DNA from: a virus
Virus record (IMG/VR): IMGVR_UViG_3300020439_001829
Span: 1-55,883 of that record
Length of the DNA: 55,883 nucleotides
Strand: one strand, 5' to 3'
Made by a program: the position numbers and the translations under genes. Below the pieces are notes generated by a model. It saw only the letters and a list, made by a program, of their open reading frames with translations, was not told the origin of the DNA and did no database searches. Shown in pieces: positions 1 to 55,883 of the stretch. Position 1 is the stretch's first letter. Every line of letters starts with the position of its first letter.

Positions 1-675
1 TTTATATTGTGATAATAAGTATTCCAAAACTTTCTCAAAATGCAAGAAATTTTCTTCATTCCAAACATTATCGTTATGTGTTCCATTGATATGTGATGTA
101 AACATAAATGTGTTTCCATATAATTGTATGTTATCAGTTTGATGTATACCATCACGACCTTCAAAGAATTGACAACCCCAAGTTATACCATCATGTATTT
201 CATTGTGTCCTGCAACCCAATCAAAATAACTACTGATTGCATCTGCACTTTGTTGATTCACTCCCCATCCAGGTGGTCTGAATCCTCTTGGTCTATGTCC
301 ACAATGTTCCCATAAATTTAAACTCTCTTGTATTCTTTGAACCGCAGGACCATATTCTAATTCTAAAAATTCCATCTCACCAAGTTCCATCCAAACATCT
401 TCACCATCTGGTGATTTACCTTTGATTGCCTCACCCTCACACGCGTGAAAGTGTCCATGTGCATTTAGTTCAACCCAATCATATTGTTTCCAATAATCTA
501 CAAAATCTTTTGTGATTGGAAATTTATCATGGTAATTACTTGGTACGAAGAAATCAAATTTTACTCCGAACTTCTCATTGAGTTTCTTGAGATATTCTAT
601 TTGAACATCTCCCTCAACTCCCCATCCTTTTTCTGGATGTATATCATCTATTGCTACTACTAAATTATTTTTCAT
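1..675 (-). CDS. polysaccharide deacetylase-like protein, C-terminus cut by window edge
   Basis: An open frame starts with ATG at 675 and runs off the window without a stop (225 codons seen). It shows the NodB/CE4 deacetylase pattern: an Asp pair at residues 10-11 (VAIDDIHP), an HxxxH metal motif at 73-77 (HGHFH) and FRPPGW at 132-137, which matches the RxPxW region of the family. The family removes acyl groups, usually acetyl, from amino sugars of polysaccharides, using a metal ion. It follows the APS-kinase-like gene directly and closes the glycan cluster as far as visible. The family is likely; the substrate is unknown. No signal peptide is visible, so it would act in the host cytoplasm. 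Confidence 0.75.
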   Translation of the reverse strand, partial: MKNNLVVAIDDIHPEKGWGVEGDVQIEYLKKLNEKFGVKFDFFVPSNYHDKFPITKDFVDYWKQYDWVELNAHGHFHACEGEAIKGKSPDGEDVWMELGEMEFLELEYGPAVQRIQESLNLWEHCGHRPRGFRPPGWGVNQQSADAISSYFDWVAGHNEIHDGITWGCQFFEGRDGIHQTDNIQLYGNTFMFTSHINGTHNDNVWNEENFLHFEKVLEYLLSQYK

Positions 676-1065
676 CTACCATCCCTCTTCAAATGGATAC
701 TCCTTTGAATTTGGTTTACTATCTTTACTATTAACATAAATCCATTTCACATCAGGCAGTATTTCTTTTCGTATCTGTTTTCTCTGGTCTTTGTAAGGAC
801 AGATACTCGCGATTACTACATTCTTTCCTTGTATCCATAATACTCTTGCAATCCTTGCAAGTCTATCATTTTGTTTTCTTCTACTCTTTTCATCAAAACC
901 CAAATCATCCCAAACACTCTCTCTGAAATCATCTGCATCTAATACTATCTTATTAGGTACATCAAACTTTAGAGCTATGTTTGTCTTTCCACTTCCGCTG
1001 TTTCCATGAAACCACCACACTTGACCTGGTCTGTCATCAGGTATTACTCTGTGTATTGCTCCCAT
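676..1065 (-). CDS. adenylylsulfate kinase-like P-loop protein (short CysC)
   Basis: I start it at the ATG at 1065, because AAGGAG lies just upstream; the open frame extends further into the upstream gene. The 129-residue product has a Walker A motif GNSGSGKT (21-28), then DADDFR, LGFD, an Arg-rich stretch and CPYK. These match in order the DGDNVR, LGFS and SPYR blocks of APS kinase (CysC), which phosphorylates adenosine phosphosulfate to PAPS. CysC is usually near 200 residues and the C-terminal lid is largely missing, so the substrate may differ. It overlaps the upstream glycosyltransferase by 29 nt. A sulfotransferase-like gene lies at 16.2-16.7 kb. Confidence 0.7.
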   Translation of the reverse strand: MGAIHRVIPDDRPGQVWWFHGNSGSGKTNIALKFDVPNKIVLDADDFRESVWDDLGFDEKSRRKQNDRLARIARVLWIQGKNVVIASICPYKDQRKQIRKEILPDVKWIYVNSKDSKPNSKEYPFEEGW

Positions 1066-2047
1066 TTTTAAACTCCTTAAATACATCTTCCCATGAATAT
1101 GTATATCCTTGTTCTGTTGTGTTGAATGCATTCTTTTGACTCATCTTATCTGCGTTTGGAAACCAGTATTGTTGTTTTCTCATTCTGGTCATATCTCCAT
1201 CAGAAAAATCTTGTCCTTTGATATACATTCTTTTGTTTGGTAACTTTCTATTATGTACTAATAGAATGTTCTTGATAATATATTGTGGTAACTGACCTCT
1301 AAAATGTATCAAACAATTATTCATGAACGCAGTATCCTCGTGTACAAAAAATACACTCTTTGGAATATTTGCACCACTCTTAATCACATCCGATGAAATC
1401 ACTAAACCACAACCATTAAATTTTAATTGTGTTGTACTTCTAATATCTAAATCTTCTGTTTTATTATTTATCTCATCCATTTCTTTTTGAGACATATTAT
1501 ATCTTAAACTCCACCAATTTTTTGTATCCATTTCTATAAATGGTTTGTCTGTAAAATCTGGATGTTCTAATATCTTCCAAGTATCATCCCACATTTTACA
1601 AGTACTGAAGAATCCAACATATTTGTGTACATTGTTATTAACTGATGCAGTATGTAAATTATCTAACACTTCCCATGTTTGTCTTGGTATCAATGCATCA
1701 CTTTCACCCCACATCAAAATATCAACCTCTTGACAATATCTGTCATTGAACTCTCTTCTGTAATCAGCTATAGTATAAATATCTCTATGATTTACTTTGA
1801 AAGTTGCCATTGGTAAATGTTTGTTTATCATATTACTCATCATACCAATTATATCTTTCATACCTATTTTTTTTCTATCTAACTCTTCTAATCCCTCGTT
1901 ACAGTTCAAACAAATATCAACCAAAACATTATCTTTATTTTCAACATTCTCTAAAGAATATTTTACACTCTTTAGATAATCTTCTATGATATCAATTTCA
2001 TAAAACTGAACTAAACAACCTATTGCAAATGTATTATTTAACTTCAT
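1037..2047 (-). CDS. putative glycosyltransferase (GT-A-like)
   Basis: A 336-residue protein without an obvious signal peptide. The N-terminal part alternates strands and helices as in nucleotide-sugar transferases, and the acidic motif in DILMWGESDALIP sits where a metal-binding DxD is expected. The classic DxD is not exact, so the family call rests partly on context: it lies among at least six other transferase genes. It overlaps its upstream neighbour by 14 nt and its downstream neighbour by 29 nt, which indicates one operon. Donor and acceptor are unknown. Confidence 0.5.
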   Translation of the reverse strand: MKLNNTFAIGCLVQFYEIDIIEDYLKSVKYSLENVENKDNVLVDICLNCNEGLEELDRKKIGMKDIIGMMSNMINKHLPMATFKVNHRDIYTIADYRREFNDRYCQEVDILMWGESDALIPRQTWEVLDNLHTASVNNNVHKYVGFFSTCKMWDDTWKILEHPDFTDKPFIEMDTKNWWSLRYNMSQKEMDEINNKTEDLDIRSTTQLKFNGCGLVISSDVIKSGANIPKSVFFVHEDTAFMNNCLIHFRGQLPQYIIKNILLVHNRKLPNKRMYIKGQDFSDGDMTRMRKQQYWFPNADKMSQKNAFNTTEQGYTYSWEDVFKEFKNGSNTQSNT

Positions 2048-2798
2048 AATTATCCTTAAATAAATCCCATACTTGTCTCATTAAATTATTTCTTTGTTCT
2101 TTATCAAACCCATTGAAATGCCAAACCCATCCTGCCTCTGCCATGAGTGGATTTAATATACCTCTAATATGTAATTGTTGTAGATTATATTTCTCACTCA
2201 AAAAATGAATAGGATGTTCACTTGCCCTTATCATATAGTTAATAGGTGTTTGGTCTGAACCTTTTTTAACAGTCTTGTGTTGTCTTGTTTTAAACTCAAG
2301 TTCATTTGCATAGTAAAAATCAGTAACACCTTTTGCCCATTCTTTATGTTTCTTATTCATCACTATGAATCCACAATTAAAGTATGTTGTCCAATCAAAT
2401 TTTACATCAGGCCAGAAATCTTGATATCCTTTAATACTATTGATTGTCCACTCTAAAAAGAATTTATCTTGTACACATCCAAACTCACCATTTGTCTCTT
2501 CAAAAAAATTAGGACAATCCCAATGTACCATCGTATCAATATCAACTAATGCCACATTATCTGCATCAATATCATTTGCTTCCAATACATCCCATACATG
2601 CCATCTCTGCCATGTTGGTTTCATACCAACACCATCGTTAAATACTCCACCACCTGAATCTCTTAGTTCATCTTCTAAGATTAATAATTCTACATCATGT
2701 TTATCACACCAATATTTCCATGTTTTAAAACACCACTCTTTGTAATCAAGAAAATCTGGTGCCTTCTCAAAACAAGTCATAAACACTACATTTTTCAT
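2034..2798 (-). CDS. GT-A glycosyltransferase
   Basis: The start is set at the ATG at 2798, where it overlaps the upstream stop as ATGA behind an AGAGAGG ribosome site. The product has 254 residues. The N-terminus MKNVVFMTCFEK is a typical first strand of a GT-A fold, and VALVDIDTMVHW carries the DxD metal and sugar-nucleotide motif. A later Cys/Asn stretch (YFNCGFIVMNK) resembles the acceptor side of GT8-like enzymes. It is part of the tightly overlapping glycan operon. Sugar specificity cannot be read from the sequence. Confidence 0.7.
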   Translation of the reverse strand: MKNVVFMTCFEKAPDFLDYKEWCFKTWKYWCDKHDVELLILEDELRDSGGGVFNDGVGMKPTWQRWHVWDVLEANDIDADNVALVDIDTMVHWDCPNFFEETNGEFGCVQDKFFLEWTINSIKGYQDFWPDVKFDWTTYFNCGFIVMNKKHKEWAKGVTDFYYANELEFKTRQHKTVKKGSDQTPINYMIRASEHPIHFLSEKYNLQQLHIRGILNPLMAEAGWVWHFNGFDKEQRNNLMRQVWDLFKDNYEVK

Positions 2799-3280
2799 AA
2801 ATGCCTCTCTTTTATCTCTAACCAATTGTTTTTAAATAGTTCATAGTTAATACCTAAATTATCTAATTCTTGTATAACATCATCATATAACTCTACATAA
2901 GATGGACCAAAATGTTGTCCTCTTGATAAATCATCAATGAATAAATCAACCTCAACACTACTCAAGATATCAATCTTATCTTTGGCCTCTCTTACTATAC
3001 CGATTGATGTATATGGAAACCCATGTTTATCTAACCAATCTTTTGTGATAAAGTATGCATCACCAAAGCCTCTGGCTGATAAAATATTTATGTCCCATTC
3101 TTTTGAAAACTCTTTCAATGTTTCAACTGCATTTGGAAGTGGTTCATCTTTCATTATCTCTTCTCTTGTAAATGCTCTTCTATCAATACCATTACCTGGA
3201 AAACTTGGTGTTGCCCACTTCTGTATCCTAACCCAATGATTATTTAATGTAGAATCTACATCAACCCATAACTGTTTCAT
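2795..3280 (-). CDS. HAD-superfamily phosphatase-like protein
   Basis: The 161-residue product opens with WVDVDSTLNNH, the DxDxT nucleophile motif of HAD phosphatases. It continues with ILSARG (motif II Ser) and VDLFIDDLS (the acidic motif IV). The short, cap-poor form resembles 5'-nucleotidase-like or sugar-phosphate HADs. It lies directly after a PLP aminotransferase whose closest family is PhnW. A PhnX-like or sugar-phosphatase role is possible but not shown. It overlaps both neighbours. Confidence 0.75.
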   Translation of the reverse strand: MKQLWVDVDSTLNNHWVRIQKWATPSFPGNGIDRRAFTREEIMKDEPLPNAVETLKEFSKEWDINILSARGFGDAYFITKDWLDKHGFPYTSIGIVREAKDKIDILSSVEVDLFIDDLSRGQHFGPSYVELYDDVIQELDNLGINYELFKNNWLEIKERHL

Positions 3281-4136
3281 TTAAATCCTTTCCAAATTCT
3301 TCATACAACCTGTCATCATAACTATATGTAAATATCTGATAGTTCTTACTTTTCGTATGTAATCCGTATAAATCCCACTTCTCTGCAATCTCTATTGGAA
3401 TGTTTTCTTTTGGTATTGTTATTACTGGACAAGTACTCAACCCTATTATGTTTTCCTCTCCTATTGCATCAACTATAACCTTTGAATTCCTATCTATTCT
3501 ATCTCGTAACTCATGAATATCAAATCTTCTCAAAATAGTTAAAAAATGGTCATATATTTGTGTAGGTGTTGTTGTTGGTGTTTGGTTTATCAATCCATAT
3601 TCATAATATCTTCTGAGATTCAAGTAACTGAATTCATCTGAATCTTTCAATCGTGTCCAATAGTTTTTCTTTACACCAACTATTGCAAGACCTGGAAACC
3701 CACCTAATTGTTTATTAACACAAGTTACAAATATATTTGTGTTCTTTGGTATATCATAATATGGAAAAGAACTGATTGCATCAACTATTCCCTCGTCCTC
3801 GTAATAAGAACTATTAGAAGTTTCCAATTGACAATACAACTTCTCTCGATAGTATTTTGAAGAACCCTCTTTACCATGTGTTCTTATTAATTGTTCCCAT
3901 TTATTTTTAAAAATACCATCGTTACCTGTAATTCCTATCGGATTCATCAATGACCATACTACTGATTCTATTGCAGTGGTTCCACTACCACCCATGAATA
4001 TAATATCATAGTCTTTTAATTCAAACACTTCACTAAATAATAATTTTAAATCTTCGTAAGTATGTATAAACTCTCTATCTCTATGTGAATGTAAAACAAC
4101 ACTCTCTGTAGAAGTGGATGTATTAGGACCGAACAT
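3261..4136 (-). CDS. class V aminotransferase-like PLP enzyme (PhnW/SerC-like)
   Basis: A 291-residue protein. The N-terminal MFGPNTSTST matches the glycine/proline start of the PhnW-SerC group. GGSGTTAIES (49-58) is the phosphate-binding loop, and K142 in NKQLGGFPG is the likely Schiff-base lysine, in the place of the SNKCLEGVPG-like motif of 2-aminoethylphosphonate transaminase. It is about 70 residues shorter than PhnW. It sits between an ATP-grasp ligase and a HAD phosphatase with overlaps, so the three probably make or attach an amino-containing group. The exact substrate is not known. Confidence 0.7.
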   Translation of the reverse strand: MFGPNTSTSTESVVLHSHRDREFIHTYEDLKLLFSEVFELKDYDIIFMGGSGTTAIESVVWSLMNPIGITGNDGIFKNKWEQLIRTHGKEGSSKYYREKLYCQLETSNSSYYEDEGIVDAISSFPYYDIPKNTNIFVTCVNKQLGGFPGLAIVGVKKNYWTRLKDSDEFSYLNLRRYYEYGLINQTPTTTPTQIYDHFLTILRRFDIHELRDRIDRNSKVIVDAIGEENIIGLSTCPVITIPKENIPIEIAEKWDLYGLHTKSKNYQIFTYSYDDRLYEEFGKDLNETVMG

Positions 4137-5214
4137 ATTCTTTTAATTCCTTATACACTAAATCAAAATGATTATTTTTATCTAACCAATTATTATAATA
4201 CATTGGTATTTCTTTTTCTAAAACACTTTTGTTTTGTTGTAAGAACATAACAAGGTTTGGGTCACTTGGATTATAAAATGGTGGATGATAACCACACCAA
4301 CCAACTTGTGGATAACCAGATGCATATGTTGGTTGTACTTCAAGAAAACATAACTCTTTTGTATCTTCATCCATAACCACATCTACTCCTTGATGATTTA
4401 ATTTTAGTGAATGTACTGCCTTCACTATTTCTTCTTCTCTTTCTCTCATCAATTGTTCACATAATTTATTATAGTAAACCCAATTATCAATCTGTTCTGG
4501 TCTGAAACTACCTGCAGTTATTGCCAACCAATTATCTTTTGGAACCACTCTACCATAACCTGATATCACTTTGTTACCTGCAACATGGATTCTGTAAGAT
4601 ACATTTACATCTCTATCAATCGTGTTTACAAAATTTACACACATCATTCTTCTTTTGATTCCTACTTCATTTTTACCATGTATCATGATATCATGTAACG
4701 CAGGTTTTATTTCTTTTTGTTCTCTAATGATATGAGTTTCTTTTCCACCAACTGAATTATTTACTCTGATTAAAAATGGAAAATCAAATTCTGCAACACT
4801 TAATTTTTCATAAAACTCTTCTTCCGTATCGTAAACAAAAAAATCTGGACAATTAACTCCATGTTTTTTCCACTCTTGAAAACATACCTCTTTAGATTGT
4901 ACTGCCTCAAATCCTTGAACTGAATTTGTTAAGTATGGCATTGTTTTTAGATATCCCAACTCATTATTAATATATTCATTTTGTTTTATCATACCATTGT
5001 ATTCTTCTTCAGTACATGATTCTGGACAAGGATACCAACGAATATATTCTATAGTATCTTTATACTCTTTGAATGCATCATAAACACTATGTCCATCTTC
5101 ACCATTCACATCAAGAACTGGCCCAAAATGTTTTTCCATATTTTCTTTTTCAAAAATTCTCCAATTCTTTGGTGGTTTACTTGGACCTCTATTTGCTGCT
5201 ATAACTTTATACAT
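4123..5214 (-). CDS. ATP-grasp ligase-like protein
   Basis: A 363-residue protein with the ATP-grasp layout. FPFLIRVNNSVGGKETHII (about residues 145-163) fits the lysine/glycine-rich ATP-binding strand and loop. GVDVVMDEDTKELCFLEVQP near 280-300 gives the acidic metal-binding strand, with E and Q where the family has E and N. Such enzymes join a carboxylate to an amine or thiol through an acyl phosphate. It overlaps the downstream aminotransferase by 14 nt, which suggests that the two act in sequence on one modification. The substrate is unknown. Confidence 0.7.
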   Translation of the reverse strand: MYKVIAANRGPSKPPKNWRIFEKENMEKHFGPVLDVNGEDGHSVYDAFKEYKDTIEYIRWYPCPESCTEEEYNGMIKQNEYINNELGYLKTMPYLTNSVQGFEAVQSKEVCFQEWKKHGVNCPDFFVYDTEEEFYEKLSVAEFDFPFLIRVNNSVGGKETHIIREQKEIKPALHDIMIHGKNEVGIKRRMMCVNFVNTIDRDVNVSYRIHVAGNKVISGYGRVVPKDNWLAITAGSFRPEQIDNWVYYNKLCEQLMREREEEIVKAVHSLKLNHQGVDVVMDEDTKELCFLEVQPTYASGYPQVGWCGYHPPFYNPSDPNLVMFLQQNKSVLEKEIPMYYNNWLDKNNHFDLVYKELKEYVRS

Positions 5215-5926
5215 CTACCCACTCCCCCACTAATTCTTCGAAACCGCGTTTAAATACTCGATTGTGAAAATCCTCTTGTGGTGTTTTTGCATACCTACTG
5301 CTTTTGAAATGTACAATGTGTGAACCCCAAAACTTTGCCTCTTCAAGATTACCATAGGCAGCGAGTAATCTCTCTTGTTCTATTCCGATTACATACTTAT
5401 CATTATTCAATACTAAATGATTCAACGATGGTGATTCTTTTGGTATATCTCTCCATTGATTCATAATGTAAATCCAATCATCAATAAACTCAATTCCTTT
5501 TTGTAAATTGTTTACTGCAAACCATGATGCAATATGTCTTGGTTCTTTATCTCTATGTACAACTTGTACATCACAATCTGATTTTAAATACTGATGGAAA
5601 TCACTTACAAAATATGAATCCAAATCAATCATCACTACAGGTGATTCTGAAACTGAACATACACTTCGAAGTAATCTTGTTTTTTGAGTAACACTTTCTA
5701 ACCAATCCTTATCATGTAATTGTGTGTTCTTTGTAATCTTACCTGAATTGATTAATTTAACTTTCTTAAATTGTTTTAGATACTCTTTATCTCTCTCATC
5801 AATACCAGTATCACCCACCCAAATTGTATCAATCTCATCAAGAGTTAAATTTTGATGTAGTGAATTAAAAAATATTCTACCGAAGTTACTATAACCTGAA
5901 TTCATTATTGTGAATATACTATACAT
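5207..5926 (-). CDS. GT-A glycosyltransferase
   Basis: A 239-residue protein with first strand MYSIFTIMNSGY and the DxD motif in VVMIDLDSYFV near residue 100. A GT-A fold of the GT8-like or nucleotide-diphospho-sugar transferase type is likely. A late WGSHIVHFK segment resembles the C-terminal His motif that helps bind the metal in GT8 enzymes. It overlaps genes on both sides by 8 nt. Sugar and acceptor are not determined. Confidence 0.7.
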   Translation of the reverse strand: MYSIFTIMNSGYSNFGRIFFNSLHQNLTLDEIDTIWVGDTGIDERDKEYLKQFKKVKLINSGKITKNTQLHDKDWLESVTQKTRLLRSVCSVSESPVVMIDLDSYFVSDFHQYLKSDCDVQVVHRDKEPRHIASWFAVNNLQKGIEFIDDWIYIMNQWRDIPKESPSLNHLVLNNDKYVIGIEQERLLAAYGNLEEAKFWGSHIVHFKSSRYAKTPQEDFHNRVFKRGFEELVGEWVDV

Positions 5927-6560
5927 TTATATTAAACACCCTTTTACCATCATGTTTCTTCGCCATCCATTCTCTACCAATATCTCTGAAGTTTGGTTTC
6001 ACTACATGATTCTCAACACTAAAAGATACATCTACATCATCTTTAAATAATGCAGTTCTCTCTGGATTATCATTATACTTTTTATATCCCGTCCTTTTCA
6101 TATTAGGTTGCATGATATTTTTTACTACATCCCAACTGAACACACCTGGATTAAAACTCATCTCTTTATTTCTCTCTACTAATTGTAGATAATCATAATC
6201 ACCTAATATATCAATTAATTTATCATTACCGATATATTCCCAATCATCTTCTAACCACAATACACCATATTTACTTTCTCTTCTTGTACACTCTTCAATT
6301 AGTTTTTTACCTGCGTTAAAGAAATCTATATTCTTTCCACCCTTATGTGATAACAAAACCTCGTAACTTTTATCTTGTGGAATTATCTTTTTTAACTCAT
6401 CAAATGCAGGCCAATGTCCACCCCAAACATTATTAAGATGAATCATCCAATGAAAATTACAACCCTCTAAAAAATCTAAATACTTTGAGAATGTGTATTT
6501 ATGTAACTCTGGTCTATCAACTGCAGTAGTACATATTATGATATCATTCTGCACATTCAT
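5919..6560 (-). CDS. putative GT-A glycosyltransferase
   Basis: A 213-residue protein. DIIICTTAVDRP resembles a first GT-A strand, HLNNVWGGHW follows, and GVLWLEDDWEYIG supplies an acidic DDW motif where DxD is expected. It is short for a glycosyltransferase and has no signal peptide or membrane segment. It overlaps the upstream methyltransferase by 17 nt and the downstream glycosyltransferase by 8 nt. The transferase call is partly from context. Confidence 0.55.
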   Translation of the reverse strand: MNVQNDIIICTTAVDRPELHKYTFSKYLDFLEGCNFHWMIHLNNVWGGHWPAFDELKKIIPQDKSYEVLLSHKGGKNIDFFNAGKKLIEECTRRESKYGVLWLEDDWEYIGNDKLIDILGDYDYLQLVERNKEMSFNPGVFSWDVVKNIMQPNMKRTGYKKYNDNPERTALFKDDVDVSFSVENHVVKPNFRDIGREWMAKKHDGKRVFNINV

Positions 6561-7113
6561 ATAATATCATTCCCTCGTATGCTCGTAATGGTCTTCCATT
6601 TCTTAATTCTGTACCTTCCCACATTCCTATAGGAATACCATTCCAATAATCCGTCTCTCTTAATAACTCATCTACAAACTCTTTTACTGCAGGATTCTTT
6701 TCTGGTAATCCGTAATCATCAAACACAATATACTTTGGTTCTAAATCACATGCATTATTATAATCTTGTTTAACTGAATTATAATCATGTGCACAATCAA
6801 TAAACACTACATCATAATTAGGTAATTTAGTAACCCACTTATCATTATAAACATCTTGTTGTAAAAATTCTATATTCTTTCTTTCTTTACACACCTCTTT
6901 TGCAAACTCTATATTTTCTCTATTGATTTCCATAGTGGTTACCCAATCAAATAATTGACTCAAAATCAATGTAGAGTATCCTCTGTTTGTACCAATCTCA
7001 AGACAGGATGTTAATTGTTTACCATAAAAGAACTCAACTAAATCTTGTTTAAATTTATGTGATGTTGTATTTTTATCTGAGTTTTTATTTGGTGTTACTT
7101 TAACATCAATCAT
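6544..7113 (-). CDS. class I SAM-dependent methyltransferase
   Basis: A 189-residue protein. SCLEIGTNRGYST is the SAM-binding motif I, TTMEINRENI the acidic end of strand 2, and YDVVFIDCAHDY the motif IV region with Asp and His. This pattern matches the Methyltransf_24/CmcI-like group, which often methylates sugars or small hydroxyl groups. It lies among glycosyltransferases with 4-17 nt overlaps, so O-methylation of a glycan is the simplest reading. Confidence 0.75.
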   Translation of the reverse strand: MIDVKVTPNKNSDKNTTSHKFKQDLVEFFYGKQLTSCLEIGTNRGYSTLILSQLFDWVTTMEINRENIEFAKEVCKERKNIEFLQQDVYNDKWVTKLPNYDVVFIDCAHDYNSVKQDYNNACDLEPKYIVFDDYGLPEKNPAVKEFVDELLRETDYWNGIPIGMWEGTELRNGRPLRAYEGMILYECAE

Positions 7114-7841
7114 AACATTTTATATTCCTTAAATAATTCCATCAAACTATCTGGTATCAAACCCTCATCTTGAAAATAACTTATTCTCTCTTCATCTGGT
7201 TTGAATGCACCAACTCTCAATGGTTTTAAAAACACTCTCTCTAATCTATCTTTAAATCCAGTACACCCAACATTATATGTATAATCAATCTCACTTACTG
7301 CAGGTTGAAAATGTTGATGTACACATAGGTTAAAAATATTCTCATCACCATAAGTGTGAATGTTTGATTCGTTTTTATTTGCCTCCATTGTATTGTAAAT
7401 GTATTCCCAAATTGGAAGTGAACCCTTTTTTACAAATAACGAACCTGTGTTCCATTGTGGTAATGGATTATCAAAAATATATTTACAACCACCTATCTCA
7501 CCTGGAAAGTATGGAAACCCATCAAACTCACTCAATTGCCAATCATCAAAATCATGAAACCAAAAATCATCATCAATTAAATTATCTCTTAATATTTCAT
7601 AAATACCAAACACCTTGTTAAAATATTTGTTGTAATTACATAACAATTTAGTTCTAATAATGGTTACATCTCTGTACTCAAAATCTAAGTTAGTAACAAT
7701 ACAAATATCTTTTGGTTCCCACCCATGATTAATACTATTATCTATTTGGCACTTAAAATAATTAAATAACTCTTCTTGTTTCCATTGATGACCATAAGTT
7801 TTTTCATCAATAAAATCTTGGAATATCATTACATTTTTCAT
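7110..7841 (-). CDS. putative glycosyltransferase
   Basis: A 243-residue protein. It starts MKNVMIFQDFIDEK and carries FHDFDDWQLSEF near residue 97, an acidic DFDD motif suited to metal and sugar-nucleotide binding. PQWNTGSLFVKKGS and a His-rich C-terminal half resemble acceptor-binding parts of GT-A enzymes. It overlaps the GT2-like gene upstream and the methyltransferase downstream by 4 nt each. The family assignment is weaker than for its neighbours. Confidence 0.5.
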   Translation of the reverse strand: MKNVMIFQDFIDEKTYGHQWKQEELFNYFKCQIDNSINHGWEPKDICIVTNLDFEYRDVTIIRTKLLCNYNKYFNKVFGIYEILRDNLIDDDFWFHDFDDWQLSEFDGFPYFPGEIGGCKYIFDNPLPQWNTGSLFVKKGSLPIWEYIYNTMEANKNESNIHTYGDENIFNLCVHQHFQPAVSEIDYTYNVGCTGFKDRLERVFLKPLRVGAFKPDEERISYFQDEGLIPDSLMELFKEYKML

Positions 7842-8491
7842 GTTCTTGAATTTAACTCCCTACTAAAATTCTGATTGTAAAACATATTTTGTTGAGTTTG
7901 TTTCTCTATAGTTTTTGGATGATATAAACTCAACTCTTCATGTGGTGGTAAATGTGAATATGTTTTTGCACCTTTTATTAATTCATGAAGTGGTCTTTCC
8001 CATCTAATACTATCTGTACGACGAAATACTCTACTCTGATAATCTGGATAATTTACCCATCCTTGTTCAGATATTTTCCAACCCCATTTTTGTATGTCTT
8101 CTTCTGTCATACCCTCGACTGTATTTACTCTTGGTATCCACAGCAAATCAACTTCATTGATTTCTAATATCTGTTTTAATTGTTGTAATAATATAACATT
8201 TGGATATTCATCTGCATCAATATGAAAAATATAATCACCACTACATTGTTCTATTACAAAATTCTTTTGTGATGCAAAATCACCATCGAGTTTTCTTTGA
8301 AATACTCTGATTACTTTTTTATCTGAATATTGTTGAACCCAACTACCTATAACATCTTGAGTTTCTTTATTAGAAAAATCATCAACTATAACGATTTCAT
8401 CTTCTTGGTCTGTATTATGTATTAGTAATTCTAATAACTGATTTAATTCTTCGTGTTCATTATGAACAGTAATTCCGTAACTAAGTTTCAC
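7838..8491 (-). CDS. family 2 glycosyltransferase
   Basis: A 217-residue protein with a clear GT2 pattern: YGITVHNEHEELNQLL at the N-terminus, EIVIVDDFSNKET as the nucleotide-binding Asp region, and YIFHIDADEYP as the DxD motif near residue 90. SRVFRRTDSIRWERPLHE matches the acceptor-side region seen in short WaaE/KdtX-like GT2 enzymes. It would add a sugar from a nucleotide-sugar donor in the cytoplasm. It overlaps both neighbours. Confidence 0.85.
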   Translation of the reverse strand: MKLSYGITVHNEHEELNQLLELLIHNTDQEDEIVIVDDFSNKETQDVIGSWVQQYSDKKVIRVFQRKLDGDFASQKNFVIEQCSGDYIFHIDADEYPNVILLQQLKQILEINEVDLLWIPRVNTVEGMTEEDIQKWGWKISEQGWVNYPDYQSRVFRRTDSIRWERPLHELIKGAKTYSHLPPHEELSLYHPKTIEKQTQQNMFYNQNFSRELNSRT

Positions 8492-8996
8492 TCTCCACCA
8501 ACCTCTGTAAATCTTTCATTTGCTCATCTTGGAATTCTGATAATAATTCCTTTGGTAATCTTTTGTAATCTAATTCAAGTATCACTCTTCTTTTCATACA
8601 CTCTCTTCTATCAAAGGTTCTATAGTTCTTAAATTGTTTAACAACTTTTTTTATTTTTCTGTAAACTTGTTTTGTTTCTGCTCGTGATAACTTATCTGGT
8701 AACTCTACTGAAACTGCTCCCTCTTCTATCTCTAAACCACTTTTACTTTTAGTAGGCATTAATCCTAATAACCTCTCTAACTTTGGTGTAGTGAGTGGTG
8801 CAGATATTGCAGTATCTAATTGTATCCCAACTACATATCTCTTGATTCTACCAGTAGATTTTTTTCGATATCTCCAATCTGGATTAATCAATAATACAGT
8901 TCTTTTGTATCCTCGTTTTTCATTTTTTGATTTATAAACGAATGATACAATTTGACCTGGTTCTACTCTTGCCCATGATGTATTACGAATTGCCAT
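8481..8996 (-). CDS. uncharacterised phage protein
   Basis: A 171-residue basic protein that I do not recognise with certainty. The N-terminal GQIVSFVYKSKNEKRGYKR followed by VLLINPDW looks like a small beta-barrel, and the second half is charged and helical. There is no signal peptide. It overlaps the zinc-ribbon gene upstream by 14 nt and the GT2 gene downstream by 11 nt. It may be linked to the zinc-ribbon protein rather than to glycan synthesis, but that is context only. Confidence 0.6.
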   Translation of the reverse strand: MAIRNTSWARVEPGQIVSFVYKSKNEKRGYKRTVLLINPDWRYRKKSTGRIKRYVVGIQLDTAISAPLTTPKLERLLGLMPTKSKSGLEIEEGAVSVELPDKLSRAETKQVYRKIKKVVKQFKNYRTFDRRECMKRRVILELDYKRLPKELLSEFQDEQMKDLQRLVESET

Positions 8997-9450
8997 CTAA
9001 ATCCTTAATGATACCCATATCTTTACATGCCTCTAAAAACTCATATTGTCCATATGTTTTTGCATCTTCAACATCTAATATACTATGATGACCTTCATAC
9101 TTAGAATCTTTCTTTTCCAACTCTGTAAGTTTCCTTACTTGAGCATATTTATACACCCAATTGTTTTTACTACCCTCAGGATATATCACTCCCAAATCAC
9201 CCATGTTTAATACGGTAGGAAACCACATTATCTCTCTTTCTTCATCGTAGAATGATACATCATTCATCAATTGTGTTGCACCCATCTGTGCCTGTTTCAG
9301 TTCTGGTGATTCCCACTTGTATGCTGAATTACTTGTGTATCCACATTTAAAACACATAAAAGAACTGAATGTTTTATCTGCTTGCTCTTGTACATCTTCA
9401 AAACATCTGTCATCACTAAAACATACAGGACAAGTTATCTTCTTTTCCAT
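8983..9450 (-). CDS. zinc-ribbon protein of unknown function
   Basis: A 155-residue protein. CPVC near residues 8-11 and CFKC near 33-36 form a treble-clef or zinc-ribbon pair, with VLNMGDLGVIYPEG in an acidic C-terminal part. Zinc ribbons of this kind bind nucleic acid or protein. It follows the GT-B gene by only one nucleotide and overlaps the next gene. Function is not known. Confidence 0.65.
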   Translation of the reverse strand: MEKKITCPVCFSDDRCFEDVQEQADKTFSSFMCFKCGYTSNSAYKWESPELKQAQMGATQLMNDVSFYDEEREIMWFPTVLNMGDLGVIYPEGSKNNWVYKYAQVRKLTELEKKDSKYEGHHSILDVEDAKTYGQYEFLEACKDMGIIKDLDGNS

Positions 9451-9451
9451 T

Positions 9452-10765
9452 TTACGCCTTTTTCAATTTTGGTAATTTAATTTCACTTGGTTTACTATCT
9501 TCTACTTTATTTAATTTAGGTAGTTTCAACTCAACTTGTTTTGGTACACTCTCTAATTGTTTTTCAATAATCTCTTCTAACTTAACTTTCATTGCCTCAA
9601 GTGAGAATTGTTTAGATGTTACTGCTGCCAATTGTTTACCTTTTAATAAATATTTAGAATAGTTACTTACCATATCTTTCATGATACTACTTGCAACATT
9701 ATAATTGACTGTGAACCACTTATTTTCAGGTGAATCAAAAATCACACCCTTTTGAAACGATTCTTTTGGTACCGTTGTTAAACTACCATTTAATAATATA
9801 GAATAGTTTGGATTCAAGAAATCTAATTGTCCACTCCAACCTGGAGCAACTACTGGTTTACCACTTTGTGCAGCCTCTAACAATGGTCTTCCAAATCCCT
9901 CACCATGTGTGAAACTGATATGTGCTTTTACTTTAGGATGATTATATAAATCATTCATTTCACTATCTGTAAAATCACCATGAATCACATAAACATTTGG
10001 AAGTTCACCTTGTATACTATCTGTAATGGTTCTAACTTTTTTCAAGATATCTTCTCTATCCAAGATACTAAAATCTGCACCACTTGTTTTTAAGATAAGT
10101 GCAGGTGGATTTTTTTGATTCTTGAATGTTTCACAAAATACCTTAACCAACATACCAGTATCTTTTCTATCCTGTCCAAGATTTCCTTGTAACCAATGTC
10201 CTACAAATAAGAAACCAAAATCTTCTTTCACATCATCAAACAAACTATTTACATCATCTGATATTTTTTTAGTTTGTTTATAGATATCTGTATCTACACC
10301 CTCAAATAGTATTGAAGAATCTCTTTTCATCTTTACTTCTTTTCCATTTTTATCTTGGAATGATGCATTCAGAAAAACATTTCTTGTAAAATCTGATACG
10401 AATATGGTTTCATCCATTTTATTACAACCATCAACCCATTGTGGTAATGGTATTGTAGTTTCGATACCTGCAGTTACACCGATATTCTTTTTTGCAATCG
10501 GTTGAAATTCATTTGGTATCACAATATGTAAATGTACATCTGGTTGTGTAGGTAACTTTGGTTCCATCAATATCCTTTTTGATATCTCATCATGTTTTGG
10601 ATTACCCTCTTCTAACGCAGTCATTGGTGTTGCACCCCATCTAACTGAATTAATATGAACATCATATTTATCCAACTCAATCAATGCAGTACATATATCT
10701 CTTGCATGGTTTCCATAACCACTTCTTGTTTTTACTGGTGCTGTAACTAATATACTTGGTTTCAT
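9452..10765 (-). CDS. GT-B glycosyltransferase (GT4-like)
   Basis: I place the start at the ATG at 10765, after TAAGGG and immediately behind the upstream stop; a longer open frame enters the upstream gene. The product has 437 residues. KTRSGYGNHARDI is the N-domain glycine loop, and EGFGRPLLEAAQSGKPVVAP is the classic GT4 C-domain E(x7)E donor-binding motif. The C-terminal tail carries two KLPKL motifs, and the same pentapeptide occurs at the N-terminus of the protein encoded just upstream. Donor and acceptor are unknown. Confidence 0.85.
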   Translation of the reverse strand: MKPSILVTAPVKTRSGYGNHARDICTALIELDKYDVHINSVRWGATPMTALEEGNPKHDEISKRILMEPKLPTQPDVHLHIVIPNEFQPIAKKNIGVTAGIETTIPLPQWVDGCNKMDETIFVSDFTRNVFLNASFQDKNGKEVKMKRDSSILFEGVDTDIYKQTKKISDDVNSLFDDVKEDFGFLFVGHWLQGNLGQDRKDTGMLVKVFCETFKNQKNPPALILKTSGADFSILDREDILKKVRTITDSIQGELPNVYVIHGDFTDSEMNDLYNHPKVKAHISFTHGEGFGRPLLEAAQSGKPVVAPGWSGQLDFLNPNYSILLNGSLTTVPKESFQKGVIFDSPENKWFTVNYNVASSIMKDMVSNYSKYLLKGKQLAAVTSKQFSLEAMKVKLEEIIEKQLESVPKQVELKLPKLNKVEDSKPSEIKLPKLKKA

Positions 10766-10766
10766 A

Positions 10767-12200
10767 TTATCCCTTATAAATGTTGAATTTTTTTCTTGGT
10801 TCAAACTTTTCAAATGCAGTTTCCATATGTTCATAGAATAACCTACACATATTTTTTGCACTCATATTTGAATCTGTACTCTTTACGAAATAGTGTCCTT
10901 TGATACCACACTTTCTTCTTTCATCTTTACCCATCTCATACCACTCTTTTAATTTATCTGCGGCATCTTCCCAATCACATCTGTCATCGAAAATATATGG
11001 TGTTGGAACTGAACCCATTAAAGAACGAGTCTTAGGCCAAACTGGTTTCACCCATTCACCCCAAGTTAGTTCTTCATTGTGTTCCCAATTTTTCCAATTA
11101 TGTAGTGATTTAATCGCACCATAATCTCTGTAGGTTAATAGTTTATCTCTTACTTTAAATCCACATTGGTCTTGCATACCACCTGTAACATTAACGATGA
11201 TTGGTGTTCCTGCCATCAATGATTCACAAGTTCCTAATCCAAATCCCTCATTACTTGCAAGATTCATAGTTACATCTGCAATGTTATATAGGTAATTCAT
11301 TTGTTTGGCTTCTAACTTCTGTTGTGAGAATACTACATTGACCTCTGGCATTAAGTGTTCAATTAGTTTAGGTAAATCTGTTCCGTTTTGGTCTACGGGT
11401 TGAGTGTGCATTACATAAGTAACTCTACTTCTTTTCTCTGGTGGTAATTGATTTACAAAGTGTTGAAATGCCAACAATGAATCACCAACCATTTTTCTTC
11501 TGATATTTCTGTTCACATATAGTAAAACAAAATCATTAGGTCTGTTACCAATTACTTGATTCTTAAATTTTCTCATTTCCAATAACTCTTCTTTTTCTGT
11601 TATTGGATAAAAATCTTTTTCATTAATACCATGTGGTACATATGTTGAATCCCATTCTGTTCTTGGTTTATTTGTACACACATCTTGTACAATTGCATGA
11701 GTTTGTTTTGAAATATTCATAATCAAATCACAACTCTCATAAAAGAATTCATTATACTTTGGTGCAGGCCAATCATCCCAAATATTATAATAGAAGATAG
11801 GAATCTCTTGTCTTAACTCATGTTCCATGTGATATAACCATCCCCAAAATCTTGGGTCTGTATAGTGTAGAATTGCATCTATATTTTCAATTCTCATAAC
11901 TTCTCTTAGTAAATCTGGATTACCATATCCACTCGTAGGATAGATTTTTAAATATGCATCAGTTACACCAGTCTCTTCAATCATGGTTTGATTCATATCT
12001 ATTGCCTTACCCTCTTCAGGATGTTTGATAGCACCAGCGATTTGTACCCAATCGTACTTATCGATAGTTCCCATTACGATTTCTTTTGACATCGTACCAA
12101 CACCAGATGACATTCTTAAATCATCTGATAATAGTAATATTTTTTTCTTCTTCGGTCTTGTTGAATCAACTGACTGTAACTTTGGTAATTTCATTGCCAT
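10767..12200 (-). CDS. GT-B glycosyltransferase (GT4-like)
   Basis: A 477-residue protein. RMSSGVGTMSKEIV is the N-domain loop and NEGFGLGTCESLMAGTPII the C-domain donor-binding motif with the two Glu residues. The N-terminus MAMKLPKLQSV contains the KLPKL motif found twice at the C-terminus of the next transferase. Conserved YNIWDDWP and VPHGIN segments support a GT4 fold. It starts the transferase run, 20 nt after a small ribbon-helix-helix candidate. Confidence 0.85.
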   Translation of the reverse strand: MAMKLPKLQSVDSTRPKKKKILLLSDDLRMSSGVGTMSKEIVMGTIDKYDWVQIAGAIKHPEEGKAIDMNQTMIEETGVTDAYLKIYPTSGYGNPDLLREVMRIENIDAILHYTDPRFWGWLYHMEHELRQEIPIFYYNIWDDWPAPKYNEFFYESCDLIMNISKQTHAIVQDVCTNKPRTEWDSTYVPHGINEKDFYPITEKEELLEMRKFKNQVIGNRPNDFVLLYVNRNIRRKMVGDSLLAFQHFVNQLPPEKRSRVTYVMHTQPVDQNGTDLPKLIEHLMPEVNVVFSQQKLEAKQMNYLYNIADVTMNLASNEGFGLGTCESLMAGTPIIVNVTGGMQDQCGFKVRDKLLTYRDYGAIKSLHNWKNWEHNEELTWGEWVKPVWPKTRSLMGSVPTPYIFDDRCDWEDAADKLKEWYEMGKDERRKCGIKGHYFVKSTDSNMSAKNMCRLFYEHMETAFEKFEPRKKFNIYKG

Positions 12201-12220
12201 TATAACCCTTATCGTTTATA

Positions 12221-12415
12221 TTAAAATTTACTTCCACTCTGATGAAGATTTTGGTGTTCTAATATTTCTTTCCGAAACTCCTCATCATGTACGAATCTAT
12301 CAAGTGTCCTATTCACTAATTTTTGTAGTGAGAACTCATTCTCGATGGTCTCGTTTTTAAATTTATTATATAACTCCGATATAACCTTGACCGAAGTTAA
12401 TTTAACTTCATTCAT
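12221..12415 (-). CDS. small ribbon-helix-helix-like protein
   Basis: A 64-residue protein. The N-terminal VKLTSVKVISELYNKFK followed by FSLQKLVNRTLDRFV has the strand-helix-helix spacing of Arc/MetJ-type DNA-binding proteins. It is the first gene after an AT-rich inverted repeat region and precedes the two GT-B genes, so it could be a local regulator. The fold is inferred from pattern only; no close relative is recognised. Confidence 0.55.
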   Translation of the reverse strand: MNEVKLTSVKVISELYNKFKNETIENEFSLQKLVNRTLDRFVHDEEFRKEILEHQNLHQSGSKF

Positions 12416-12432
12416 ATTCTAACTCCATATTG

Positions 12433-12462
12433 TATATATGTATATATAATAAGTATATACTT
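12433..12462 (-). promoter_or_regulatory. AT-rich near-palindromic element upstream of the small regulator
   Basis: The 16-mer TATATATGTATATATA (12433-12448) is followed by the palindrome AAGTATATACTT (12451-12462). Similar 14-16 nt elements occur at 26472, 39222 and 41015, always between genes. It may hold a promoter or an operator for the gene starting at 12415; this is inference from position and repetition. Confidence 0.45.
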
Positions 12463-12868
12463 AGTCGAAAATAATCGATTTTTTATTTATTTTTTCTGCA
12501 TATCTTAATGCAGATAAAGTTCCATTTGTTATTCGGTTTGAATCTGTAACAAATGCAACCACCTTATCACTATATTCGATTAAATCTTTGTTTCTTCTAT
12601 GATAATGTCCTACATTATATGGTTTACCATATCTAAATGATTCTTTTACACAATGTATATTATGTGGTTCATGGTATGCAGGAAACTCTGAATACCTTAT
12701 ATCAAACTCAAGTGAATATTGTTTTGCATATTTATCAGAACCTTGTTTTGCACCACCACTTACTATTTCTAATTCATCTCCAAGTTCTTCTTTGAGTTTA
12801 AAAACAAACTCTTTTATTTTTCTTTTGTTTGTATAACCTCTACTACCTATAATCGCTATCTTCGCCAT
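12461..12868 (-). CDS. SLOG-family (YspA/DUF2493-like) protein
   Basis: I use the second ATG of the ATGATG pair at 12868, behind AGAGG; the open frame extends upstream into the previous gene. The 135-residue product begins MAKIAIIGSRGYTN and has IVSGGAKQGSD and NKDLIEYSDKVVAF. These are the nucleotide-binding glycine motifs and Asp of SLOG Rossmann proteins related to DprA and lysine-decarboxylase-like enzymes. Family members bind or process nucleotide ligands; the ligand here is unknown. Confidence 0.75.
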   Translation of the reverse strand: MAKIAIIGSRGYTNKRKIKEFVFKLKEELGDELEIVSGGAKQGSDKYAKQYSLEFDIRYSEFPAYHEPHNIHCVKESFRYGKPYNVGHYHRRNKDLIEYSDKVVAFVTDSNRITNGTLSALRYAEKINKKSIIFD

Positions 12869-13286
12869 CATTCCTCTTTTGTTTTTTGACTGGTAATTGT
12901 TCACGATTAATAAAATCCCAAATACTTTTTGCCTCTTCTAATCCTTTGAGTATACCCTCTCTTGTACCATATCTCCATTGATACCTCCAATATGATACCA
13001 TATTACCCTCATATAAATGTAATAAACTCTTTGGTATAAAATCCCATGTTGTAAAATCTCTTGAGTTATCAAAAAAATAAGGTCTTATCGTTGTAGAAAA
13101 ATTTGAGTGTTCTGTAGATTGCCAATCATCTGTAAATTTTTTAACTTCTTTGGTTGATAACTCACCCTCACTATACCAAAAATAAATTTTAGATGGATTC
13201 ATGACATTAAGTTTTTGACTAATTTCTTCTATCTTATCTAACTTAATGATATCAGGTAAATAAAATTTATATGTTTGTCTTATCAT
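12843..13286 (-). CDS. hypothetical protein
   Basis: A 147-residue protein rich in Trp, Tyr and charged residues (IYFWYSEGELSTKE, VSYWRYQWRYG). It has no signal peptide, membrane segment or recognisable domain. It starts 4 nt inside the end of the nuclease gene and overlaps the start of the SLOG gene, so it is translationally linked to both. Function is not recognised. Confidence 0.6.
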   Translation of the reverse strand: MIRQTYKFYLPDIIKLDKIEEISQKLNVMNPSKIYFWYSEGELSTKEVKKFTDDWQSTEHSNFSTTIRPYFFDNSRDFTTWDFIPKSLLHLYEGNMVSYWRYQWRYGTREGILKGLEEAKSIWDFINREQLPVKKQKRNDGEDSDYR

Positions 13287-14149
13287 GTTTGTATCCTATC
13301 ACATAGTTCTGGTTTATCTTTGAACTCACAATATCTACAATTTTTTGTTGATACATTTTTGAAATAATCTTTTTGTATCAACTGACCAGTATCATCAAAA
13401 CAATCAGTTATAAACTCATCTAATCTATTCATAACTTTATTCAAACTTGGTTTACCACTCGCAGGTGAAAACACTTGTAACCTTTTTTGTGGATATTGTA
13501 TATTCTCATACAATTTTCTCTTCAATATTAAATATTCAATATCTATTTTATCCTCTGGAATATCTCTCTGTTTTGAGAAGAATTTTTTATATAATAGTAA
13601 CTGATTAGTTTTGTTTTTATCTGCCTTCTGCCACTTGTTCCAACCCATTGTGGAAGTTTTAATATCTATGATTCTTATTCTACCTGTCTTTTTATTATGA
13701 ATAACAACATCCATAAATCCAACAAACTTCATCTCTTTAGGTAAATTAAAATCTATATCTAATTCAATACCTAATAATTCATGGTCTTTCTTTGGAAAGT
13801 AACTTCTCTTTCTTTTCAAGAATTCATTGATGATATTCAATCCATCATTATAAAATTCTTTCATTTCTTCAAGTGTTACATCGATAGGTTCTTCTGAGTT
13901 TTCTTTGGTTTGTTTGTAGTTCTCTTCCATTCTGTATTGAAGAATATCACCTAATGGTAATGAATCTGCAATTGCAACTGTCTTCTCGTAGTATGCAACT
14001 AAGTATGCCTGAATGGTTTCGTGTAATGCAGAACCAAAGATAGTATAAATGTTACCTCTGAATGTACCAAGTTTATCAAGGTAATTCAACTTCCACATTT
14101 GTGGGCATTTATCCCATTGTGAGAATTGACTGTAACTTATTTTGCCCAT
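13283..14149 (-). CDS. Cas4/AddB-like PD-(D/E)XK nuclease with probable Fe-S cluster
   Basis: A 288-residue protein. ISYSQFSQWDKCP is the N-terminal motif of the RecB/Cas4 nuclease group, FVGFMDVVI supplies the first catalytic Asp and IRIIDIKTS the D-x-K pair. The Tyr/Gln helix follows in TNQLLLYKKFF. Cys15 with Cys271, Cys274 and Cys283 gives the C-x(n)-C-x2-C-x8-C arrangement of the 4Fe-4S staple in AddB and Cas4. It likely acts as a DNA exonuclease in recombination or end processing. It overlaps both neighbours. Confidence 0.85.
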   Translation of the reverse strand: MGKISYSQFSQWDKCPQMWKLNYLDKLGTFRGNIYTIFGSALHETIQAYLVAYYEKTVAIADSLPLGDILQYRMEENYKQTKENSEEPIDVTLEEMKEFYNDGLNIINEFLKRKRSYFPKKDHELLGIELDIDFNLPKEMKFVGFMDVVIHNKKTGRIRIIDIKTSTMGWNKWQKADKNKTNQLLLYKKFFSKQRDIPEDKIDIEYLILKRKLYENIQYPQKRLQVFSPASGKPSLNKVMNRLDEFITDCFDDTGQLIQKDYFKNVSTKNCRYCEFKDKPELCDRIQT

Positions 14150-14544
14150 TTACCTCTCGCAACCACTTGTGCCATCACTCCGTAGTTTGAGATATCTGAA
14201 TAACTATCTACCAAACCTTCATTCTCTAAAGAACCATCATCACCTCTCATAATCAAAGTTTTGATTCTCTCTACTTTATCATTAATCCTAAACCAAATAC
14301 CCATCAAGGATAATCGTTTCTCTTCATCATTTTTTAGTTCCTGCCCTACTGCAATATTCTGTGGCCCATAATCATGTTGTTTGTGTAGGAATAATTCATA
14401 TTGTTCTCTTTGAATCTTCTTGAACTCTTCCGTCATTTGTGGATATTGTTCTTCCATATATTCAACAACATCTACAACATCAACTGATTCTTTATGTGCA
14501 TCTTCCATACTGAATGTAGGACTATCTTTTATAACCTCTTGCAT
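14137..14544 (-). CDS. nucleotide modification-associated (Nmad1/DUF1599-like) protein
   Basis: The start is the ATG at 14544, with GGAG six nucleotides upstream; a TTG further out is less likely. The 135-residue helical product contains HKQHDYGPQNI, GIWFRINDKVERIKTL and LVDSYSDISNYGVMAQVV. These match the conserved HDYG, R-DK-R and DxxNY blocks of the nucleotide modification-associated domain 1 family, whose fold is MazG-like. A role in nucleotide or base metabolism is likely; the reaction is not established. A good sigma70-like promoter lies just upstream. Confidence 0.7.
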   Translation of the reverse strand: MQEVIKDSPTFSMEDAHKESVDVVDVVEYMEEQYPQMTEEFKKIQREQYELFLHKQHDYGPQNIAVGQELKNDEEKRLSLMGIWFRINDKVERIKTLIMRGDDGSLENEGLVDSYSDISNYGVMAQVVARGKWAK

Positions 14545-14569
14545 ATTTTTCTCCAATTTGATATGTTAG

Positions 14570-14599
14570 AATATAAGGCCAAAACCCTATATAAGTCAA
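14570..14599 (-). promoter_or_regulatory. sigma70-like promoter (TTGACT-18-TATATT)
   Basis: On the minus strand TTGACT (14594-14599) and TATATT (14570-14575) are 18 nt apart, and the start codon at 14544 is about 26 nt below the -10 box. The 15 nt TTTTGGCCTTATATT are identical in the promoter at 42123. This makes a shared phage promoter type recognised by host RNA polymerase likely. Confidence 0.7.
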
Positions 14600-14607
14600 G
14601 TATTTTT

Positions 14608-15162
14608 TTATTTAATTTTATCGACAATACCATATTCAATACATTTCTCTGCACTTAAATATGTATCATTTCGTTGAGTTAGTTCCCAAAACCTTTCATC
14701 TTTTTCAGTAACTTCTGCCATGATTTTATTGATTTCTTTTTGTAACTCTTTTAGATGGTCAACACCTTTCATAACATCTGTAGTTTTACCTGCCTCAAAT
14801 GCTGAACCCTCGTGAACCATTACAGTTCCATGTGGTGAAATACTTCTCTCACCTGTACCACATGCCAACAATACTGAAGCAGCACTCATACAAGTTCCAA
14901 TACAATGTGTGTTTACTTTTACATCTAATCCTCTGATATAATCCACTAATCCTAACATTGCATACACATCACCACCATATGAAGCAATATTCAAATTGAT
15001 TGTTGTGTTTGGATTTGTTCTCTGTAAGTAATCCATTTTTACTATCGTAGAATACAGTGAATCTATATCAAATTCATAATTCATGTAAGTGGTATTTGTT
15101 AAAGAGTTCACACCCCACTCCATCTCTTTCATAAAAAATTGTTCTTCTTTTCTATAACTCAT
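14608..15162 (-). CDS. clpP: ClpP-like serine protease
   Basis: A 184-residue ClpP-fold protein. NIASYGGDVYAML is the oxyanion region, MSAASV holds the nucleophile Ser96, MVHEGS holds His117, and RNDTYLSAEKCIEYGIVDK supplies Asp166, so the catalytic triad is complete. Length is normal for ClpP. Phage ClpP-like proteins serve either as head-maturation proteases or as general proteases. Here it overlaps the clamp-loader subunit gene by one nucleotide and has no capsid gene nearby, so the target is open. Confidence 0.85.
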   Translation of the reverse strand: MSYRKEEQFFMKEMEWGVNSLTNTTYMNYEFDIDSLYSTIVKMDYLQRTNPNTTINLNIASYGGDVYAMLGLVDYIRGLDVKVNTHCIGTCMSAASVLLACGTGERSISPHGTVMVHEGSAFEAGKTTDVMKGVDHLKELQKEINKIMAEVTEKDERFWELTQRNDTYLSAEKCIEYGIVDKIK

Positions 15163-15590
15163 TACTTACTCCATATTTTTTTTAATTGTTTATCTTCTAC
15201 CCCATATTTCATTATGATGGCAGTTACTTGTTCTTTAGTTAATAACTCTAAATGGTCTTCAACTTCTCTCGTACTACACTCAAAATAATCTGTTAAGTGT
15301 TCCATTGCCCATTTCTCAACTTTTGATTTCTTCTTCGATTTAACATACCGAAGAAATGTTCTACCTCTTGGAATTATATCGATATAAAACTGATATACAT
15401 TTTTAGGAGCCAACTCCCAATACTTTTGTATCTCATTCACAACTTGAATCCATTCTGATTTCATACTAAGAAAACGATGAACCATGTAATTACTCCATGT
15501 CTTTTTATCACCCTCTTCAAGTGAATCCCAATACAATGTATTTTGTACATTTGTTATTTGTTTTATGTGGTCGAATAAACTCTTAGACAT
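15162..15590 (-). CDS. 62: clamp-loader small subunit (T4 gp62-like)
   Basis: A 142-residue protein. The series YMVHRFLSM, VNEIQKYW, YQFYIDIIPRGRTFLRYVK and YFECSTREVEDHLELLTKEQ follows the pattern of gp62 in T4-like marine phages: a short N-domain, an R/K-rich IPRGR segment and a C-terminal helical REV..L..LT motif. With gp44 it would load the sliding clamp onto primed DNA. In T4 gene 62 adjoins gene 44; here it lies about 7 kb away between a 2OG oxygenase and ClpP. Confidence 0.7.
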   Translation of the reverse strand: MSKSLFDHIKQITNVQNTLYWDSLEEGDKKTWSNYMVHRFLSMKSEWIQVVNEIQKYWELAPKNVYQFYIDIIPRGRTFLRYVKSKKKSKVEKWAMEHLTDYFECSTREVEDHLELLTKEQVTAIIMKYGVEDKQLKKIWSK

Positions 15591-15614
15591 TTTAGAACCT
15601 TTAATATAAATAGG

Positions 15615-16223
15615 TTAGCAATCTCTGAAACCATCAAGAAATTTTTCTAACCATTCATTTTTTTTACAATCAATCGATAAGGTAATTCTATCTTCATCAC
15701 CCTCATTAAACATACTATGGTTTAACCTTACATTAAATGTATGTATGTGTGCAGGTGCCATTCTAAAGTTTTTAAATCGTGGTTTAAATTTTTTATTAAA
15801 GGTGTAAAGTGTATGAGAATTTTCTTCTGTATATTCCTCTTCCATTTCACAATCAGTTACCCCAAACCAACAACTCTCATTTGTTTTTATTGGTATCTGA
15901 AACCTAACTATATCATCACCCATATCTCTGTCATTATGAATACCATATGATGTTCCTGCCTTTCTTCTCAACAATCTAAATGATGTTACCTCTGTTTTGA
16001 AACTATCGTATATCTCTTTGAAATAAGGTGTTTTACTTATTATACCAGTGTATGGTAGATTATTATAATGGTCATTACCACTTTCAGGTAATGATATTGC
16101 ATGTCCAAATGCACCATCCTCATACTTACCATAAGTTTCTGCCATAAACAAATCGTTTTTTAATCTTATTAAATCGTACTCTGGCCCGATTTTCCAACCA
16201 GTACTCCATGCATGTCTACTCAT
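15615..16223 (-). CDS. aspartyl/asparaginyl beta-hydroxylase-like 2OG-Fe(II) oxygenase
   Basis: A 202-residue protein. H96 and D98 in YGIHNDRDMGDD, H169 in VRLNHSMFNEG and R179 in DRITLSID form the HxD...H iron site and 2-oxoglutarate-binding Arg of the aspartyl/asparaginyl hydroxylase group. RFQIPIKTN is the usual strand after the HxD motif. It would hydroxylate a protein side chain or small molecule. It overlaps the sulfotransferase-like gene by 8 nt and is one of four oxygenases in 3.4 kb. Confidence 0.75.
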   Translation of the reverse strand: MSRHAWSTGWKIGPEYDLIRLKNDLFMAETYGKYEDGAFGHAISLPESGNDHYNNLPYTGIISKTPYFKEIYDSFKTEVTSFRLLRRKAGTSYGIHNDRDMGDDIVRFQIPIKTNESCWFGVTDCEMEEEYTEENSHTLYTFNKKFKPRFKNFRMAPAHIHTFNVRLNHSMFNEGDEDRITLSIDCKKNEWLEKFLDGFRDC

Positions 16224-16692
16224 CTTCTTTCCTACTTAAAATATCTATTATATCCTCATACCACAAAATTCTGTGATTAGGATGTTTCTTTACCAGCTCA
16301 GTCATTAAATCATTTGCCTCTTTGATTTCTCTTATAGATAATTTACTTACACCATGATTCCAAATACGAGCATCCTCTTTCTCAAGTATTGTATTTAATA
16401 ACTTACCATATGAATTTGCTTGTGCAGTTACATCTCTTCTTTTTAACAAGAATACCATATCTGCGTAATCTAAAATTTCATTTAAATAATCTTTACTCTT
16501 TACATAATCACACTTCATACTTTTCCATTTAGATTTTTCCATAAACTTTTCAAATCCCATTGAATCAATAGTGTTCTTATGTTTTTTAAAATTAGGTTCA
16601 TTCCAAAACTCTTGACCTGTAATTTGTTCTAAGGTTTTTTTAAAGTTAGTGGAACCAACTCTCCAATGTGATAATATTACTATGTTAGGCAT
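16216..16692 (-). CDS. sulfotransferase-like P-loop protein
   Basis: A 158-residue protein. ILSHWRVGSTNFKKTL resembles the 5'-phosphosulfate-binding loop of sulfotransferases (RxGST), and FLLKRRDVTAQANSYGKLL matches the 3'-phosphate-binding block (R-D-x5-S). It is short; many family members have 250-300 residues. The expected donor is PAPS, and an APS-kinase-like gene lies at 676-1065. The target is unknown. It overlaps both neighbours. Confidence 0.65.
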   Translation of the reverse strand: MPNIVILSHWRVGSTNFKKTLEQITGQEFWNEPNFKKHKNTIDSMGFEKFMEKSKWKSMKCDYVKSKDYLNEILDYADMVFLLKRRDVTAQANSYGKLLNTILEKEDARIWNHGVSKLSIREIKEANDLMTELVKKHPNHRILWYEDIIDILSRKEDE

Positions 16693-17234
16693 TTCATCTC
16701 CTTACATTGAAAACACTCACCACAAATTTCACTCTCTCTACACCACCAAACTTTTTCTTGTATTTCTTTTCCTAATAAATTCCAACACTCTTCTTTGGTG
16801 AATTTTTTCAATGGTGTTGTTAATTTTATTTGATGGTCTGTATAAACATCGTTTTCATTACAGGCATCAATCATTGTATATAAAGTTTTTAAATTTTTTG
16901 GTGAATCTTCATCAAATGAATCTGTTTTAGTAAACCCAACTGCAACTTCATCATATTCCTTTTGATAGGCAATTCTCATACCATCAACCAAACATATAAA
17001 TACATCACCAAGTACACTTGCATACTGAACTGAATTTGTAAACTTAAATGATTTTATTTTTTGTAATATTGGTTCAATACTTGTTACTGCCTCTTCCTGT
17101 CTTTTATTTAAATCTCCACGATTTAACAACTTTAAATAATGAGCATGAACCTCACAATTTGTTTGTTCTAAATGCCATTTTAAAAGTGCAGTAGAATCAA
17201 CTCCACCACTCCATAATATTAATACTTTATACAA
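16680..17234 (-). CDS. QueC-like PP-loop ATPase
   Basis: No ATG fits; a TTG at 17234 sits six nucleotides behind GGGAG and overlaps the upstream stop. The product has 184 residues. LILWSGGVDSTALL is the SGGxDS PP-loop that binds ATP, and CRESEICGECFQCKEMKC at the C-terminus resembles the zinc-binding Cys cluster of QueC. QueC makes 7-cyano-7-deazaguanine, used in tRNA and in some phage DNA. No other gene of that pathway is in the window, so another adenylating reaction is possible. Confidence 0.65.
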   Translation of the reverse strand: MYKVLILWSGGVDSTALLKWHLEQTNCEVHAHYLKLLNRGDLNKRQEEAVTSIEPILQKIKSFKFTNSVQYASVLGDVFICLVDGMRIAYQKEYDEVAVGFTKTDSFDEDSPKNLKTLYTMIDACNENDVYTDHQIKLTTPLKKFTKEECWNLLGKEIQEKVWWCRESEICGECFQCKEMKCLT

Positions 17235-17769
17235 AACAATCTCCCTCAACTACAACAATTACAGTGTATCTATCAGATTTAGTAAATTGTTGAACATGAT
17301 GTGCAGCGAATGCAGGAAATAAAACAAGTCTACCCTTTTTAGATGGGATGGTATCCCTAAATATTGTTAATCCACCACCCTCATAATCATCGTTTAAAAA
17401 TATTATACCAGTTACTTTATGTGTAGTATCTGTAGTGTCAAAATCTGAATGAAAAATAGTACCTGATTCAAACTTATCTACATTATAATATAATCCTTTT
17501 ATGTATCTAACTCCATCTAATTTAAATTTCCAATATAAAGTATTTGCCAATTTAGTAGAAACCCAAGCTCTTTCTTCAATTTCTTTATCTGGTATAACAC
17601 ACTTTTTATTATCATAACTTTCTCCATGAAAATCATAAAATTCATTACCATCAAATCTTTTGTCTACACCATTTTCATCGATATACTTCATCATATCATC
17701 ACATTCTTTTTCCGATAAAAAATTATCTTTAACTACACTCCATCTAAAATTTGGATTTGGTTTAGACAA
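17227..17769 (-). CDS. 2OG-Fe(II) oxygenase, prolyl-4-hydroxylase-like
   Basis: A 180-residue protein with H107 and D109 (FHSDFD), H157 (FAAHHV) and R167 (SDRYTV) as iron and 2-oxoglutarate ligands of the P4Hc fold. GIIFLNDDYEGGGLTIF is the shared core strand. It is the third of three tandem paralogues that overlap one another by 4-8 nt. It is the most diverged of the three. The hydroxylated target is unknown. Confidence 0.85.
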   Translation of the reverse strand: MSKPNPNFRWSVVKDNFLSEKECDDMMKYIDENGVDKRFDGNEFYDFHGESYDNKKCVIPDKEIEERAWVSTKLANTLYWKFKLDGVRYIKGLYYNVDKFESGTIFHSDFDTTDTTHKVTGIIFLNDDYEGGGLTIFRDTIPSKKGRLVLFPAFAAHHVQQFTKSDRYTVIVVVEGDCFV

Positions 17770-18367
17770 AATTATCTCCTATATAAAACTCTTGTATTGA
17801 ATATCGTGGACCTCTTTGTACATGAGAAACTCTATGCGATAGAAATGATGGAAAAATAGTGATGGTTCCTTTTTTCTTTGGTACTGTTATCCATTTTTCA
17901 TTTTTATCTTTCATACCAAATTGTAAATCACCACCCAAATAATCATCGTTCAACATAATAATACCTGTAAGTTTTCTTGAATATAAATCTTCACCATCAG
18001 TATGGTTCGTATCTATGTGCCAAGTATAATGGTCACTGGTATCATATTGTATATATTTTAATTCACCCTCTGGTTTATCAATATGAAATTGAAATGATTT
18101 TTCATTAACAATTTTAACCATAGTGTACATCTTATCTTGTAACCAACTCCAATCTAATTTTGGATTACTTCTATAATCACCTGGTTGTTCTAACAAATAA
18201 CTTTCTTTTGTTTTTCTGATTGAATCAATCATATGATTATCTTTATCTTCTGCTGAATCATCAACCACACAACCACCAACAATATTTTCAAAAGCGTTCA
18301 CTTCATTAATAATACCTAAACATTGTCCCTCATCTAATAGTGGTATTTGAACATATAAATTTTTCAT
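17762..18367 (-). CDS. 2OG-Fe(II) oxygenase, prolyl-4-hydroxylase-like
   Basis: A 201-residue protein with the complete P4Hc site: H117 and D119 (WHIDTN), H178 (LSHRV) and R188. TGIIMLNDDYLGGDLQFG and FPSFLSHRVSHV are nearly the same as in the gene upstream, which shows that the genes are paralogues. It overlaps both flanking oxygenase genes. It may modify the structural protein encoded just before the cluster, but this is inference from position. Confidence 0.87.
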   Translation of the reverse strand: MKNLYVQIPLLDEGQCLGIINEVNAFENIVGGCVVDDSAEDKDNHMIDSIRKTKESYLLEQPGDYRSNPKLDWSWLQDKMYTMVKIVNEKSFQFHIDKPEGELKYIQYDTSDHYTWHIDTNHTDGEDLYSRKLTGIIMLNDDYLGGDLQFGMKDKNEKWITVPKKKGTITIFPSFLSHRVSHVQRGPRYSIQEFYIGDNFV

Positions 18368-18960
18368 CGAAAAGTATTACCCTCCAACCAAGTTATAATT
18401 GAATATCGTTTACCTTTGGTTAATGGTGCAACTCTATGTGATAAGAATGATGGAAATACTAATAAACAACCTTTATCTCTATTACCTTTAAGTAACCCAC
18501 TACCCTCTGTATCAGTTAAACCAAACTCAAAATCTCCACCCTCATAATCATTACTATCTGATAACTGAATAATACCAGTAAGTTTTCTCATGGAACATTC
18601 ATGTCTACCATAATCGGTATGCCATTCATATCTACCACCAATTCCGTATTTCAAGAATCTAAGTTTATCTAAACCCTCTACATCGTAATTAAAATATTGT
18701 ATGTTTGCTATTTTTAAGGCAGATTCTATTTTGTTAAATAGTGCCTTGTCATCGAATGGTTTATTAATTCTATCAAAAATAATATCCTTGTTAAGTGTCT
18801 TCCTAACATTTTTATTAATAGTACCACCTTCATAATCACCTACTAATTCACCCTCTGTTAAATCTTCAGTGTCAAGTGATTTGATTATTTTATCACATTC
18901 TTCGTTACTTAGAAAGTTTTTTCGATATATAAGAAACTCAAACTTATCATTTTTTTTCAT
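18364..18960 (-). CDS. 2OG-Fe(II) oxygenase, prolyl-4-hydroxylase-like
   Basis: A 198-residue protein. H114 and D116 (WHTDYG), H175 (LSHRVAPL) and R185 (GKRYSI) complete the iron and 2-oxoglutarate site. It is the first of three tandem paralogues and starts 8 nt after a structural-type protein with a Hint domain. Phage enzymes of this family are proposed to hydroxylate proteins or small molecules. The target here is not known. Confidence 0.87.
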   Translation of the reverse strand: MKKNDKFEFLIYRKNFLSNEECDKIIKSLDTEDLTEGELVGDYEGGTINKNVRKTLNKDIIFDRINKPFDDKALFNKIESALKIANIQYFNYDVEGLDKLRFLKYGIGGRYEWHTDYGRHECSMRKLTGIIQLSDSNDYEGGDFEFGLTDTEGSGLLKGNRDKGCLLVFPSFLSHRVAPLTKGKRYSIITWLEGNTFR

Positions 18961-18968
18961 CTATCCTC

Positions 18969-20480
18969 TTAGTCTTTTCTTGGTAAATTATGAACCAATA
19001 TATCTGAACTGAAATATGTATCAATATCCTCTACATCTAATGAATAAAATGTGACAGGATTATCTACGAAAGTATCCTCTTTTGAAACAATTGTTATCTC
19101 ATTACCATCTTTATCAAATAACTTATCACCAGGTTGTAAATCCCAGCCAGGTCTGAAACGGTAATTATTACTACCAGAATCAAATACAAATGTTGATGCC
19201 AATTGATGTCTTTGATATTGTTGATTATTACTTCCACTAATTGTATAGTAGAAAGATGCTTCAGATTCATTTTTACCTACAACAACTGAACCACTAAAGA
19301 AACTACCATCTAAATCATCGGTATTCCAATTAGCAAAATTTAAATCTGTATTTGGCATTCCAATTGGTTGATATGATTTAACTACATCACCAACTTGAAT
19401 ATCTTGAATTTCTTTTGTAGAACCATCATACATACGAATTTCACTTCCACTTATTGAACTTGCACCTTGATATGAATGTAGTGGCCAAACAGCCCAACCA
19501 TCACTTCTATTGTCTGGTTCTATCAAATGTGATTTGTATGGATTATAAAAAGAAGCAAGTATTTGAGTATCTTCTGGTGTTAATAAAGTTATACACCTAC
19601 CCATACCGAGATATTTTTTACCACTACTCTCACTACCAGAACTAATTATAAATTTTTCGGATATCATACTTTTACCAGTTGCTGCAGAACCCTCTGAACC
19701 AGTAACATTTAACCAATTCCATACCATCGAACTTGATGGTTCTAAATCTGAACGATATGAATTTAAGAAAATACTACCACTCATCTTTACTGAAAATGAT
19801 GCATCAAATTGGGTTGTCTTACTAACATAATCTGGCCAATCACCAATTCCCTCACCTTGAGTTTTTGATGATGAAACATATACTGGGATTAAACTTGAAC
19901 TTACTGGTGAAGTATTTAAAAGTCTTCTAAATTCTCTTTTATCATATGAACTACTTGCGATTGAATATAAATTATCATTTACATTACCTGGTGAATCAAA
20001 AAATAAATGAAATGTATTAGCATGTTCATCCGTACCTCTCATATCCATGTATTGTCTTTCATTAATATCAGCAGTATTATTGAAAGAACAACTAATATTA
20101 TTTGCTGCAAAACTTGAAGATATATATGGTCTTTGAGTCATAGGTGGATTTTCACCAAATGGATGACGATTTGCATCTGAACCATATATCACCACATTAT
20201 CAAAACTTTGTGTTGCTGCATAATTTGATATATAAGTAAATAACTCTGGTTCTGTATCAGTTGTCTGTGCAGTAAATAAGTTAGTGTTATTTTCAAAGAA
20301 TTTTATTTCATCAGTACCATTCTCGATAGTAAAATCTATACCACCAATTATGGCTGCTCTACTTTTATTTGGCCAACCACCTGCACTACCTGTTATGTAA
20401 TTCCAAAATGATTTACTTCTTGATTCTACATCAGATTTTTGTTTATAGTTTTTAAATTGTTCTTTTGTAATTGTGGGCAT
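18969..20480 (-). CDS. structural-type protein with C-terminal Hint (hedgehog/intein) domain
   Basis: A 503-residue protein. The N-terminal two thirds are Ser/Asn-rich (several SSS runs) and look like a fibre or appendage protein. From about residue 340, SEIRMYDGSTKEIQDIQVGD and the end motif TYFSSDILVHN (to residue 498) form a Hint domain with the penultimate His497 and Asn498. Only five residues follow it. The first Hint residue is not Cys but lies in a Ser-rich stretch, so cleavage may be altered or absent. SD GGAG precedes the ATG. Confidence 0.75.
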   Translation of the reverse strand: MPTITKEQFKNYKQKSDVESRSKSFWNYITGSAGGWPNKSRAAIIGGIDFTIENGTDEIKFFENNTNLFTAQTTDTEPELFTYISNYAATQSFDNVVIYGSDANRHPFGENPPMTQRPYISSSFAANNISCSFNNTADINERQYMDMRGTDEHANTFHLFFDSPGNVNDNLYSIASSSYDKREFRRLLNTSPVSSSLIPVYVSSSKTQGEGIGDWPDYVSKTTQFDASFSVKMSGSIFLNSYRSDLEPSSSMVWNWLNVTGSEGSAATGKSMISEKFIISSGSESSGKKYLGMGRCITLLTPEDTQILASFYNPYKSHLIEPDNRSDGWAVWPLHSYQGASSISGSEIRMYDGSTKEIQDIQVGDVVKSYQPIGMPNTDLNFANWNTDDLDGSFFSGSVVVGKNESEASFYYTISGSNNQQYQRHQLASTFVFDSGSNNYRFRPGWDLQPGDKLFDKDGNEITIVSKEDTFVDNPVTFYSLDVEDIDTYFSSDILVHNLPRKD

Positions 20481-20513
20481 TTAAATCTCCATTTTATCAA
20501 TAATAAATATCAT

Positions 20514-21065
20514 TTATTGTAATAAATCTACAATATTTCCTTTCAATCCATTTTCTTTTAATGCATGTAATAAAGCTATTTTATTCCATATTTCAATATC
20601 AAATATCAGATGAGTATAACCTTGACCATACAAATATTTGAATCCTTGTTGAGAAATAGAATAATCATTTATACCACGATAATCCTTATCAATCCAAATA
20701 TTATAACCATACAATCTTTTATCACCAAATTGCATAACAAGTTCAGATTCAGAATAACTTGGTGTATTGTAAATAGGGCAACCATTTTTATCCCATGATT
20801 TAAATATTTTACTACCAGCCCACAACCAAGATATAATTCTCTCGCCATCAGTAATATACATAAACTTATCACCATTTTTAATTCTAAAATCAAAATCTGA
20901 TTCTGTCCACATACCATCATAATCATCAATGTCTTTATTAAATAACTCTAATTGTTTATTGAGATTATCTGGTTTACCAACTTTGAAATTAGGATTTAGT
21001 TTTACATTTCGTTGATGATAAAGATTACATTCAACTCGTATTAATTTTTCTTTACTACTTTCCAT
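20514..21065 (-). CDS. GNAT-like acyltransferase
   Basis: A 183-residue protein. ERIISWLWAG and GYNIWIDKDYRGINDYS resemble the central strands and acyl-CoA loop region of GNAT enzymes, followed by the helix-strand ending GYTHLIFDIEIWNKIALLHA. The Q/R-x-x-G-x-G/A loop is not canonical. It overlaps the AMP-forming ligase gene by 25 nt, so the ligase could activate an acyl group that this protein transfers. Function is inferred. Confidence 0.5.
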   Translation of the reverse strand: MESSKEKLIRVECNLYHQRNVKLNPNFKVGKPDNLNKQLELFNKDIDDYDGMWTESDFDFRIKNGDKFMYITDGERIISWLWAGSKIFKSWDKNGCPIYNTPSYSESELVMQFGDKRLYGYNIWIDKDYRGINDYSISQQGFKYLYGQGYTHLIFDIEIWNKIALLHALKENGLKGNIVDLLQ

Positions 21066-21724
21066 CCACTCTTCTTCACTATATTATCACTTCTACCTGT
21101 CCAATAAAAGAACTCACCATCGAATCTAAATATATCGTTAGTATCATAATAATCTCCATCATAATTAGATAACATTGCATTCCCTCTTAAATGTAAAGTT
21201 TTATCCAACATAATATCCCAACCACTTAATCTTCTTAGACCAGTATGAACTTTATCACCTTTAGTAAAATCAGTTCCAAAAACAATTGGTACACACTCAG
21301 TAGAACCATATCCATGCATTACTTTTTGTACACCCAACTCTAACATAAACTCTATATCATCTATTGATGTTTCTTCAGCACCTATTAACATATGTTCTAT
21401 TCCACTTAAATCTGGTCGTAATCCACTTTCTTTTAACATTCTTACCATTGTAGGTATTAATATTAATTTTGTAGGTTTCTCTGATAACATCTCAACAAAA
21501 ACTTCTGGTGAGAATTTATTATCAAATACTTTACCACCAACTTGTTCTAATGGAACTGCCATAATGTAAACACCAATAGTATGTCTTGGTATAAAATTCA
21601 AAAGTACATCTGATTCTTTTAAATCAAATAACTTTATATTTCTATCAATAGCATCTTGTAAAGATTCTTTTGTATGTAATATATCCTTTGGTTCACCTGT
21701 AGAACCAGTGGTTTTAAACTTCAC
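21041..21724 (-). CDS. shortened AMP-forming acyl ligase (ANL superfamily)
   Basis: I favour the GTG at 21724 as start, since it sits behind GGGG and overlaps the upstream stop; the open frame extends to 21787. The 227-residue product begins almost at the A3 motif TTGSTGEPK (5-13). It then has HGYGSTECVPI (A5), YDTNDIFRFDGEFFYWTGRSD (A7/A8 region, here split) and IVKKSGWKV. ANL enzymes have about 500 residues; this one lacks the domain before the P-loop and most of the C-terminal lid. It could adenylate an acid, with thioester transfer left to a partner. Confidence 0.75.
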   Translation of the reverse strand: MKFKTTGSTGEPKDILHTKESLQDAIDRNIKLFDLKESDVLLNFIPRHTIGVYIMAVPLEQVGGKVFDNKFSPEVFVEMLSEKPTKLILIPTMVRMLKESGLRPDLSGIEHMLIGAEETSIDDIEFMLELGVQKVMHGYGSTECVPIVFGTDFTKGDKVHTGLRRLSGWDIMLDKTLHLRGNAMLSNYDGDYYDTNDIFRFDGEFFYWTGRSDNIVKKSGWKVVKKN

Positions 21725-22124
21725 TTTTACCCCACTTGATAATATTCCAAACTCTTTCATGAACATAATGTGTAACAATAAATGCAATGTTACTATATAT
21801 TGTCCACTCTAAAGATGAACTATTATCTAATCCTAAGGCCTTTCCTATAAAGAATAGTACTATGAAAGAATAAACTCTCCAAGTAATTGTTTTAACAATA
21901 CTTCTTCGTTTGCTATCACTTTCATTTAATCTATCCCAATTAACACGATTCCAAATATATTCATGTATAAGATAACTTACAAACCCTATCGTATAACTTG
22001 CAACTACTAATTTCAATGCAAATCCACTACCATATCCTAACAGAGAAGATAGTAAAAATATCGAAAGTAATCCTGCAGTTCTATAACTTAAGGTTTTAAC
22101 TATTGTTCTGTAATTTTTATCCAT
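21714..22124 (-). CDS. membrane protein with two DUF2061 units
   Basis: A 136-residue protein. VKTLSYRTAGLLSIFLLSS and VKTITWRVYSFIVLFFIG begin two similar halves, each with two hydrophobic segments and ending in an H/E-x-x-W-N pattern (YLIHEYIWN, THYVHERVWN). This is the DUF2061 pattern, here duplicated within one chain. It would lie in the host inner membrane. In bacteria DUF2061 genes sit near sulfate-activation genes, which may link it to the APS-kinase-like gene; the role is unknown. Confidence 0.75.
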   Translation of the reverse strand: MDKNYRTIVKTLSYRTAGLLSIFLLSSLLGYGSGFALKLVVASYTIGFVSYLIHEYIWNRVNWDRLNESDSKRRSIVKTITWRVYSFIVLFFIGKALGLDNSSSLEWTIYSNIAFIVTHYVHERVWNIIKWGKSEV

Positions 22125-22361
22125 TTATGCTCCTTGTTGAATTTGACTCATCATATTTTTTGGTATTGAACCACAATTACCACACGCGAATACTTGTATT
22201 GGTACTATTGCCTCTTTACCTGTTGGACTCATTAATGCAGATATTCTCTTCAAAAAGAATGATTGTATGAAAGATGCGTTTCCACACTCCTCACATTGAA
22301 TCGTATCTGCTTTTGAAATATCTATTTCTTGTGGTGGTTCTTGGTATTTTCTATCACTCAT
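22125..22361 (-). CDS. small zinc-ribbon protein
   Basis: A 78-residue protein. IQCEECGNASF and VFACGNCGSIP provide two CxxC knuckles about 35 residues apart, the arrangement of a zinc ribbon. It starts inside the stop of the clamp-loader gene (ATGA) and is followed directly by the DUF2061 gene. Small zinc ribbons in this place of T4-like phages may act in transcription or replication, but no specific role is recognised. Confidence 0.7.
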   Translation of the reverse strand: MSDRKYQEPPQEIDISKADTIQCEECGNASFIQSFFLKRISALMSPTGKEAIVPIQVFACGNCGSIPKNMMSQIQQGA

Positions 22362-23284
22362 TTTATCTTCCCTATTATTTCTATGAACATTGCCATAATG
22401 TTAATTTCTTTATCAACAACTACCGCATCTGATTGTTGGTATTGTGCAAGTACTAATATACACTCTGCTACATGTCCTCTACCCCAGTCATCAACAGTGT
22501 CAAATAATAATCTGAACAAATCAGAAAAATCTGTCACTTTTGAATCTGCAAGTAATTGTCTTATATTTTTAAACGAATTCTTTTTATCTTGTGTTTTTAA
22601 GATTTCTAACACTTGGTTCTTGTAATCACTTTGGATACTCATTCCCTCATCAATAACTAACTTGTTATCAACCACCTGTCTTTGTGCAGCATTGATTACT
22701 CTTCTGATATCTGGATAACCACCATTCACTATTGTTACGATATCTTCTATCTCATTTGTAACATTCTCTTTAGTTAAGATATTACCCAAATGAACTGCAA
22801 CTTGTTTTCTATCTGGTGGTATAATCTGAAATGATTGACACCTTGATTGTATTGGGTCAATGATTCTCTCAACATAATTACAAGTTAAAATAAACCTACA
22901 ATGTTTTGAGAATGTTTCCATTAAGTTTCTCAATGCAGCCTGAGCATTTGGTGTAATGTAATCACACTCATCCAAGATAATAACTTTCATCTCTTGGAAT
23001 CCGAGTGTTGAGGCAAAGTTCTTAACCTTATCACGAACCACCTCTACACTATTTTCATCCGATGCATTGATATATAGATAATCACAATCTATATTATTAA
23101 CAAGTAATTTAGCGAGAGTGGTTTTACCTGTACCGGCTCTTCCAAACAATAGAAGATGTGGTAAATCTCCACTCTCAAGATACAACTTGACCTTACTCTT
23201 CAAGTGGTCGTTTCCGATGTAAGAATCAAGCGATGAAGGCCGATACTTTTCAACCCATAATGTATTTTTTATTTCTTTTTCCAT
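22358..23284 (-). CDS. 44: clamp-loader ATPase (T4 gp44-like)
   Basis: The ATG at 23284 is the start; the upstream TTG is part of the overlapping junction. The 308-residue AAA+ protein has VEKYRPSSLD, Walker A GRAGTGKT (48-55), Walker B VIILDECD and the SRC motif PIQSRCQSF, all typical of RFC/gp44. It would form a complex with gp62 and open the sliding clamp. The start overlaps the end of a methylase gene by 16 nt, in exactly the way the two methylase genes overlap each other. Confidence 0.93.
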   Translation of the reverse strand: MEKEIKNTLWVEKYRPSSLDSYIGNDHLKSKVKLYLESGDLPHLLLFGRAGTGKTTLAKLLVNNIDCDYLYINASDENSVEVVRDKVKNFASTLGFQEMKVIILDECDYITPNAQAALRNLMETFSKHCRFILTCNYVERIIDPIQSRCQSFQIIPPDRKQVAVHLGNILTKENVTNEIEDIVTIVNGGYPDIRRVINAAQRQVVDNKLVIDEGMSIQSDYKNQVLEILKTQDKKNSFKNIRQLLADSKVTDFSDLFRLLFDTVDDWGRGHVAECILVLAQYQQSDAVVVDKEINIMAMFIEIIGKIK

Positions 23285-24483
23285 ATCCAAATTGGTTCTC
23301 CAAATGCTGTGTTTTGTGTTTCTTGTGTTTTTTCTTTTAGTTCTTCATTAAAATATTCACTCTTGGCATTTCCTGCACCACCACTATTGAATCGTTTAGT
23401 CATTTCCATTCCTATACAACCATAGTATTCCATACCTTGTGATTTCAAATAATCATTCATTGGATTACAGATTTCTAAATAACCCTTATCTGGTGCAGAA
23501 TATACATCTGAAATATTAACTGCAATTATACCATCTTTCTTTAAAGTAAATATCAACTTGCCAAGTGTAGAATGCAAAAAATCTTCATTCCATCTATCAA
23601 TATTTGTATATCGTTTATAACTTTGTGTATCCTCATCCGAATACTTTTCAATATTAAAATATGGTGGTGAAGTAAAAATTGTATCGAAGTAATTTTCATA
23701 CTTAGTATAATCTACATCTTCTGCAGGTGAACAAATCAATTCTACTTCTTTTGGTTCTTCAAAAAATGTTTGATGTTTTTTATAGAACTCAACTTGTTTC
23801 TGATAGTTTGGATGGTTGTTTGTGTTTGGGTCAATCCCAACGAATGATTTTGTTGTCTCTCCACAATAAAACCCAGCCAACCTATCACCCCAACCAGCAG
23901 AAAAATCGAGTACATTAACACTTTTAAAATAATCATAAAATCCTTTCGCGATACTTGGTTTGAATTGTGATGCCACATATTTTCTTAATGTGGTTGCCAT
24001 TCTAATACTTTGTAAATCAACCTTTGTTAATACTTGTTCTAATGTATAGAATGCCCTAACAATTGTTTTGATTCCTTTTACTGTCTGCCATGTTCTCCAA
24101 CCACTCGGTGTTCTCACCCAATCAACTTTCCATCTATTCTCTATATGAAATCCATTTGATGCATTGTTACCTGAATTATCTTTCTTGAAATATAAATCAG
24201 TTAGTGGATAATTATATTGATTTTCATTTCTTGGAAACCATTTACCCTCAACTAAAATATCATTAAACTGAACACCCTTTAATTTATTCAAACTCTTTAG
24301 TGTGTCCTCTTCTGATATCTCTGGTATTGGACATGGATATGTATGTAGACATTCTGATAACTCTTGTATCACATCATCTTTTTCATAAGTTTCCATAATC
24401 ATTTGCCACTCATCTTCAGGTATATAAAGATAAGGTTTCATATTATAAAACTTCTTAAAATATTCTTTTACACTTTTTTCCAT
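23269..24483 (-). CDS. DNA methylase-like protein (copy 2)
   Basis: A 404-residue protein. VLDFSAGWGDRLAGFY is the SAM-binding motif, and DTIFTSPPYFNIEKYSD carries the TSPPY catalytic motif of beta-class N4-cytosine or N6-adenine methylases. A long N-terminal region (about 190 residues) and the C-terminal RFNSGGAGNAKSEYF and EPIWIWKK blocks are shared with its upstream paralogue. It may modify phage DNA. ATG at 24483 follows the junction TTTGGATATGG, the same sequence that ends the previous gene. Confidence 0.8.
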   Translation of the reverse strand: MEKSVKEYFKKFYNMKPYLYIPEDEWQMIMETYEKDDVIQELSECLHTYPCPIPEISEEDTLKSLNKLKGVQFNDILVEGKWFPRNENQYNYPLTDLYFKKDNSGNNASNGFHIENRWKVDWVRTPSGWRTWQTVKGIKTIVRAFYTLEQVLTKVDLQSIRMATTLRKYVASQFKPSIAKGFYDYFKSVNVLDFSAGWGDRLAGFYCGETTKSFVGIDPNTNNHPNYQKQVEFYKKHQTFFEEPKEVELICSPAEDVDYTKYENYFDTIFTSPPYFNIEKYSDEDTQSYKRYTNIDRWNEDFLHSTLGKLIFTLKKDGIIAVNISDVYSAPDKGYLEICNPMNDYLKSQGMEYYGCIGMEMTKRFNSGGAGNAKSEYFNEELKEKTQETQNTAFGEPIWIWKKK

Positions 24484-25706
24484 ATCCAAATAGGTTCACA
24501 AAATGTTTTATCTTTTGTTGTTTCAGCCAGTTCCCTCGTTTCATCTTTAAATCGTTCTTCTGCAGCAGTTCCTGCTCCACCACTATTTGGTCTCTTTGCC
24601 ATCTCCATACCAATACAACCTTGATACTCTGAATCACCAAATGTACTTATGAAATCATTCATAGGATTACAAATCTCTAACCATGTTTTTCCATTAGTAC
24701 CCATTCGTTTTATCTTGGCTCCACTACTTGCATAAACATCACTAATATTTACTAATAAATGTCCACCACTTTTTATTGAAGGCCAGATTTTTTCTATTGT
24801 TTTTTGTAAGAACTTTTCATTCCACTCATCAATAGTTTTATATCTAACCCAACTCTGAGTATCATCATAACTATATCTCTCAACACTAAAATAAGGTGGT
24901 GATGTGAAGACTGTATCATACATATTTTCTCTGTATTCAAAATCCTCTGCAGGTATTTCTACGAACATACTCTTTTTATCAACCTCAAACATAGTTCTAT
25001 GTTTTTCATAAAATTGTTTCTGTTCTTCATAGATAGGATGATTTTCTTTTCGTGGGTCTAACCCAATATAAAACTCTCCTGTCTCACTTGCATAGAATCC
25101 AGCCAATCTATCTCCCCATCCTGCTGAGAAATCTAATATACTTTTACTACCCAATTTATCATATAATACCTTGGCAACATTTGGTTTGAATTGAGAACAA
25201 ATATACTTTCTCAAACTCAACATGATTCTTAAGTTACCTGCATCAATCTTTGATAACTTAAGTGAATATGCAGAACCCATCAAACTTATCATATATTTTT
25301 CTGTTTCCCAAGTTCTCTTTGGGCCTGGGGCAATTGTACCATCAACACTCCATCTATTTTTTTGTTGGAAATAATTACTGGCAGCATTACCTGTATTATT
25401 TCTTCTGAAGTATTGTTGTTTACCTTCCCAAGTTAAATCATATTTGTATTCAGTTCCCTCTCGGGCAAACCATTCTCCCTCAATGAGAATCTCATTGTGT
25501 CTCATACCCTTTAATTTCCGAAGAGCCTTTAACGAATCTTCTTCAGAAATATCGGCGTAAGGAATGGGATAATCCATCGCAACTTTTGCCAAAGATTCTT
25601 TTACATCATCTTTATCGAAAGTTCTTTTGATGTATTCCCATTCCTCTTCACCAATAAAGAGATATGGTTCCATGTTTTTGAACTTGTCAAAATACTCTAA
25701 ATACAT
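24468..25706 (-). CDS. DNA methylase-like protein (copy 1)
   Basis: A 412-residue paralogue of the next gene. ILDFSAGWGDRLAGFYASE is the SAM site and VFTSPPYFSVERYSYDD the TSPPY catalytic motif. MYLEYFDKFKNMEPYLFIGE aligns with the start of copy 2, and both proteins end in EPIWIWKK. It overlaps the sliding-clamp stop by one nucleotide. The pair interrupts the usual clamp to clamp-loader gene order of T4-like phages. Target base and site are not known. Confidence 0.8.
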   Translation of the reverse strand: MYLEYFDKFKNMEPYLFIGEEEWEYIKRTFDKDDVKESLAKVAMDYPIPYADISEEDSLKALRKLKGMRHNEILIEGEWFAREGTEYKYDLTWEGKQQYFRRNNTGNAASNYFQQKNRWSVDGTIAPGPKRTWETEKYMISLMGSAYSLKLSKIDAGNLRIMLSLRKYICSQFKPNVAKVLYDKLGSKSILDFSAGWGDRLAGFYASETGEFYIGLDPRKENHPIYEEQKQFYEKHRTMFEVDKKSMFVEIPAEDFEYRENMYDTVFTSPPYFSVERYSYDDTQSWVRYKTIDEWNEKFLQKTIEKIWPSIKSGGHLLVNISDVYASSGAKIKRMGTNGKTWLEICNPMNDFISTFGDSEYQGCIGMEMAKRPNSGGAGTAAEERFKDETRELAETTKDKTFCEPIWIWKKV

Positions 25707-26434
25707 TAATTAACTTGTTGTGTTGCTACTAAGTAGTACTCCGAATAGTAATCATCAATATTAAAACTGATAGTTGCAATACCTTGTGAACTCACTTTAA
25801 GAACTGCCTTTTGACATTCTTTATTTGCAGTTAAGATATTTGCAAACATTGTAGCATTAAATGATACAACATCTATATCACCAGTCTTCTTACCCGTAAC
25901 TGGAATTGTAACTCTGTTTGTTGCAACATTACTAAATCCAATAATCACTTCCACATTTTCACCATTTACAGCAATTGTAAAAGTATCTGTATCAGGTAGA
26001 GCACTTTTACCACCAATAAATGTATTGATGAATTGTGAATCAATATCGAGTTCTAAATCCCACTCACTCGGAAGATTTTTCAAATCTGGTGGTGTAGGTA
26101 TTACAGATAAATCACTCAACATATATTTTGATTTAGTTCCGTTACTATCTTTCATTTCAGCACTAACGAATTTATCACCCATTTGTGCGAAATCGACTTC
26201 AACATCTTCACCCAAAATTTTCATCAAAGAAACAAATTGACCAGTGTTATAAACACCGACTGTAGATGGGTCTATATCAGTAAAATTACTTAGTTTTACA
26301 GAACCAACTAATGATTTGTCTCCACTTATAAATCTCGTGGATAGAGAGTTTCCATCACTTGTCCACTTAACAGATTTGATTTCTCCGCCAAGTGTGTATT
26401 TTTCTATGAATCGCAATAATGCAGATTGTTTCAT
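25706..26434 (-). CDS. 45: sliding clamp (T4 gp45-like)
   Basis: I prefer the second ATG (26434), nine nucleotides behind AGGAG; the ATG at 26440 is only three away. The 242-residue product matches gp45 in size and pattern: LLRFIEKYTLGGEIKSV at the N-terminus, DLSVIPTPPD in the linker region and a C-terminal half with VSFNATMFANIL. It would trimerise around DNA and tether the polymerase. It lies directly downstream of the polymerase gene, and upstream of it is an AT-rich element. Confidence 0.88.
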   Translation of the reverse strand: MKQSALLRFIEKYTLGGEIKSVKWTSDGNSLSTRFISGDKSLVGSVKLSNFTDIDPSTVGVYNTGQFVSLMKILGEDVEVDFAQMGDKFVSAEMKDSNGTKSKYMLSDLSVIPTPPDLKNLPSEWDLELDIDSQFINTFIGGKSALPDTDTFTIAVNGENVEVIIGFSNVATNRVTIPVTGKKTGDIDVVSFNATMFANILTANKECQKAVLKVSSQGIATISFNIDDYYSEYYLVATQQVN

Positions 26435-26440
26435 AACCAT

Positions 26441-26502
26441 TTTCTCCTATTATTCATTATTTAATTATCTCTATATATACATATATACAAGAATTCCCAA
26501 AA
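26441..26502 (-). promoter_or_regulatory. AT-rich element between polymerase and clamp genes
   Basis: The near-palindrome TATATATACATATATA lies at 26472-26487, followed on the plus strand by AATTCCCAAAAT, an 11-12 nt stretch that also follows the similar element at 39229. On the minus strand the element lies about 40-50 nt before the clamp start. A promoter or operator is likely from the repetition; no clear -35 box is seen. Confidence 0.45.
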
Positions 26503-29007
26503 TCAAAAAAATCTTTCAATACTTTGTTGTTTATCTACAACATCTGTCCAACCCATAGATTTGTAGAACATACCAATCTTTTTATCCATTGCCTGTTCAA
26601 ACATTCTATTATGGTCAATATATTTTTTGATAAAATCTAAAATTTGTGGTGGGTCTTCCCAACCTTTATAACCTATGGTATCAAATCCAAACTCGTTTTC
26701 TTTTAAATACACCCATTTAATTTTATTACCATTTCCAATCTTCTCATATTTTCTACCCTCAAACCAATATTCTAATAATGAGTTATAGTTTATTGCTGCC
26801 TTTACATGGACAGGTGCACCCTTTTTATATTTACTGAATGGTGAATCTTCATCATGTTCAATATACTTACCAATACCTTTTACACCGATTGGATTTGCCA
26901 TAACATCATAATGTAACATACTCATATTTCTTTTGAACTTACTGATTCTCTCATCGATTTGTTCTTTAGGAACATTGGCCAATATATCTTCCAACACATT
27001 ACTTAATAACTCTTTCATGGCAACTGCAAAATTACTTCTGACTGTATCCAAACCTTTAACATGAATCTTATCACACTTTCTACCTGCATCATTTATGATT
27101 CGTAATCCATATCGTTTCTTGGTAATGAATAATCCAGTCTTTGCAACTACCTCTTGTTTAATATCAAATACATGGTCATCAATATTCAAGAACTTCTTGG
27201 CAAAGTAATTGTAACTCTCATTCAGAAAATCTTGTACCTCACCACATATCTCCATAATTCTTTGTGTCATCATCACTTCTGATAACTTCTCATTTGGAAA
27301 TCTCTTTTCAATTAATGGAACGGCAGAGGCAAAAATAGAATCGGTATCTATGTATATAACATAATCATCTTTATCTCCAAGTTCTTTGTTATAAAAATGA
27401 TTGGTTATTTTCTTACTGAACTTAATTAAGGCTTGACCAGTAGATGTTGTTGCCTCTGCGTTATCCAAATCATAAAATCTAAATACAGGTAATCCCAATA
27501 CACCATACAAGGAATTCAATAGAATCTTCTGTAGGTATTGTCTTCTATCAAAGTATTCTTCTTTTTGTTTATCACCTTGTTCATGAAATTTCTTAACAAG
27601 TTTTCTCATCTCAACTCTTTCATTGAACCACTTAGTTAGAAGTGCAGGAATCAATCCTTGTTTATCTGTACGATACATAATACCATTCGATGATATACTT
27701 AATCCTGTCTCTTCTAAATACTTTCCAAAATCTTTATTACTAATTGTATCAATCTTTTTACCATCTCTATTTTTTAGTGTATAGGTTTTTACTAAATCTT
27801 TTTTCAAGAACTCTTCTGCATCCCACCCATCAACTTTACCAACCTTTGTTTCTGGTGAAATATTTAGAGAACGAATTACACTTGGATACATACTTGTGAT
27901 ATCCAAATCATAAACCCAATCGTGTCTACCTTGTTGTGGTGATTGAACATATGCACCTGCAAACTTATCATCATCACTTCTTTTATAAACATTCTTTGGT
28001 TTATTAGGTGCAACCACTCCAATCTTTTTCAGATAAACTAATATTGCACCCTCAAGATATCTTGAACTCATCATCACATCTTCATAAGGTACATGACCAA
28101 GATGTGCTATACCTCTTGCAATACCAATGTAATCTAACTTCTTATCTAACTCAATTAAGATTCGTACATCTCGAATATTGTAATCTATGAATGTCTGTAA
28201 ATCTTTTTCATATAAATCATTTAGTGTTCCCTCATACGAAACCTTTTTCATACCCACTTCTACTTCACCAATATAATCTAATCTATAACTTGATTGTTGG
28301 ATTGGTGAGAACTTACGATACAATGTAAGATAATCTAAACAACTAACACCTGCAATATTATGTTTCTTTTTGTATTCATTATAATATACATCACGAATTG
28401 GTGATAACATATCTGCAACTGGTTTACCTAATACATTTACGGTACGATTATATAAATAAGGAATATCGAAAAACTCTGAATTCCAACCACTCAAAATATG
28501 TGGTTGTATCTCTGCATACTTCTGATAAAACTTTGTTAGTAAGTCATGTTCACTTGTAAATAACTCAACTATCTCATCATCCTTTTCATAGTTCTGAATA
28601 GTTCTTTTTTCATCTAAGGTATAACAATAATACTTTTGTATCATTTCATCATAAAACGCAATCGAAGTTATTTTCTCATTGGCCTTCATAACATCAGGAA
28701 AACCATCCACTACCTCTACCTCGATATCAAAAAATAAAGTTCTGATTCCCTCACTTACATCATCGGAATCAGTATATTGGTCTACTAAAAATCTTGTTGT
28801 GATTGGAACATCACTTTCGAATAAATTGGGGTCATCATTATCCCATTGAGTTACTTTCTTTACTTTATCACCATCTAATGTATAATGTAAACCAGTAGAG
28901 TTTTTAACATAGGCATACTTTCTATATGGAACAATTAGATGTCCTTTTAAATCATCCCAAACATGGATTTTGTTTTTTCTCTTTTCGTAATGAATTGCCT
29001 GATACAA
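26503..29007 (-). CDS. 43: family B DNA polymerase (T4 gp43-like)
   Basis: An 834-residue replicative polymerase. The start is TTG at 29007, eight nucleotides behind AGAGG; no ATG fits. The exonuclease Asp-Glu pair is FFDIEVEV (94-96), motif A is DLDITSMYPSV (367-377), motif B is KILLNSLYG (about 494-502) and motif C is YIDTDSIF with Asp554 and Asp556. Both the 3'-5' proofreading and the polymerase sites are intact. The C-terminal VDKQQSIERFF resembles a clamp-binding tail. It follows the TonB receptor gene and precedes the clamp gene. Confidence 0.95.
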   Translation of the reverse strand: MYQAIHYEKRKNKIHVWDDLKGHLIVPYRKYAYVKNSTGLHYTLDGDKVKKVTQWDNDDPNLFESDVPITTRFLVDQYTDSDDVSEGIRTLFFDIEVEVVDGFPDVMKANEKITSIAFYDEMIQKYYCYTLDEKRTIQNYEKDDEIVELFTSEHDLLTKFYQKYAEIQPHILSGWNSEFFDIPYLYNRTVNVLGKPVADMLSPIRDVYYNEYKKKHNIAGVSCLDYLTLYRKFSPIQQSSYRLDYIGEVEVGMKKVSYEGTLNDLYEKDLQTFIDYNIRDVRILIELDKKLDYIGIARGIAHLGHVPYEDVMMSSRYLEGAILVYLKKIGVVAPNKPKNVYKRSDDDKFAGAYVQSPQQGRHDWVYDLDITSMYPSVIRSLNISPETKVGKVDGWDAEEFLKKDLVKTYTLKNRDGKKIDTISNKDFGKYLEETGLSISSNGIMYRTDKQGLIPALLTKWFNERVEMRKLVKKFHEQGDKQKEEYFDRRQYLQKILLNSLYGVLGLPVFRFYDLDNAEATTSTGQALIKFSKKITNHFYNKELGDKDDYVIYIDTDSIFASAVPLIEKRFPNEKLSEVMMTQRIMEICGEVQDFLNESYNYFAKKFLNIDDHVFDIKQEVVAKTGLFITKKRYGLRIINDAGRKCDKIHVKGLDTVRSNFAVAMKELLSNVLEDILANVPKEQIDERISKFKRNMSMLHYDVMANPIGVKGIGKYIEHDEDSPFSKYKKGAPVHVKAAINYNSLLEYWFEGRKYEKIGNGNKIKWVYLKENEFGFDTIGYKGWEDPPQILDFIKKYIDHNRMFEQAMDKKIGMFYKSMGWTDVVDKQQSIERFF

Positions 29008-29069
29008 ATAAAACCTCTTTAATATAAATAGATTAAAAAAATCTGAAAACTTAAATTATTTTTGTAAGT

Positions 29070-29089
29070 GGGGGGAAATAAATCCCCCC
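29070..29089 (-). terminator. strong GC hairpin after the TonB receptor gene
   Basis: GGGGGG and CCCCCC flank an 8-nt AT loop, 11 nt below the receptor stop. It has an A/T-rich but not U-only tail. It is the strongest small hairpin between coding regions in the window and probably ends the receptor transcript or protects its 3' end. Confidence 0.65.
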
Positions 29090-29099
29090 ATAATTACAA

Positions 29100-31850
29100 T
29101 TAGAAATTAACAGTAACTCCAATGTTTGCATATCTTGGTGTTCCTAAGAATACCTCAGCGTTATGTGGAGCGTGTACTTTATCACCCCAACCATTGTATT
29201 TACTATTATCAACTGCATCTTGTATAAAGATATCATCAAGAGCATTGAAGATATGACCTGTTAAGGCAATATCGTATCCCTTGATAGGTAATTTATATGA
29301 TGCATGTAAATCAAGTTTTGAGTAACCTGGAGCTTCCCAAACTTGTGCTCTATCGGCATCACCCTCAACCTCACGAGATTCAGGTGACCAATCAGCGTAG
29401 TTTCTATCATATGTTTTGTATAGTGCCTGTAATCTTAAACCTTTAATTGGTTTGTATGTCAAACCTAAGATATAAGATGTTTGTGGCATATCACCAACAT
29501 ATAATCCGTCAAGTGCATAAGAGTATTCTGTAGTAGTTACACCAATTACTTGGTTATTATCATTATACTCTTGTTCTTGGTAAGTACCATCTGCATCACC
29601 ATCGAACTTCCAATTACCATATGAGGCAATAAAATCAAGTTCAATTTTATCAGTAGGTTTCACTTTTGTTTCAAGTTCTAACCCTTGATGTTTTTGGTTA
29701 ACACCTGTTAGGAAGATAATATCAGTATCACCTGATGAACCTTGACCTGTTTGTACAGATTTAGTAAGGTTTCTATCTTTCCAATCAGTGTCGTATGCAC
29801 TTACTCTCACACCAACTTTTTCAGTACCCCAATTTACACCAACCTCATTATGTAAGAATTTCTCATTATCTGGGTCGGTTGCAACGGTACCATCATAGTA
29901 GATAACATTATCTAATATTGGAGCCTTTTGAACATATCCACTATTAACGAATAGTCCAAGATTCTCATTTACATTATATAATGCACCACCTTTAACTTGG
30001 TATGTTGAGATTGGGTCTGCTTTAACATGATTATCAATTTCATTACCATTTTCATCTACATTAACCGCGAAATGGTCTTCGTATGAATATGTAATACTTG
30101 ATATTCCTGCCATACCATATAGATTTAATTTATCAGCAGTGTAATTGAATTGACCAAATCCACCAATCCAATCTACTGTGGTTTCATTATGATATGCAAT
30201 GATATCTCCGAGTTTTACTACTTTACCCTCTTCAAAATTATCATCTGCATAATCAACATAATAATCACCACCTAATAAATCACGAACTTCACGAGCGTGT
30301 TCTATACGAGCAGTTCTCCAATCAATACCTGTTTGTAATTCTAACTCATCATTAACTTTGTAATTTAGTTTAGAAATCAAACCATATGTATTCTGTCTGT
30401 TGATAGAGTTTCTCAAAATACCTGTTGAACGATTTTCTGATACTGAGAAGTTCTCATCGATGTTATCAGAATTCTGAGCAATTTCAGCATTCCAATCCCA
30501 CATCCACGGTGAACTTGCATACCATCTTTCTCCCTCAACTGCTGGTGTTCTTGATACACTACCATATGTACCAGTACCACCACCTGAACCACCACTCCAA
30601 TATGCGACAGATGATATTCCAATCTTATCGTTAATTGTTAAAAAGTGATTTAGGTTCACTAATGGTTTATGGAAGAAGTTTTCTCTTTCGTTCAAGAAGT
30701 TTTTAGAGAATCTGTCTGTTGTTCTTGCACCATACATATACCAATATTGTTTACCTGTATATGATGGGTCAACTGGTGCCCAATTCTGATTGTAAAATCT
30801 ACCAGCTTCAGTTTCGAATTTGTTACCATCTGCAAATGCATCGGTATCATATCCATCAATACTACCAGCTAACTCTTGTGAGTATGTAGCAATATTCTGT
30901 TTGTATAGATTTTGACCATGTCTTTGTGGAGCACCGACTGCATAAAGCTCGAACCTTTGGTCTTCACTTACTGCATAACTACCACCAAAGTAGTATGCCC
31001 AAGCATCAGTCCAAGTTCCATCGATTATTCCATCACCAGTTTTACGAACTATCGTTCCACTCAAAGCCAACTTGTCTCCAATTAGACCTGTGTTGTAATT
31101 GAAAGTAGTTTTAAGAAAACCACCTCCACCTGCTTCTTGTTTGAACTTTCCACCTTTCTCAAAAGATGTTGGGTCGGTTATGATATTCATTGTTCCACCG
31201 ATTGATGGTGTTGCTAGGTTTACTGCTGATAGTCCTCTTTGAACCTGAATAGATGATGTAGCATCTCCTACTCCGTCCCAGTTAGACCAGTATACCCAAC
31301 CATTTTCCATATCATTTTGTGGAACTCCGTTTATCATCACTGCAACATTTCTTTGATTAAAACCACGAATGTTGATACGAGCATCACCCGCACCACCACC
31401 TTGTTGAGTTGCATATACACTTGGTGTTGTGTTAAGAATCATTGGAATATCTTGAGAACCAAGACGAATTTCCATTTCTTCTTTACTAACATTAGTGTAT
31501 GCAACAGGTGTTGTTTCAGATGCACGAGATGCTAACACCTCAACATCTGATAGTCCCAAGTAACTAAGTTCTAATACGAAGTTAACACTTGAAACTATAT
31601 CTTCAACAACTACTGATTTAGTTACTGAAGAAAACCCTATGAAAGAAGCAGTTACATCATATGTACCTGATGGAACATCGATTTTAAAAGCACCATCTTT
31701 ATCAGATACTCCTCCTAATTCAGTTCCTACAACTACGATATTAGCTCCCTCAAGTGGTTGTGAGTCAACATCAGTAATAACTCCAACTAAAGATTGTGCG
31801 AACAATCCCGTCATCATCAATACTGATGCAATAAGATTACGATATTTCAT
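29100..31850 (-). CDS. TonB-dependent receptor, full length
   Basis: The start is the ATG at 31850, six nucleotides behind AAGGAG. The 916-residue product has a signal peptide (about 1-19, ending GLFAQ), then a carboxypeptidase-regulatory-like domain (VGVITDVDSQPLEGANIVVV). A plug domain follows, with INIRGFNQRNVAVMINGVP and IQVQRGLSAVNLATPSIGG, and then a long beta-barrel ending in the outer-membrane signature VTVNF. All parts are intact and in order. Such receptors import siderophores, vitamins or glycans. Finding one between phage nrdJ and polymerase genes is unusual; recent gain from the host is likely. Confidence 0.93.
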   Translation of the reverse strand: MKYRNLIASVLMMTGLFAQSLVGVITDVDSQPLEGANIVVVGTELGGVSDKDGAFKIDVPSGTYDVTASFIGFSSVTKSVVVEDIVSSVNFVLELSYLGLSDVEVLASRASETTPVAYTNVSKEEMEIRLGSQDIPMILNTTPSVYATQQGGGAGDARINIRGFNQRNVAVMINGVPQNDMENGWVYWSNWDGVGDATSSIQVQRGLSAVNLATPSIGGTMNIITDPTSFEKGGKFKQEAGGGGFLKTTFNYNTGLIGDKLALSGTIVRKTGDGIIDGTWTDAWAYYFGGSYAVSEDQRFELYAVGAPQRHGQNLYKQNIATYSQELAGSIDGYDTDAFADGNKFETEAGRFYNQNWAPVDPSYTGKQYWYMYGARTTDRFSKNFLNERENFFHKPLVNLNHFLTINDKIGISSVAYWSGGSGGGTGTYGSVSRTPAVEGERWYASSPWMWDWNAEIAQNSDNIDENFSVSENRSTGILRNSINRQNTYGLISKLNYKVNDELELQTGIDWRTARIEHAREVRDLLGGDYYVDYADDNFEEGKVVKLGDIIAYHNETTVDWIGGFGQFNYTADKLNLYGMAGISSITYSYEDHFAVNVDENGNEIDNHVKADPISTYQVKGGALYNVNENLGLFVNSGYVQKAPILDNVIYYDGTVATDPDNEKFLHNEVGVNWGTEKVGVRVSAYDTDWKDRNLTKSVQTGQGSSGDTDIIFLTGVNQKHQGLELETKVKPTDKIELDFIASYGNWKFDGDADGTYQEQEYNDNNQVIGVTTTEYSYALDGLYVGDMPQTSYILGLTYKPIKGLRLQALYKTYDRNYADWSPESREVEGDADRAQVWEAPGYSKLDLHASYKLPIKGYDIALTGHIFNALDDIFIQDAVDNSKYNGWGDKVHAPHNAEVFLGTPRYANIGVTVNF

Positions 31851-31892
31851 AATCATCTCCTTGTTGTTTACTTGTGAATGACACATTTTTAT

Positions 31893-31913
31893 CCTGGTGT
31901 GTCGCCTGCCAGG
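31893..31913 (-). terminator. weak hairpin after the ribonucleotide reductase gene
   Basis: On the minus strand CCTGG and CCAGG enclose an 11-nt loop and are followed by ATAAAAATG. It lies between the reductase stop and the receptor ribosome site. The stem is short, so it may only reduce read-through or separate the two messages. Confidence 0.35.
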
Positions 31914-31927
31914 GTATGTGAAAGTCT

Positions 31928-33955
31928 TTAACCATTCGTATACTCTTGGTCATCGTTATCACCTGCGGTCGGTGTGATTTCTTCTATATCACAAAAATCA
32001 CCATCACAGAATTTCTCAACATTTGCCTCTTCTGCTTTGATTACACCGAATGATAACTTCCCAAGTTTTTTAATCTGTTTATTATATTCTTTCTCATCTA
32101 TTGCCTCATATGGCATTTGTGGATATGCACCCCAATCATGTCTTGGTAGTAGTGATATACCCTTTAGATGATATTGATAATAATTCAACACATTTGGTAT
32201 CTGTTCACCCTCTGTTTCAGGATTAAATGTAACCGTACAACTAACTTGGTTATCTGCCCAATGTCTTTGTAGGAAAGCAGCGAGTGAGAATTGTTCCCAT
32301 ATACTCAACTCTTCAGCAGTTCTGATTCCCTCACCTACATCAACTGGTATCTCAACAACTAATGTGGAATCTTCAGAACCAAAAGCAGGTTCGATTTTAT
32401 AACCTGCTTTTTTCAATGGTTCTACTAAATCCGAATTAATTGATAACCTAATTCTTCTAATATAAAATCTTGATTCTGGATAATGAAGACCAGGTGTTGC
32501 TCCAGCCAATAATGATACTGTACCACTTGGTTTGACTGATGTCGTTTTAATCGATTTTGGAACTGCAAACCAATCCGAATATATCTTATCCCACTCTTGG
32601 ATTGTATCATAACCACCTTCTAACCAATTTCTGAATTCGTGTAACCCACGATTAGTAATAAACTGAGCAACACCACTTACACTACAACCGATTCTACGAT
32701 TTCTTAACATCACTCTGTTTGTATCACTCCAATGTGTTCTACCAAGAGTTACTGTCTTAGCATAAAGGTATGCATATTTTAAGGTTCTTTGATAGTCTTC
32801 TAATGAATCATGGTTTGCTGGAAAGGTTTCTACTAAACAACATAATTCATATGATTCTAATGATTGTTCCAAACATGGATTACCACCCATTACTCTATGG
32901 TCTTTATCATCACCACCATTTTTCATTCTTGAATAGTGTCTCATATTATCTAACCATGCAAAACCTGGTTCACCATTATCAACAATTCTTTTTGCTGCCT
33001 CAGTATAATCCATACCAAGTTCTGCAAATATACTATTGTTTGATGTCCACCCATATTGTTCTCTATGTGGATTAACCTTATAGTTTTTTAAATCTAAATA
33101 TTCATCTGAATGTGGGTCTCCAAATACAATCTCAGCAGTTCTTCTAACATTACCTGCCACAACACATTTACCAATTAGATTCATAATATCTACAATGGTT
33201 GTGATTGTGATTGGATTACCACTATTACCATCTAATACTTTTCTAATATCTCCATGAACCTCTTCTAATGGTTCTGGTCCACTTGATACTCCACCAAAAC
33301 CTTTAATTGGTTCTCCTGCCAATCTGATTTTACTATAATCAAATTTAACTGGTGCCTGACCATGAAAATAACTTTCTAATAATAATCTTAGAGATTCTAC
33401 CCAACCCTCACGAGTATCTGGTATTTCATAAACTTGTTCTTCTCTATTTTCATCAACACCTTTAACAATTATTTCCCCCGCTCCTTTGGTATCAAATCCT
33501 ACTCCAACACCCAACATACTTGCATCCATAAGGAAACAGAAAGGTTTTGAATAATCTTCTTTGATTGTTTTAGTGGATACGAATGCACAATTGTTTAGTG
33601 CTGCATATAATCCTTTTTCTTCTGTGATTGGTGTTCCCATTGCCCACAAACCACGACCTGGTGGTAAGAATTTCATGTTAAAAATTCTATCATACATATC
33701 TTGAGCACTCTTTTGTGCCTGCCATGGATTCCAACCTAACTGATGTGATTCAATATGATTCATTTGCATAGAGTAAGTTCCCTCTACAACCCTTTGAACA
33801 GTCTCCCACCATCTCTCATTTTTTCCATCTTCTTTAATTCTTGAATAGGTTCTCATGTAAACCAATTCACCTAACCCATTGAAACCGAATGGTGCCTTTT
33901 TTCTTTTGTACTTCGATATGAAGTTTTCTGATAACTTAAATTTATGTTCTCCCAT
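31928..33955 (-). CDS. nrdJ: adenosylcobalamin-dependent ribonucleotide reductase (class II)
   Basis: A 675-residue monomeric class II enzyme. Cys123 (NNCAFVST) and Cys372 are the redox pair, and Asn359, Cys361 and Glu363 (NPCLE) form the radical and proton-transfer site. VKPSGTVSLLAGATPGLHYP is the phosphate-binding loop. It reduces ribonucleotides for phage DNA synthesis, needs no small subunit, and depends on host vitamin B12. The C-terminal tail FCDGDFCDIEE gives a CxxxxxC-like pair for re-reduction. SD AAGGAG lies ten nucleotides before the ATG. Confidence 0.93.
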   Translation of the reverse strand: MGEHKFKLSENFISKYKRKKAPFGFNGLGELVYMRTYSRIKEDGKNERWWETVQRVVEGTYSMQMNHIESHQLGWNPWQAQKSAQDMYDRIFNMKFLPPGRGLWAMGTPITEEKGLYAALNNCAFVSTKTIKEDYSKPFCFLMDASMLGVGVGFDTKGAGEIIVKGVDENREEQVYEIPDTREGWVESLRLLLESYFHGQAPVKFDYSKIRLAGEPIKGFGGVSSGPEPLEEVHGDIRKVLDGNSGNPITITTIVDIMNLIGKCVVAGNVRRTAEIVFGDPHSDEYLDLKNYKVNPHREQYGWTSNNSIFAELGMDYTEAAKRIVDNGEPGFAWLDNMRHYSRMKNGGDDKDHRVMGGNPCLEQSLESYELCCLVETFPANHDSLEDYQRTLKYAYLYAKTVTLGRTHWSDTNRVMLRNRRIGCSVSGVAQFITNRGLHEFRNWLEGGYDTIQEWDKIYSDWFAVPKSIKTTSVKPSGTVSLLAGATPGLHYPESRFYIRRIRLSINSDLVEPLKKAGYKIEPAFGSEDSTLVVEIPVDVGEGIRTAEELSIWEQFSLAAFLQRHWADNQVSCTVTFNPETEGEQIPNVLNYYQYHLKGISLLPRHDWGAYPQMPYEAIDEKEYNKQIKKLGKLSFGVIKAEEANVEKFCDGDFCDIEEITPTAGDNDDQEYTNG

Positions 33956-34073
33956 TTTGAAACTAACTCCTTATGTTTGTATTTGCATTCCTATTATATG
34001 TATGATATATATAGTGGAATATTAACGAATATATATAATTTTTTAGAAGTTTAAAAAGATTTTCTTCGAAGTT
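33956..34073 (-). promoter_or_regulatory. AT-rich intergenic region before nrdJ
   Basis: It holds TATATGTATGATATATA (33995-34011), similar to the AT elements elsewhere, and on the minus strand after the helicase stop a GAAG...CTTC stem followed by TAAAAAATT. The latter could terminate the helicase message and the former start the reductase message. Neither is certain. Confidence 0.4.
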
Positions 34074-35435
34074 TTATTCAAACCCCTCACCATCAAAATC
34101 TTTCTTCTTCTGTGCCAAGGTTTTTCTAATATATTCGTCTGCATTATTCATTTTACCTTGTACTTCTTTTCCGCCTTGAGTGTTGGTTTCATAAATCTGA
34201 ATGAAACCTGTATTGGTGTTTATGGTTGCTGGAAAGGTTATTCCATCTGGTCCAAATCTATTTTTGATAACATGAAAACGACCTGTGTTTGCTATTTTAT
34301 CTTCTACTTTTCTACTCATACTCATAACAAAATCTGCTGTCATCACTTTACTATAATCTTCACTAACCTTCTCCGCACCAATCACATCCTCTTCAAGAGC
34401 AGAACGATTTGCCTGAGATGCTGTCCATACTGGAACCTCAAACTCACCTGCCATACCTCTTAACTCCTCATAAATATGTCCTAACTGATGTCGTTTTTCG
34501 TTAAAGTGTTGAGTGGATTTCATAATATCTGCATAATCCACAATCACCATATCTGGTTTAATACCTCTCATCTCACATTGTTGTAAATGTGCTGCAATAG
34601 TATTTACACTCGCGGTTCTTGTTGGATAATATTTTATTATCAACTCACCCTTTAACTTTGAAATTTTTTGTTGTACTTCTTCTTTATAATATTGTAAGTT
34701 ACCTGTTGGTTGTCCACTTACTATTGTATCATATCTTAATCCTACATACTGAGCATTTAACTCTAATGTATAATGAACCACAGTCTTACCTGTCTTAACT
34801 GCATGGGCACCTAATGCCTGAAGTGTCCAAGATTTACCAATACCTGCTGGAGCAACTATAACTCCAAGTTCACCACCTGCCAATCCACCATCCATCAAAT
34901 CATTTACACTATCCCATTGTGTTGGTAAACATTCTCGTGTTTGTTTAGTTAATCTCTCTTCCAAACCTGTAATGTATTCGTGTCCTATATCAGTTTCTAC
35001 ACCTGCCTTCATCGCATCATCTATAATTGTTTTTATCTCATCATAATTTTGTTGTTCTAATAATTCAACTGATTGCATGATTGCATTCTTTACAACTTGA
35101 TTCTTACAAAACTCAAGAGATTTCTCTTTTACAAAATCTAAATCTGGTGATTCTCTATGTTGCCAGGCACCTCTTAAACTATCCACTATAGATGTTTTTA
35201 ATATATCATTATCTACCTCATCAACCATAACCTTTAAGGCTTCCATTGTTGGTGTGGTTTTATATTTTTTGAAATAATCCTTGATGGATTTTATTAAGAA
35301 TTTATTACTATCTGAATCGAAATAATTTATCTCTAAGATATCTAAAATTGTTTTGGTATACTTAACATCTGTAATCAAAGATGTAAGCATCTTACTCTGA
35401 AAATTTGTTCCGTATTGTGTTAAAGTTTCACTCAT
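34074..35435 (-). CDS. 41: replicative DNA helicase (T4 gp41/DnaB-like)
   Basis: A 453-residue protein. The N-terminal helical domain (to about 150) is followed by the RecA-type core with Walker A APAGIGKS (195-202), VVHYTLELN, MVIVDYADIM as Walker B and VPVWTASQANRSA as the H4-type motif. It unwinds DNA ahead of the polymerase. The gene sits in the recombination and replication run uvsX, exonuclease, small basic gene, helicase. No primase gene is recognised in the window. Confidence 0.92.
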   Translation of the reverse strand: MSETLTQYGTNFQSKMLTSLITDVKYTKTILDILEINYFDSDSNKFLIKSIKDYFKKYKTTPTMEALKVMVDEVDNDILKTSIVDSLRGAWQHRESPDLDFVKEKSLEFCKNQVVKNAIMQSVELLEQQNYDEIKTIIDDAMKAGVETDIGHEYITGLEERLTKQTRECLPTQWDSVNDLMDGGLAGGELGVIVAPAGIGKSWTLQALGAHAVKTGKTVVHYTLELNAQYVGLRYDTIVSGQPTGNLQYYKEEVQQKISKLKGELIIKYYPTRTASVNTIAAHLQQCEMRGIKPDMVIVDYADIMKSTQHFNEKRHQLGHIYEELRGMAGEFEVPVWTASQANRSALEEDVIGAEKVSEDYSKVMTADFVMSMSRKVEDKIANTGRFHVIKNRFGPDGITFPATINTNTGFIQIYETNTQGGKEVQGKMNNADEYIRKTLAQKKKDFDGEGFE

Positions 35436-35447
35436 TATAACCTTATA

Positions 35448-35636
35448 TTAAGTATCAAGATTGCCATATAAATCTTGAATTTTTTTATCATAAAAATCAC
35501 TTTTTTTCTTATCACGATATCTCTGTCTTGCCTTTGCTCTTATCTCTTCAGCATTTCTTTTATAATGTTCCATTTGCCACTTTCGTTGAGCATCTCGTCT
35601 TTCTTTATCGGTGAAGTATTTTCTTTTTCTACCCAT
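35448..35636 (-). CDS. small basic protein
   Basis: A 62-residue protein in which about a third of residues are Lys or Arg (GRKRKYFTDKERRDAQRK at the N-terminus, RAKARQRYRDKKK in the middle). It is predicted to be helical and to bind nucleic acid. It overlaps the exonuclease gene by 8 nt and precedes the helicase gene by 12 nt. I do not recognise a family. Confidence 0.6.
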   Translation of the reverse strand: MGRKRKYFTDKERRDAQRKWQMEHYKRNAEEIRAKARQRYRDKKKSDFYDKKIQDLYGNLDT

Positions 35637-36696
35637 GAGATTTCTCCGCCATTTGGTTTAATCTGTTAAATGTTTGATGTAACCAACTATCAAGATTAGG
35701 TAGGGCAGTGTACATTTTATCTTCCAAGAACATTCGTTGAAACTTATGTTTAACCATTCTTTGTATTGGTTTCTCAACTAAATCTTGAATCTTTAATTTA
35801 CTACTACCTGATATATTTAAATCATCTAAATCCATTAGTTTTTTATTTAGGAATAATTTATCCTTATCATTTACTATTGTTTCACATAGTTTAAATTGTT
35901 TCTTTTTTGCATCTGAACTTTTCAATAAATCTTCTATTGAATGTTTGTGTGGTGAACCGAGCCAAGGAAATAATTTCAATAATGTTTTTTGTCCTGCACC
36001 CTTTACACCTGGAATCCCATCTGATTTATCACCATCTAATATTCTGTATAGTAAGAAATTAGCTGCGTTGATTCCATACTCATCTAATATTCTATCTTCA
36101 TCATACATTTTCTTTTTTGTTGGTGACCATACTTTGATTCTATCATCCACTAACTGAAGAAAATCTTTATCGGTTGACATGATAGTACAATTCTTTTTAA
36201 AGATATGTTTTGCACTATAACCAATAACATCATCGGCCTCAATGTTATCCATTGTGGTTATGGTTAATGGTAAACATTCAAGATACTCTATTACTCGATT
36301 CAACTGAGCAATCATCATCTTGTGTTCTTCTTCTCTTGTAAGAGAAATATCAGTATGACGATTTAGCCGTAATGACATTTTTCTTCCTGCCTTATATTCA
36401 GGAAATATTTTTCTACGGCGGTTAGACCCACCTTTACCATCAAATACAATAATGGTTCGAGTAGGTCTAACCATATTTATAGTGTAACCAATTGACCTTA
36501 AAAAACCTACTATTCCACCAATGTGAATACCATCCTCATTAGTAGTAGGTATCGCGGTGAACACTCTAATAAAAGTATTCAGTCCGTCTATTAATAAAAC
36601 CGAGTCGTTTGGTTCACCACTATCTATTTTACCGCCAGATTTCTTAATCTCTTCAAGTATAGATAAGTGTTTCTTGTTAATCACCGAGAACCTCAT
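35629..36696 (-). CDS. rnh: 5'-3' exonuclease / RNase H (T4 Rnh-like, FEN fold)
   Basis: A 355-residue protein. VLLIDGLNTFIRVF is the N-terminal catalytic Asp, IIVFDGKGGSNRRRKIFPEYKA the second acidic and Arg-rich arch region, and IEADDVIGY and STDKDFLQLV the further Asp clusters. DGDKSDGIPGVKGAGQKT is the helix-hairpin-helix with its acidic residues. It removes RNA primers and flaps. The frame opens at 36696 inside the end of uvsX; a GTG at 36684, six nucleotides behind GAGG, is an alternative start. Confidence 0.9.
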   Translation of the reverse strand: MRFSVINKKHLSILEEIKKSGGKIDSGEPNDSVLLIDGLNTFIRVFTAIPTTNEDGIHIGGIVGFLRSIGYTINMVRPTRTIIVFDGKGGSNRRRKIFPEYKAGRKMSLRLNRHTDISLTREEEHKMMIAQLNRVIEYLECLPLTITTMDNIEADDVIGYSAKHIFKKNCTIMSTDKDFLQLVDDRIKVWSPTKKKMYDEDRILDEYGINAANFLLYRILDGDKSDGIPGVKGAGQKTLLKLFPWLGSPHKHSIEDLLKSSDAKKKQFKLCETIVNDKDKLFLNKKLMDLDDLNISGSSKLKIQDLVEKPIQRMVKHKFQRMFLEDKMYTALPNLDSWLHQTFNRLNQMAEKSHG

Positions 36697-37777
36697 CTGT
36701 GAATTCTACATCATCAATACCAAGTTTCTCTTTGTATTTTAATATAACCTTATCACAAATGATTTCATATACATACTCTCTTAACTCGTCATTTTCAGTA
36801 ATTAAATCTTCCCAATCTTTTGATAGGAACTTATGGTCTTTACCATTCTGGTCTGTAAGAGTGTACCATGCACCACCTGTCTTTACTAACTTGTGTTCTT
36901 TCAACACAGTCAACCATGCACCATAGTTATCAATACCTCTATCGAAGTACATATCATAATCTGCATGTCGTAAAGGTGGGCCTAAACGATTCTTAACAAT
37001 CTGTGCTCTACATTTCATACCCAATACATTTTTACCTGTATCTTTTATCTGTCCCATGTTCTTTAATCGAATACGAGTAGATGCGTGAAATGGTAATGCC
37101 TTTCCACCACTTGTTGTCCAAGGGTCTCCAAACATCACACCTAATTTTTGTCTTAACTGATTAGTAAACACTAATGCAACTTTTTGTCTACCAATCATTT
37201 GAGTAATCTTTCTCATTGCCTTTGATATAATGATTGCCTTTGCAGTTGCCCAACCATCTTTATCAAAATCAGCTTCTAACTCTACTTTCGTAGTAGCAGC
37301 AGCAAGTGAATCTACAAGAATAGTTACTAACCTATCTTTATCTGATTCTCTTACTTTAGTTACGATTTCTTCAATCGCTTCAAAGATATCTTCTACAGTC
37401 TCTAAATGTAGATACAACATCTTACTCATATCAATTCCAATCACATCCATGAACTCTTGAGAAACAGAAGTCTCAGTATCTATGTATACTGCAACTCCAC
37501 CTTTCTTTTGAGTTTCTGCAAGGATATGAGCACCAAGTAGAGATTTTCCACTTGATTCTAAACCATTGATTTCAGTAATTCTACCAACTGCAATACCACC
37601 ATTAGGTTTATTTGATATTGCCAAATCTAACATAGAACTACCTGTGGATATAAAATCCTTAATATCAGTAGGTGTTGAATCACTTCCGTCAAGAAAGTAT
37701 GCAACTTTTGTATCTTTGAACTTTTTATTTAAACTATCGGCCAGAGTATCGGCCAACACATCGTTTACTGATGCCAT
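36677..37777 (-). CDS. uvsX: RecA-like recombinase (UvsX)
   Basis: A 366-residue protein. GLESSGKS (72-79) is Walker A, GGVAVYIDTETSVS the E-containing strand, VTILVDSLAAATTK Walker B, and VALVFTNQLRQKLGVMFGDP the loop 2 region. GKALPFHASTRIRL follows as in RecA and UvsX. It promotes strand exchange for recombination-dependent replication. It lies directly downstream of the gp32-like gene, with a hairpin between them, and overlaps the exonuclease gene by 20 nt. Confidence 0.93.
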   Translation of the reverse strand: MASVNDVLADTLADSLNKKFKDTKVAYFLDGSDSTPTDIKDFISTGSSMLDLAISNKPNGGIAVGRITEINGLESSGKSLLGAHILAETQKKGGVAVYIDTETSVSQEFMDVIGIDMSKMLYLHLETVEDIFEAIEEIVTKVRESDKDRLVTILVDSLAAATTKVELEADFDKDGWATAKAIIISKAMRKITQMIGRQKVALVFTNQLRQKLGVMFGDPWTTSGGKALPFHASTRIRLKNMGQIKDTGKNVLGMKCRAQIVKNRLGPPLRHADYDMYFDRGIDNYGAWLTVLKEHKLVKTGGAWYTLTDQNGKDHKFLSKDWEDLITENDELREYVYEIICDKVILKYKEKLGIDDVEFTDEVLGD

Positions 37778-37797
37778 CCTAATCTCCTAAGTTAATA

Positions 37798-37824
37798 ATG
37801 GGAGCCACAATATATGACTCCCAT
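37798..37824 (-). terminator. hairpin between gp32 and uvsX genes
   Basis: ATGGGAG and CTCCCAT form a 7-bp stem around a 13-nt loop, 14 nt after the gp32 stop. It is followed on the minus strand by TATTAA rather than a U run. It may attenuate read-through so that gp32 is made in larger amounts than UvsX. Confidence 0.5.
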
Positions 37825-37838
37825 ATATTTGTTATTAT

Positions 37839-38594
37839 CTACGAATTGAATAATTCATCAAAGGCATCACCAGTATTACTTACTGATTTTGCACTTGAGA
37901 TTTCTGAAGCAGAAACACTTTCAGTTTCTTCCTCTTTAGATTCCTCTTCGTTTGGATTTAACCATTCATTCAGAACTTCTGTCAAGTCTTCATAAGATAG
38001 TTCTTGATAGATTTCCTTAATGTCTTGTTGAGTTTTAACTCTTTCAAGAACTTCAGGTTCATCTGAAATAGGTGTTTGATTAGGTTTTACACGAATGTTA
38101 GTTTTTGGAAAACTAGCACCACTTTCTTCAGCAGTGATAAATTCTACAACTACATCTCTTCCATTGACTGGGTCTGTGATATCACCATAGTCTGGGTCTG
38201 CGATAATTGATAATAGTTCTTGATAAACTGTTTTACCAAAGCCCCAAAACTTAACACCTTGAGATTCTTCTCCTCTAACTACTACTGGAGCAAAAGTTCT
38301 CATTTTTGCCTCAAGTTTTCTTGACAACTGATAATCTTCTTTACTACCTGAACCTTTTAGTTTTTGAGCAAACTCTTCGATAGGGTCTGGTCTACCAAAA
38401 GATATTGGTGATAAATAAGAACGGTTGTTCAAATTGTAGTGAAAGAATAATTCAATAAAAGGATTATCTTTATTGAAAGCGTAAGGAACGATTCGAATCT
38501 GAGTTTTACCTGGTTGTGGTTTCCAAAGACTGGAAGTACGATTGTTTGTGGTCTGTAACTGATTTAATCGTTTTTTAATTGCGTTTAAGTCCAT
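37839..38594 (-). CDS. 32: single-stranded DNA-binding protein (T4 gp32-like)
   Basis: A 251-residue protein. The N-terminal MDLNAIKKRLNQLQ matches the basic N-domain of gp32 in T4-like marine phages, SLWKPQPGKTQIRIVPY begins the OB-fold core, and KFWGFGKTVYQELLSI is the typical late core strand and helix. The tail is acidic (NEEESKEEETES) and ends DAFDELFNS, as in gp32 partner-binding tails. The zinc Cys/His set of T4 gp32 is not seen. ATG follows GAGGAG. Confidence 0.88.
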   Translation of the reverse strand: MDLNAIKKRLNQLQTTNNRTSSLWKPQPGKTQIRIVPYAFNKDNPFIELFFHYNLNNRSYLSPISFGRPDPIEEFAQKLKGSGSKEDYQLSRKLEAKMRTFAPVVVRGEESQGVKFWGFGKTVYQELLSIIADPDYGDITDPVNGRDVVVEFITAEESGASFPKTNIRVKPNQTPISDEPEVLERVKTQQDIKEIYQELSYEDLTEVLNEWLNPNEEESKEEETESVSASEISSAKSVSNTGDAFDELFNS

Positions 38595-38712
38595 TATTAA
38601 CTCCTCATTGTTTATGTTTATTTGTCATTTATTATTGGTATCATTTCTCGATACAGTAATAAGTATAACCTTTGTTAGTAAAAATGTAATCTTTTTTCAT
38701 TATTTTAAAAAT
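38595..38712 (-). promoter_or_regulatory. leader region of the gp32-like gene
   Basis: This 118-nt AT-rich stretch separates the terminator at 38713-38780 from the gp32-like start. On the minus strand it contains GGTTATACTTATTACTG, a possible -10 region, and ends in a GAGGAG ribosome site. Because a terminator lies directly upstream, an own promoter for the gp32-like gene is expected here; the -35 box is not clear. Confidence 0.45.
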
Positions 38713-38780
38713 AAAAAATGGCCATCTTGTTTTTAAGTTTGTAAGTATAGTGGAAACTAAAAATCGTGTGGCCATTTTTT
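38713..38780 (-). terminator. long hairpin terminator closing the RNA candidate
   Basis: On the minus strand AAAAAATGGCCA (38769-38780) pairs with TGGCCATTTTTT (38713-38724), a 12-bp perfect outer stem ending in six T, followed by more T. Inner segments (GATTTTTAGTTT and AAACTTAAAAAC) also pair. It is the best rho-independent terminator in the window and is probably active in both directions. Confidence 0.8.
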
Positions 38781-39215
38781 AAATATTTAAATTGGAAATC
38801 TTGGGGATGTGAGATTAACGATTACTCACAACTTGAAGCTCTGATTTATTATACCTTGTACCTAACATCTTTCAGTTACGAAAGTGATTCTCAGAATGGT
38901 TAGTTCCATTGAATCGAGTACAACCTCTATGCCATTGCCTTAACTCTCAGAGTTTAGTTTAATTCAGCCATAAAGTGGGATTTCAGTTTTACCCTTACCC
39001 ACAACAAGGTCAACAGAATCGTTCTGTTATTTTTTCTTCAAGTACATTAGATTATTGATGTCTCAACTACCGAAATGATTTACACCTAAGTAGGTTCACC
39101 ACGAACTAATCATGGATTGCTTTATGGGCTTCCGAAGTGTACCCATTATTCAGCCAATCCCATACAGAGTTAATTACTCTCTGTACTTTCCGATTTCTCA
39201 ATTGTCAAAGAACTT
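38713..39215 (-). ncRNA. candidate large structured non-coding RNA (about 0.5 kb)
   Basis: No reading frame of useful length exists here, and the base composition is less AT-rich than other intergenic DNA. On the minus strand at least ten stems can be drawn. ACAGAG/CTCTGT lies at 39184-39164, GGATTG/CAATCC at 39160-39114 enclosing ATGGG/CCCAT with a CTTCGGAAG tip, and ATGATT/AATCAT at 39113-39075 enclosing ACCT/AGGT. AACAGAA/TTCTGTT lies at 39028-39012, GTGGG/CCCAC at 39002-38975 and AACTC/GAGTT at 38954-38942. TTGTAC/GTACAA (38923-38856) encloses GATTCAATGG/CCATT..GAATC and CTTTC/GAAAG; GTGAG/CTCAC lies at 38829-38809. A loop CTAAC (in 38910-38895) can pair with GTTAG (38866-38862) as a pseudoknot. 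An AT promoter-like element lies upstream and a strong terminator ends it. The class is not recognised. Confidence 0.7.
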
Positions 39216-39221
39216 AATCTT

Positions 39222-39242
39222 ACATATATATATATGTATATA
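39222..39242 (-). promoter_or_regulatory. AT-rich palindrome before the RNA candidate
   Basis: ACATATATATATATGT (39222-39237) is a perfect 16-nt palindrome that runs into TATATA. It lies a few nucleotides upstream of where the structured RNA candidate begins and could be its promoter or an operator. The same type of element occurs at 12433, 26472 and 41015. Confidence 0.45.
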
Positions 39243-39249
39243 AATTCCC

Positions 39250-39273
39250 AAAATGTAATTTATTTTACATTTT
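39250..39273 (-). terminator. hairpin at the end of the GHKL gene
   Basis: AAAATGTAA and TTACATTTT form a 9-bp stem around six nucleotides and include the stop codon of the GHKL gene. The last T run gives a terminator-like end on the minus strand. The 17-nt half AAAATGTAATTTATTTT recurs at 41045, at the end of the next gene upstream. Confidence 0.55.
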
Positions 39274-40923
39274 TTTCATTTTTTTTGTTTGATTCTTCTT
39301 TGCTACTTCTTGAACTTTATTTTCATCAATTTGTAACTTTGAAAAATCAACACAAACGAATTCAGTATCGAACTCTTTATTCCATGCTTTGAATTCGTTG
39401 TTGACACTGTCTTTAAATCCACGAGCCACTACTACAATCCTATCGACTTTACCACCTCTATTCATGTAGTATCTAGCAACTTGTGAAATCACTGCAGTAT
39501 CTGCTATCTCATCTTTGATTTCTACTAATGCAACATAATTATCATCATCTTCATAAGTGAAATCAGGTATTGATGAAATATTTTGCTTTTCATGTGATTG
39601 GTTTTCTTCAATATCTTCTACTGAGATATCTTTACCATAAACCAACTTACGAAATGCATCACCTACAATATCATCGATTCTCATCTGTTCATCAAACGCA
39701 TCATGCCATTGTGTTTCCTTGACATCTGATGGTTCAAATCCCTTATGAGTTTCAACCCATGGCTTGATTTGTCTTTTCAACTCATCCTGCCATGCCTTAT
39801 CGAATCCATTCTTTGTAGTGTTTGTTGGAATAACATAATCTTTAGGTACATCTATCTCAACAAATAAACCATTGAGATGTGCCAATCCACCATCTCTCTC
39901 TGATTTCTTTAATTGAATAGTTCCTAACAAAATATCATTCTGATAAACATACAAAGTAGGTATTGCAGATGGTGCGTACTTTCTTGTAATCAGATTACGA
40001 TTTCCTAATGATGTAGTAATCTCTTGTTCAATTGCAGAAAGGTGTCTACCGAACTTTACATCAAAATCGGTAGTCTTTGGAACTAATTGATTATCATCAA
40101 GATAATCTTCATAACCCCACTTTGTTATAACATTCCAAGTGTTATTCTGAGTATCCTCATAACCAACACCAGGTTGTTTCCAAGAATCATCTTGGACATC
40201 TCTATTGTTTAAAAAGAATTCTGCTGGTTGCAATATTCTTTCTAAAGTTTTATTTGATTTGTGTAGTCTCCAAGTAATCTTTACTCTACCACTCTTTAAC
40301 AGACGATTATATCTTGCCTGCATTGAACGATACCAAGTATTCTTAGTAGGATTCCACCACTCTTTAACGAACTTGGATGTGTTTACATTTGTAATCTCAA
40401 CCATAGTTCCATGTGTTGAATTTACAGGTGATAACTCATATTGGAATTGTTCCTCTGTTAAATCAACATCTTCCATTCTTGGAACTTCTCCATCATTATA
40501 AACAACAGAAGATTCGAATCCATCATTTAATCCAATCTCATTGGTAACCACTCTACCTGGTTCACCAAGATAATTAGTAAACTGATTGTATCCTAATCCC
40601 CATCTTGAAGTTCCACCATTTACAATCTTAGTTTTAGAATCTACCGCAGTAGTTACATATAACTTAGTTGCAACAGTATCTTTACTCATACCGATACCAT
40701 TATCATATATCTTAATAGTATCTGGCATTGTAGTTCCATTAGGTGCAAAGAATTCAATCACTACCTCTCTGACATGGTCTTCAGGTAATCTTGGGTCATC
40801 TAATCCAATGAAACAATTATCGACAGCATCTTCAAGGGCATTATATGCAGCTCCATATCCTGCTCCTTTAAATGATTTATAGACATCTGATGTGATAACC
40901 AGATTCTTTTTGTTGATAGCCAT
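39265..40923 (-). CDS. GHKL ATPase with C-terminal PD-(D/E)XK-like motif
   Basis: A 552-residue protein with a strong AGGAGG ribosome site. The GHKL fold is shown by Glu31, Asp35 and Asn36 (ALEDAVDNC), D74NGIGM79, the glycine loop TSRWGLGYNQ (about 105-114) and HGTMVEITN. A transducer-like middle domain follows (about 200-380). At the C-terminus PDF (453-455) and VEIK (467-470) with a downstream ISQVARYY helix give a PD-(D/E)XK nuclease pattern. It resembles MORC- or MutL-type ATPases more than topoisomerases. A DNA-binding, ATP-gated nuclease is a reasonable guess; no known gene matches. Confidence 0.75.
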   Translation of the reverse strand: MAINKKNLVITSDVYKSFKGAGYGAAYNALEDAVDNCFIGLDDPRLPEDHVREVVIEFFAPNGTTMPDTIKIYDNGIGMSKDTVATKLYVTTAVDSKTKIVNGGTSRWGLGYNQFTNYLGEPGRVVTNEIGLNDGFESSVVYNDGEVPRMEDVDLTEEQFQYELSPVNSTHGTMVEITNVNTSKFVKEWWNPTKNTWYRSMQARYNRLLKSGRVKITWRLHKSNKTLERILQPAEFFLNNRDVQDDSWKQPGVGYEDTQNNTWNVITKWGYEDYLDDNQLVPKTTDFDVKFGRHLSAIEQEITTSLGNRNLITRKYAPSAIPTLYVYQNDILLGTIQLKKSERDGGLAHLNGLFVEIDVPKDYVIPTNTTKNGFDKAWQDELKRQIKPWVETHKGFEPSDVKETQWHDAFDEQMRIDDIVGDAFRKLVYGKDISVEDIEENQSHEKQNISSIPDFTYEDDDNYVALVEIKDEIADTAVISQVARYYMNRGGKVDRIVVVARGFKDSVNNEFKAWNKEFDTEFVCVDFSKLQIDENKVQEVAKKNQTKKMKKM

Positions 40924-40946
40924 TTGGCCTCCTATAGTTAATTGTA

Positions 40947-41006
40947 TTGAATATCATACATCAATACATTTGTTCAAATTAGATATTGTTGAATATCATA
41001 CATCAA
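40947..41006. repeat. 18-nt direct repeat, two copies
   Basis: TTGAATATCATACATCAA occurs at 40947-40964 and 40989-41006, 42 nt apart from start to start. A partial third copy (AATATCATATA) follows at 41009. The copies lie between the GHKL start and the AT element at 41015, within the leader of the GHKL gene. They could be operator or origin-type binding sites. Confidence 0.7.
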
Positions 41007-41014
41007 CCAATATC

Positions 41015-41030
41015 ATATATACATATATAT
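41015..41030 (-). promoter_or_regulatory. AT-rich element before the GHKL gene
   Basis: ATATATACATATATAT lies directly upstream (minus strand) of the 18-nt repeats. On its plus-strand right side CAGAT and ATCTG form a small hairpin that follows the upstream gene. The arrangement is hairpin, AT element, repeats, gene. It probably holds the GHKL promoter. Confidence 0.45.
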
Positions 41031-41054
41031 CAGATAAAAATCTGAAAATGTAAT

Positions 41055-41549
41055 TTATTTTTCAATCGATGGTAATTTCTGCTCTACTTTTACATCATGA
41101 ATACCACGCGATTCACATCGTGTTTTAAATCTTTTGTACATTTGATTCAATGCCATCTTCTGTTTTTTACTCAACATACCATTGAACCTTAATTGTTTTT
41201 CAATTGAATCTAAAAATTCTGTACTCCTACCTACATAACCTGGTTGATAACCACAACCACTTAATAAAGTTCTGATAAGATTTAGTTTGTAAGTACCATC
41301 TTCAATATTTTCTAATTTCTTGTACTTATCTAACTTGTTCTCACTCTTCTGCCAATCTACATATTTTTGAATAATCTTATCCATAGAGATTTCCATCTTA
41401 GGTGTAATCTTTCTTTTACCGAATGCAGTATACATCGATATAGTAAATTCTCGTACACTATCTGGTTGATAGTATCTATGGTCATTTAAAATGTGGTTAA
41501 GTTGTCGTCTGGTTTTATTCAAACGATTTGGAAAGTCTACTCTACTCAT
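41055..41549 (-). CDS. hypothetical protein
   Basis: A 164-residue, basic, mostly helical protein (KKQKMALNQMYKRFKTRCE near the C-terminus; GCGYQPGYVGRSTEFL in the middle). No domain is recognised and there is no signal peptide. It overlaps the small gene upstream by 4 nt and ends the run of small genes that starts at 42.1 kb. Binding of nucleic acid is possible from its charge. Confidence 0.6.
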   Translation of the reverse strand: MSRVDFPNRLNKTRRQLNHILNDHRYYQPDSVREFTISMYTAFGKRKITPKMEISMDKIIQKYVDWQKSENKLDKYKKLENIEDGTYKLNLIRTLLSGCGYQPGYVGRSTEFLDSIEKQLRFNGMLSKKQKMALNQMYKRFKTRCESRGIHDVKVEQKLPSIEK

Positions 41550-41740
41550 AGAATGGTATGTCCCCTCTTGTTAATCTTTTCTACTTTAATTAATAAATCT
41601 TGTACTAAATTTTGAGCCTCATCCATGTAGTATAAACCATCAGAGTTTGCCTGATATTCAGGTGTAGTATTATACGCGTTCGTACACGAATCGTGTATAT
41701 TTCTTAGTTTATCTACTATTTCTTGTAATGTTAATTTCAT
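41546..41740 (-). CDS. small hypothetical protein
   Basis: A 64-residue protein, MKLTLQEIVDKLRNIHDS at the start and helical throughout. It begins one nucleotide inside the stop of the 53-residue gene upstream (TAATG) and ends overlapping the next gene by 4 nt. This chain of overlaps supports translation. Function is unknown. Confidence 0.6.
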   Translation of the reverse strand: MKLTLQEIVDKLRNIHDSCTNAYNTTPEYQANSDGLYYMDEAQNLVQDLLIKVEKINKRGHTIL

Positions 41741-41901
41741 TATGCTACTCCAAAATTATTTGTTAATAAACAAGCCTCCATCATTGTAATATTTGGTTTT
41801 TCATTTATCACCCAATCTTCGATGAAATCAATCATCAATAATACTGTATCAGGTGATATATGATACATTAAATCCCAATACGGGTCATTAGAACTCGTCA
41901 T
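41740..41901 (-). CDS. small hypothetical protein (53 aa)
   Basis: A 53-residue frame begins with ATG at 41901 inside the end of the upstream gene and stops at TAA sharing one base with the next ATG. It fills an otherwise empty gap exactly. The product has a hydrophobic helix (DTVLLMIDFIEDW) and the motif ITMMEACLLTNNFGVA. Coupled starts on both sides make it likely to be real. Confidence 0.6.
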   Translation of the reverse strand: MTSSNDPYWDLMYHISPDTVLLMIDFIEDWVINEKPNITMMEACLLTNNFGVA

Positions 41902-42088
41902 ATATTCCATCCATCAAATCCTCGAACTCATCTACTGGATTACCACCAAACATATCATCCAAATTATCAAAATCTGAATTCTTCAAACCCATATCTTCAA
42001 GGGCCTTTACTTTTACCCCATACCCAACATCGGTTTTAGAAACTCGTTTCTTGTTAGTTTTTTTAACTACTTTGTTGTTTGTTTTCAC
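41888..42088 (-). CDS. small hypothetical protein
   Basis: A 66-residue protein with a strongly basic first part (KTNNKVVKKTNKKRVSK) and an acidic second part (DFDNLDDMFGG, VDEFEDLMDG). The promoter at 42123-42152 lies just upstream, so it opens the small-gene run 42.1-41.1 kb. The charge split suggests a partner-binding or DNA-mimic-like tail, but no family is recognised. Confidence 0.6.
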   Translation of the reverse strand: MKTNNKVVKKTNKKRVSKTDVGYGVKVKALEDMGLKNSDFDNLDDMFGGNPVDEFEDLMDGIYDEF

Positions 42089-42122
42089 GAAACACTCCTA
42101 TTCTTATTAAAAATCATATCTA

Positions 42123-42152
42123 AATATAAGGCCAAAATATAATACGAGTCAA
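42123..42152 (-). promoter_or_regulatory. sigma70-like promoter (TTGACT-18-TATATT)
   Basis: TTGACT (42147-42152) and TATATT (42123-42128) are separated by 18 nt on the minus strand. The TTTTGGCCTTATATT core is identical to the promoter at 14570. It faces the gene starting at 42088 and partly precedes the end of the 30-residue frame at 42161. Confidence 0.7.
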
Positions 42153-42160
42153 GTACTTTT

Positions 42161-42253
42161 TTACTTTTTTTCCAACTTTATTATACATGGTATACACAAA
42201 TCTGGATAAAATATAGTTCCAACGAACTCTGTAGTTTTACAATGTGTACACAT
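42161..42253 (-). CDS. 30-residue protein with two CxxC pairs
   Basis: A short frame starts with ATG at 42253, four nucleotides after the stop of the gene upstream, and ends at TAA 42161. Its product has Cys at residues 2, 5, 20 and 23 (MCTHC and CIPC), the spacing of a tiny zinc ribbon. The ribosome site is weak, so translation is plausible but not certain. The promoter for the next gene follows at once. Confidence 0.5.
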   Translation of the reverse strand: MCTHCKTTEFVGTIFYPDLCIPCIIKLEKK

Positions 42254-42257
42254 TTTC

Positions 42258-42482
42258 TTAGCCACTTCTTTCTACTTTATCAATCATAACATCATTTACT
42301 GAATATGGTCTTTCAGAAAACTGAAAGTTCTTGTTGATAGCTTTTGGTATTTGTGAAGCCACCTCATTTGCAAACCATTCAGCATCTTTGTTTTCATTGT
42401 TTAGAGATTTTTCACCATAACCTTGGTCTGGTACATATATCTCAATACAAGCATTTACATAATATCTTACATCTTTAGCCAT
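42258..42482 (-). CDS. small hypothetical protein
   Basis: A 74-residue protein: VRYYVNACIEIYVPDQGYG at the start, then an acidic middle and QFSERPYSVNDVMIDKVE near the end. The strand-rich pattern looks like a small alpha/beta domain. It overlaps the upstream 90-residue gene by 8 nt. No family is recognised. Confidence 0.6.
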   Translation of the reverse strand: MAKDVRYYVNACIEIYVPDQGYGEKSLNNENKDAEWFANEVASQIPKAINKNFQFSERPYSVNDVMIDKVERSG

Positions 42483-42747
42483 TGTGTTTACTCCTTACAT
42501 ATAATACATAATTTTGTAGATTAAAATTGTGGTCATCACCTAATGTTCTTACCTCATCATAAGTTAAGTAATAACCCTCTACATTATCGTAGACTGTTTC
42601 TTCAGTAGGATTGTGTACAAACTCACCTACATTGTTCATATTTAAAAACCCAACTATACAACCTATCATATAGTTGTCAAAATTTCTCTGAGCTTCATTC
42701 ATCTCAGTTTGTTGTTGTTCCGTCATCATATAATCATAATATTCCAT
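42475..42747 (-). CDS. small acidic hypothetical protein
   Basis: A 90-residue acidic protein (DYMMTEQQQTEMNEAQRNFD; GFLNMNNVGEFVHNPTEE). It lies directly below the best sigma70-like promoter of the window (42781-42809) and behind an AAAGGATGAATT ribosome region. No domain is recognised. Small, strongly expressed phage genes of this type often interfere with host functions, which is only an inference here. Confidence 0.6.
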   Translation of the reverse strand: MEYYDYMMTEQQQTEMNEAQRNFDNYMIGCIVGFLNMNNVGEFVHNPTEETVYDNVEGYYLTYDEVRTLGDDHNFNLQNYVLYVRSKHNG

Positions 42748-42780
42748 AATTCATCCTTTTTATCAATTAACTTACACTAT

Positions 42781-42809
42781 AATATAACACTTTTTGAAAC
42801 CAATGTCAA
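42781..42809 (-). promoter_or_regulatory. strong sigma70-like promoter (TTGACA-17-TATATT)
   Basis: On the minus strand TTGACA (42804-42809) matches the -35 consensus fully and TATATT (42781-42786) differs from TATAAT by one base, with the ideal 17-nt spacer. An A/T tract flanks it upstream. It faces the gene starting at 42747. Confidence 0.8.
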
Positions 42810-42827
42810 GTGTTTTTTTCATTTTTT

Positions 42828-43160
42828 TTAAATAATTGTGTTCTCCAATTCTGCCCACATTAATATAGAACTTAATAACTTCTCATCATGTTCTGTCCAA
42901 ATCTCTTTATTGTTTTCCCAATAAACTTCACCACTATTGTGGTCATAGATATAGTCAACATCTAAATCATGAGTTTCCCTATCGTAATGCCACACTATTG
43001 ATAAATCAGTAATACTATCAACTATATGAGTTTTCATCCATTCATTGAAAACATTACACTCTAACATTAAACCAATAAGTGTAGTTTCCCTAACACCAGG
43101 TCCAACTTCTTCAACACCTATTTTGTGATGTGCTGAGTAAATCGTTTCTTGTAAATTCAT
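42828..43160 (-). CDS. hypothetical protein
   Basis: A 110-residue acidic protein. GVEEVGPGVRETTLIGLML, DLSIVWHYDRETHDLDVDY and SGEVYWENNKEIW suggest a compact alpha/beta fold. An AAAGGA ribosome site lies before the ATG, and a weaker promoter lies at 43188. No family is recognised. Confidence 0.6.
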   Translation of the reverse strand: MNLQETIYSAHHKIGVEEVGPGVRETTLIGLMLECNVFNEWMKTHIVDSITDLSIVWHYDRETHDLDVDYIYDHNSGEVYWENNKEIWTEHDEKLLSSILMWAELENTII

Positions 43161-43187
43161 AATTTTTATCCTTTATCTTACCCCTAA

Positions 43188-43216
43188 AGATAAGTATAAA
43201 AGCCAATACGAGTCAA
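43188..43216 (-). promoter_or_regulatory. possible promoter (TTGACT-17-TTATCT)
   Basis: TTGACT lies at 43211-43216 and TTATCT at 43188-43193 on the minus strand, 17 nt apart; a better -10 (TATACT) is only 12 nt away. The segment TTGACTCGTATT is identical to that in the promoter at 42123. It would serve the gene starting at 43160. Confidence 0.5.
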
Positions 43217-43482
43217 GGTTTTTTTTTATTTTTTTTCATTGATTTTCTGTAGTATAGATATTTCAGAATTTCGTACTTGGCCTCGGAACCACGAACTCCT
43301 GCTACAGGTGTGATTTGTTCTACTTCATAGTAGACATCAGTAACCTCTTGGATTTCTTCCCATTCATAATTATCCCAAAGATTGTCAAGGTCAAGAGACA
43401 AAGTATCCTCTACCTCTTGACCAGTCAATCTACTGAGTGAGAAGAGTAGGTAATTCAGATAAATAAAATGTCGTAGAATCAT
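43213..43482 (-). CDS. small hypothetical protein downstream of the pilin gene
   Basis: I set the start at the ATG at 43482, which gives 89 residues and a 53-nt overlap with the pilin gene; a later TTG near 43425 is possible. From the overlap end the protein is acidic (LSLDLDNLWDNYEWEEIQEV) and closes with a basic tail (KSMKKNKKK). The first residues are hydrophobic (HFIYLNYLLFSL) and could anchor it in the membrane. It may belong with the pilin genes. Confidence 0.45.
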   Translation of the reverse strand: MILRHFIYLNYLLFSLSRLTGQEVEDTLSLDLDNLWDNYEWEEIQEVTDVYYEVEQITPVAGVRGSEAKYEILKYLYYRKSMKKNKKKP

Positions 43483-43855
43483 ATTCATAAAAATAGATGT
43501 CATCATTCTTTCTGTGATGATATATTCTTCCATTACCTGCATCATCATAATCAACCTGCCACTCATCATCCTCATCAGGTATACCATACTCTAAGTTTAT
43601 CTTTACATTACGGCTTCTACCAATAATAGTAAGTGGATGTGTTGGCCAACTTTCAATACCAGTTTCCAATAATCTTTCACTTGCCTCTTGTTCTAATCCT
43701 GCCCATATCATATCAACAAATGCCTTTTCTGCAGCGTTTTCTGCATTATCTAATGTATCGGCATATCTTGGTATTGCTACAGCTGCTAAGATTCCTAAGA
43801 TTATTGTTACCATCACTAACTCTATTAGTGTGAACCCTTTACTTGTTTTCTTCAT
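43430..43855 (-). CDS. type IV prepilin-like protein
   Basis: The ATG at 43855 lies six nucleotides behind AAAGGG and gives a short basic leader (MKKTSKG). The mature part begins FTLIELVMVTIILGILAAVA, the canonical class III signal with Gly-1, Phe+1 and Glu+5 and a hydrophobic helix. The remaining about 110 residues hold an aligned PRYADTLDNAENAAEK and a beta-rich head. A host prepilin peptidase would be needed. It follows another prepilin-like gene by 16 nt, so the two form a pair. Confidence 0.85.
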   Translation of the reverse strand: MKKTSKGFTLIELVMVTIILGILAAVAIPRYADTLDNAENAAEKAFVDMIWAGLEQEASERLLETGIESWPTHPLTIIGRSRNVKINLEYGIPDEDDEWQVDYDDAGNGRIYHHRKNDDIYFYEYDSTTFYLSELPTLLTQ

Positions 43856-43871
43856 CATTTTCCCTTTCATG

Positions 43872-44498
43872 TTATGGTTGAAGTTTTTTATGTAAATCTT
43901 TTGGATTTTCTAAATCTGCCACATACAAGATTGGTGAATAGGAAGATGTTCCAGCTCCACCACCTGGTATTACTATGTAAATGTAATGACCGTCTTGAAA
44001 TGGTGATTTAATTGCGTTTCTACCAAATTGGTCTAAGAACTCTTCTGCTCCTACTGATACATCATAGTTATCATCAAAGTTATCATCTTCTGATGTAGAG
44101 ATATTATGTCCACTTGGTGCACCTGCCTGTGGATGATTAGTACTAAATACTGATACCCATTTAGCACCCTCAACATTATCATACGAACCAAATGATTGGA
44201 TACCACTTAATAATAATTCCTCTGTATCATATCCACCAACACCCAAATCATACTTTACTTGACCTGGAAATCTACCTCTACCCTCACGAACTACCATATC
44301 ATTATAGAAGTTCATAGCGGATTGAGTTATCTTATCGATATCGGCTTCTGTTTTTCTTTCTTTAGCTGCCTCACCAACTCCACTAAATTTTGGAGCAGCA
44401 GTAGCTGCTAAAGTTGCCATCATGGCTGTGGTTACTGCGAATTCAGCAAGTGAGTTTCCTCTCTTACTCTTTAGTTTTTTTAATAGTTTTTCAAACAT
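43872..44498 (-). CDS. atypical prepilin-like protein
   Basis: A 208-residue protein with leader MFEKLLKKLKSKRG and mature start NSLAEFAVTTAMMATLAATA. It keeps Gly-1 and Glu+5 but has Asn at +1, and the helix is Ala/Met-rich. It then has KTEADIDKITQSAMNFYND, as in the major-pseudopilin helix, and a Gly/Asp-rich head of about 130 residues. AAGGAG lies before the ATG. It is first of the pair and has no relative among other genes here. Confidence 0.75.
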   Translation of the reverse strand: MFEKLLKKLKSKRGNSLAEFAVTTAMMATLAATAAPKFSGVGEAAKERKTEADIDKITQSAMNFYNDMVVREGRGRFPGQVKYDLGVGGYDTEELLLSGIQSFGSYDNVEGAKWVSVFSTNHPQAGAPSGHNISTSEDDNFDDNYDVSVGAEEFLDQFGRNAIKSPFQDGHYIYIVIPGGGAGTSSYSPILYVADLENPKDLHKKLQP

Positions 44499-44691
44499 TT
44501 TTCTTCTCCTTAAATGTTATTGTTACCTATATTGTACAATAAGTGTACCAAAGTGGCCCATTTTTGGAAAAAAAATTAAAAAAGTTTTAAGTGTTAATAT
44601 TACTTAATTTGGATGTGCATAAAAAACTACTCATATGAGTAGTATTTTAAGTGTTGAATTTTGTTACAATTAATCTATGTAACAGGTGTAA
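44499..44691 (-). other. 193-nt intergenic region before the pilin genes
   Basis: It holds the terminator at 44621-44643, then A/T-rich DNA, the palindrome ATTGTACAAT (44531-44540) and an AAGGAG ribosome site. A promoter for the pilin genes is expected here because a terminator precedes them, but no good -35/-10 pair is seen. Confidence 0.5.
44621..44643 (-). terminator. rho-independent terminator
   Basis: On the minus strand ACTACTC and GAGTAGT form a 7-bp stem around ATAT, followed directly by TTTTTTA. It lies about 50 nt after the stop of the gene ending at 44692 and isolates the pilin genes from the upstream operon. Confidence 0.8.
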
Positions 44692-45099
44692 CTATTTGTT
44701 CCATTCTGTAACATCTACGATTTGATGTATCTTTGTAGGTACTACATTCAATCCTGCCTCATTTGTTAGTAGTAATGTGTTTTGGAACTCACTCCAATCA
44801 ACATTAAATCGTTTATCTAATACTCCATTGTTCTTACTTCTGATAACTTGATTCAATGCATTGATTGTATAAAGTGTATTTGATTGTTTTTTTCTATGTA
44901 GTGAGATTGTGTTCTCAATATTTTCTTCGTAGTTATCCACTAACTCAATATTATATGTACAGATTAATTGAGTTAAATCATCTTGATTTTGAAAGATATA
45001 AATTTTATCATATAGAATTTCATTACAAGATATAATGATATCTACGGTTTCATTTAGTCTTGATTGTCTTGTGAATGTACATAGTAATTGTGTTTTCAT
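44692..45099 (-). CDS. conserved-type phage protein of unknown function
   Basis: I start it at the ATG at 45099, one nucleotide after the upstream stop; the open frame extends to 45174. The 135-residue product starts MKTQLLCTFTRQSRL and has NTISLHRKKQSNTLYTINAL and DKRFNVDWSEFQNTLLLTN. The pattern recalls a short protein shared by T4-like marine phages, from memory and without certainty. No catalytic motif is visible. A good terminator follows. Confidence 0.6.
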   Translation of the reverse strand: MKTQLLCTFTRQSRLNETVDIIISCNEILYDKIYIFQNQDDLTQLICTYNIELVDNYEENIENTISLHRKKQSNTLYTINALNQVIRSKNNGVLDKRFNVDWSEFQNTLLLTNEAGLNVVPTKIHQIVDVTEWNK

Positions 45100-45100
45100 A

Positions 45101-47137
45101 TTATACCTCGCACTTATATTTCTTATCGTATTGTTCGGCTTCTGGTACATCTCTACCGATTTTTTTGTTGGCACAATATAACTTTTCTTTCATATTATTA
45201 TGTAAATTCATTTCCAAATTGACCACAGGTTCATATCCCAATCCTCTCTGTCTTGGTGCAATAGTAGAAATAGGAACTACATCACCACCTACTTCTGCCT
45301 GAAATACTAATTGATATTCACCTTTATCATCTGGTCCTTGTACATTTAATTTTTCTTGAACTTTATCATAATCAGTAGTTCCAAATATTTCTTTCATAAC
45401 TTCTGGGTCTGCATTAACACCACCCAAAGACATTTTTTCTTCACCATCCATAAGAGATTTCAATGGAAACTTTTCTCTGATTGTACTCATTACACCAGAT
45501 TTGTATGGTTCTTTTACCATGTTCTCTACGAATGATTTGTTAAAATCTTTTCCTATTTGTAAATGTTTATCAAGGTCTCCTTTTGCAGATTCATCGTTAA
45601 TTGGTTCTCCACCTAAAGTTCTCATCATCATTACTGAAAATTTATCTTGATATTTACCTACAGTTTTCTTTGGATTGAATCCATTATCAATCATTGCTTG
45701 TCTTAATTCTTCTCTACTATATGGATGTTTTAAACTCTTCATAGTTTTAACTAACACTTTACAATAAGATTCTGATTGACCAGTAGTCTTTGAAAGTGAT
45801 GCAATATACTCTTCATCATTTTCATCTAATCCTTGTAACTTACTATGTTGTTCTTCAGATACATTTTCATAAAAGGTAGTGGCACTTTGTGTTGTTTTAT
45901 CATTCATTTTCTTTGGATTTGCTTCTTCAGGTATATTATCATTTGATTTCTGTAATATTTCTTTTTGTTTCTTAGTTAGTTCTTTGTACTCTTTACTTTT
46001 ATCTTTTCCTGCACTTTTCATTTCTTGTTTTTTTCTTACAATTTCATCATATTCTTTTTTCTCATCACCTACTAACCCCCACTCATCAACTGCATTTACT
46101 GATGGTTGTGATAAAAATATATCCAAGTTCTTTTTCAAACTAACTTCATCTAATACACTACCATCTGGTGTTTTAACTCTCAAATACATATCAGTAGAGA
46201 ATCCTTTGTTCTTTTGATAATCTGATAATCCCATTGCCTCTACATCACCTTTTAAATCCCATGCACCATTTTCAACTTCCCAATTACCCTCACCATATGT
46301 TGCATCTAATCTTGATTTTATACCACCACGAACACTTTCAACTGATTGTAACCAATCCTCTGATAATATAGGTTCACTACCTTTTTCATATCTTGGTGGT
46401 TTATACGAAACTAAAGTTCCATCTTTTAGTTTTCTCATTTGTTGTGGTAATTTTTCATTGTGTTTTCTGATTGTATCCATAAGATTTTTCATCTCATCAT
46501 CATTAAGTGTTGGACCAATCATAGATAATACCTCTGCAGCTTGTGCCTGTATTTTTCCTGCACCTGAGGCATCAATCATTGAAGTAATAGGTGGTGTAGT
46601 TTGATTTACATATCTTGAATTAATTAATCTTTCTACAAGTTTAATATATTTCTTTGGAACTTTAGATGGTGAACCAAATACATCATCTGGTAACTTTGTT
46701 GGACTCTCACCCTCTTTTAATTTTTGTTGTTCAGGTTTAGACTTTTCATATTCCTCATCACTTGGTTGTACATCTTTATTATAGTAATCTTCATCCACTT
46801 TAGATAATGATTTATCTTTTTCAACTGGTTTTTGTTTCTCTACATTACCTTTATCTGATTTATCTGTATCTGTACTTTTTTCTTTCTCTTTGGCATCTTG
46901 GGCCTTTTGTGATTTAGGATGTTTTTTGATATAATCGGCTTGTTGTTCTGGTGACATCTTTGTCCACCACTCCTCACTTTCAGTAAGATTTTTAATCAAC
47001 TCGACACGAGCTTCCACTGGCCATTGATGTTCTTTTAATACATCATATAACTTCATTAAATGTTGTTCATTAGTTAAATCAGGTATCCCATCACTAACTC
47101 TGAAACTTAACTCATTTAATATCTTTTTCCAACTCAT
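45101..47137 (-). CDS. large phage protein of unknown function
   Basis: A 678-residue protein. Residues 80-160 are charged and low complexity (many Lys, Glu, Asp, Ser), likely a flexible linker. The N-terminal part contains MSPEQQADYIKKHPKSQK, and the C-terminal third has VFQAEVGGDVVPISTIAPR. There is no signal peptide. It overlaps the ParB-like gene by 4 nt. Size and repeats of charged residues suit a virion or scaffold-type protein, but this is not shown. Confidence 0.55.
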   Translation of the reverse strand: MSWKKILNELSFRVSDGIPDLTNEQHLMKLYDVLKEHQWPVEARVELIKNLTESEEWWTKMSPEQQADYIKKHPKSQKAQDAKEKEKSTDTDKSDKGNVEKQKPVEKDKSLSKVDEDYYNKDVQPSDEEYEKSKPEQQKLKEGESPTKLPDDVFGSPSKVPKKYIKLVERLINSRYVNQTTPPITSMIDASGAGKIQAQAAEVLSMIGPTLNDDEMKNLMDTIRKHNEKLPQQMRKLKDGTLVSYKPPRYEKGSEPILSEDWLQSVESVRGGIKSRLDATYGEGNWEVENGAWDLKGDVEAMGLSDYQKNKGFSTDMYLRVKTPDGSVLDEVSLKKNLDIFLSQPSVNAVDEWGLVGDEKKEYDEIVRKKQEMKSAGKDKSKEYKELTKKQKEILQKSNDNIPEEANPKKMNDKTTQSATTFYENVSEEQHSKLQGLDENDEEYIASLSKTTGQSESYCKVLVKTMKSLKHPYSREELRQAMIDNGFNPKKTVGKYQDKFSVMMMRTLGGEPINDESAKGDLDKHLQIGKDFNKSFVENMVKEPYKSGVMSTIREKFPLKSLMDGEEKMSLGGVNADPEVMKEIFGTTDYDKVQEKLNVQGPDDKGEYQLVFQAEVGGDVVPISTIAPRQRGLGYEPVVNLEMNLHNNMKEKLYCANKKIGRDVPEAEQYDKKYKCEV

Positions 47138-47619
47138 TGTATCTCCTTTTTAAAATCTACAATCTTTACAGGTAGGTTATAACCCATTGCGGTTCCCAAC
47201 ATTAACCTTGTGTTTCCCCCTAATAAATATAAGTTTTTCAATTTATCTCTCACTATCACCGGCGGTGGGAACTTCGTATTCTTTCTTAAACCATCTACAA
47301 TTGATTTCCAATCTTTATGGTATCCACTTGCAAGTTCTATTGCTCGTTTCATTCTACCCTCTGGTGGTAATCTTAATATATCACCAACATCTGAATTTTG
47401 TAAATTCTTTAACTCTTCTTCATTTGGAAACTTATATGGTGCAGTTTTAATTGCAGTTCGTGAATCTGCTTTCTTTTTCCACAACCCTTTTAATTTTTTC
47501 TTTGTATAATCATTATTATGAAACTCATCTACTTCATGTTCAATCTCATCATGAGAATATGGTCTCATATGACGGTAATTCTTTAATGATTCATACAATA
47601 TAGATTTTAAACTATACAC
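47134..47619 (-). CDS. ParB/sulfiredoxin-like domain protein
   Basis: A 161-residue protein. PPPVIVRDKLKNLYLLGGNT followed by RLMLGTAMGYNLPVKIV is the ParB/Srx signature (GGxxR with a following helix and strand), at the C-terminal half. The N-terminal half is basic. In phages this fold occurs in nucleases, DNA-binding proteins and ATP-using enzymes. It overlaps both neighbours by 4-8 nt, which suggests joint action with the polymerase-like protein. Confidence 0.65.
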   Translation of the reverse strand: MYSLKSILYESLKNYRHMRPYSHDEIEHEVDEFHNNDYTKKKLKGLWKKKADSRTAIKTAPYKFPNEEELKNLQNSDVGDILRLPPEGRMKRAIELASGYHKDWKSIVDGLRKNTKFPPPVIVRDKLKNLYLLGGNTRLMLGTAMGYNLPVKIVDFKKEIQ

Positions 47620-48889
47620 TAAGTTTCTCCGTTATTTCTTTCATGCTATGGTAATTATCTCCCATGAATACTCTTGTTGGATACTTACCATCCCACTCTA
47701 ATATTTTTTTTACTTCTTTTAAATACTTCAATCCATCTTCCTTGTAATCAAAATCAAATAAAAACGCATCGTAATTGTAGAGAACCATCTTACTTTTAAA
47801 ATCTTTCATATCATGTAGTAACACATCTAATGTGTGTATGTTCTGTTCTGTCTCCATCAACTGAATCATATAATTAAATAATTTATTAGGATTCATATCA
47901 GGTAGATTTTCTCTACTTATTTCTCTATTATAAATATCAGAAACTATCTTTTTATCTCTTTTCCACATACTCCATAAGTGTTTTATATACTCATCTACTT
48001 GACTGAAAAATGGATTATCTTTTATCTCATTTGTGATACCACCATACAAATATTTAAATGTTAATTGTTTACCCTCATCGTAACTTAATCCATATGTATC
48101 TGCAAGGTGTTGGTGTACATTACCCTTTGGAAACTTATAATCTATTTTATTACCAATTAATCGTGGATGATATGCATCATAATCAAACTCCACTAATACA
48201 CCATTTTTAAATCTACTTACAAATTTCTTTCTACTACCATCTTTTTTATTTAGTGCTGCGAAGTTCAATCCACCAAAACGATTACTTGGTCTACCTGTAC
48301 TTGTGTATGGATTATATTCTGAATAAACTAAACCATCTGTAGTTTGGATTCCATTATCCTCTACCTTAGATAAAACTTCTAAGATTTCTTGGTCATAGTA
48401 ATCATGGTCTTCAACATAACTCATCAAATCATCTGCAACACTTGAAAGATACTCACCATGTTTCACCAATGGAATTACATCATTTATATTTTCTTTATCA
48501 TAATGTATTCTGTAATTGTGGTGGTGTGCATTTGTTAGGTGTTTATCGAAATCATATGGTTCATTTGTTTTCATGTAATGACACCAATTTAAATCTATCA
48601 ACCCAAATACCCTATCACATTTAATCATTGAGTTATGTATAAATGATTTCATATCACCTACACAAACTTTGCTATCATCAACATCAATAGTTTCTATTGT
48701 TCCAAACTTCTCATTGTGATTTACAGGTACGATAAATTTTTCGAATGGTGTTACGATAAGAAAACAAGACACACGATTCTCTTTAGGATGTTTGTGCACA
48801 TCCGATAACATCTGTAGATAAACGAAGTGTGTAGTTCTCATTACTTTTTGTAATGAACTCCACTTCTCTTTAGAGTTTACTATAACCAT
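47612..48889 (-). CDS. family A polymerase-like palm/fingers protein
   Basis: A 425-residue protein with the order of motifs of PolA. TSTGRPSNRFGGLNFAAL (196-212) corresponds to the T-x-GR-S-N region, and EFDYDAYHPR gives the motif A Asp236. K274 and Y282-G283 sit eight apart, as Lys758 and Tyr766 of E. coli Pol I. N339-x3-Q343 matches the N-x3-Q of the late fingers region, and YDA with Asp374 replaces motif C HDE. No exonuclease domain is present, and the usual Arg four residues before the fingers Lys is Tyr. Activity is plausible but unproven. It overlaps RimK-like and ParB-like genes. Confidence 0.65.
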   Translation of the reverse strand: MVIVNSKEKWSSLQKVMRTTHFVYLQMLSDVHKHPKENRVSCFLIVTPFEKFIVPVNHNEKFGTIETIDVDDSKVCVGDMKSFIHNSMIKCDRVFGLIDLNWCHYMKTNEPYDFDKHLTNAHHHNYRIHYDKENINDVIPLVKHGEYLSSVADDLMSYVEDHDYYDQEILEVLSKVEDNGIQTTDGLVYSEYNPYTSTGRPSNRFGGLNFAALNKKDGSRKKFVSRFKNGVLVEFDYDAYHPRLIGNKIDYKFPKGNVHQHLADTYGLSYDEGKQLTFKYLYGGITNEIKDNPFFSQVDEYIKHLWSMWKRDKKIVSDIYNREISRENLPDMNPNKLFNYMIQLMETEQNIHTLDVLLHDMKDFKSKMVLYNYDAFLFDFDYKEDGLKYLKEVKKILEWDGKYPTRVFMGDNYHSMKEITEKLSV

Positions 48890-49779
48890 TAACCTAATTT
48901 GTATTTTACATAAGTAACTATTTGTTCTGCAATATTGGTTTTACAAAACCTATCCATTCCCTCAAATCCAGGTGATGAATTAACCTCACATATACTATAA
49001 CTACCATTATTAAATAGTAAATCAACACCTGCAATATCCAAGTTTAATAATCTTGCACATTCACCACTTAAGAACTCAATCTCTTCTGTAATCTGATAAG
49101 GAATACCCTCACCACCTCTTGTGATGTTTGCCCTAAAATCATCATCTGTAGATTGTCTCATCATACAACCCACTACTTTACCATTCAAAACAAATACTCT
49201 TAAATCTTTTCCATATGAATCTTCAATGAACTCTTGGATAATAATATTATAACTTGGTTTTGTTATCTCGGCCATTCTCATCAATTGTCTTAATTGTTTT
49301 CTATCCTCAACCAAGAATACTCCAGCTCCAAATGAACCACTTAGAGTTTTAACAATAATTGGATAATTCAAACTCCTCTCTACAAACTCAACATCAATTG
49401 GATGTTTCACCAATAGTGTTTTAGGTACAGGTAGATTTGATTGTCCAAGTATTTGTTGTGAGTATAACTTATCTTTAACTGCATCAATAGATTCACTACC
49501 ATTAATAAGTATCACTCCCAACCTCTCTAAATGACGAATAATTGCTTTGATAAAGTATGTTGTTCCACTACCTGTTCTTGGTATTACAAAATCTGGTAAT
49601 GGTCTTGATTTACCACTAACTCTGATACTTTTTCTATCATCTCTATCAACATAGATATCCACATCTTGTGGATTAACCACACGAACTTTTATATCTTGTT
49701 TCTCAAACTCTTCAACTAATCTCTGAGTTTCATATGAATTTTCAATTTTTCTTTTATATAGTATCCAACCCGTCATCAA
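48889..49779 (-). CDS. RimK-like ATP-grasp ligase
   Basis: A 296-residue protein. DVDIYVDRDDRKSIRV and DFVIPRTGSGTTYF match the RimK N-domain. IVKTLSGSFGAGVFLVED is the ATP-binding loop, IIQEFIEDSYGKDLRVFV the substrate strand, and ICEVNSSPGFEG the metal-binding E-x-N motif. RimK-type enzymes add amino acids, often Glu, to protein C-termini or other amines. The gene overlaps thyX by 4 nt and the polymerase-like gene by 1 nt. The target is unknown. Confidence 0.85.
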   Translation of the reverse strand: MMTGWILYKRKIENSYETQRLVEEFEKQDIKVRVVNPQDVDIYVDRDDRKSIRVSGKSRPLPDFVIPRTGSGTTYFIKAIIRHLERLGVILINGSESIDAVKDKLYSQQILGQSNLPVPKTLLVKHPIDVEFVERSLNYPIIVKTLSGSFGAGVFLVEDRKQLRQLMRMAEITKPSYNIIIQEFIEDSYGKDLRVFVLNGKVVGCMMRQSTDDDFRANITRGGEGIPYQITEEIEFLSGECARLLNLDIAGVDLLFNNGSYSICEVNSSPGFEGMDRFCKTNIAEQIVTYVKYKLG

Positions 49780-50471
49780 TCTAAGTATATCTCACTCCAT
49801 AATTTAGTGGTTTCTGGAAACACTTCCAACATAATTTCTTTCAACCCTCTTGCATAATCTTGTATCTCTACTTGTGATGTTGGTTCATCTCGTAGTTCAA
49901 TAAAGTTCATAATACTTTGAAATGATGCTGTCCACCAAACTTTTGTATAGACTGTAAGTGGTAAGATACTTCTTGCCTGTTCCTTTGCCATTCCTCTTTT
50001 TAACATCTCGTTATATGCTGAGATAGAATGTTGTTGTGCAACAGTCCATAATTGTCTTGTACTATCTTGTAATTCAATCAATCCATCACTTGCCTGTTTG
50101 TTATCTTCTGATTGTTTTCTAAATTCTGTTGGCATATAAAACTCATCATATGGAACATACCTACCACTAATCTCATTCCATGCATGGTCTTTAGTAGGAT
50201 GGTTACTTGTGGTTTCAATACCTACGACATGTTTATACCATTGTCTCATCACAAACTCTGGTGCCTTTATAATAAACATACAATGTTGATGTCTGAATGG
50301 TGAGAAGTGTTTATGTTTAATTAAGAACTTAGATAGTTTTCTATCTTTCTCTTCGAATGTTTCACTTCTACCACCAAATGATACTCTTGCAGCATTTACA
50401 GGTGTTAAATCATCACCAAGTGTATCCACTAATTCAATATATCCTTTATCTAATACATCAATTTTCATCAT
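49776..50471 (-). CDS. thyX: flavin-dependent thymidylate synthase (ThyX)
   Basis: A 231-residue protein. AARVSFGGRSETFEEKDRKL is the N-terminal conserved block, FSPFRHQHCMFIIKAPEFV the FAD/dUMP-side block, and RQWYKHVVG followed by NEISGRY (99-105) the signature region. The usual RHR is KHV here, and about 13 residues are inserted before NE-S-RY. ThyX makes dTMP with FAD and folate and fits the nucleotide-supply role of NrdJ. The ATGATG start overlaps a 36-residue frame. Confidence 0.88.
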   Translation of the reverse strand: MMKIDVLDKGYIELVDTLGDDLTPVNAARVSFGGRSETFEEKDRKLSKFLIKHKHFSPFRHQHCMFIIKAPEFVMRQWYKHVVGIETTSNHPTKDHAWNEISGRYVPYDEFYMPTEFRKQSEDNKQASDGLIELQDSTRQLWTVAQQHSISAYNEMLKRGMAKEQARSILPLTVYTKVWWTASFQSIMNFIELRDEPTSQVEIQDYARGLKEIMLEVFPETTKLWSEIYLD

Positions 50472-50578
50472 GCATCTCCTTTTTGTTTAATTATTTCTGT
50501 TAATTCTTTGGTTCGTTTTTCTTTATATTCTTTTGCATACTTTCTTCCTGCAGGTGTTATGTGCACAAAGATTTTCAT
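50468..50578 (-). CDS. possible 36-residue protein before thyX
   Basis: ATG at 50578 opens 36 codons ending in TGA that shares bases with the thyX ATG. The product is basic (RKYAKEYKEKRTKELTEII). No clear ribosome site lies before it. The stop-start overlap is like that of other gene pairs here, so a leader or coupling role for thyX is possible. Confidence 0.4.
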   Translation of the reverse strand: MKIFVHITPAGRKYAKEYKEKRTKELTEIIKQKGDA

Positions 50579-50677
50579 GTATAAATATTTGAATATCGAA
50601 TTGACATTTATTAAGAACTTTTTTAATATAACCATTTAATATAAGTATTGATTTATTTTCTCAAAATAGAATATATT
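50579..50677. other. AT-rich spacer between structural and thyX genes
   Basis: This 99-nt gap is very AT-rich. It contains TATAAATA (50580-50587) in the plus direction, identical to the T4 late-promoter core, but no plus-strand gene follows. On the minus strand no -35/-10 pair is convincing. The structural genes end here and the nucleotide genes start. Confidence 0.35.
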
Positions 50678-53188
50678 TTACTCATCGTTTGAACTTTGTT
50701 CTTGTTGTTCTGCAATCTCTCTGTTCTTTACAAATAAAATATCATCTACATCCGAACCTCTTTCACCATCAAATGCTTGAATCTCTTCAGTTTGGTTTAT
50801 CTCTCTTGAATATTCTTCTAAACCCTCCATATCAATTCTTAAATTACCTTGAATTTGAGTATCCCAACCTGATGTTGATAATGTATGATTTATAGAAGTA
50901 ACCATAAACATACCAAATCTTCTATATAACTCTGGTAAGTAATCTACTGCAAACACATCATACATCTTTATACCCGCAATTCCAGGCATTGTAAAACTAC
51001 ATTGTAATGGTGTTAATGGGTCTATACTTGTTTTTGAACCTGGTCCTTTATTTAAATACCACTGCATCCCCCTTACAAAACTTGATAGTAAAGAACCATT
51101 TCTATCATAAACTAATCCTTGTTTTTGTGGTTGGTCTATTTCATCATCTGTTAACCATCTTGCACCTGTATCATCTAATTTACTCTGTTCATTTGCTGCT
51201 TTATTTCTTTGGTCTACTTCATTCTGAAGAGTATCATAAAATTCATTATCTTCAGTAGATTCTCCCAATTCATATGTAATATTACCCTCTTCATCTTTAA
51301 TAGGTTTAACTGATAAACCTTTAATAAATGGAAAAAAGATTTCTTTTAATAATCCATCAGCTCCTACATCTCCCTCGTCTGGATTTGAAGATACCGATGT
51401 ATTATGTAGTTTTGCAAGTGCAACCACTCCTTTGTTTTCTGGTGCACCACTACCACCAAATCCATCTGTTTTAAAATTAGTGTTACCATGAAACATTGCC
51501 TGTGTTGCCATCGCACTTGACATATTTACATTAATACTAAAATCTTTAAATAAACCTCGATTGTTATATAGTGGGAACACAAATACTGTTTTTGCATCTG
51601 CCTTTGATGCATCTAAAGATTCATAAGTAGATTTTTTACCCTCTACTCTAAATGGATTTGTATCTTTGATTCTGAACTTAGTCATAAACCTATCCACAAC
51701 AGCGATTTTACCATTTTTAGTTTGTGATTGAAATACACCGAAATCCCAAAATCCACCATATCTTGCAGTAACATTAGACCAAAAACTTTGTAATCCACTT
51801 TCTATATCTCTGATTCCTTTAAATTGTTGAGCAAGGAAATCTGCACTGAAAACAAAATTTCTTATAACTCCATATTCCTCACCATCTACTCTAAAAGGTT
51901 TAAAATTTTGTTGTATATCACTAAAGGTTTGATATACATTAGTATATGCATTTCGTGTATCTTCATTATCAAAATCACTATTTTCTCCACCTGCATCTTT
52001 AATTGAAGTTAATCCAATTACCTTTTCAGGTATGATAATTTCTTTACCAATTGTAAAAAGATTTTTATGCCATCTACAAACATTATCACCTGAAACTGCT
52101 GTAAATGTAGGTTCATCAGAATCACTACCATTTTCCATTTCATAACTTTCATCTGTAGATTGTATGTATGTAAGTAATCCCTCGTATTTGGAAGTATCAA
52201 CATCGGGTTTTGATGCAACTGCAAAAAACTTATTTAAAACTTTATCTTCAAAATATCCCCAAGTACAATATGATTTATTATCAATTTCATTGTAGTAAAT
52301 TTTATCTTTATTATCTGTCGGATGTTTCTGTAAAGTATTTTTCAAAACATCATTAAAGTTATCTAATATCAAATCAAAAGTTTCACCTGATTTTCTAAAT
52401 GCCTCTGCCAATAACTGGTCATTCTTTTTCTTAGTTACTTCAGTTACATTACCACCTGGGTCTGTCGTTCCTTTGAACAAAGTATTACCCATACTTGTTA
52501 GTTCAGTAGTACAATCATATTCACCATTCGGACCAACATTCCAACTAAAACTTTTGATAGTACCTATTGCAGCATTATAATTTCCACCACCTTGTAATAT
52601 CTTTTCTTCAATTGCACTATAATAACTAAACATATCATTTACTTTTTTCAATGTATTGAATTCAATTCCAGGTACACTCCAACCAAACTCAACCAAGACT
52701 GTTCTACCATGTTTTAAAAATGATTTTTCATAAACCTCGAAATCATCTGGGTCATACATTTTCCAATTAATTGTTATGTTCTGTATTGAGTGGTTTTTAA
52801 ATGATGTTGTAACACCTGTAACACCAACTCCTGCTCTTAAATTTGATGCAGGTGTGTTATTTAATAAATTTGTTTTTGATGTAATTGGTCGATTGATTAA
52901 TTGACCGTTTTCGAAATCACTTCTTAATTGTAATGGTGTTTCCTCTACTATGTTAAGTGGTCTTATAAACTTACCATCCTCATCTTTTTCATATGTTGGT
53001 GTAGTACCACTAACACGAACCCAACAAGATTTAGTTAACATTTGTGAGTAAGGATTAGATTCTATCTCTTTACTAATTGTACTTAATGGATTTCTATCTG
53101 AATCAGTACGATTCATTGAATTTATTCTATCAAATAATTGTAATTGGATATTTGGTTTTATTTGATTACCTATTGGAAAACCACTCAT
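50678..53188 (-). CDS. baseplate hub-like structural protein
   Basis: An 836-residue protein without a signal peptide. ITINWKMYDPDDFEVYEKSF followed by LVEFGWSVPG resembles early barrels of baseplate hub proteins. The end MYDVFAVDYLPELYRRFGMF with VTSINHTLSTSGWDTQIQGN is typical of the last domain of gp27/gpD-like hubs. It lies just after a LysM-like gp53 analogue and a tube/baseplate protein. The exact counterpart in T4 is not certain. Confidence 0.6.
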   Translation of the reverse strand: MSGFPIGNQIKPNIQLQLFDRINSMNRTDSDRNPLSTISKEIESNPYSQMLTKSCWVRVSGTTPTYEKDEDGKFIRPLNIVEETPLQLRSDFENGQLINRPITSKTNLLNNTPASNLRAGVGVTGVTTSFKNHSIQNITINWKMYDPDDFEVYEKSFLKHGRTVLVEFGWSVPGIEFNTLKKVNDMFSYYSAIEEKILQGGGNYNAAIGTIKSFSWNVGPNGEYDCTTELTSMGNTLFKGTTDPGGNVTEVTKKKNDQLLAEAFRKSGETFDLILDNFNDVLKNTLQKHPTDNKDKIYYNEIDNKSYCTWGYFEDKVLNKFFAVASKPDVDTSKYEGLLTYIQSTDESYEMENGSDSDEPTFTAVSGDNVCRWHKNLFTIGKEIIIPEKVIGLTSIKDAGGENSDFDNEDTRNAYTNVYQTFSDIQQNFKPFRVDGEEYGVIRNFVFSADFLAQQFKGIRDIESGLQSFWSNVTARYGGFWDFGVFQSQTKNGKIAVVDRFMTKFRIKDTNPFRVEGKKSTYESLDASKADAKTVFVFPLYNNRGLFKDFSINVNMSSAMATQAMFHGNTNFKTDGFGGSGAPENKGVVALAKLHNTSVSSNPDEGDVGADGLLKEIFFPFIKGLSVKPIKDEEGNITYELGESTEDNEFYDTLQNEVDQRNKAANEQSKLDDTGARWLTDDEIDQPQKQGLVYDRNGSLLSSFVRGMQWYLNKGPGSKTSIDPLTPLQCSFTMPGIAGIKMYDVFAVDYLPELYRRFGMFMVTSINHTLSTSGWDTQIQGNLRIDMEGLEEYSREINQTEEIQAFDGERGSDVDDILFVKNREIAEQQEQSSNDE

Positions 53189-53192
53189 AATA

Positions 53193-53501
53193 TTACTCTG
53201 TAAATGTATTGATTCGTTCTAACTCTGATACAATATTTCCAGTATCCGTAGGAATTGCAAGTTTAGTTCCTATTGGTAAAGTAAATCCACCACTATATGA
53301 TTCTGGATTAGCCCTTGCAATAATCCACCATAAAGTAGTATCCCCATAAAACTTATATGCCATTGTATCCCATCTATCACCCTCTTTACTATAATATGTT
53401 TTATCACTATTCTTAGGTGTTATCTTAGGATAGTTTGTAACAGAACGAAATCTCGTTTTATTATTATCTTTTAAAATTTTTGTGTATCTATATCTATTCA
53501 T
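53193..53501 (-). CDS. LysM-like baseplate wedge protein (T4 gp53-like)
   Basis: A 102-residue protein. DRWDTMAYKFYGDTTLWWII and IPIGTKLAIPTD-type elements (here LPIGTKLAIPTD) form the LysM-like fold used by gp53 and by P2 gpX-type tail proteins. It bridges wedge and hub. It overlaps the larger baseplate gene upstream by one nucleotide and precedes the hub-like gene by 4 nt. Confidence 0.8.
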   Translation of the reverse strand: MNRYRYTKILKDNNKTRFRSVTNYPKITPKNSDKTYYSKEGDRWDTMAYKFYGDTTLWWIIARANPESYSGGFTLPIGTKLAIPTDTGNIVSELERINTFTE

Positions 53502-55099
53502 TATTTAAGACCCTCTGACCATTTTGGTTCACCTTTCATTATTGGTCTTTTAGTGGAACCATCGGTAGGATTATTTTTTCCAAATGTACCAAAGGTATCA
53601 GTTTTAATACCTGAATCTTTTAAATGTGGTACTTCATAATGTTTAGATAATGAGTGTGGTAAGTACTTTCCAATGTAAACAAACTCTACACTTATATTCC
53701 AATATTGTGGTATTTGAAATCCATCATCAAGTTCCCATGTTGAAGTTTCTTCTATTGTACAAGTAATACTATTAAAGTAACCAGGTGTATTATTGAATAA
53801 ATCACCAATGGTTAAATAAATGTATGGTGCAACTGGTCTCATCTCACCATCACCACCATAATTTTTATAATGTGGATAACCCAATCCAATTAAGTAATTC
53901 ATTTTTTCTTGTATGATTGGTATCTCTTGTTTAGTGAATGCTGCTACTTTAAAATCAAATGAAACAGTACGATTTGTACCTGTATAAACATGAACTGCAT
54001 CAGGTCTACCAATATATCTTTCTTGTGAGTATTCTGGTGAAACTGTATCAGTTATGGTTCCAAGATGAGCAGGGAATACTAACCACTTACCATTTACTGC
54101 ATCTCTAATTCTAAATTTAATAAAATCTTTTGGTAATTTATCTGTATTAAGTTGTCCATAAGTACCACCATAAGGAACTTGTAATGCGTTAGAAATACCC
54201 TTTCCATAAATTGAGTTACCAATCATTCTTATTTTACCAGAACCCAAATCTTGTTCTGATGCTTTCACATCACCAGTAATGGTGAAGTTAGTTACATTTA
54301 CATTTCCAATACCATCATCTTTTTTATCTTCATTTTTAACATTTGTAGGATAGTTATCCTTTAATTGTTCAAAGGTTTTTGCACCTTTACTATTAACAAC
54401 ATTCGCAGGATTATCAAATGGATTTTCTGAATCACCTGTTAAGAAATTTCTCACGGTATCAAAAATACTACCACCAAACTCATCTGCATTACTTATACCA
54501 TCATTTAATCTAAGTAATCTATTTAATGGATTACCATCTGAATCAGTAGAAGTATCTCTAATATTTTTGATATTATCGGGGTCATCATATTTTGGTGGTT
54601 CATTAAAGAATTGAAATCCATCTGCATTTCTTGATTGATGTACGGTTGGTGCCGAAGATGCTATGGTTGAGAGTGGATTAAAATCTCTGTTTTCTTTTAT
54701 AGGATTTTGTCTTTGTAGTAATGCCTGTTTCAAATTCCATAATACACCTCTTGGTGTTAAAGTGAACTTACCCAATCTTACTACATCTTCTGCTGCTCTT
54801 ACTAATTGTAATGCCGCACCACCTCTTGCAATACCATCATCTAATCTCGCACTATCGTAACTATCTCCTATATCCTTTACAATAAATGGTTGGTCAAACC
54901 CAAGATTGTTCTCTCCTCTTAATGCCTTATTACCATTGTTTTCTTTATAGATTGCATCTACTTCATCTAATCTATCTTCTAATTTTTTATTTGCAGTAGA
55001 GTTTGCAGGAAGATTATCTTGGTTAGTTTTTCCACTATCACCAACTTTTTTCTTCCAATCAAATTGTGTTATATCTGTTGTTTTATCAAATAATGCCAT
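53501..55099 (-). CDS. tube-initiator / baseplate protein (gp48/gp54-like)
   Basis: A 532-residue protein. The N-terminal 270 residues are polar and poorly ordered. The rest contains SPEYSQERYIGRPDAVHVY and FKVAAFTKQEIPIIQEKMNY with GLGYPHY, a pattern of tail-tube-like domains in contractile tails. The gene follows the tape-measure-like gene, the position of gp48 and gp54 in T4. The assignment is from order and fold pattern. Confidence 0.55.
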   Translation of the reverse strand: MALFDKTTDITQFDWKKKVGDSGKTNQDNLPANSTANKKLEDRLDEVDAIYKENNGNKALRGENNLGFDQPFIVKDIGDSYDSARLDDGIARGGAALQLVRAAEDVVRLGKFTLTPRGVLWNLKQALLQRQNPIKENRDFNPLSTIASSAPTVHQSRNADGFQFFNEPPKYDDPDNIKNIRDTSTDSDGNPLNRLLRLNDGISNADEFGGSIFDTVRNFLTGDSENPFDNPANVVNSKGAKTFEQLKDNYPTNVKNEDKKDDGIGNVNVTNFTITGDVKASEQDLGSGKIRMIGNSIYGKGISNALQVPYGGTYGQLNTDKLPKDFIKFRIRDAVNGKWLVFPAHLGTITDTVSPEYSQERYIGRPDAVHVYTGTNRTVSFDFKVAAFTKQEIPIIQEKMNYLIGLGYPHYKNYGGDGEMRPVAPYIYLTIGDLFNNTPGYFNSITCTIEETSTWELDDGFQIPQYWNISVEFVYIGKYLPHSLSKHYEVPHLKDSGIKTDTFGTFGKNNPTDGSTKRPIMKGEPKWSEGLK

Positions 55100-55103
55100 A
55101 ATC

Positions 55104-55883
55104 CTACTCTAATGTTAAATCTGATATTGCTTTTTTGTTTTCTTCTTGTTTTCTAATTAATGCATCTTCCTTAGCAATCAAGATATCTAATCTTTCTGCT
55201 ACATCATCCATTGCTCCACCACCAAAGAACTTATCATACTTATCAACAAATTGTTTCATTGCCTCTGGGCCTGCATTCATTGCTGCTGTAAGTTCTGCAT
55301 TTTGTTCTTTAGTTAAATTCGTTCTTTCTTCTTCAAGTTTTTTCAATGCATCTTCTTTTTCTTTTTGTTTCTGTTCTAAGGTTTCATTCTTCTCCAGTTT
55401 TTTACCTATGAACTCACCTGCCGCTTGTCCAATCATACTACCAAGAGCGATTCCTAATGGTCCTCCGAATGCTCCAATCGCACCACCAATTATTGCTCCA
55501 GCTCCACCACCAACTGCTCCTTTATCACCAGTCTTAACACCTTTGTAAATATCAGCTCCACCCATAGCAGCATTTACAACACCACCTGCACCTAACAATT
55601 TACCACCAACTGTTTTAAATCCTTGTTTACCAATTCCAACTTTTGCAAGATTCGATGCACGATTTGCTGCCTGTGTTGTTTTTACATTCTTTAGATACTC
55701 AGCTTTCTTAACTCCTTTAAATGCCATTCCACTCTTTTCATAAGGTAATGCTTTTGGTCCACCTCTCATGAAGTTTCCTGCCTTTGTCATTGCGTTAGCA
55801 CCTTTACCACCCTTACCGAAGAAATTCTTTAGTGCCTTAACACCTTGTACCGCAGTGTTTGCAATGACTGCTGCAGTTAATAA
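55104..55883 (-). CDS. tape-measure-like protein, N-terminus outside the window
   Basis: The reading frame continues without a stop to the edge of the window, so the ATG at 55790 is not the likely start; 259 codons are seen. A Gly/Ala-rich hydrophobic stretch (GGGAGAIIGGAIGAFGGPLG) with small-residue packing is followed by a Lys/Glu coiled coil (about 80 residues). This matches the C-terminal part of tail tape-measure or membrane-active injection proteins. It lies first before the baseplate genes, as gp29 does in T4. Confidence 0.6.
   Translation of the reverse strand, partial: LLTAAVIANTAVQGVKALKNFFGKGGKGANAMTKAGNFMRGGPKALPYEKSGMAFKGVKKAEYLKNVKTTQAANRASNLAKVGIGKQGFKTVGGKLLGAGGVVNAAMGGADIYKGVKTGDKGAVGGGAGAIIGGAIGAFGGPLGIALGSMIGQAAGEFIGKKLEKNETLEQKQKEKEDALKKLEEERTNLTKEQNAELTAAMNAGPEAMKQFVDKYDKFFGGGAMDDVAERLDILIAKEDALIRKQEENKKAISDLTLE

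Follow-up and report, generated by a model that had tools for sequence, protein, structure and literature searches.

A double manA RNA with two interlocked units upstream of gp32 in a phage genome

The manA family and other structured phage RNAs

Since 2010, the manA RNA (Rfam RF01745) has counted as a probable riboswitch in cyanophage metabolism, with neither ligand nor function assigned. In the passages on manA of Weinberg et al. (2010, PMC2864571), it is placed in potential 5' UTRs and considered a riboswitch candidate, while the section of the Rfam 14 paper that concerns it (PMC7779021) gives 48 significant base pairs for the corrected alignment. The single form measures ~190 nt. Its P4 is a local helix, the apical loop of which is complementary to the P5 loop (CUGU/ACAG, by eye). 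The cyanophage-type manA is present as a single copy in 40/40 matched records (89-197 bits), and psbA was found in 4 of 7 single-manA records. Just upstream of the RNA, a sigma-70-like promoter match is seen in 60/61 loci, compared to 45/320 random windows. A terminator follows in only 16/64 loci and many cyanophage manA RNAs could therefore be 5' leaders. The genes downstream look like thyX, talC, hsp20 and gp32 (named by eye). A terminator-like hairpin, ACCTAAGATGCAAC...GGGCAGATGGTCTT, recurs after the single manA in L240, L247 and L253.

Other described systems are relevant as well. Tandem riboswitches, e.g. the glycine riboswitch, contain two related aptamer-like units per transcript, with contacts between the units. 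In T4 gene 32, a small pseudoknot in the leader of gp32 serves as the autoregulatory element. GOLLD and ROOL are large, ornate non-coding RNAs, some of which come from phages. The RNA discussed here resembles the latter two in size and complexity, but has no Rfam match to either. It also consists of two related units with inter-unit contacts, as in tandem riboswitches; here, however, the units jointly form an entire helix as well as a pseudoknot, and a terminator and a second promoter-like block part the RNA from the next gene. With the T4 leader (PMC535899), it has in common that a structured RNA lies upstream of a gp32 gene; the difference is its location upstream of both a terminator and gp32's own promoter-like block.

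The analysed DNA (the window) is the complete stretch of 55,883 nucleotides of IMG/VR record IMGVR_UViG_3300020439_001829. Between an ORF of 552 amino acids and the gp32 gene, a gap without ORFs (38713-39215) is found on the coding strand (Table 1). The gap had been noted as the only large one, which agrees with the overlapping minus-strand ORFs that fill 9451-10766, 12905-13282, 21788-22124 and 44499-45100 (664-1036 was left out). It had also been described as less AT-rich than other spacers, and the local GC content is indeed 36-38% across 38800-39199, compared to 23-29% in the flanking spacer.

An Rfam search returned two manA matches in this gap. The match to the 3' unit reaches 58.8 bits and exceeds the gathering score of 55.2, while the match to the 5' unit covers the full model length at 39.1 bits (E=2.9e-10), below this cut-off. 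Since the two matches overlap by 32 nt, corresponding to one common hairpin, the stretch represents a single RNA in which two manA units are combined. A large structured RNA is indeed present. As a double manA, it belongs to a known family rather than to a new class, which the original prediction had thought possible. It had rightly been kept apart from GOLLD and ROOL, as neither is matched by Rfam in the window, whether at the gathering score or at E-values up to 5. A blastn search of the RNA region against annotated phages gave no match, and no tRNA or tmRNA was found in the window.

All manA hallmarks are present in the double RNA, namely H1, P1, P2 with CUGAAUAA...UAAGG, the three-hairpin P3, P4 and P5, and each is either supported by covariation or invariant. 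Two interlocked units in one RNA of ~430 nt, instead of a single unit, are a variant trait and no reason for exclusion from the family. The double form further differs in that it nearly always has a terminator and belongs to phages that lack psbA and probably infect Bacteroidota, not to cyanophages.

Table 1. Features of the double manA locus; all lie on the minus strand of the window.
Feature	Position	Strand	Evidence
Double manA RNA, conserved core of ~430 nt	38785..39214	-	End-to-end alignment of 91 distinct homologues
Unit A (5' manA unit)	38972..39185	-	RF01745, 39.1 bits
Unit B (3' manA unit)	38804..39003	-	RF01745, 58.8 bits
P1	GGGAU 39161-39157 with AUCCC 38808-38804	-	100% paired (91 sequences); two-sided change at one pair
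P4, long-range helix	ACUUGAAG 39043-39036 (unit A) with CUUCAAGU 38838-38831 (unit B)	-	98.6% paired
Pseudoknot PK1	AACGAUU 39023-39017 (unit A, P4 apical loop) with AAUCGUU 38823-38817 (unit B, P5 loop)	-	93% paired
Pseudoknot PK2	CUCUGA 38952-38947 (P2b loop) with UCAGAG 38844-38839	-	100% paired
Promoter-like block upstream of the RNA, ATTACATTTTGGGAATTTATATACATATATATATATGTA	39221..39259	-	Sequence pattern; putative promoter activity
Terminator hairpin with U tract, interior UUUUUAGUUUCCAC...AAACUUAAAAA	38713..38780	-	Hairpin scan
gp32 promoter-like block past the terminator, ATTACATTTTTACTAACAAAGGTTATACTTATTACTGTATC	38650..38690	-	Pattern scan, ATTACA-17-TATACT
gp32, single-strand DNA-binding protein gene	37839..38594	-	Pfam PF08804, PHROG 1192
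Upstream neighbour, 552-aa protein	39265..40923	-	GHKL-like motifs (DNGIGM), by eye

The interlocked fold and its relatives

The fold was assessed in an alignment of 91 distinct full-length sequences. Covariation was compared to a null in which the same substitutions were replayed on the tree, using our own reimplementation of the tree-based test and not R-scape. The fold comprises 118 pairs in 23 helices, of which 95.4% are standard pairs over the 91 sequences; shifting one side by 1-3 columns lowers this to 37-42%. Two-sided changes occur at 80 of the 118 pairs. At E<0.05, 23 column pairs covary significantly, all 23 of them inside the fold and standard in at least 98% of the sequences, and they include the two pseudoknots and the long-range helix. 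(In an earlier run, with 46 sequences, 6 pairs were significant, each of them Watson-Crick in at least 98% of the sequences; the enlarged set has superseded it.) The minus-strand, multi-stem structure that had been predicted is thereby borne out in its homologues.

Single-sequence folding is modestly better than that of shuffles, with z-scores of -2.8 and -2.9 for the two strands. The expectation for the minus strand thus stood only in part: the plus strand folds equally well, and for that reason the folding energy alone is no proof of an RNA. There is no conserved reading frame in the 91 cores, in which the longest stop-free frame has a mean of 59 codons (minimum 39, maximum 145). A large, complex phage RNA without a reading frame had been proposed, and that is what the 118-pair fold in 91 homologues describes.

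Unit A consists of H1, the P1 5' strand, P2a, P3a, the P4 5' strand, the P4 apical hairpin and P5a. Unit B is composed of the shared hairpin (P5a/H1b), P2b, P3b, the P4 3' strand, P5b and the P1 3' strand. P1 surrounds both units and P4 spans them: the 5' strand and the loop of P4 come from unit A, the 3' strand of P4 and the P5 loop from unit B. In P4, 6 of the 8 pairs show two-sided changes and 2 pairs are significant (E ~1e-4). The pseudoknot between the P4 apical loop and the P5 loop, also a manA trait, is formed between the units in the double RNA (PK1, one significant pair, E=0.004). These inter-unit helices, P4 and PK1, rank among the best-supported of the fold. PK2, with significant pairs at E=2e-4 and 0.016, joins the P2b loop to the strand directly 5' of P4. 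In our reading, a tandem duplication gave rise to this arrangement, with the closing elements swapped. Exchanging a helix and a pseudoknot between tandem copies of one RNA domain would be an uncommon route to a larger RNA.

A pseudoknot had been expected and is present, albeit elsewhere than proposed. The suggested pairing of CTAAC with GTTAG lacks support, as GTTAG shares nucleotides with the 3' strand of helix P3b (core nt 345-350). That helix is 99% paired and shows two-sided changes. The proposed pairs are standard in 74-100% of the sequences and show almost no two-sided change, so that P3b was preferred.

The least-supported elements are the 3b-a stem (78% paired) and the P4 apical stem (59% paired), both in places where the lengths vary. 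An outer helix P0, formed by UUGAGAAAUC and GAUUUCCAA, may join the ends of the RNA. Its complementarity amounts to 9.1, compared to 5.8 for shuffled sequences and 8.3 for swapped partners; P0 is likely, plausible but unproved by covariation. For the 5' hairpin that precedes the core, a stem of at least 6 is found in 43/61 sequences versus 32/61 shuffled ones, a weak signal because the region is AT-rich.

Relatives were collected with two sequence patterns. The pattern of the junction hairpin occurs in 86 viral contig stretches, and its exact form is absent from 84,980 bacterial and archaeal genomes. Searching with a unit A pattern adds further relatives, with 73 complete, genuine occurrences and one extra match by chance (L392). 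The junction hairpin is recognizable in 71 of these 73 and slightly altered in L354 and L374. In double-manA records of up to 132 kb, the manA model matches sit in one place per record, where matched at all, and the reported matches score 19-73 bits, compared to 89-197 for the cyanophage single form. tRNAs lie near 3/30 single manA loci and near 0/36 of the double loci checked. No manA was found in the nearest isolates, Microcystis phage Mel-JY01 and Flavobacterium phage immuto. The passages on manA in the literature searched offered no description of a double form.

Flanking elements and the phage genome

The AT-rich, promoter-like block that had been noted just upstream of the RNA has counterparts elsewhere: a block like ATTACATTTTGGGAATTTATATACATATATATTAATGTATC is found in most of the 44 loci listed, with few that differ, and often has a hairpin after it. 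In L281, L296, L327 and L195, a larger element, ACGAGTCGA...TCGACTCGT, takes the place of the small 5' hairpin upstream of the RNA. This element has a conserved interior, AAGATGTTAAGTCATCACTGCAAG...GAGACTACTGG, and no Rfam match (L281, L296, L327). Another extra element, of the type TTGGAAAGTATCCTTACAGAATTAAAG, occurs 3' of the RNA in L281, L327, L195, L353, L356, L363 and L373, and sits before the usual terminator in L281 and L327.

The hairpin predicted to end the RNA recurs throughout the group. A terminator-type hairpin is present within 170 nt downstream in 79/87 double loci, compared to 1/87 shuffled flanks. Its outer stem varies yet stays paired, while the interior is conserved in many loci. 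No conserved alternative pairing of the terminator arm with the RNA body was found above the control (5.2 nt versus 5.4 nt with the arms of other loci).

Past the terminator, gp32 is preceded by its own promoter-like block, which is related to the block upstream of the RNA. Matches of the ATTACA-17-TATACT type are in general not enriched over shuffles. Of 5 RNA-less relatives checked, 4 also have a block like that of gp32 in front of this gene; a sixth locus, L137, is not counted, as the pattern there matched the promoter of the RNA itself. The gp32 leaders of the double-manA group (window 38595-38690) open with a small hairpin, GTATC...GATAC, after which comes an unstructured, A/T-rich stretch, a layout that recalls the autoregulatory leader of T4 gp32.

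The downstream gene of the double manA is always on the same strand. In 43/51 loci it is gp32, at a near-constant ~145 nt. The remaining loci have another gene next, a gene inserted before gp32, or a contig end; the former two cases are represented by L274, L308, L315, L316, L334 and L335. In L137 the RNA has been lost between promoter and terminator, both of which are kept, and gp32 is intact. The upstream neighbor differs among relatives. In the window, gp32 is where it had been named, while the GHKL assignment of the 552-aa protein depends on motifs, with no Pfam or PHROG match; NCBIfam gives a weak hint of a NucS-like nuclease region (443-509, E=0.007).

A marine member of the Bacteroidota is the probable host. 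In the window, gp32, recA, 5'-3' exonuclease and DnaB are arranged in the order seen in Flavobacterium phage immuto, and psbA is absent from all 21 double-manA group records tested, the window included. Furthermore, the phage genes for DNA polymerase and ribonucleotide reductase flank the gene for a 928-aa protein (29100-31886, minus strand) with CarboxypepD_reg-like and TonB Plug domains, which resembles the N-terminus of SusC/RagA outer-membrane proteins. Receptors of this type are known from Bacteroidota. It is these three features that point to Bacteroidota; the closest gp32 among isolates belongs to a Microcystis phage (52%), and the assignment therefore remains inferential. Elsewhere in the window (4123-5926 and 9452-12200, both minus strand), two adjacent glycosyltransferases are encoded, together with RimK-like and nucleotide-sugar transferase-like proteins, which suggests a glycan-modification island.

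Proposed function

We consider it somewhat better than an even chance that the double manA stands alone as a phage RNA that acts in trans and carries one binding module twice. Transcription of the ~0.5 kb RNA would start, separately from gp32, at a putative phage promoter near 39221-39259 and would end at the terminator hairpin (38780-38713). The two tandem units swap the P4 helix and the loop-loop pseudoknot, and P1 would close the whole into one compact particle. Each manA module, i.e. the P2 internal loop (CYGAANAA/UAARGYAAU) and the three-hairpin P3 junction, could then be presented in trans to a protein or metabolite partner. This would presumably take place in the replication phase, when the neighboring gp32-recA-exonuclease-helicase genes are used.

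The stand-alone RNA is favored because of the terminator, the separate promoter-like block of gp32, the lack of antiterminator pairing, the changed downstream genes and the one natural loss. As a counterpoint, a downstream gene on the same strand, usually gp32 at ~145 nt, fits a cis-acting leader too. In that case, which we regard as possible but doubtful, the RNA would be a tandem aptamer or protein-binding leader of gp32 with the terminator as expression platform, and a ligand or gp32 itself would decide on read-through into the replication genes. Such a leader is favored by the steady placement of the RNA ahead of gp32, which comes next on the same strand in 43/51 loci. Rfam types manA as cis-regulatory, it was placed in potential 5' UTRs in 2010, and some cyanophage single manA RNAs precede gp32 as well (L239, L252, L256 and L259, gp32 by eye). 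Moreover, according to PMC535899, T4 gp32 autogenously represses the translation of its mRNA. A gp32 leader is, however, difficult to reconcile with a gp32 promoter-like block past the terminator that is common to relatives without the RNA, or with the absence of a conserved antiterminator pairing. The loci with an additional gene ahead of gp32, or with another gene in its place, and L137, which kept gp32 without the RNA, also speak against it.

That the two units are merely independent tandem manA RNAs, each folding and acting alone to increase copy number, is improbable. Infernal does align each unit to the full model with local pairing for each, but the matches share one hairpin, a single P1 encloses both units, and P4 and PK1 covary across them (174:378, 175:377, 191:395). 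In addition, the 5' signature of unit A is almost always accompanied by unit B. A DNA-level element, such as an origin or a recombination site, would suit the adjoining gp32, recA/uvsX, exonuclease, helicase and polymerase genes and the ability of both strands to fold. It is nevertheless highly improbable, as G-U pairs are used at many positions (e.g. P2b 249:276, 3a-a 112:118 and 3c-b 331:346), manA is an RNA family, and the terminator with its U tract is strand-specific.

More speculatively than for the stand-alone RNA itself, and rather against the odds, the manA family as a whole could be a trans-acting phage RNA and not a riboswitch. The double form would then be a domain-swapped particle of Bacteroidota phages that binds two partner molecules in replication, for example a host or phage nucleic-acid protein.

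For the family, the double manA suggests that it is not simply a riboswitch for the sugar genes of cyanobacterial phages. With an interlocked, separately terminated double form in phages that lack psbA, located beside replication genes, the expected function of manA moves away from mannose and photosynthesis genes and towards a stand-alone phage RNA.
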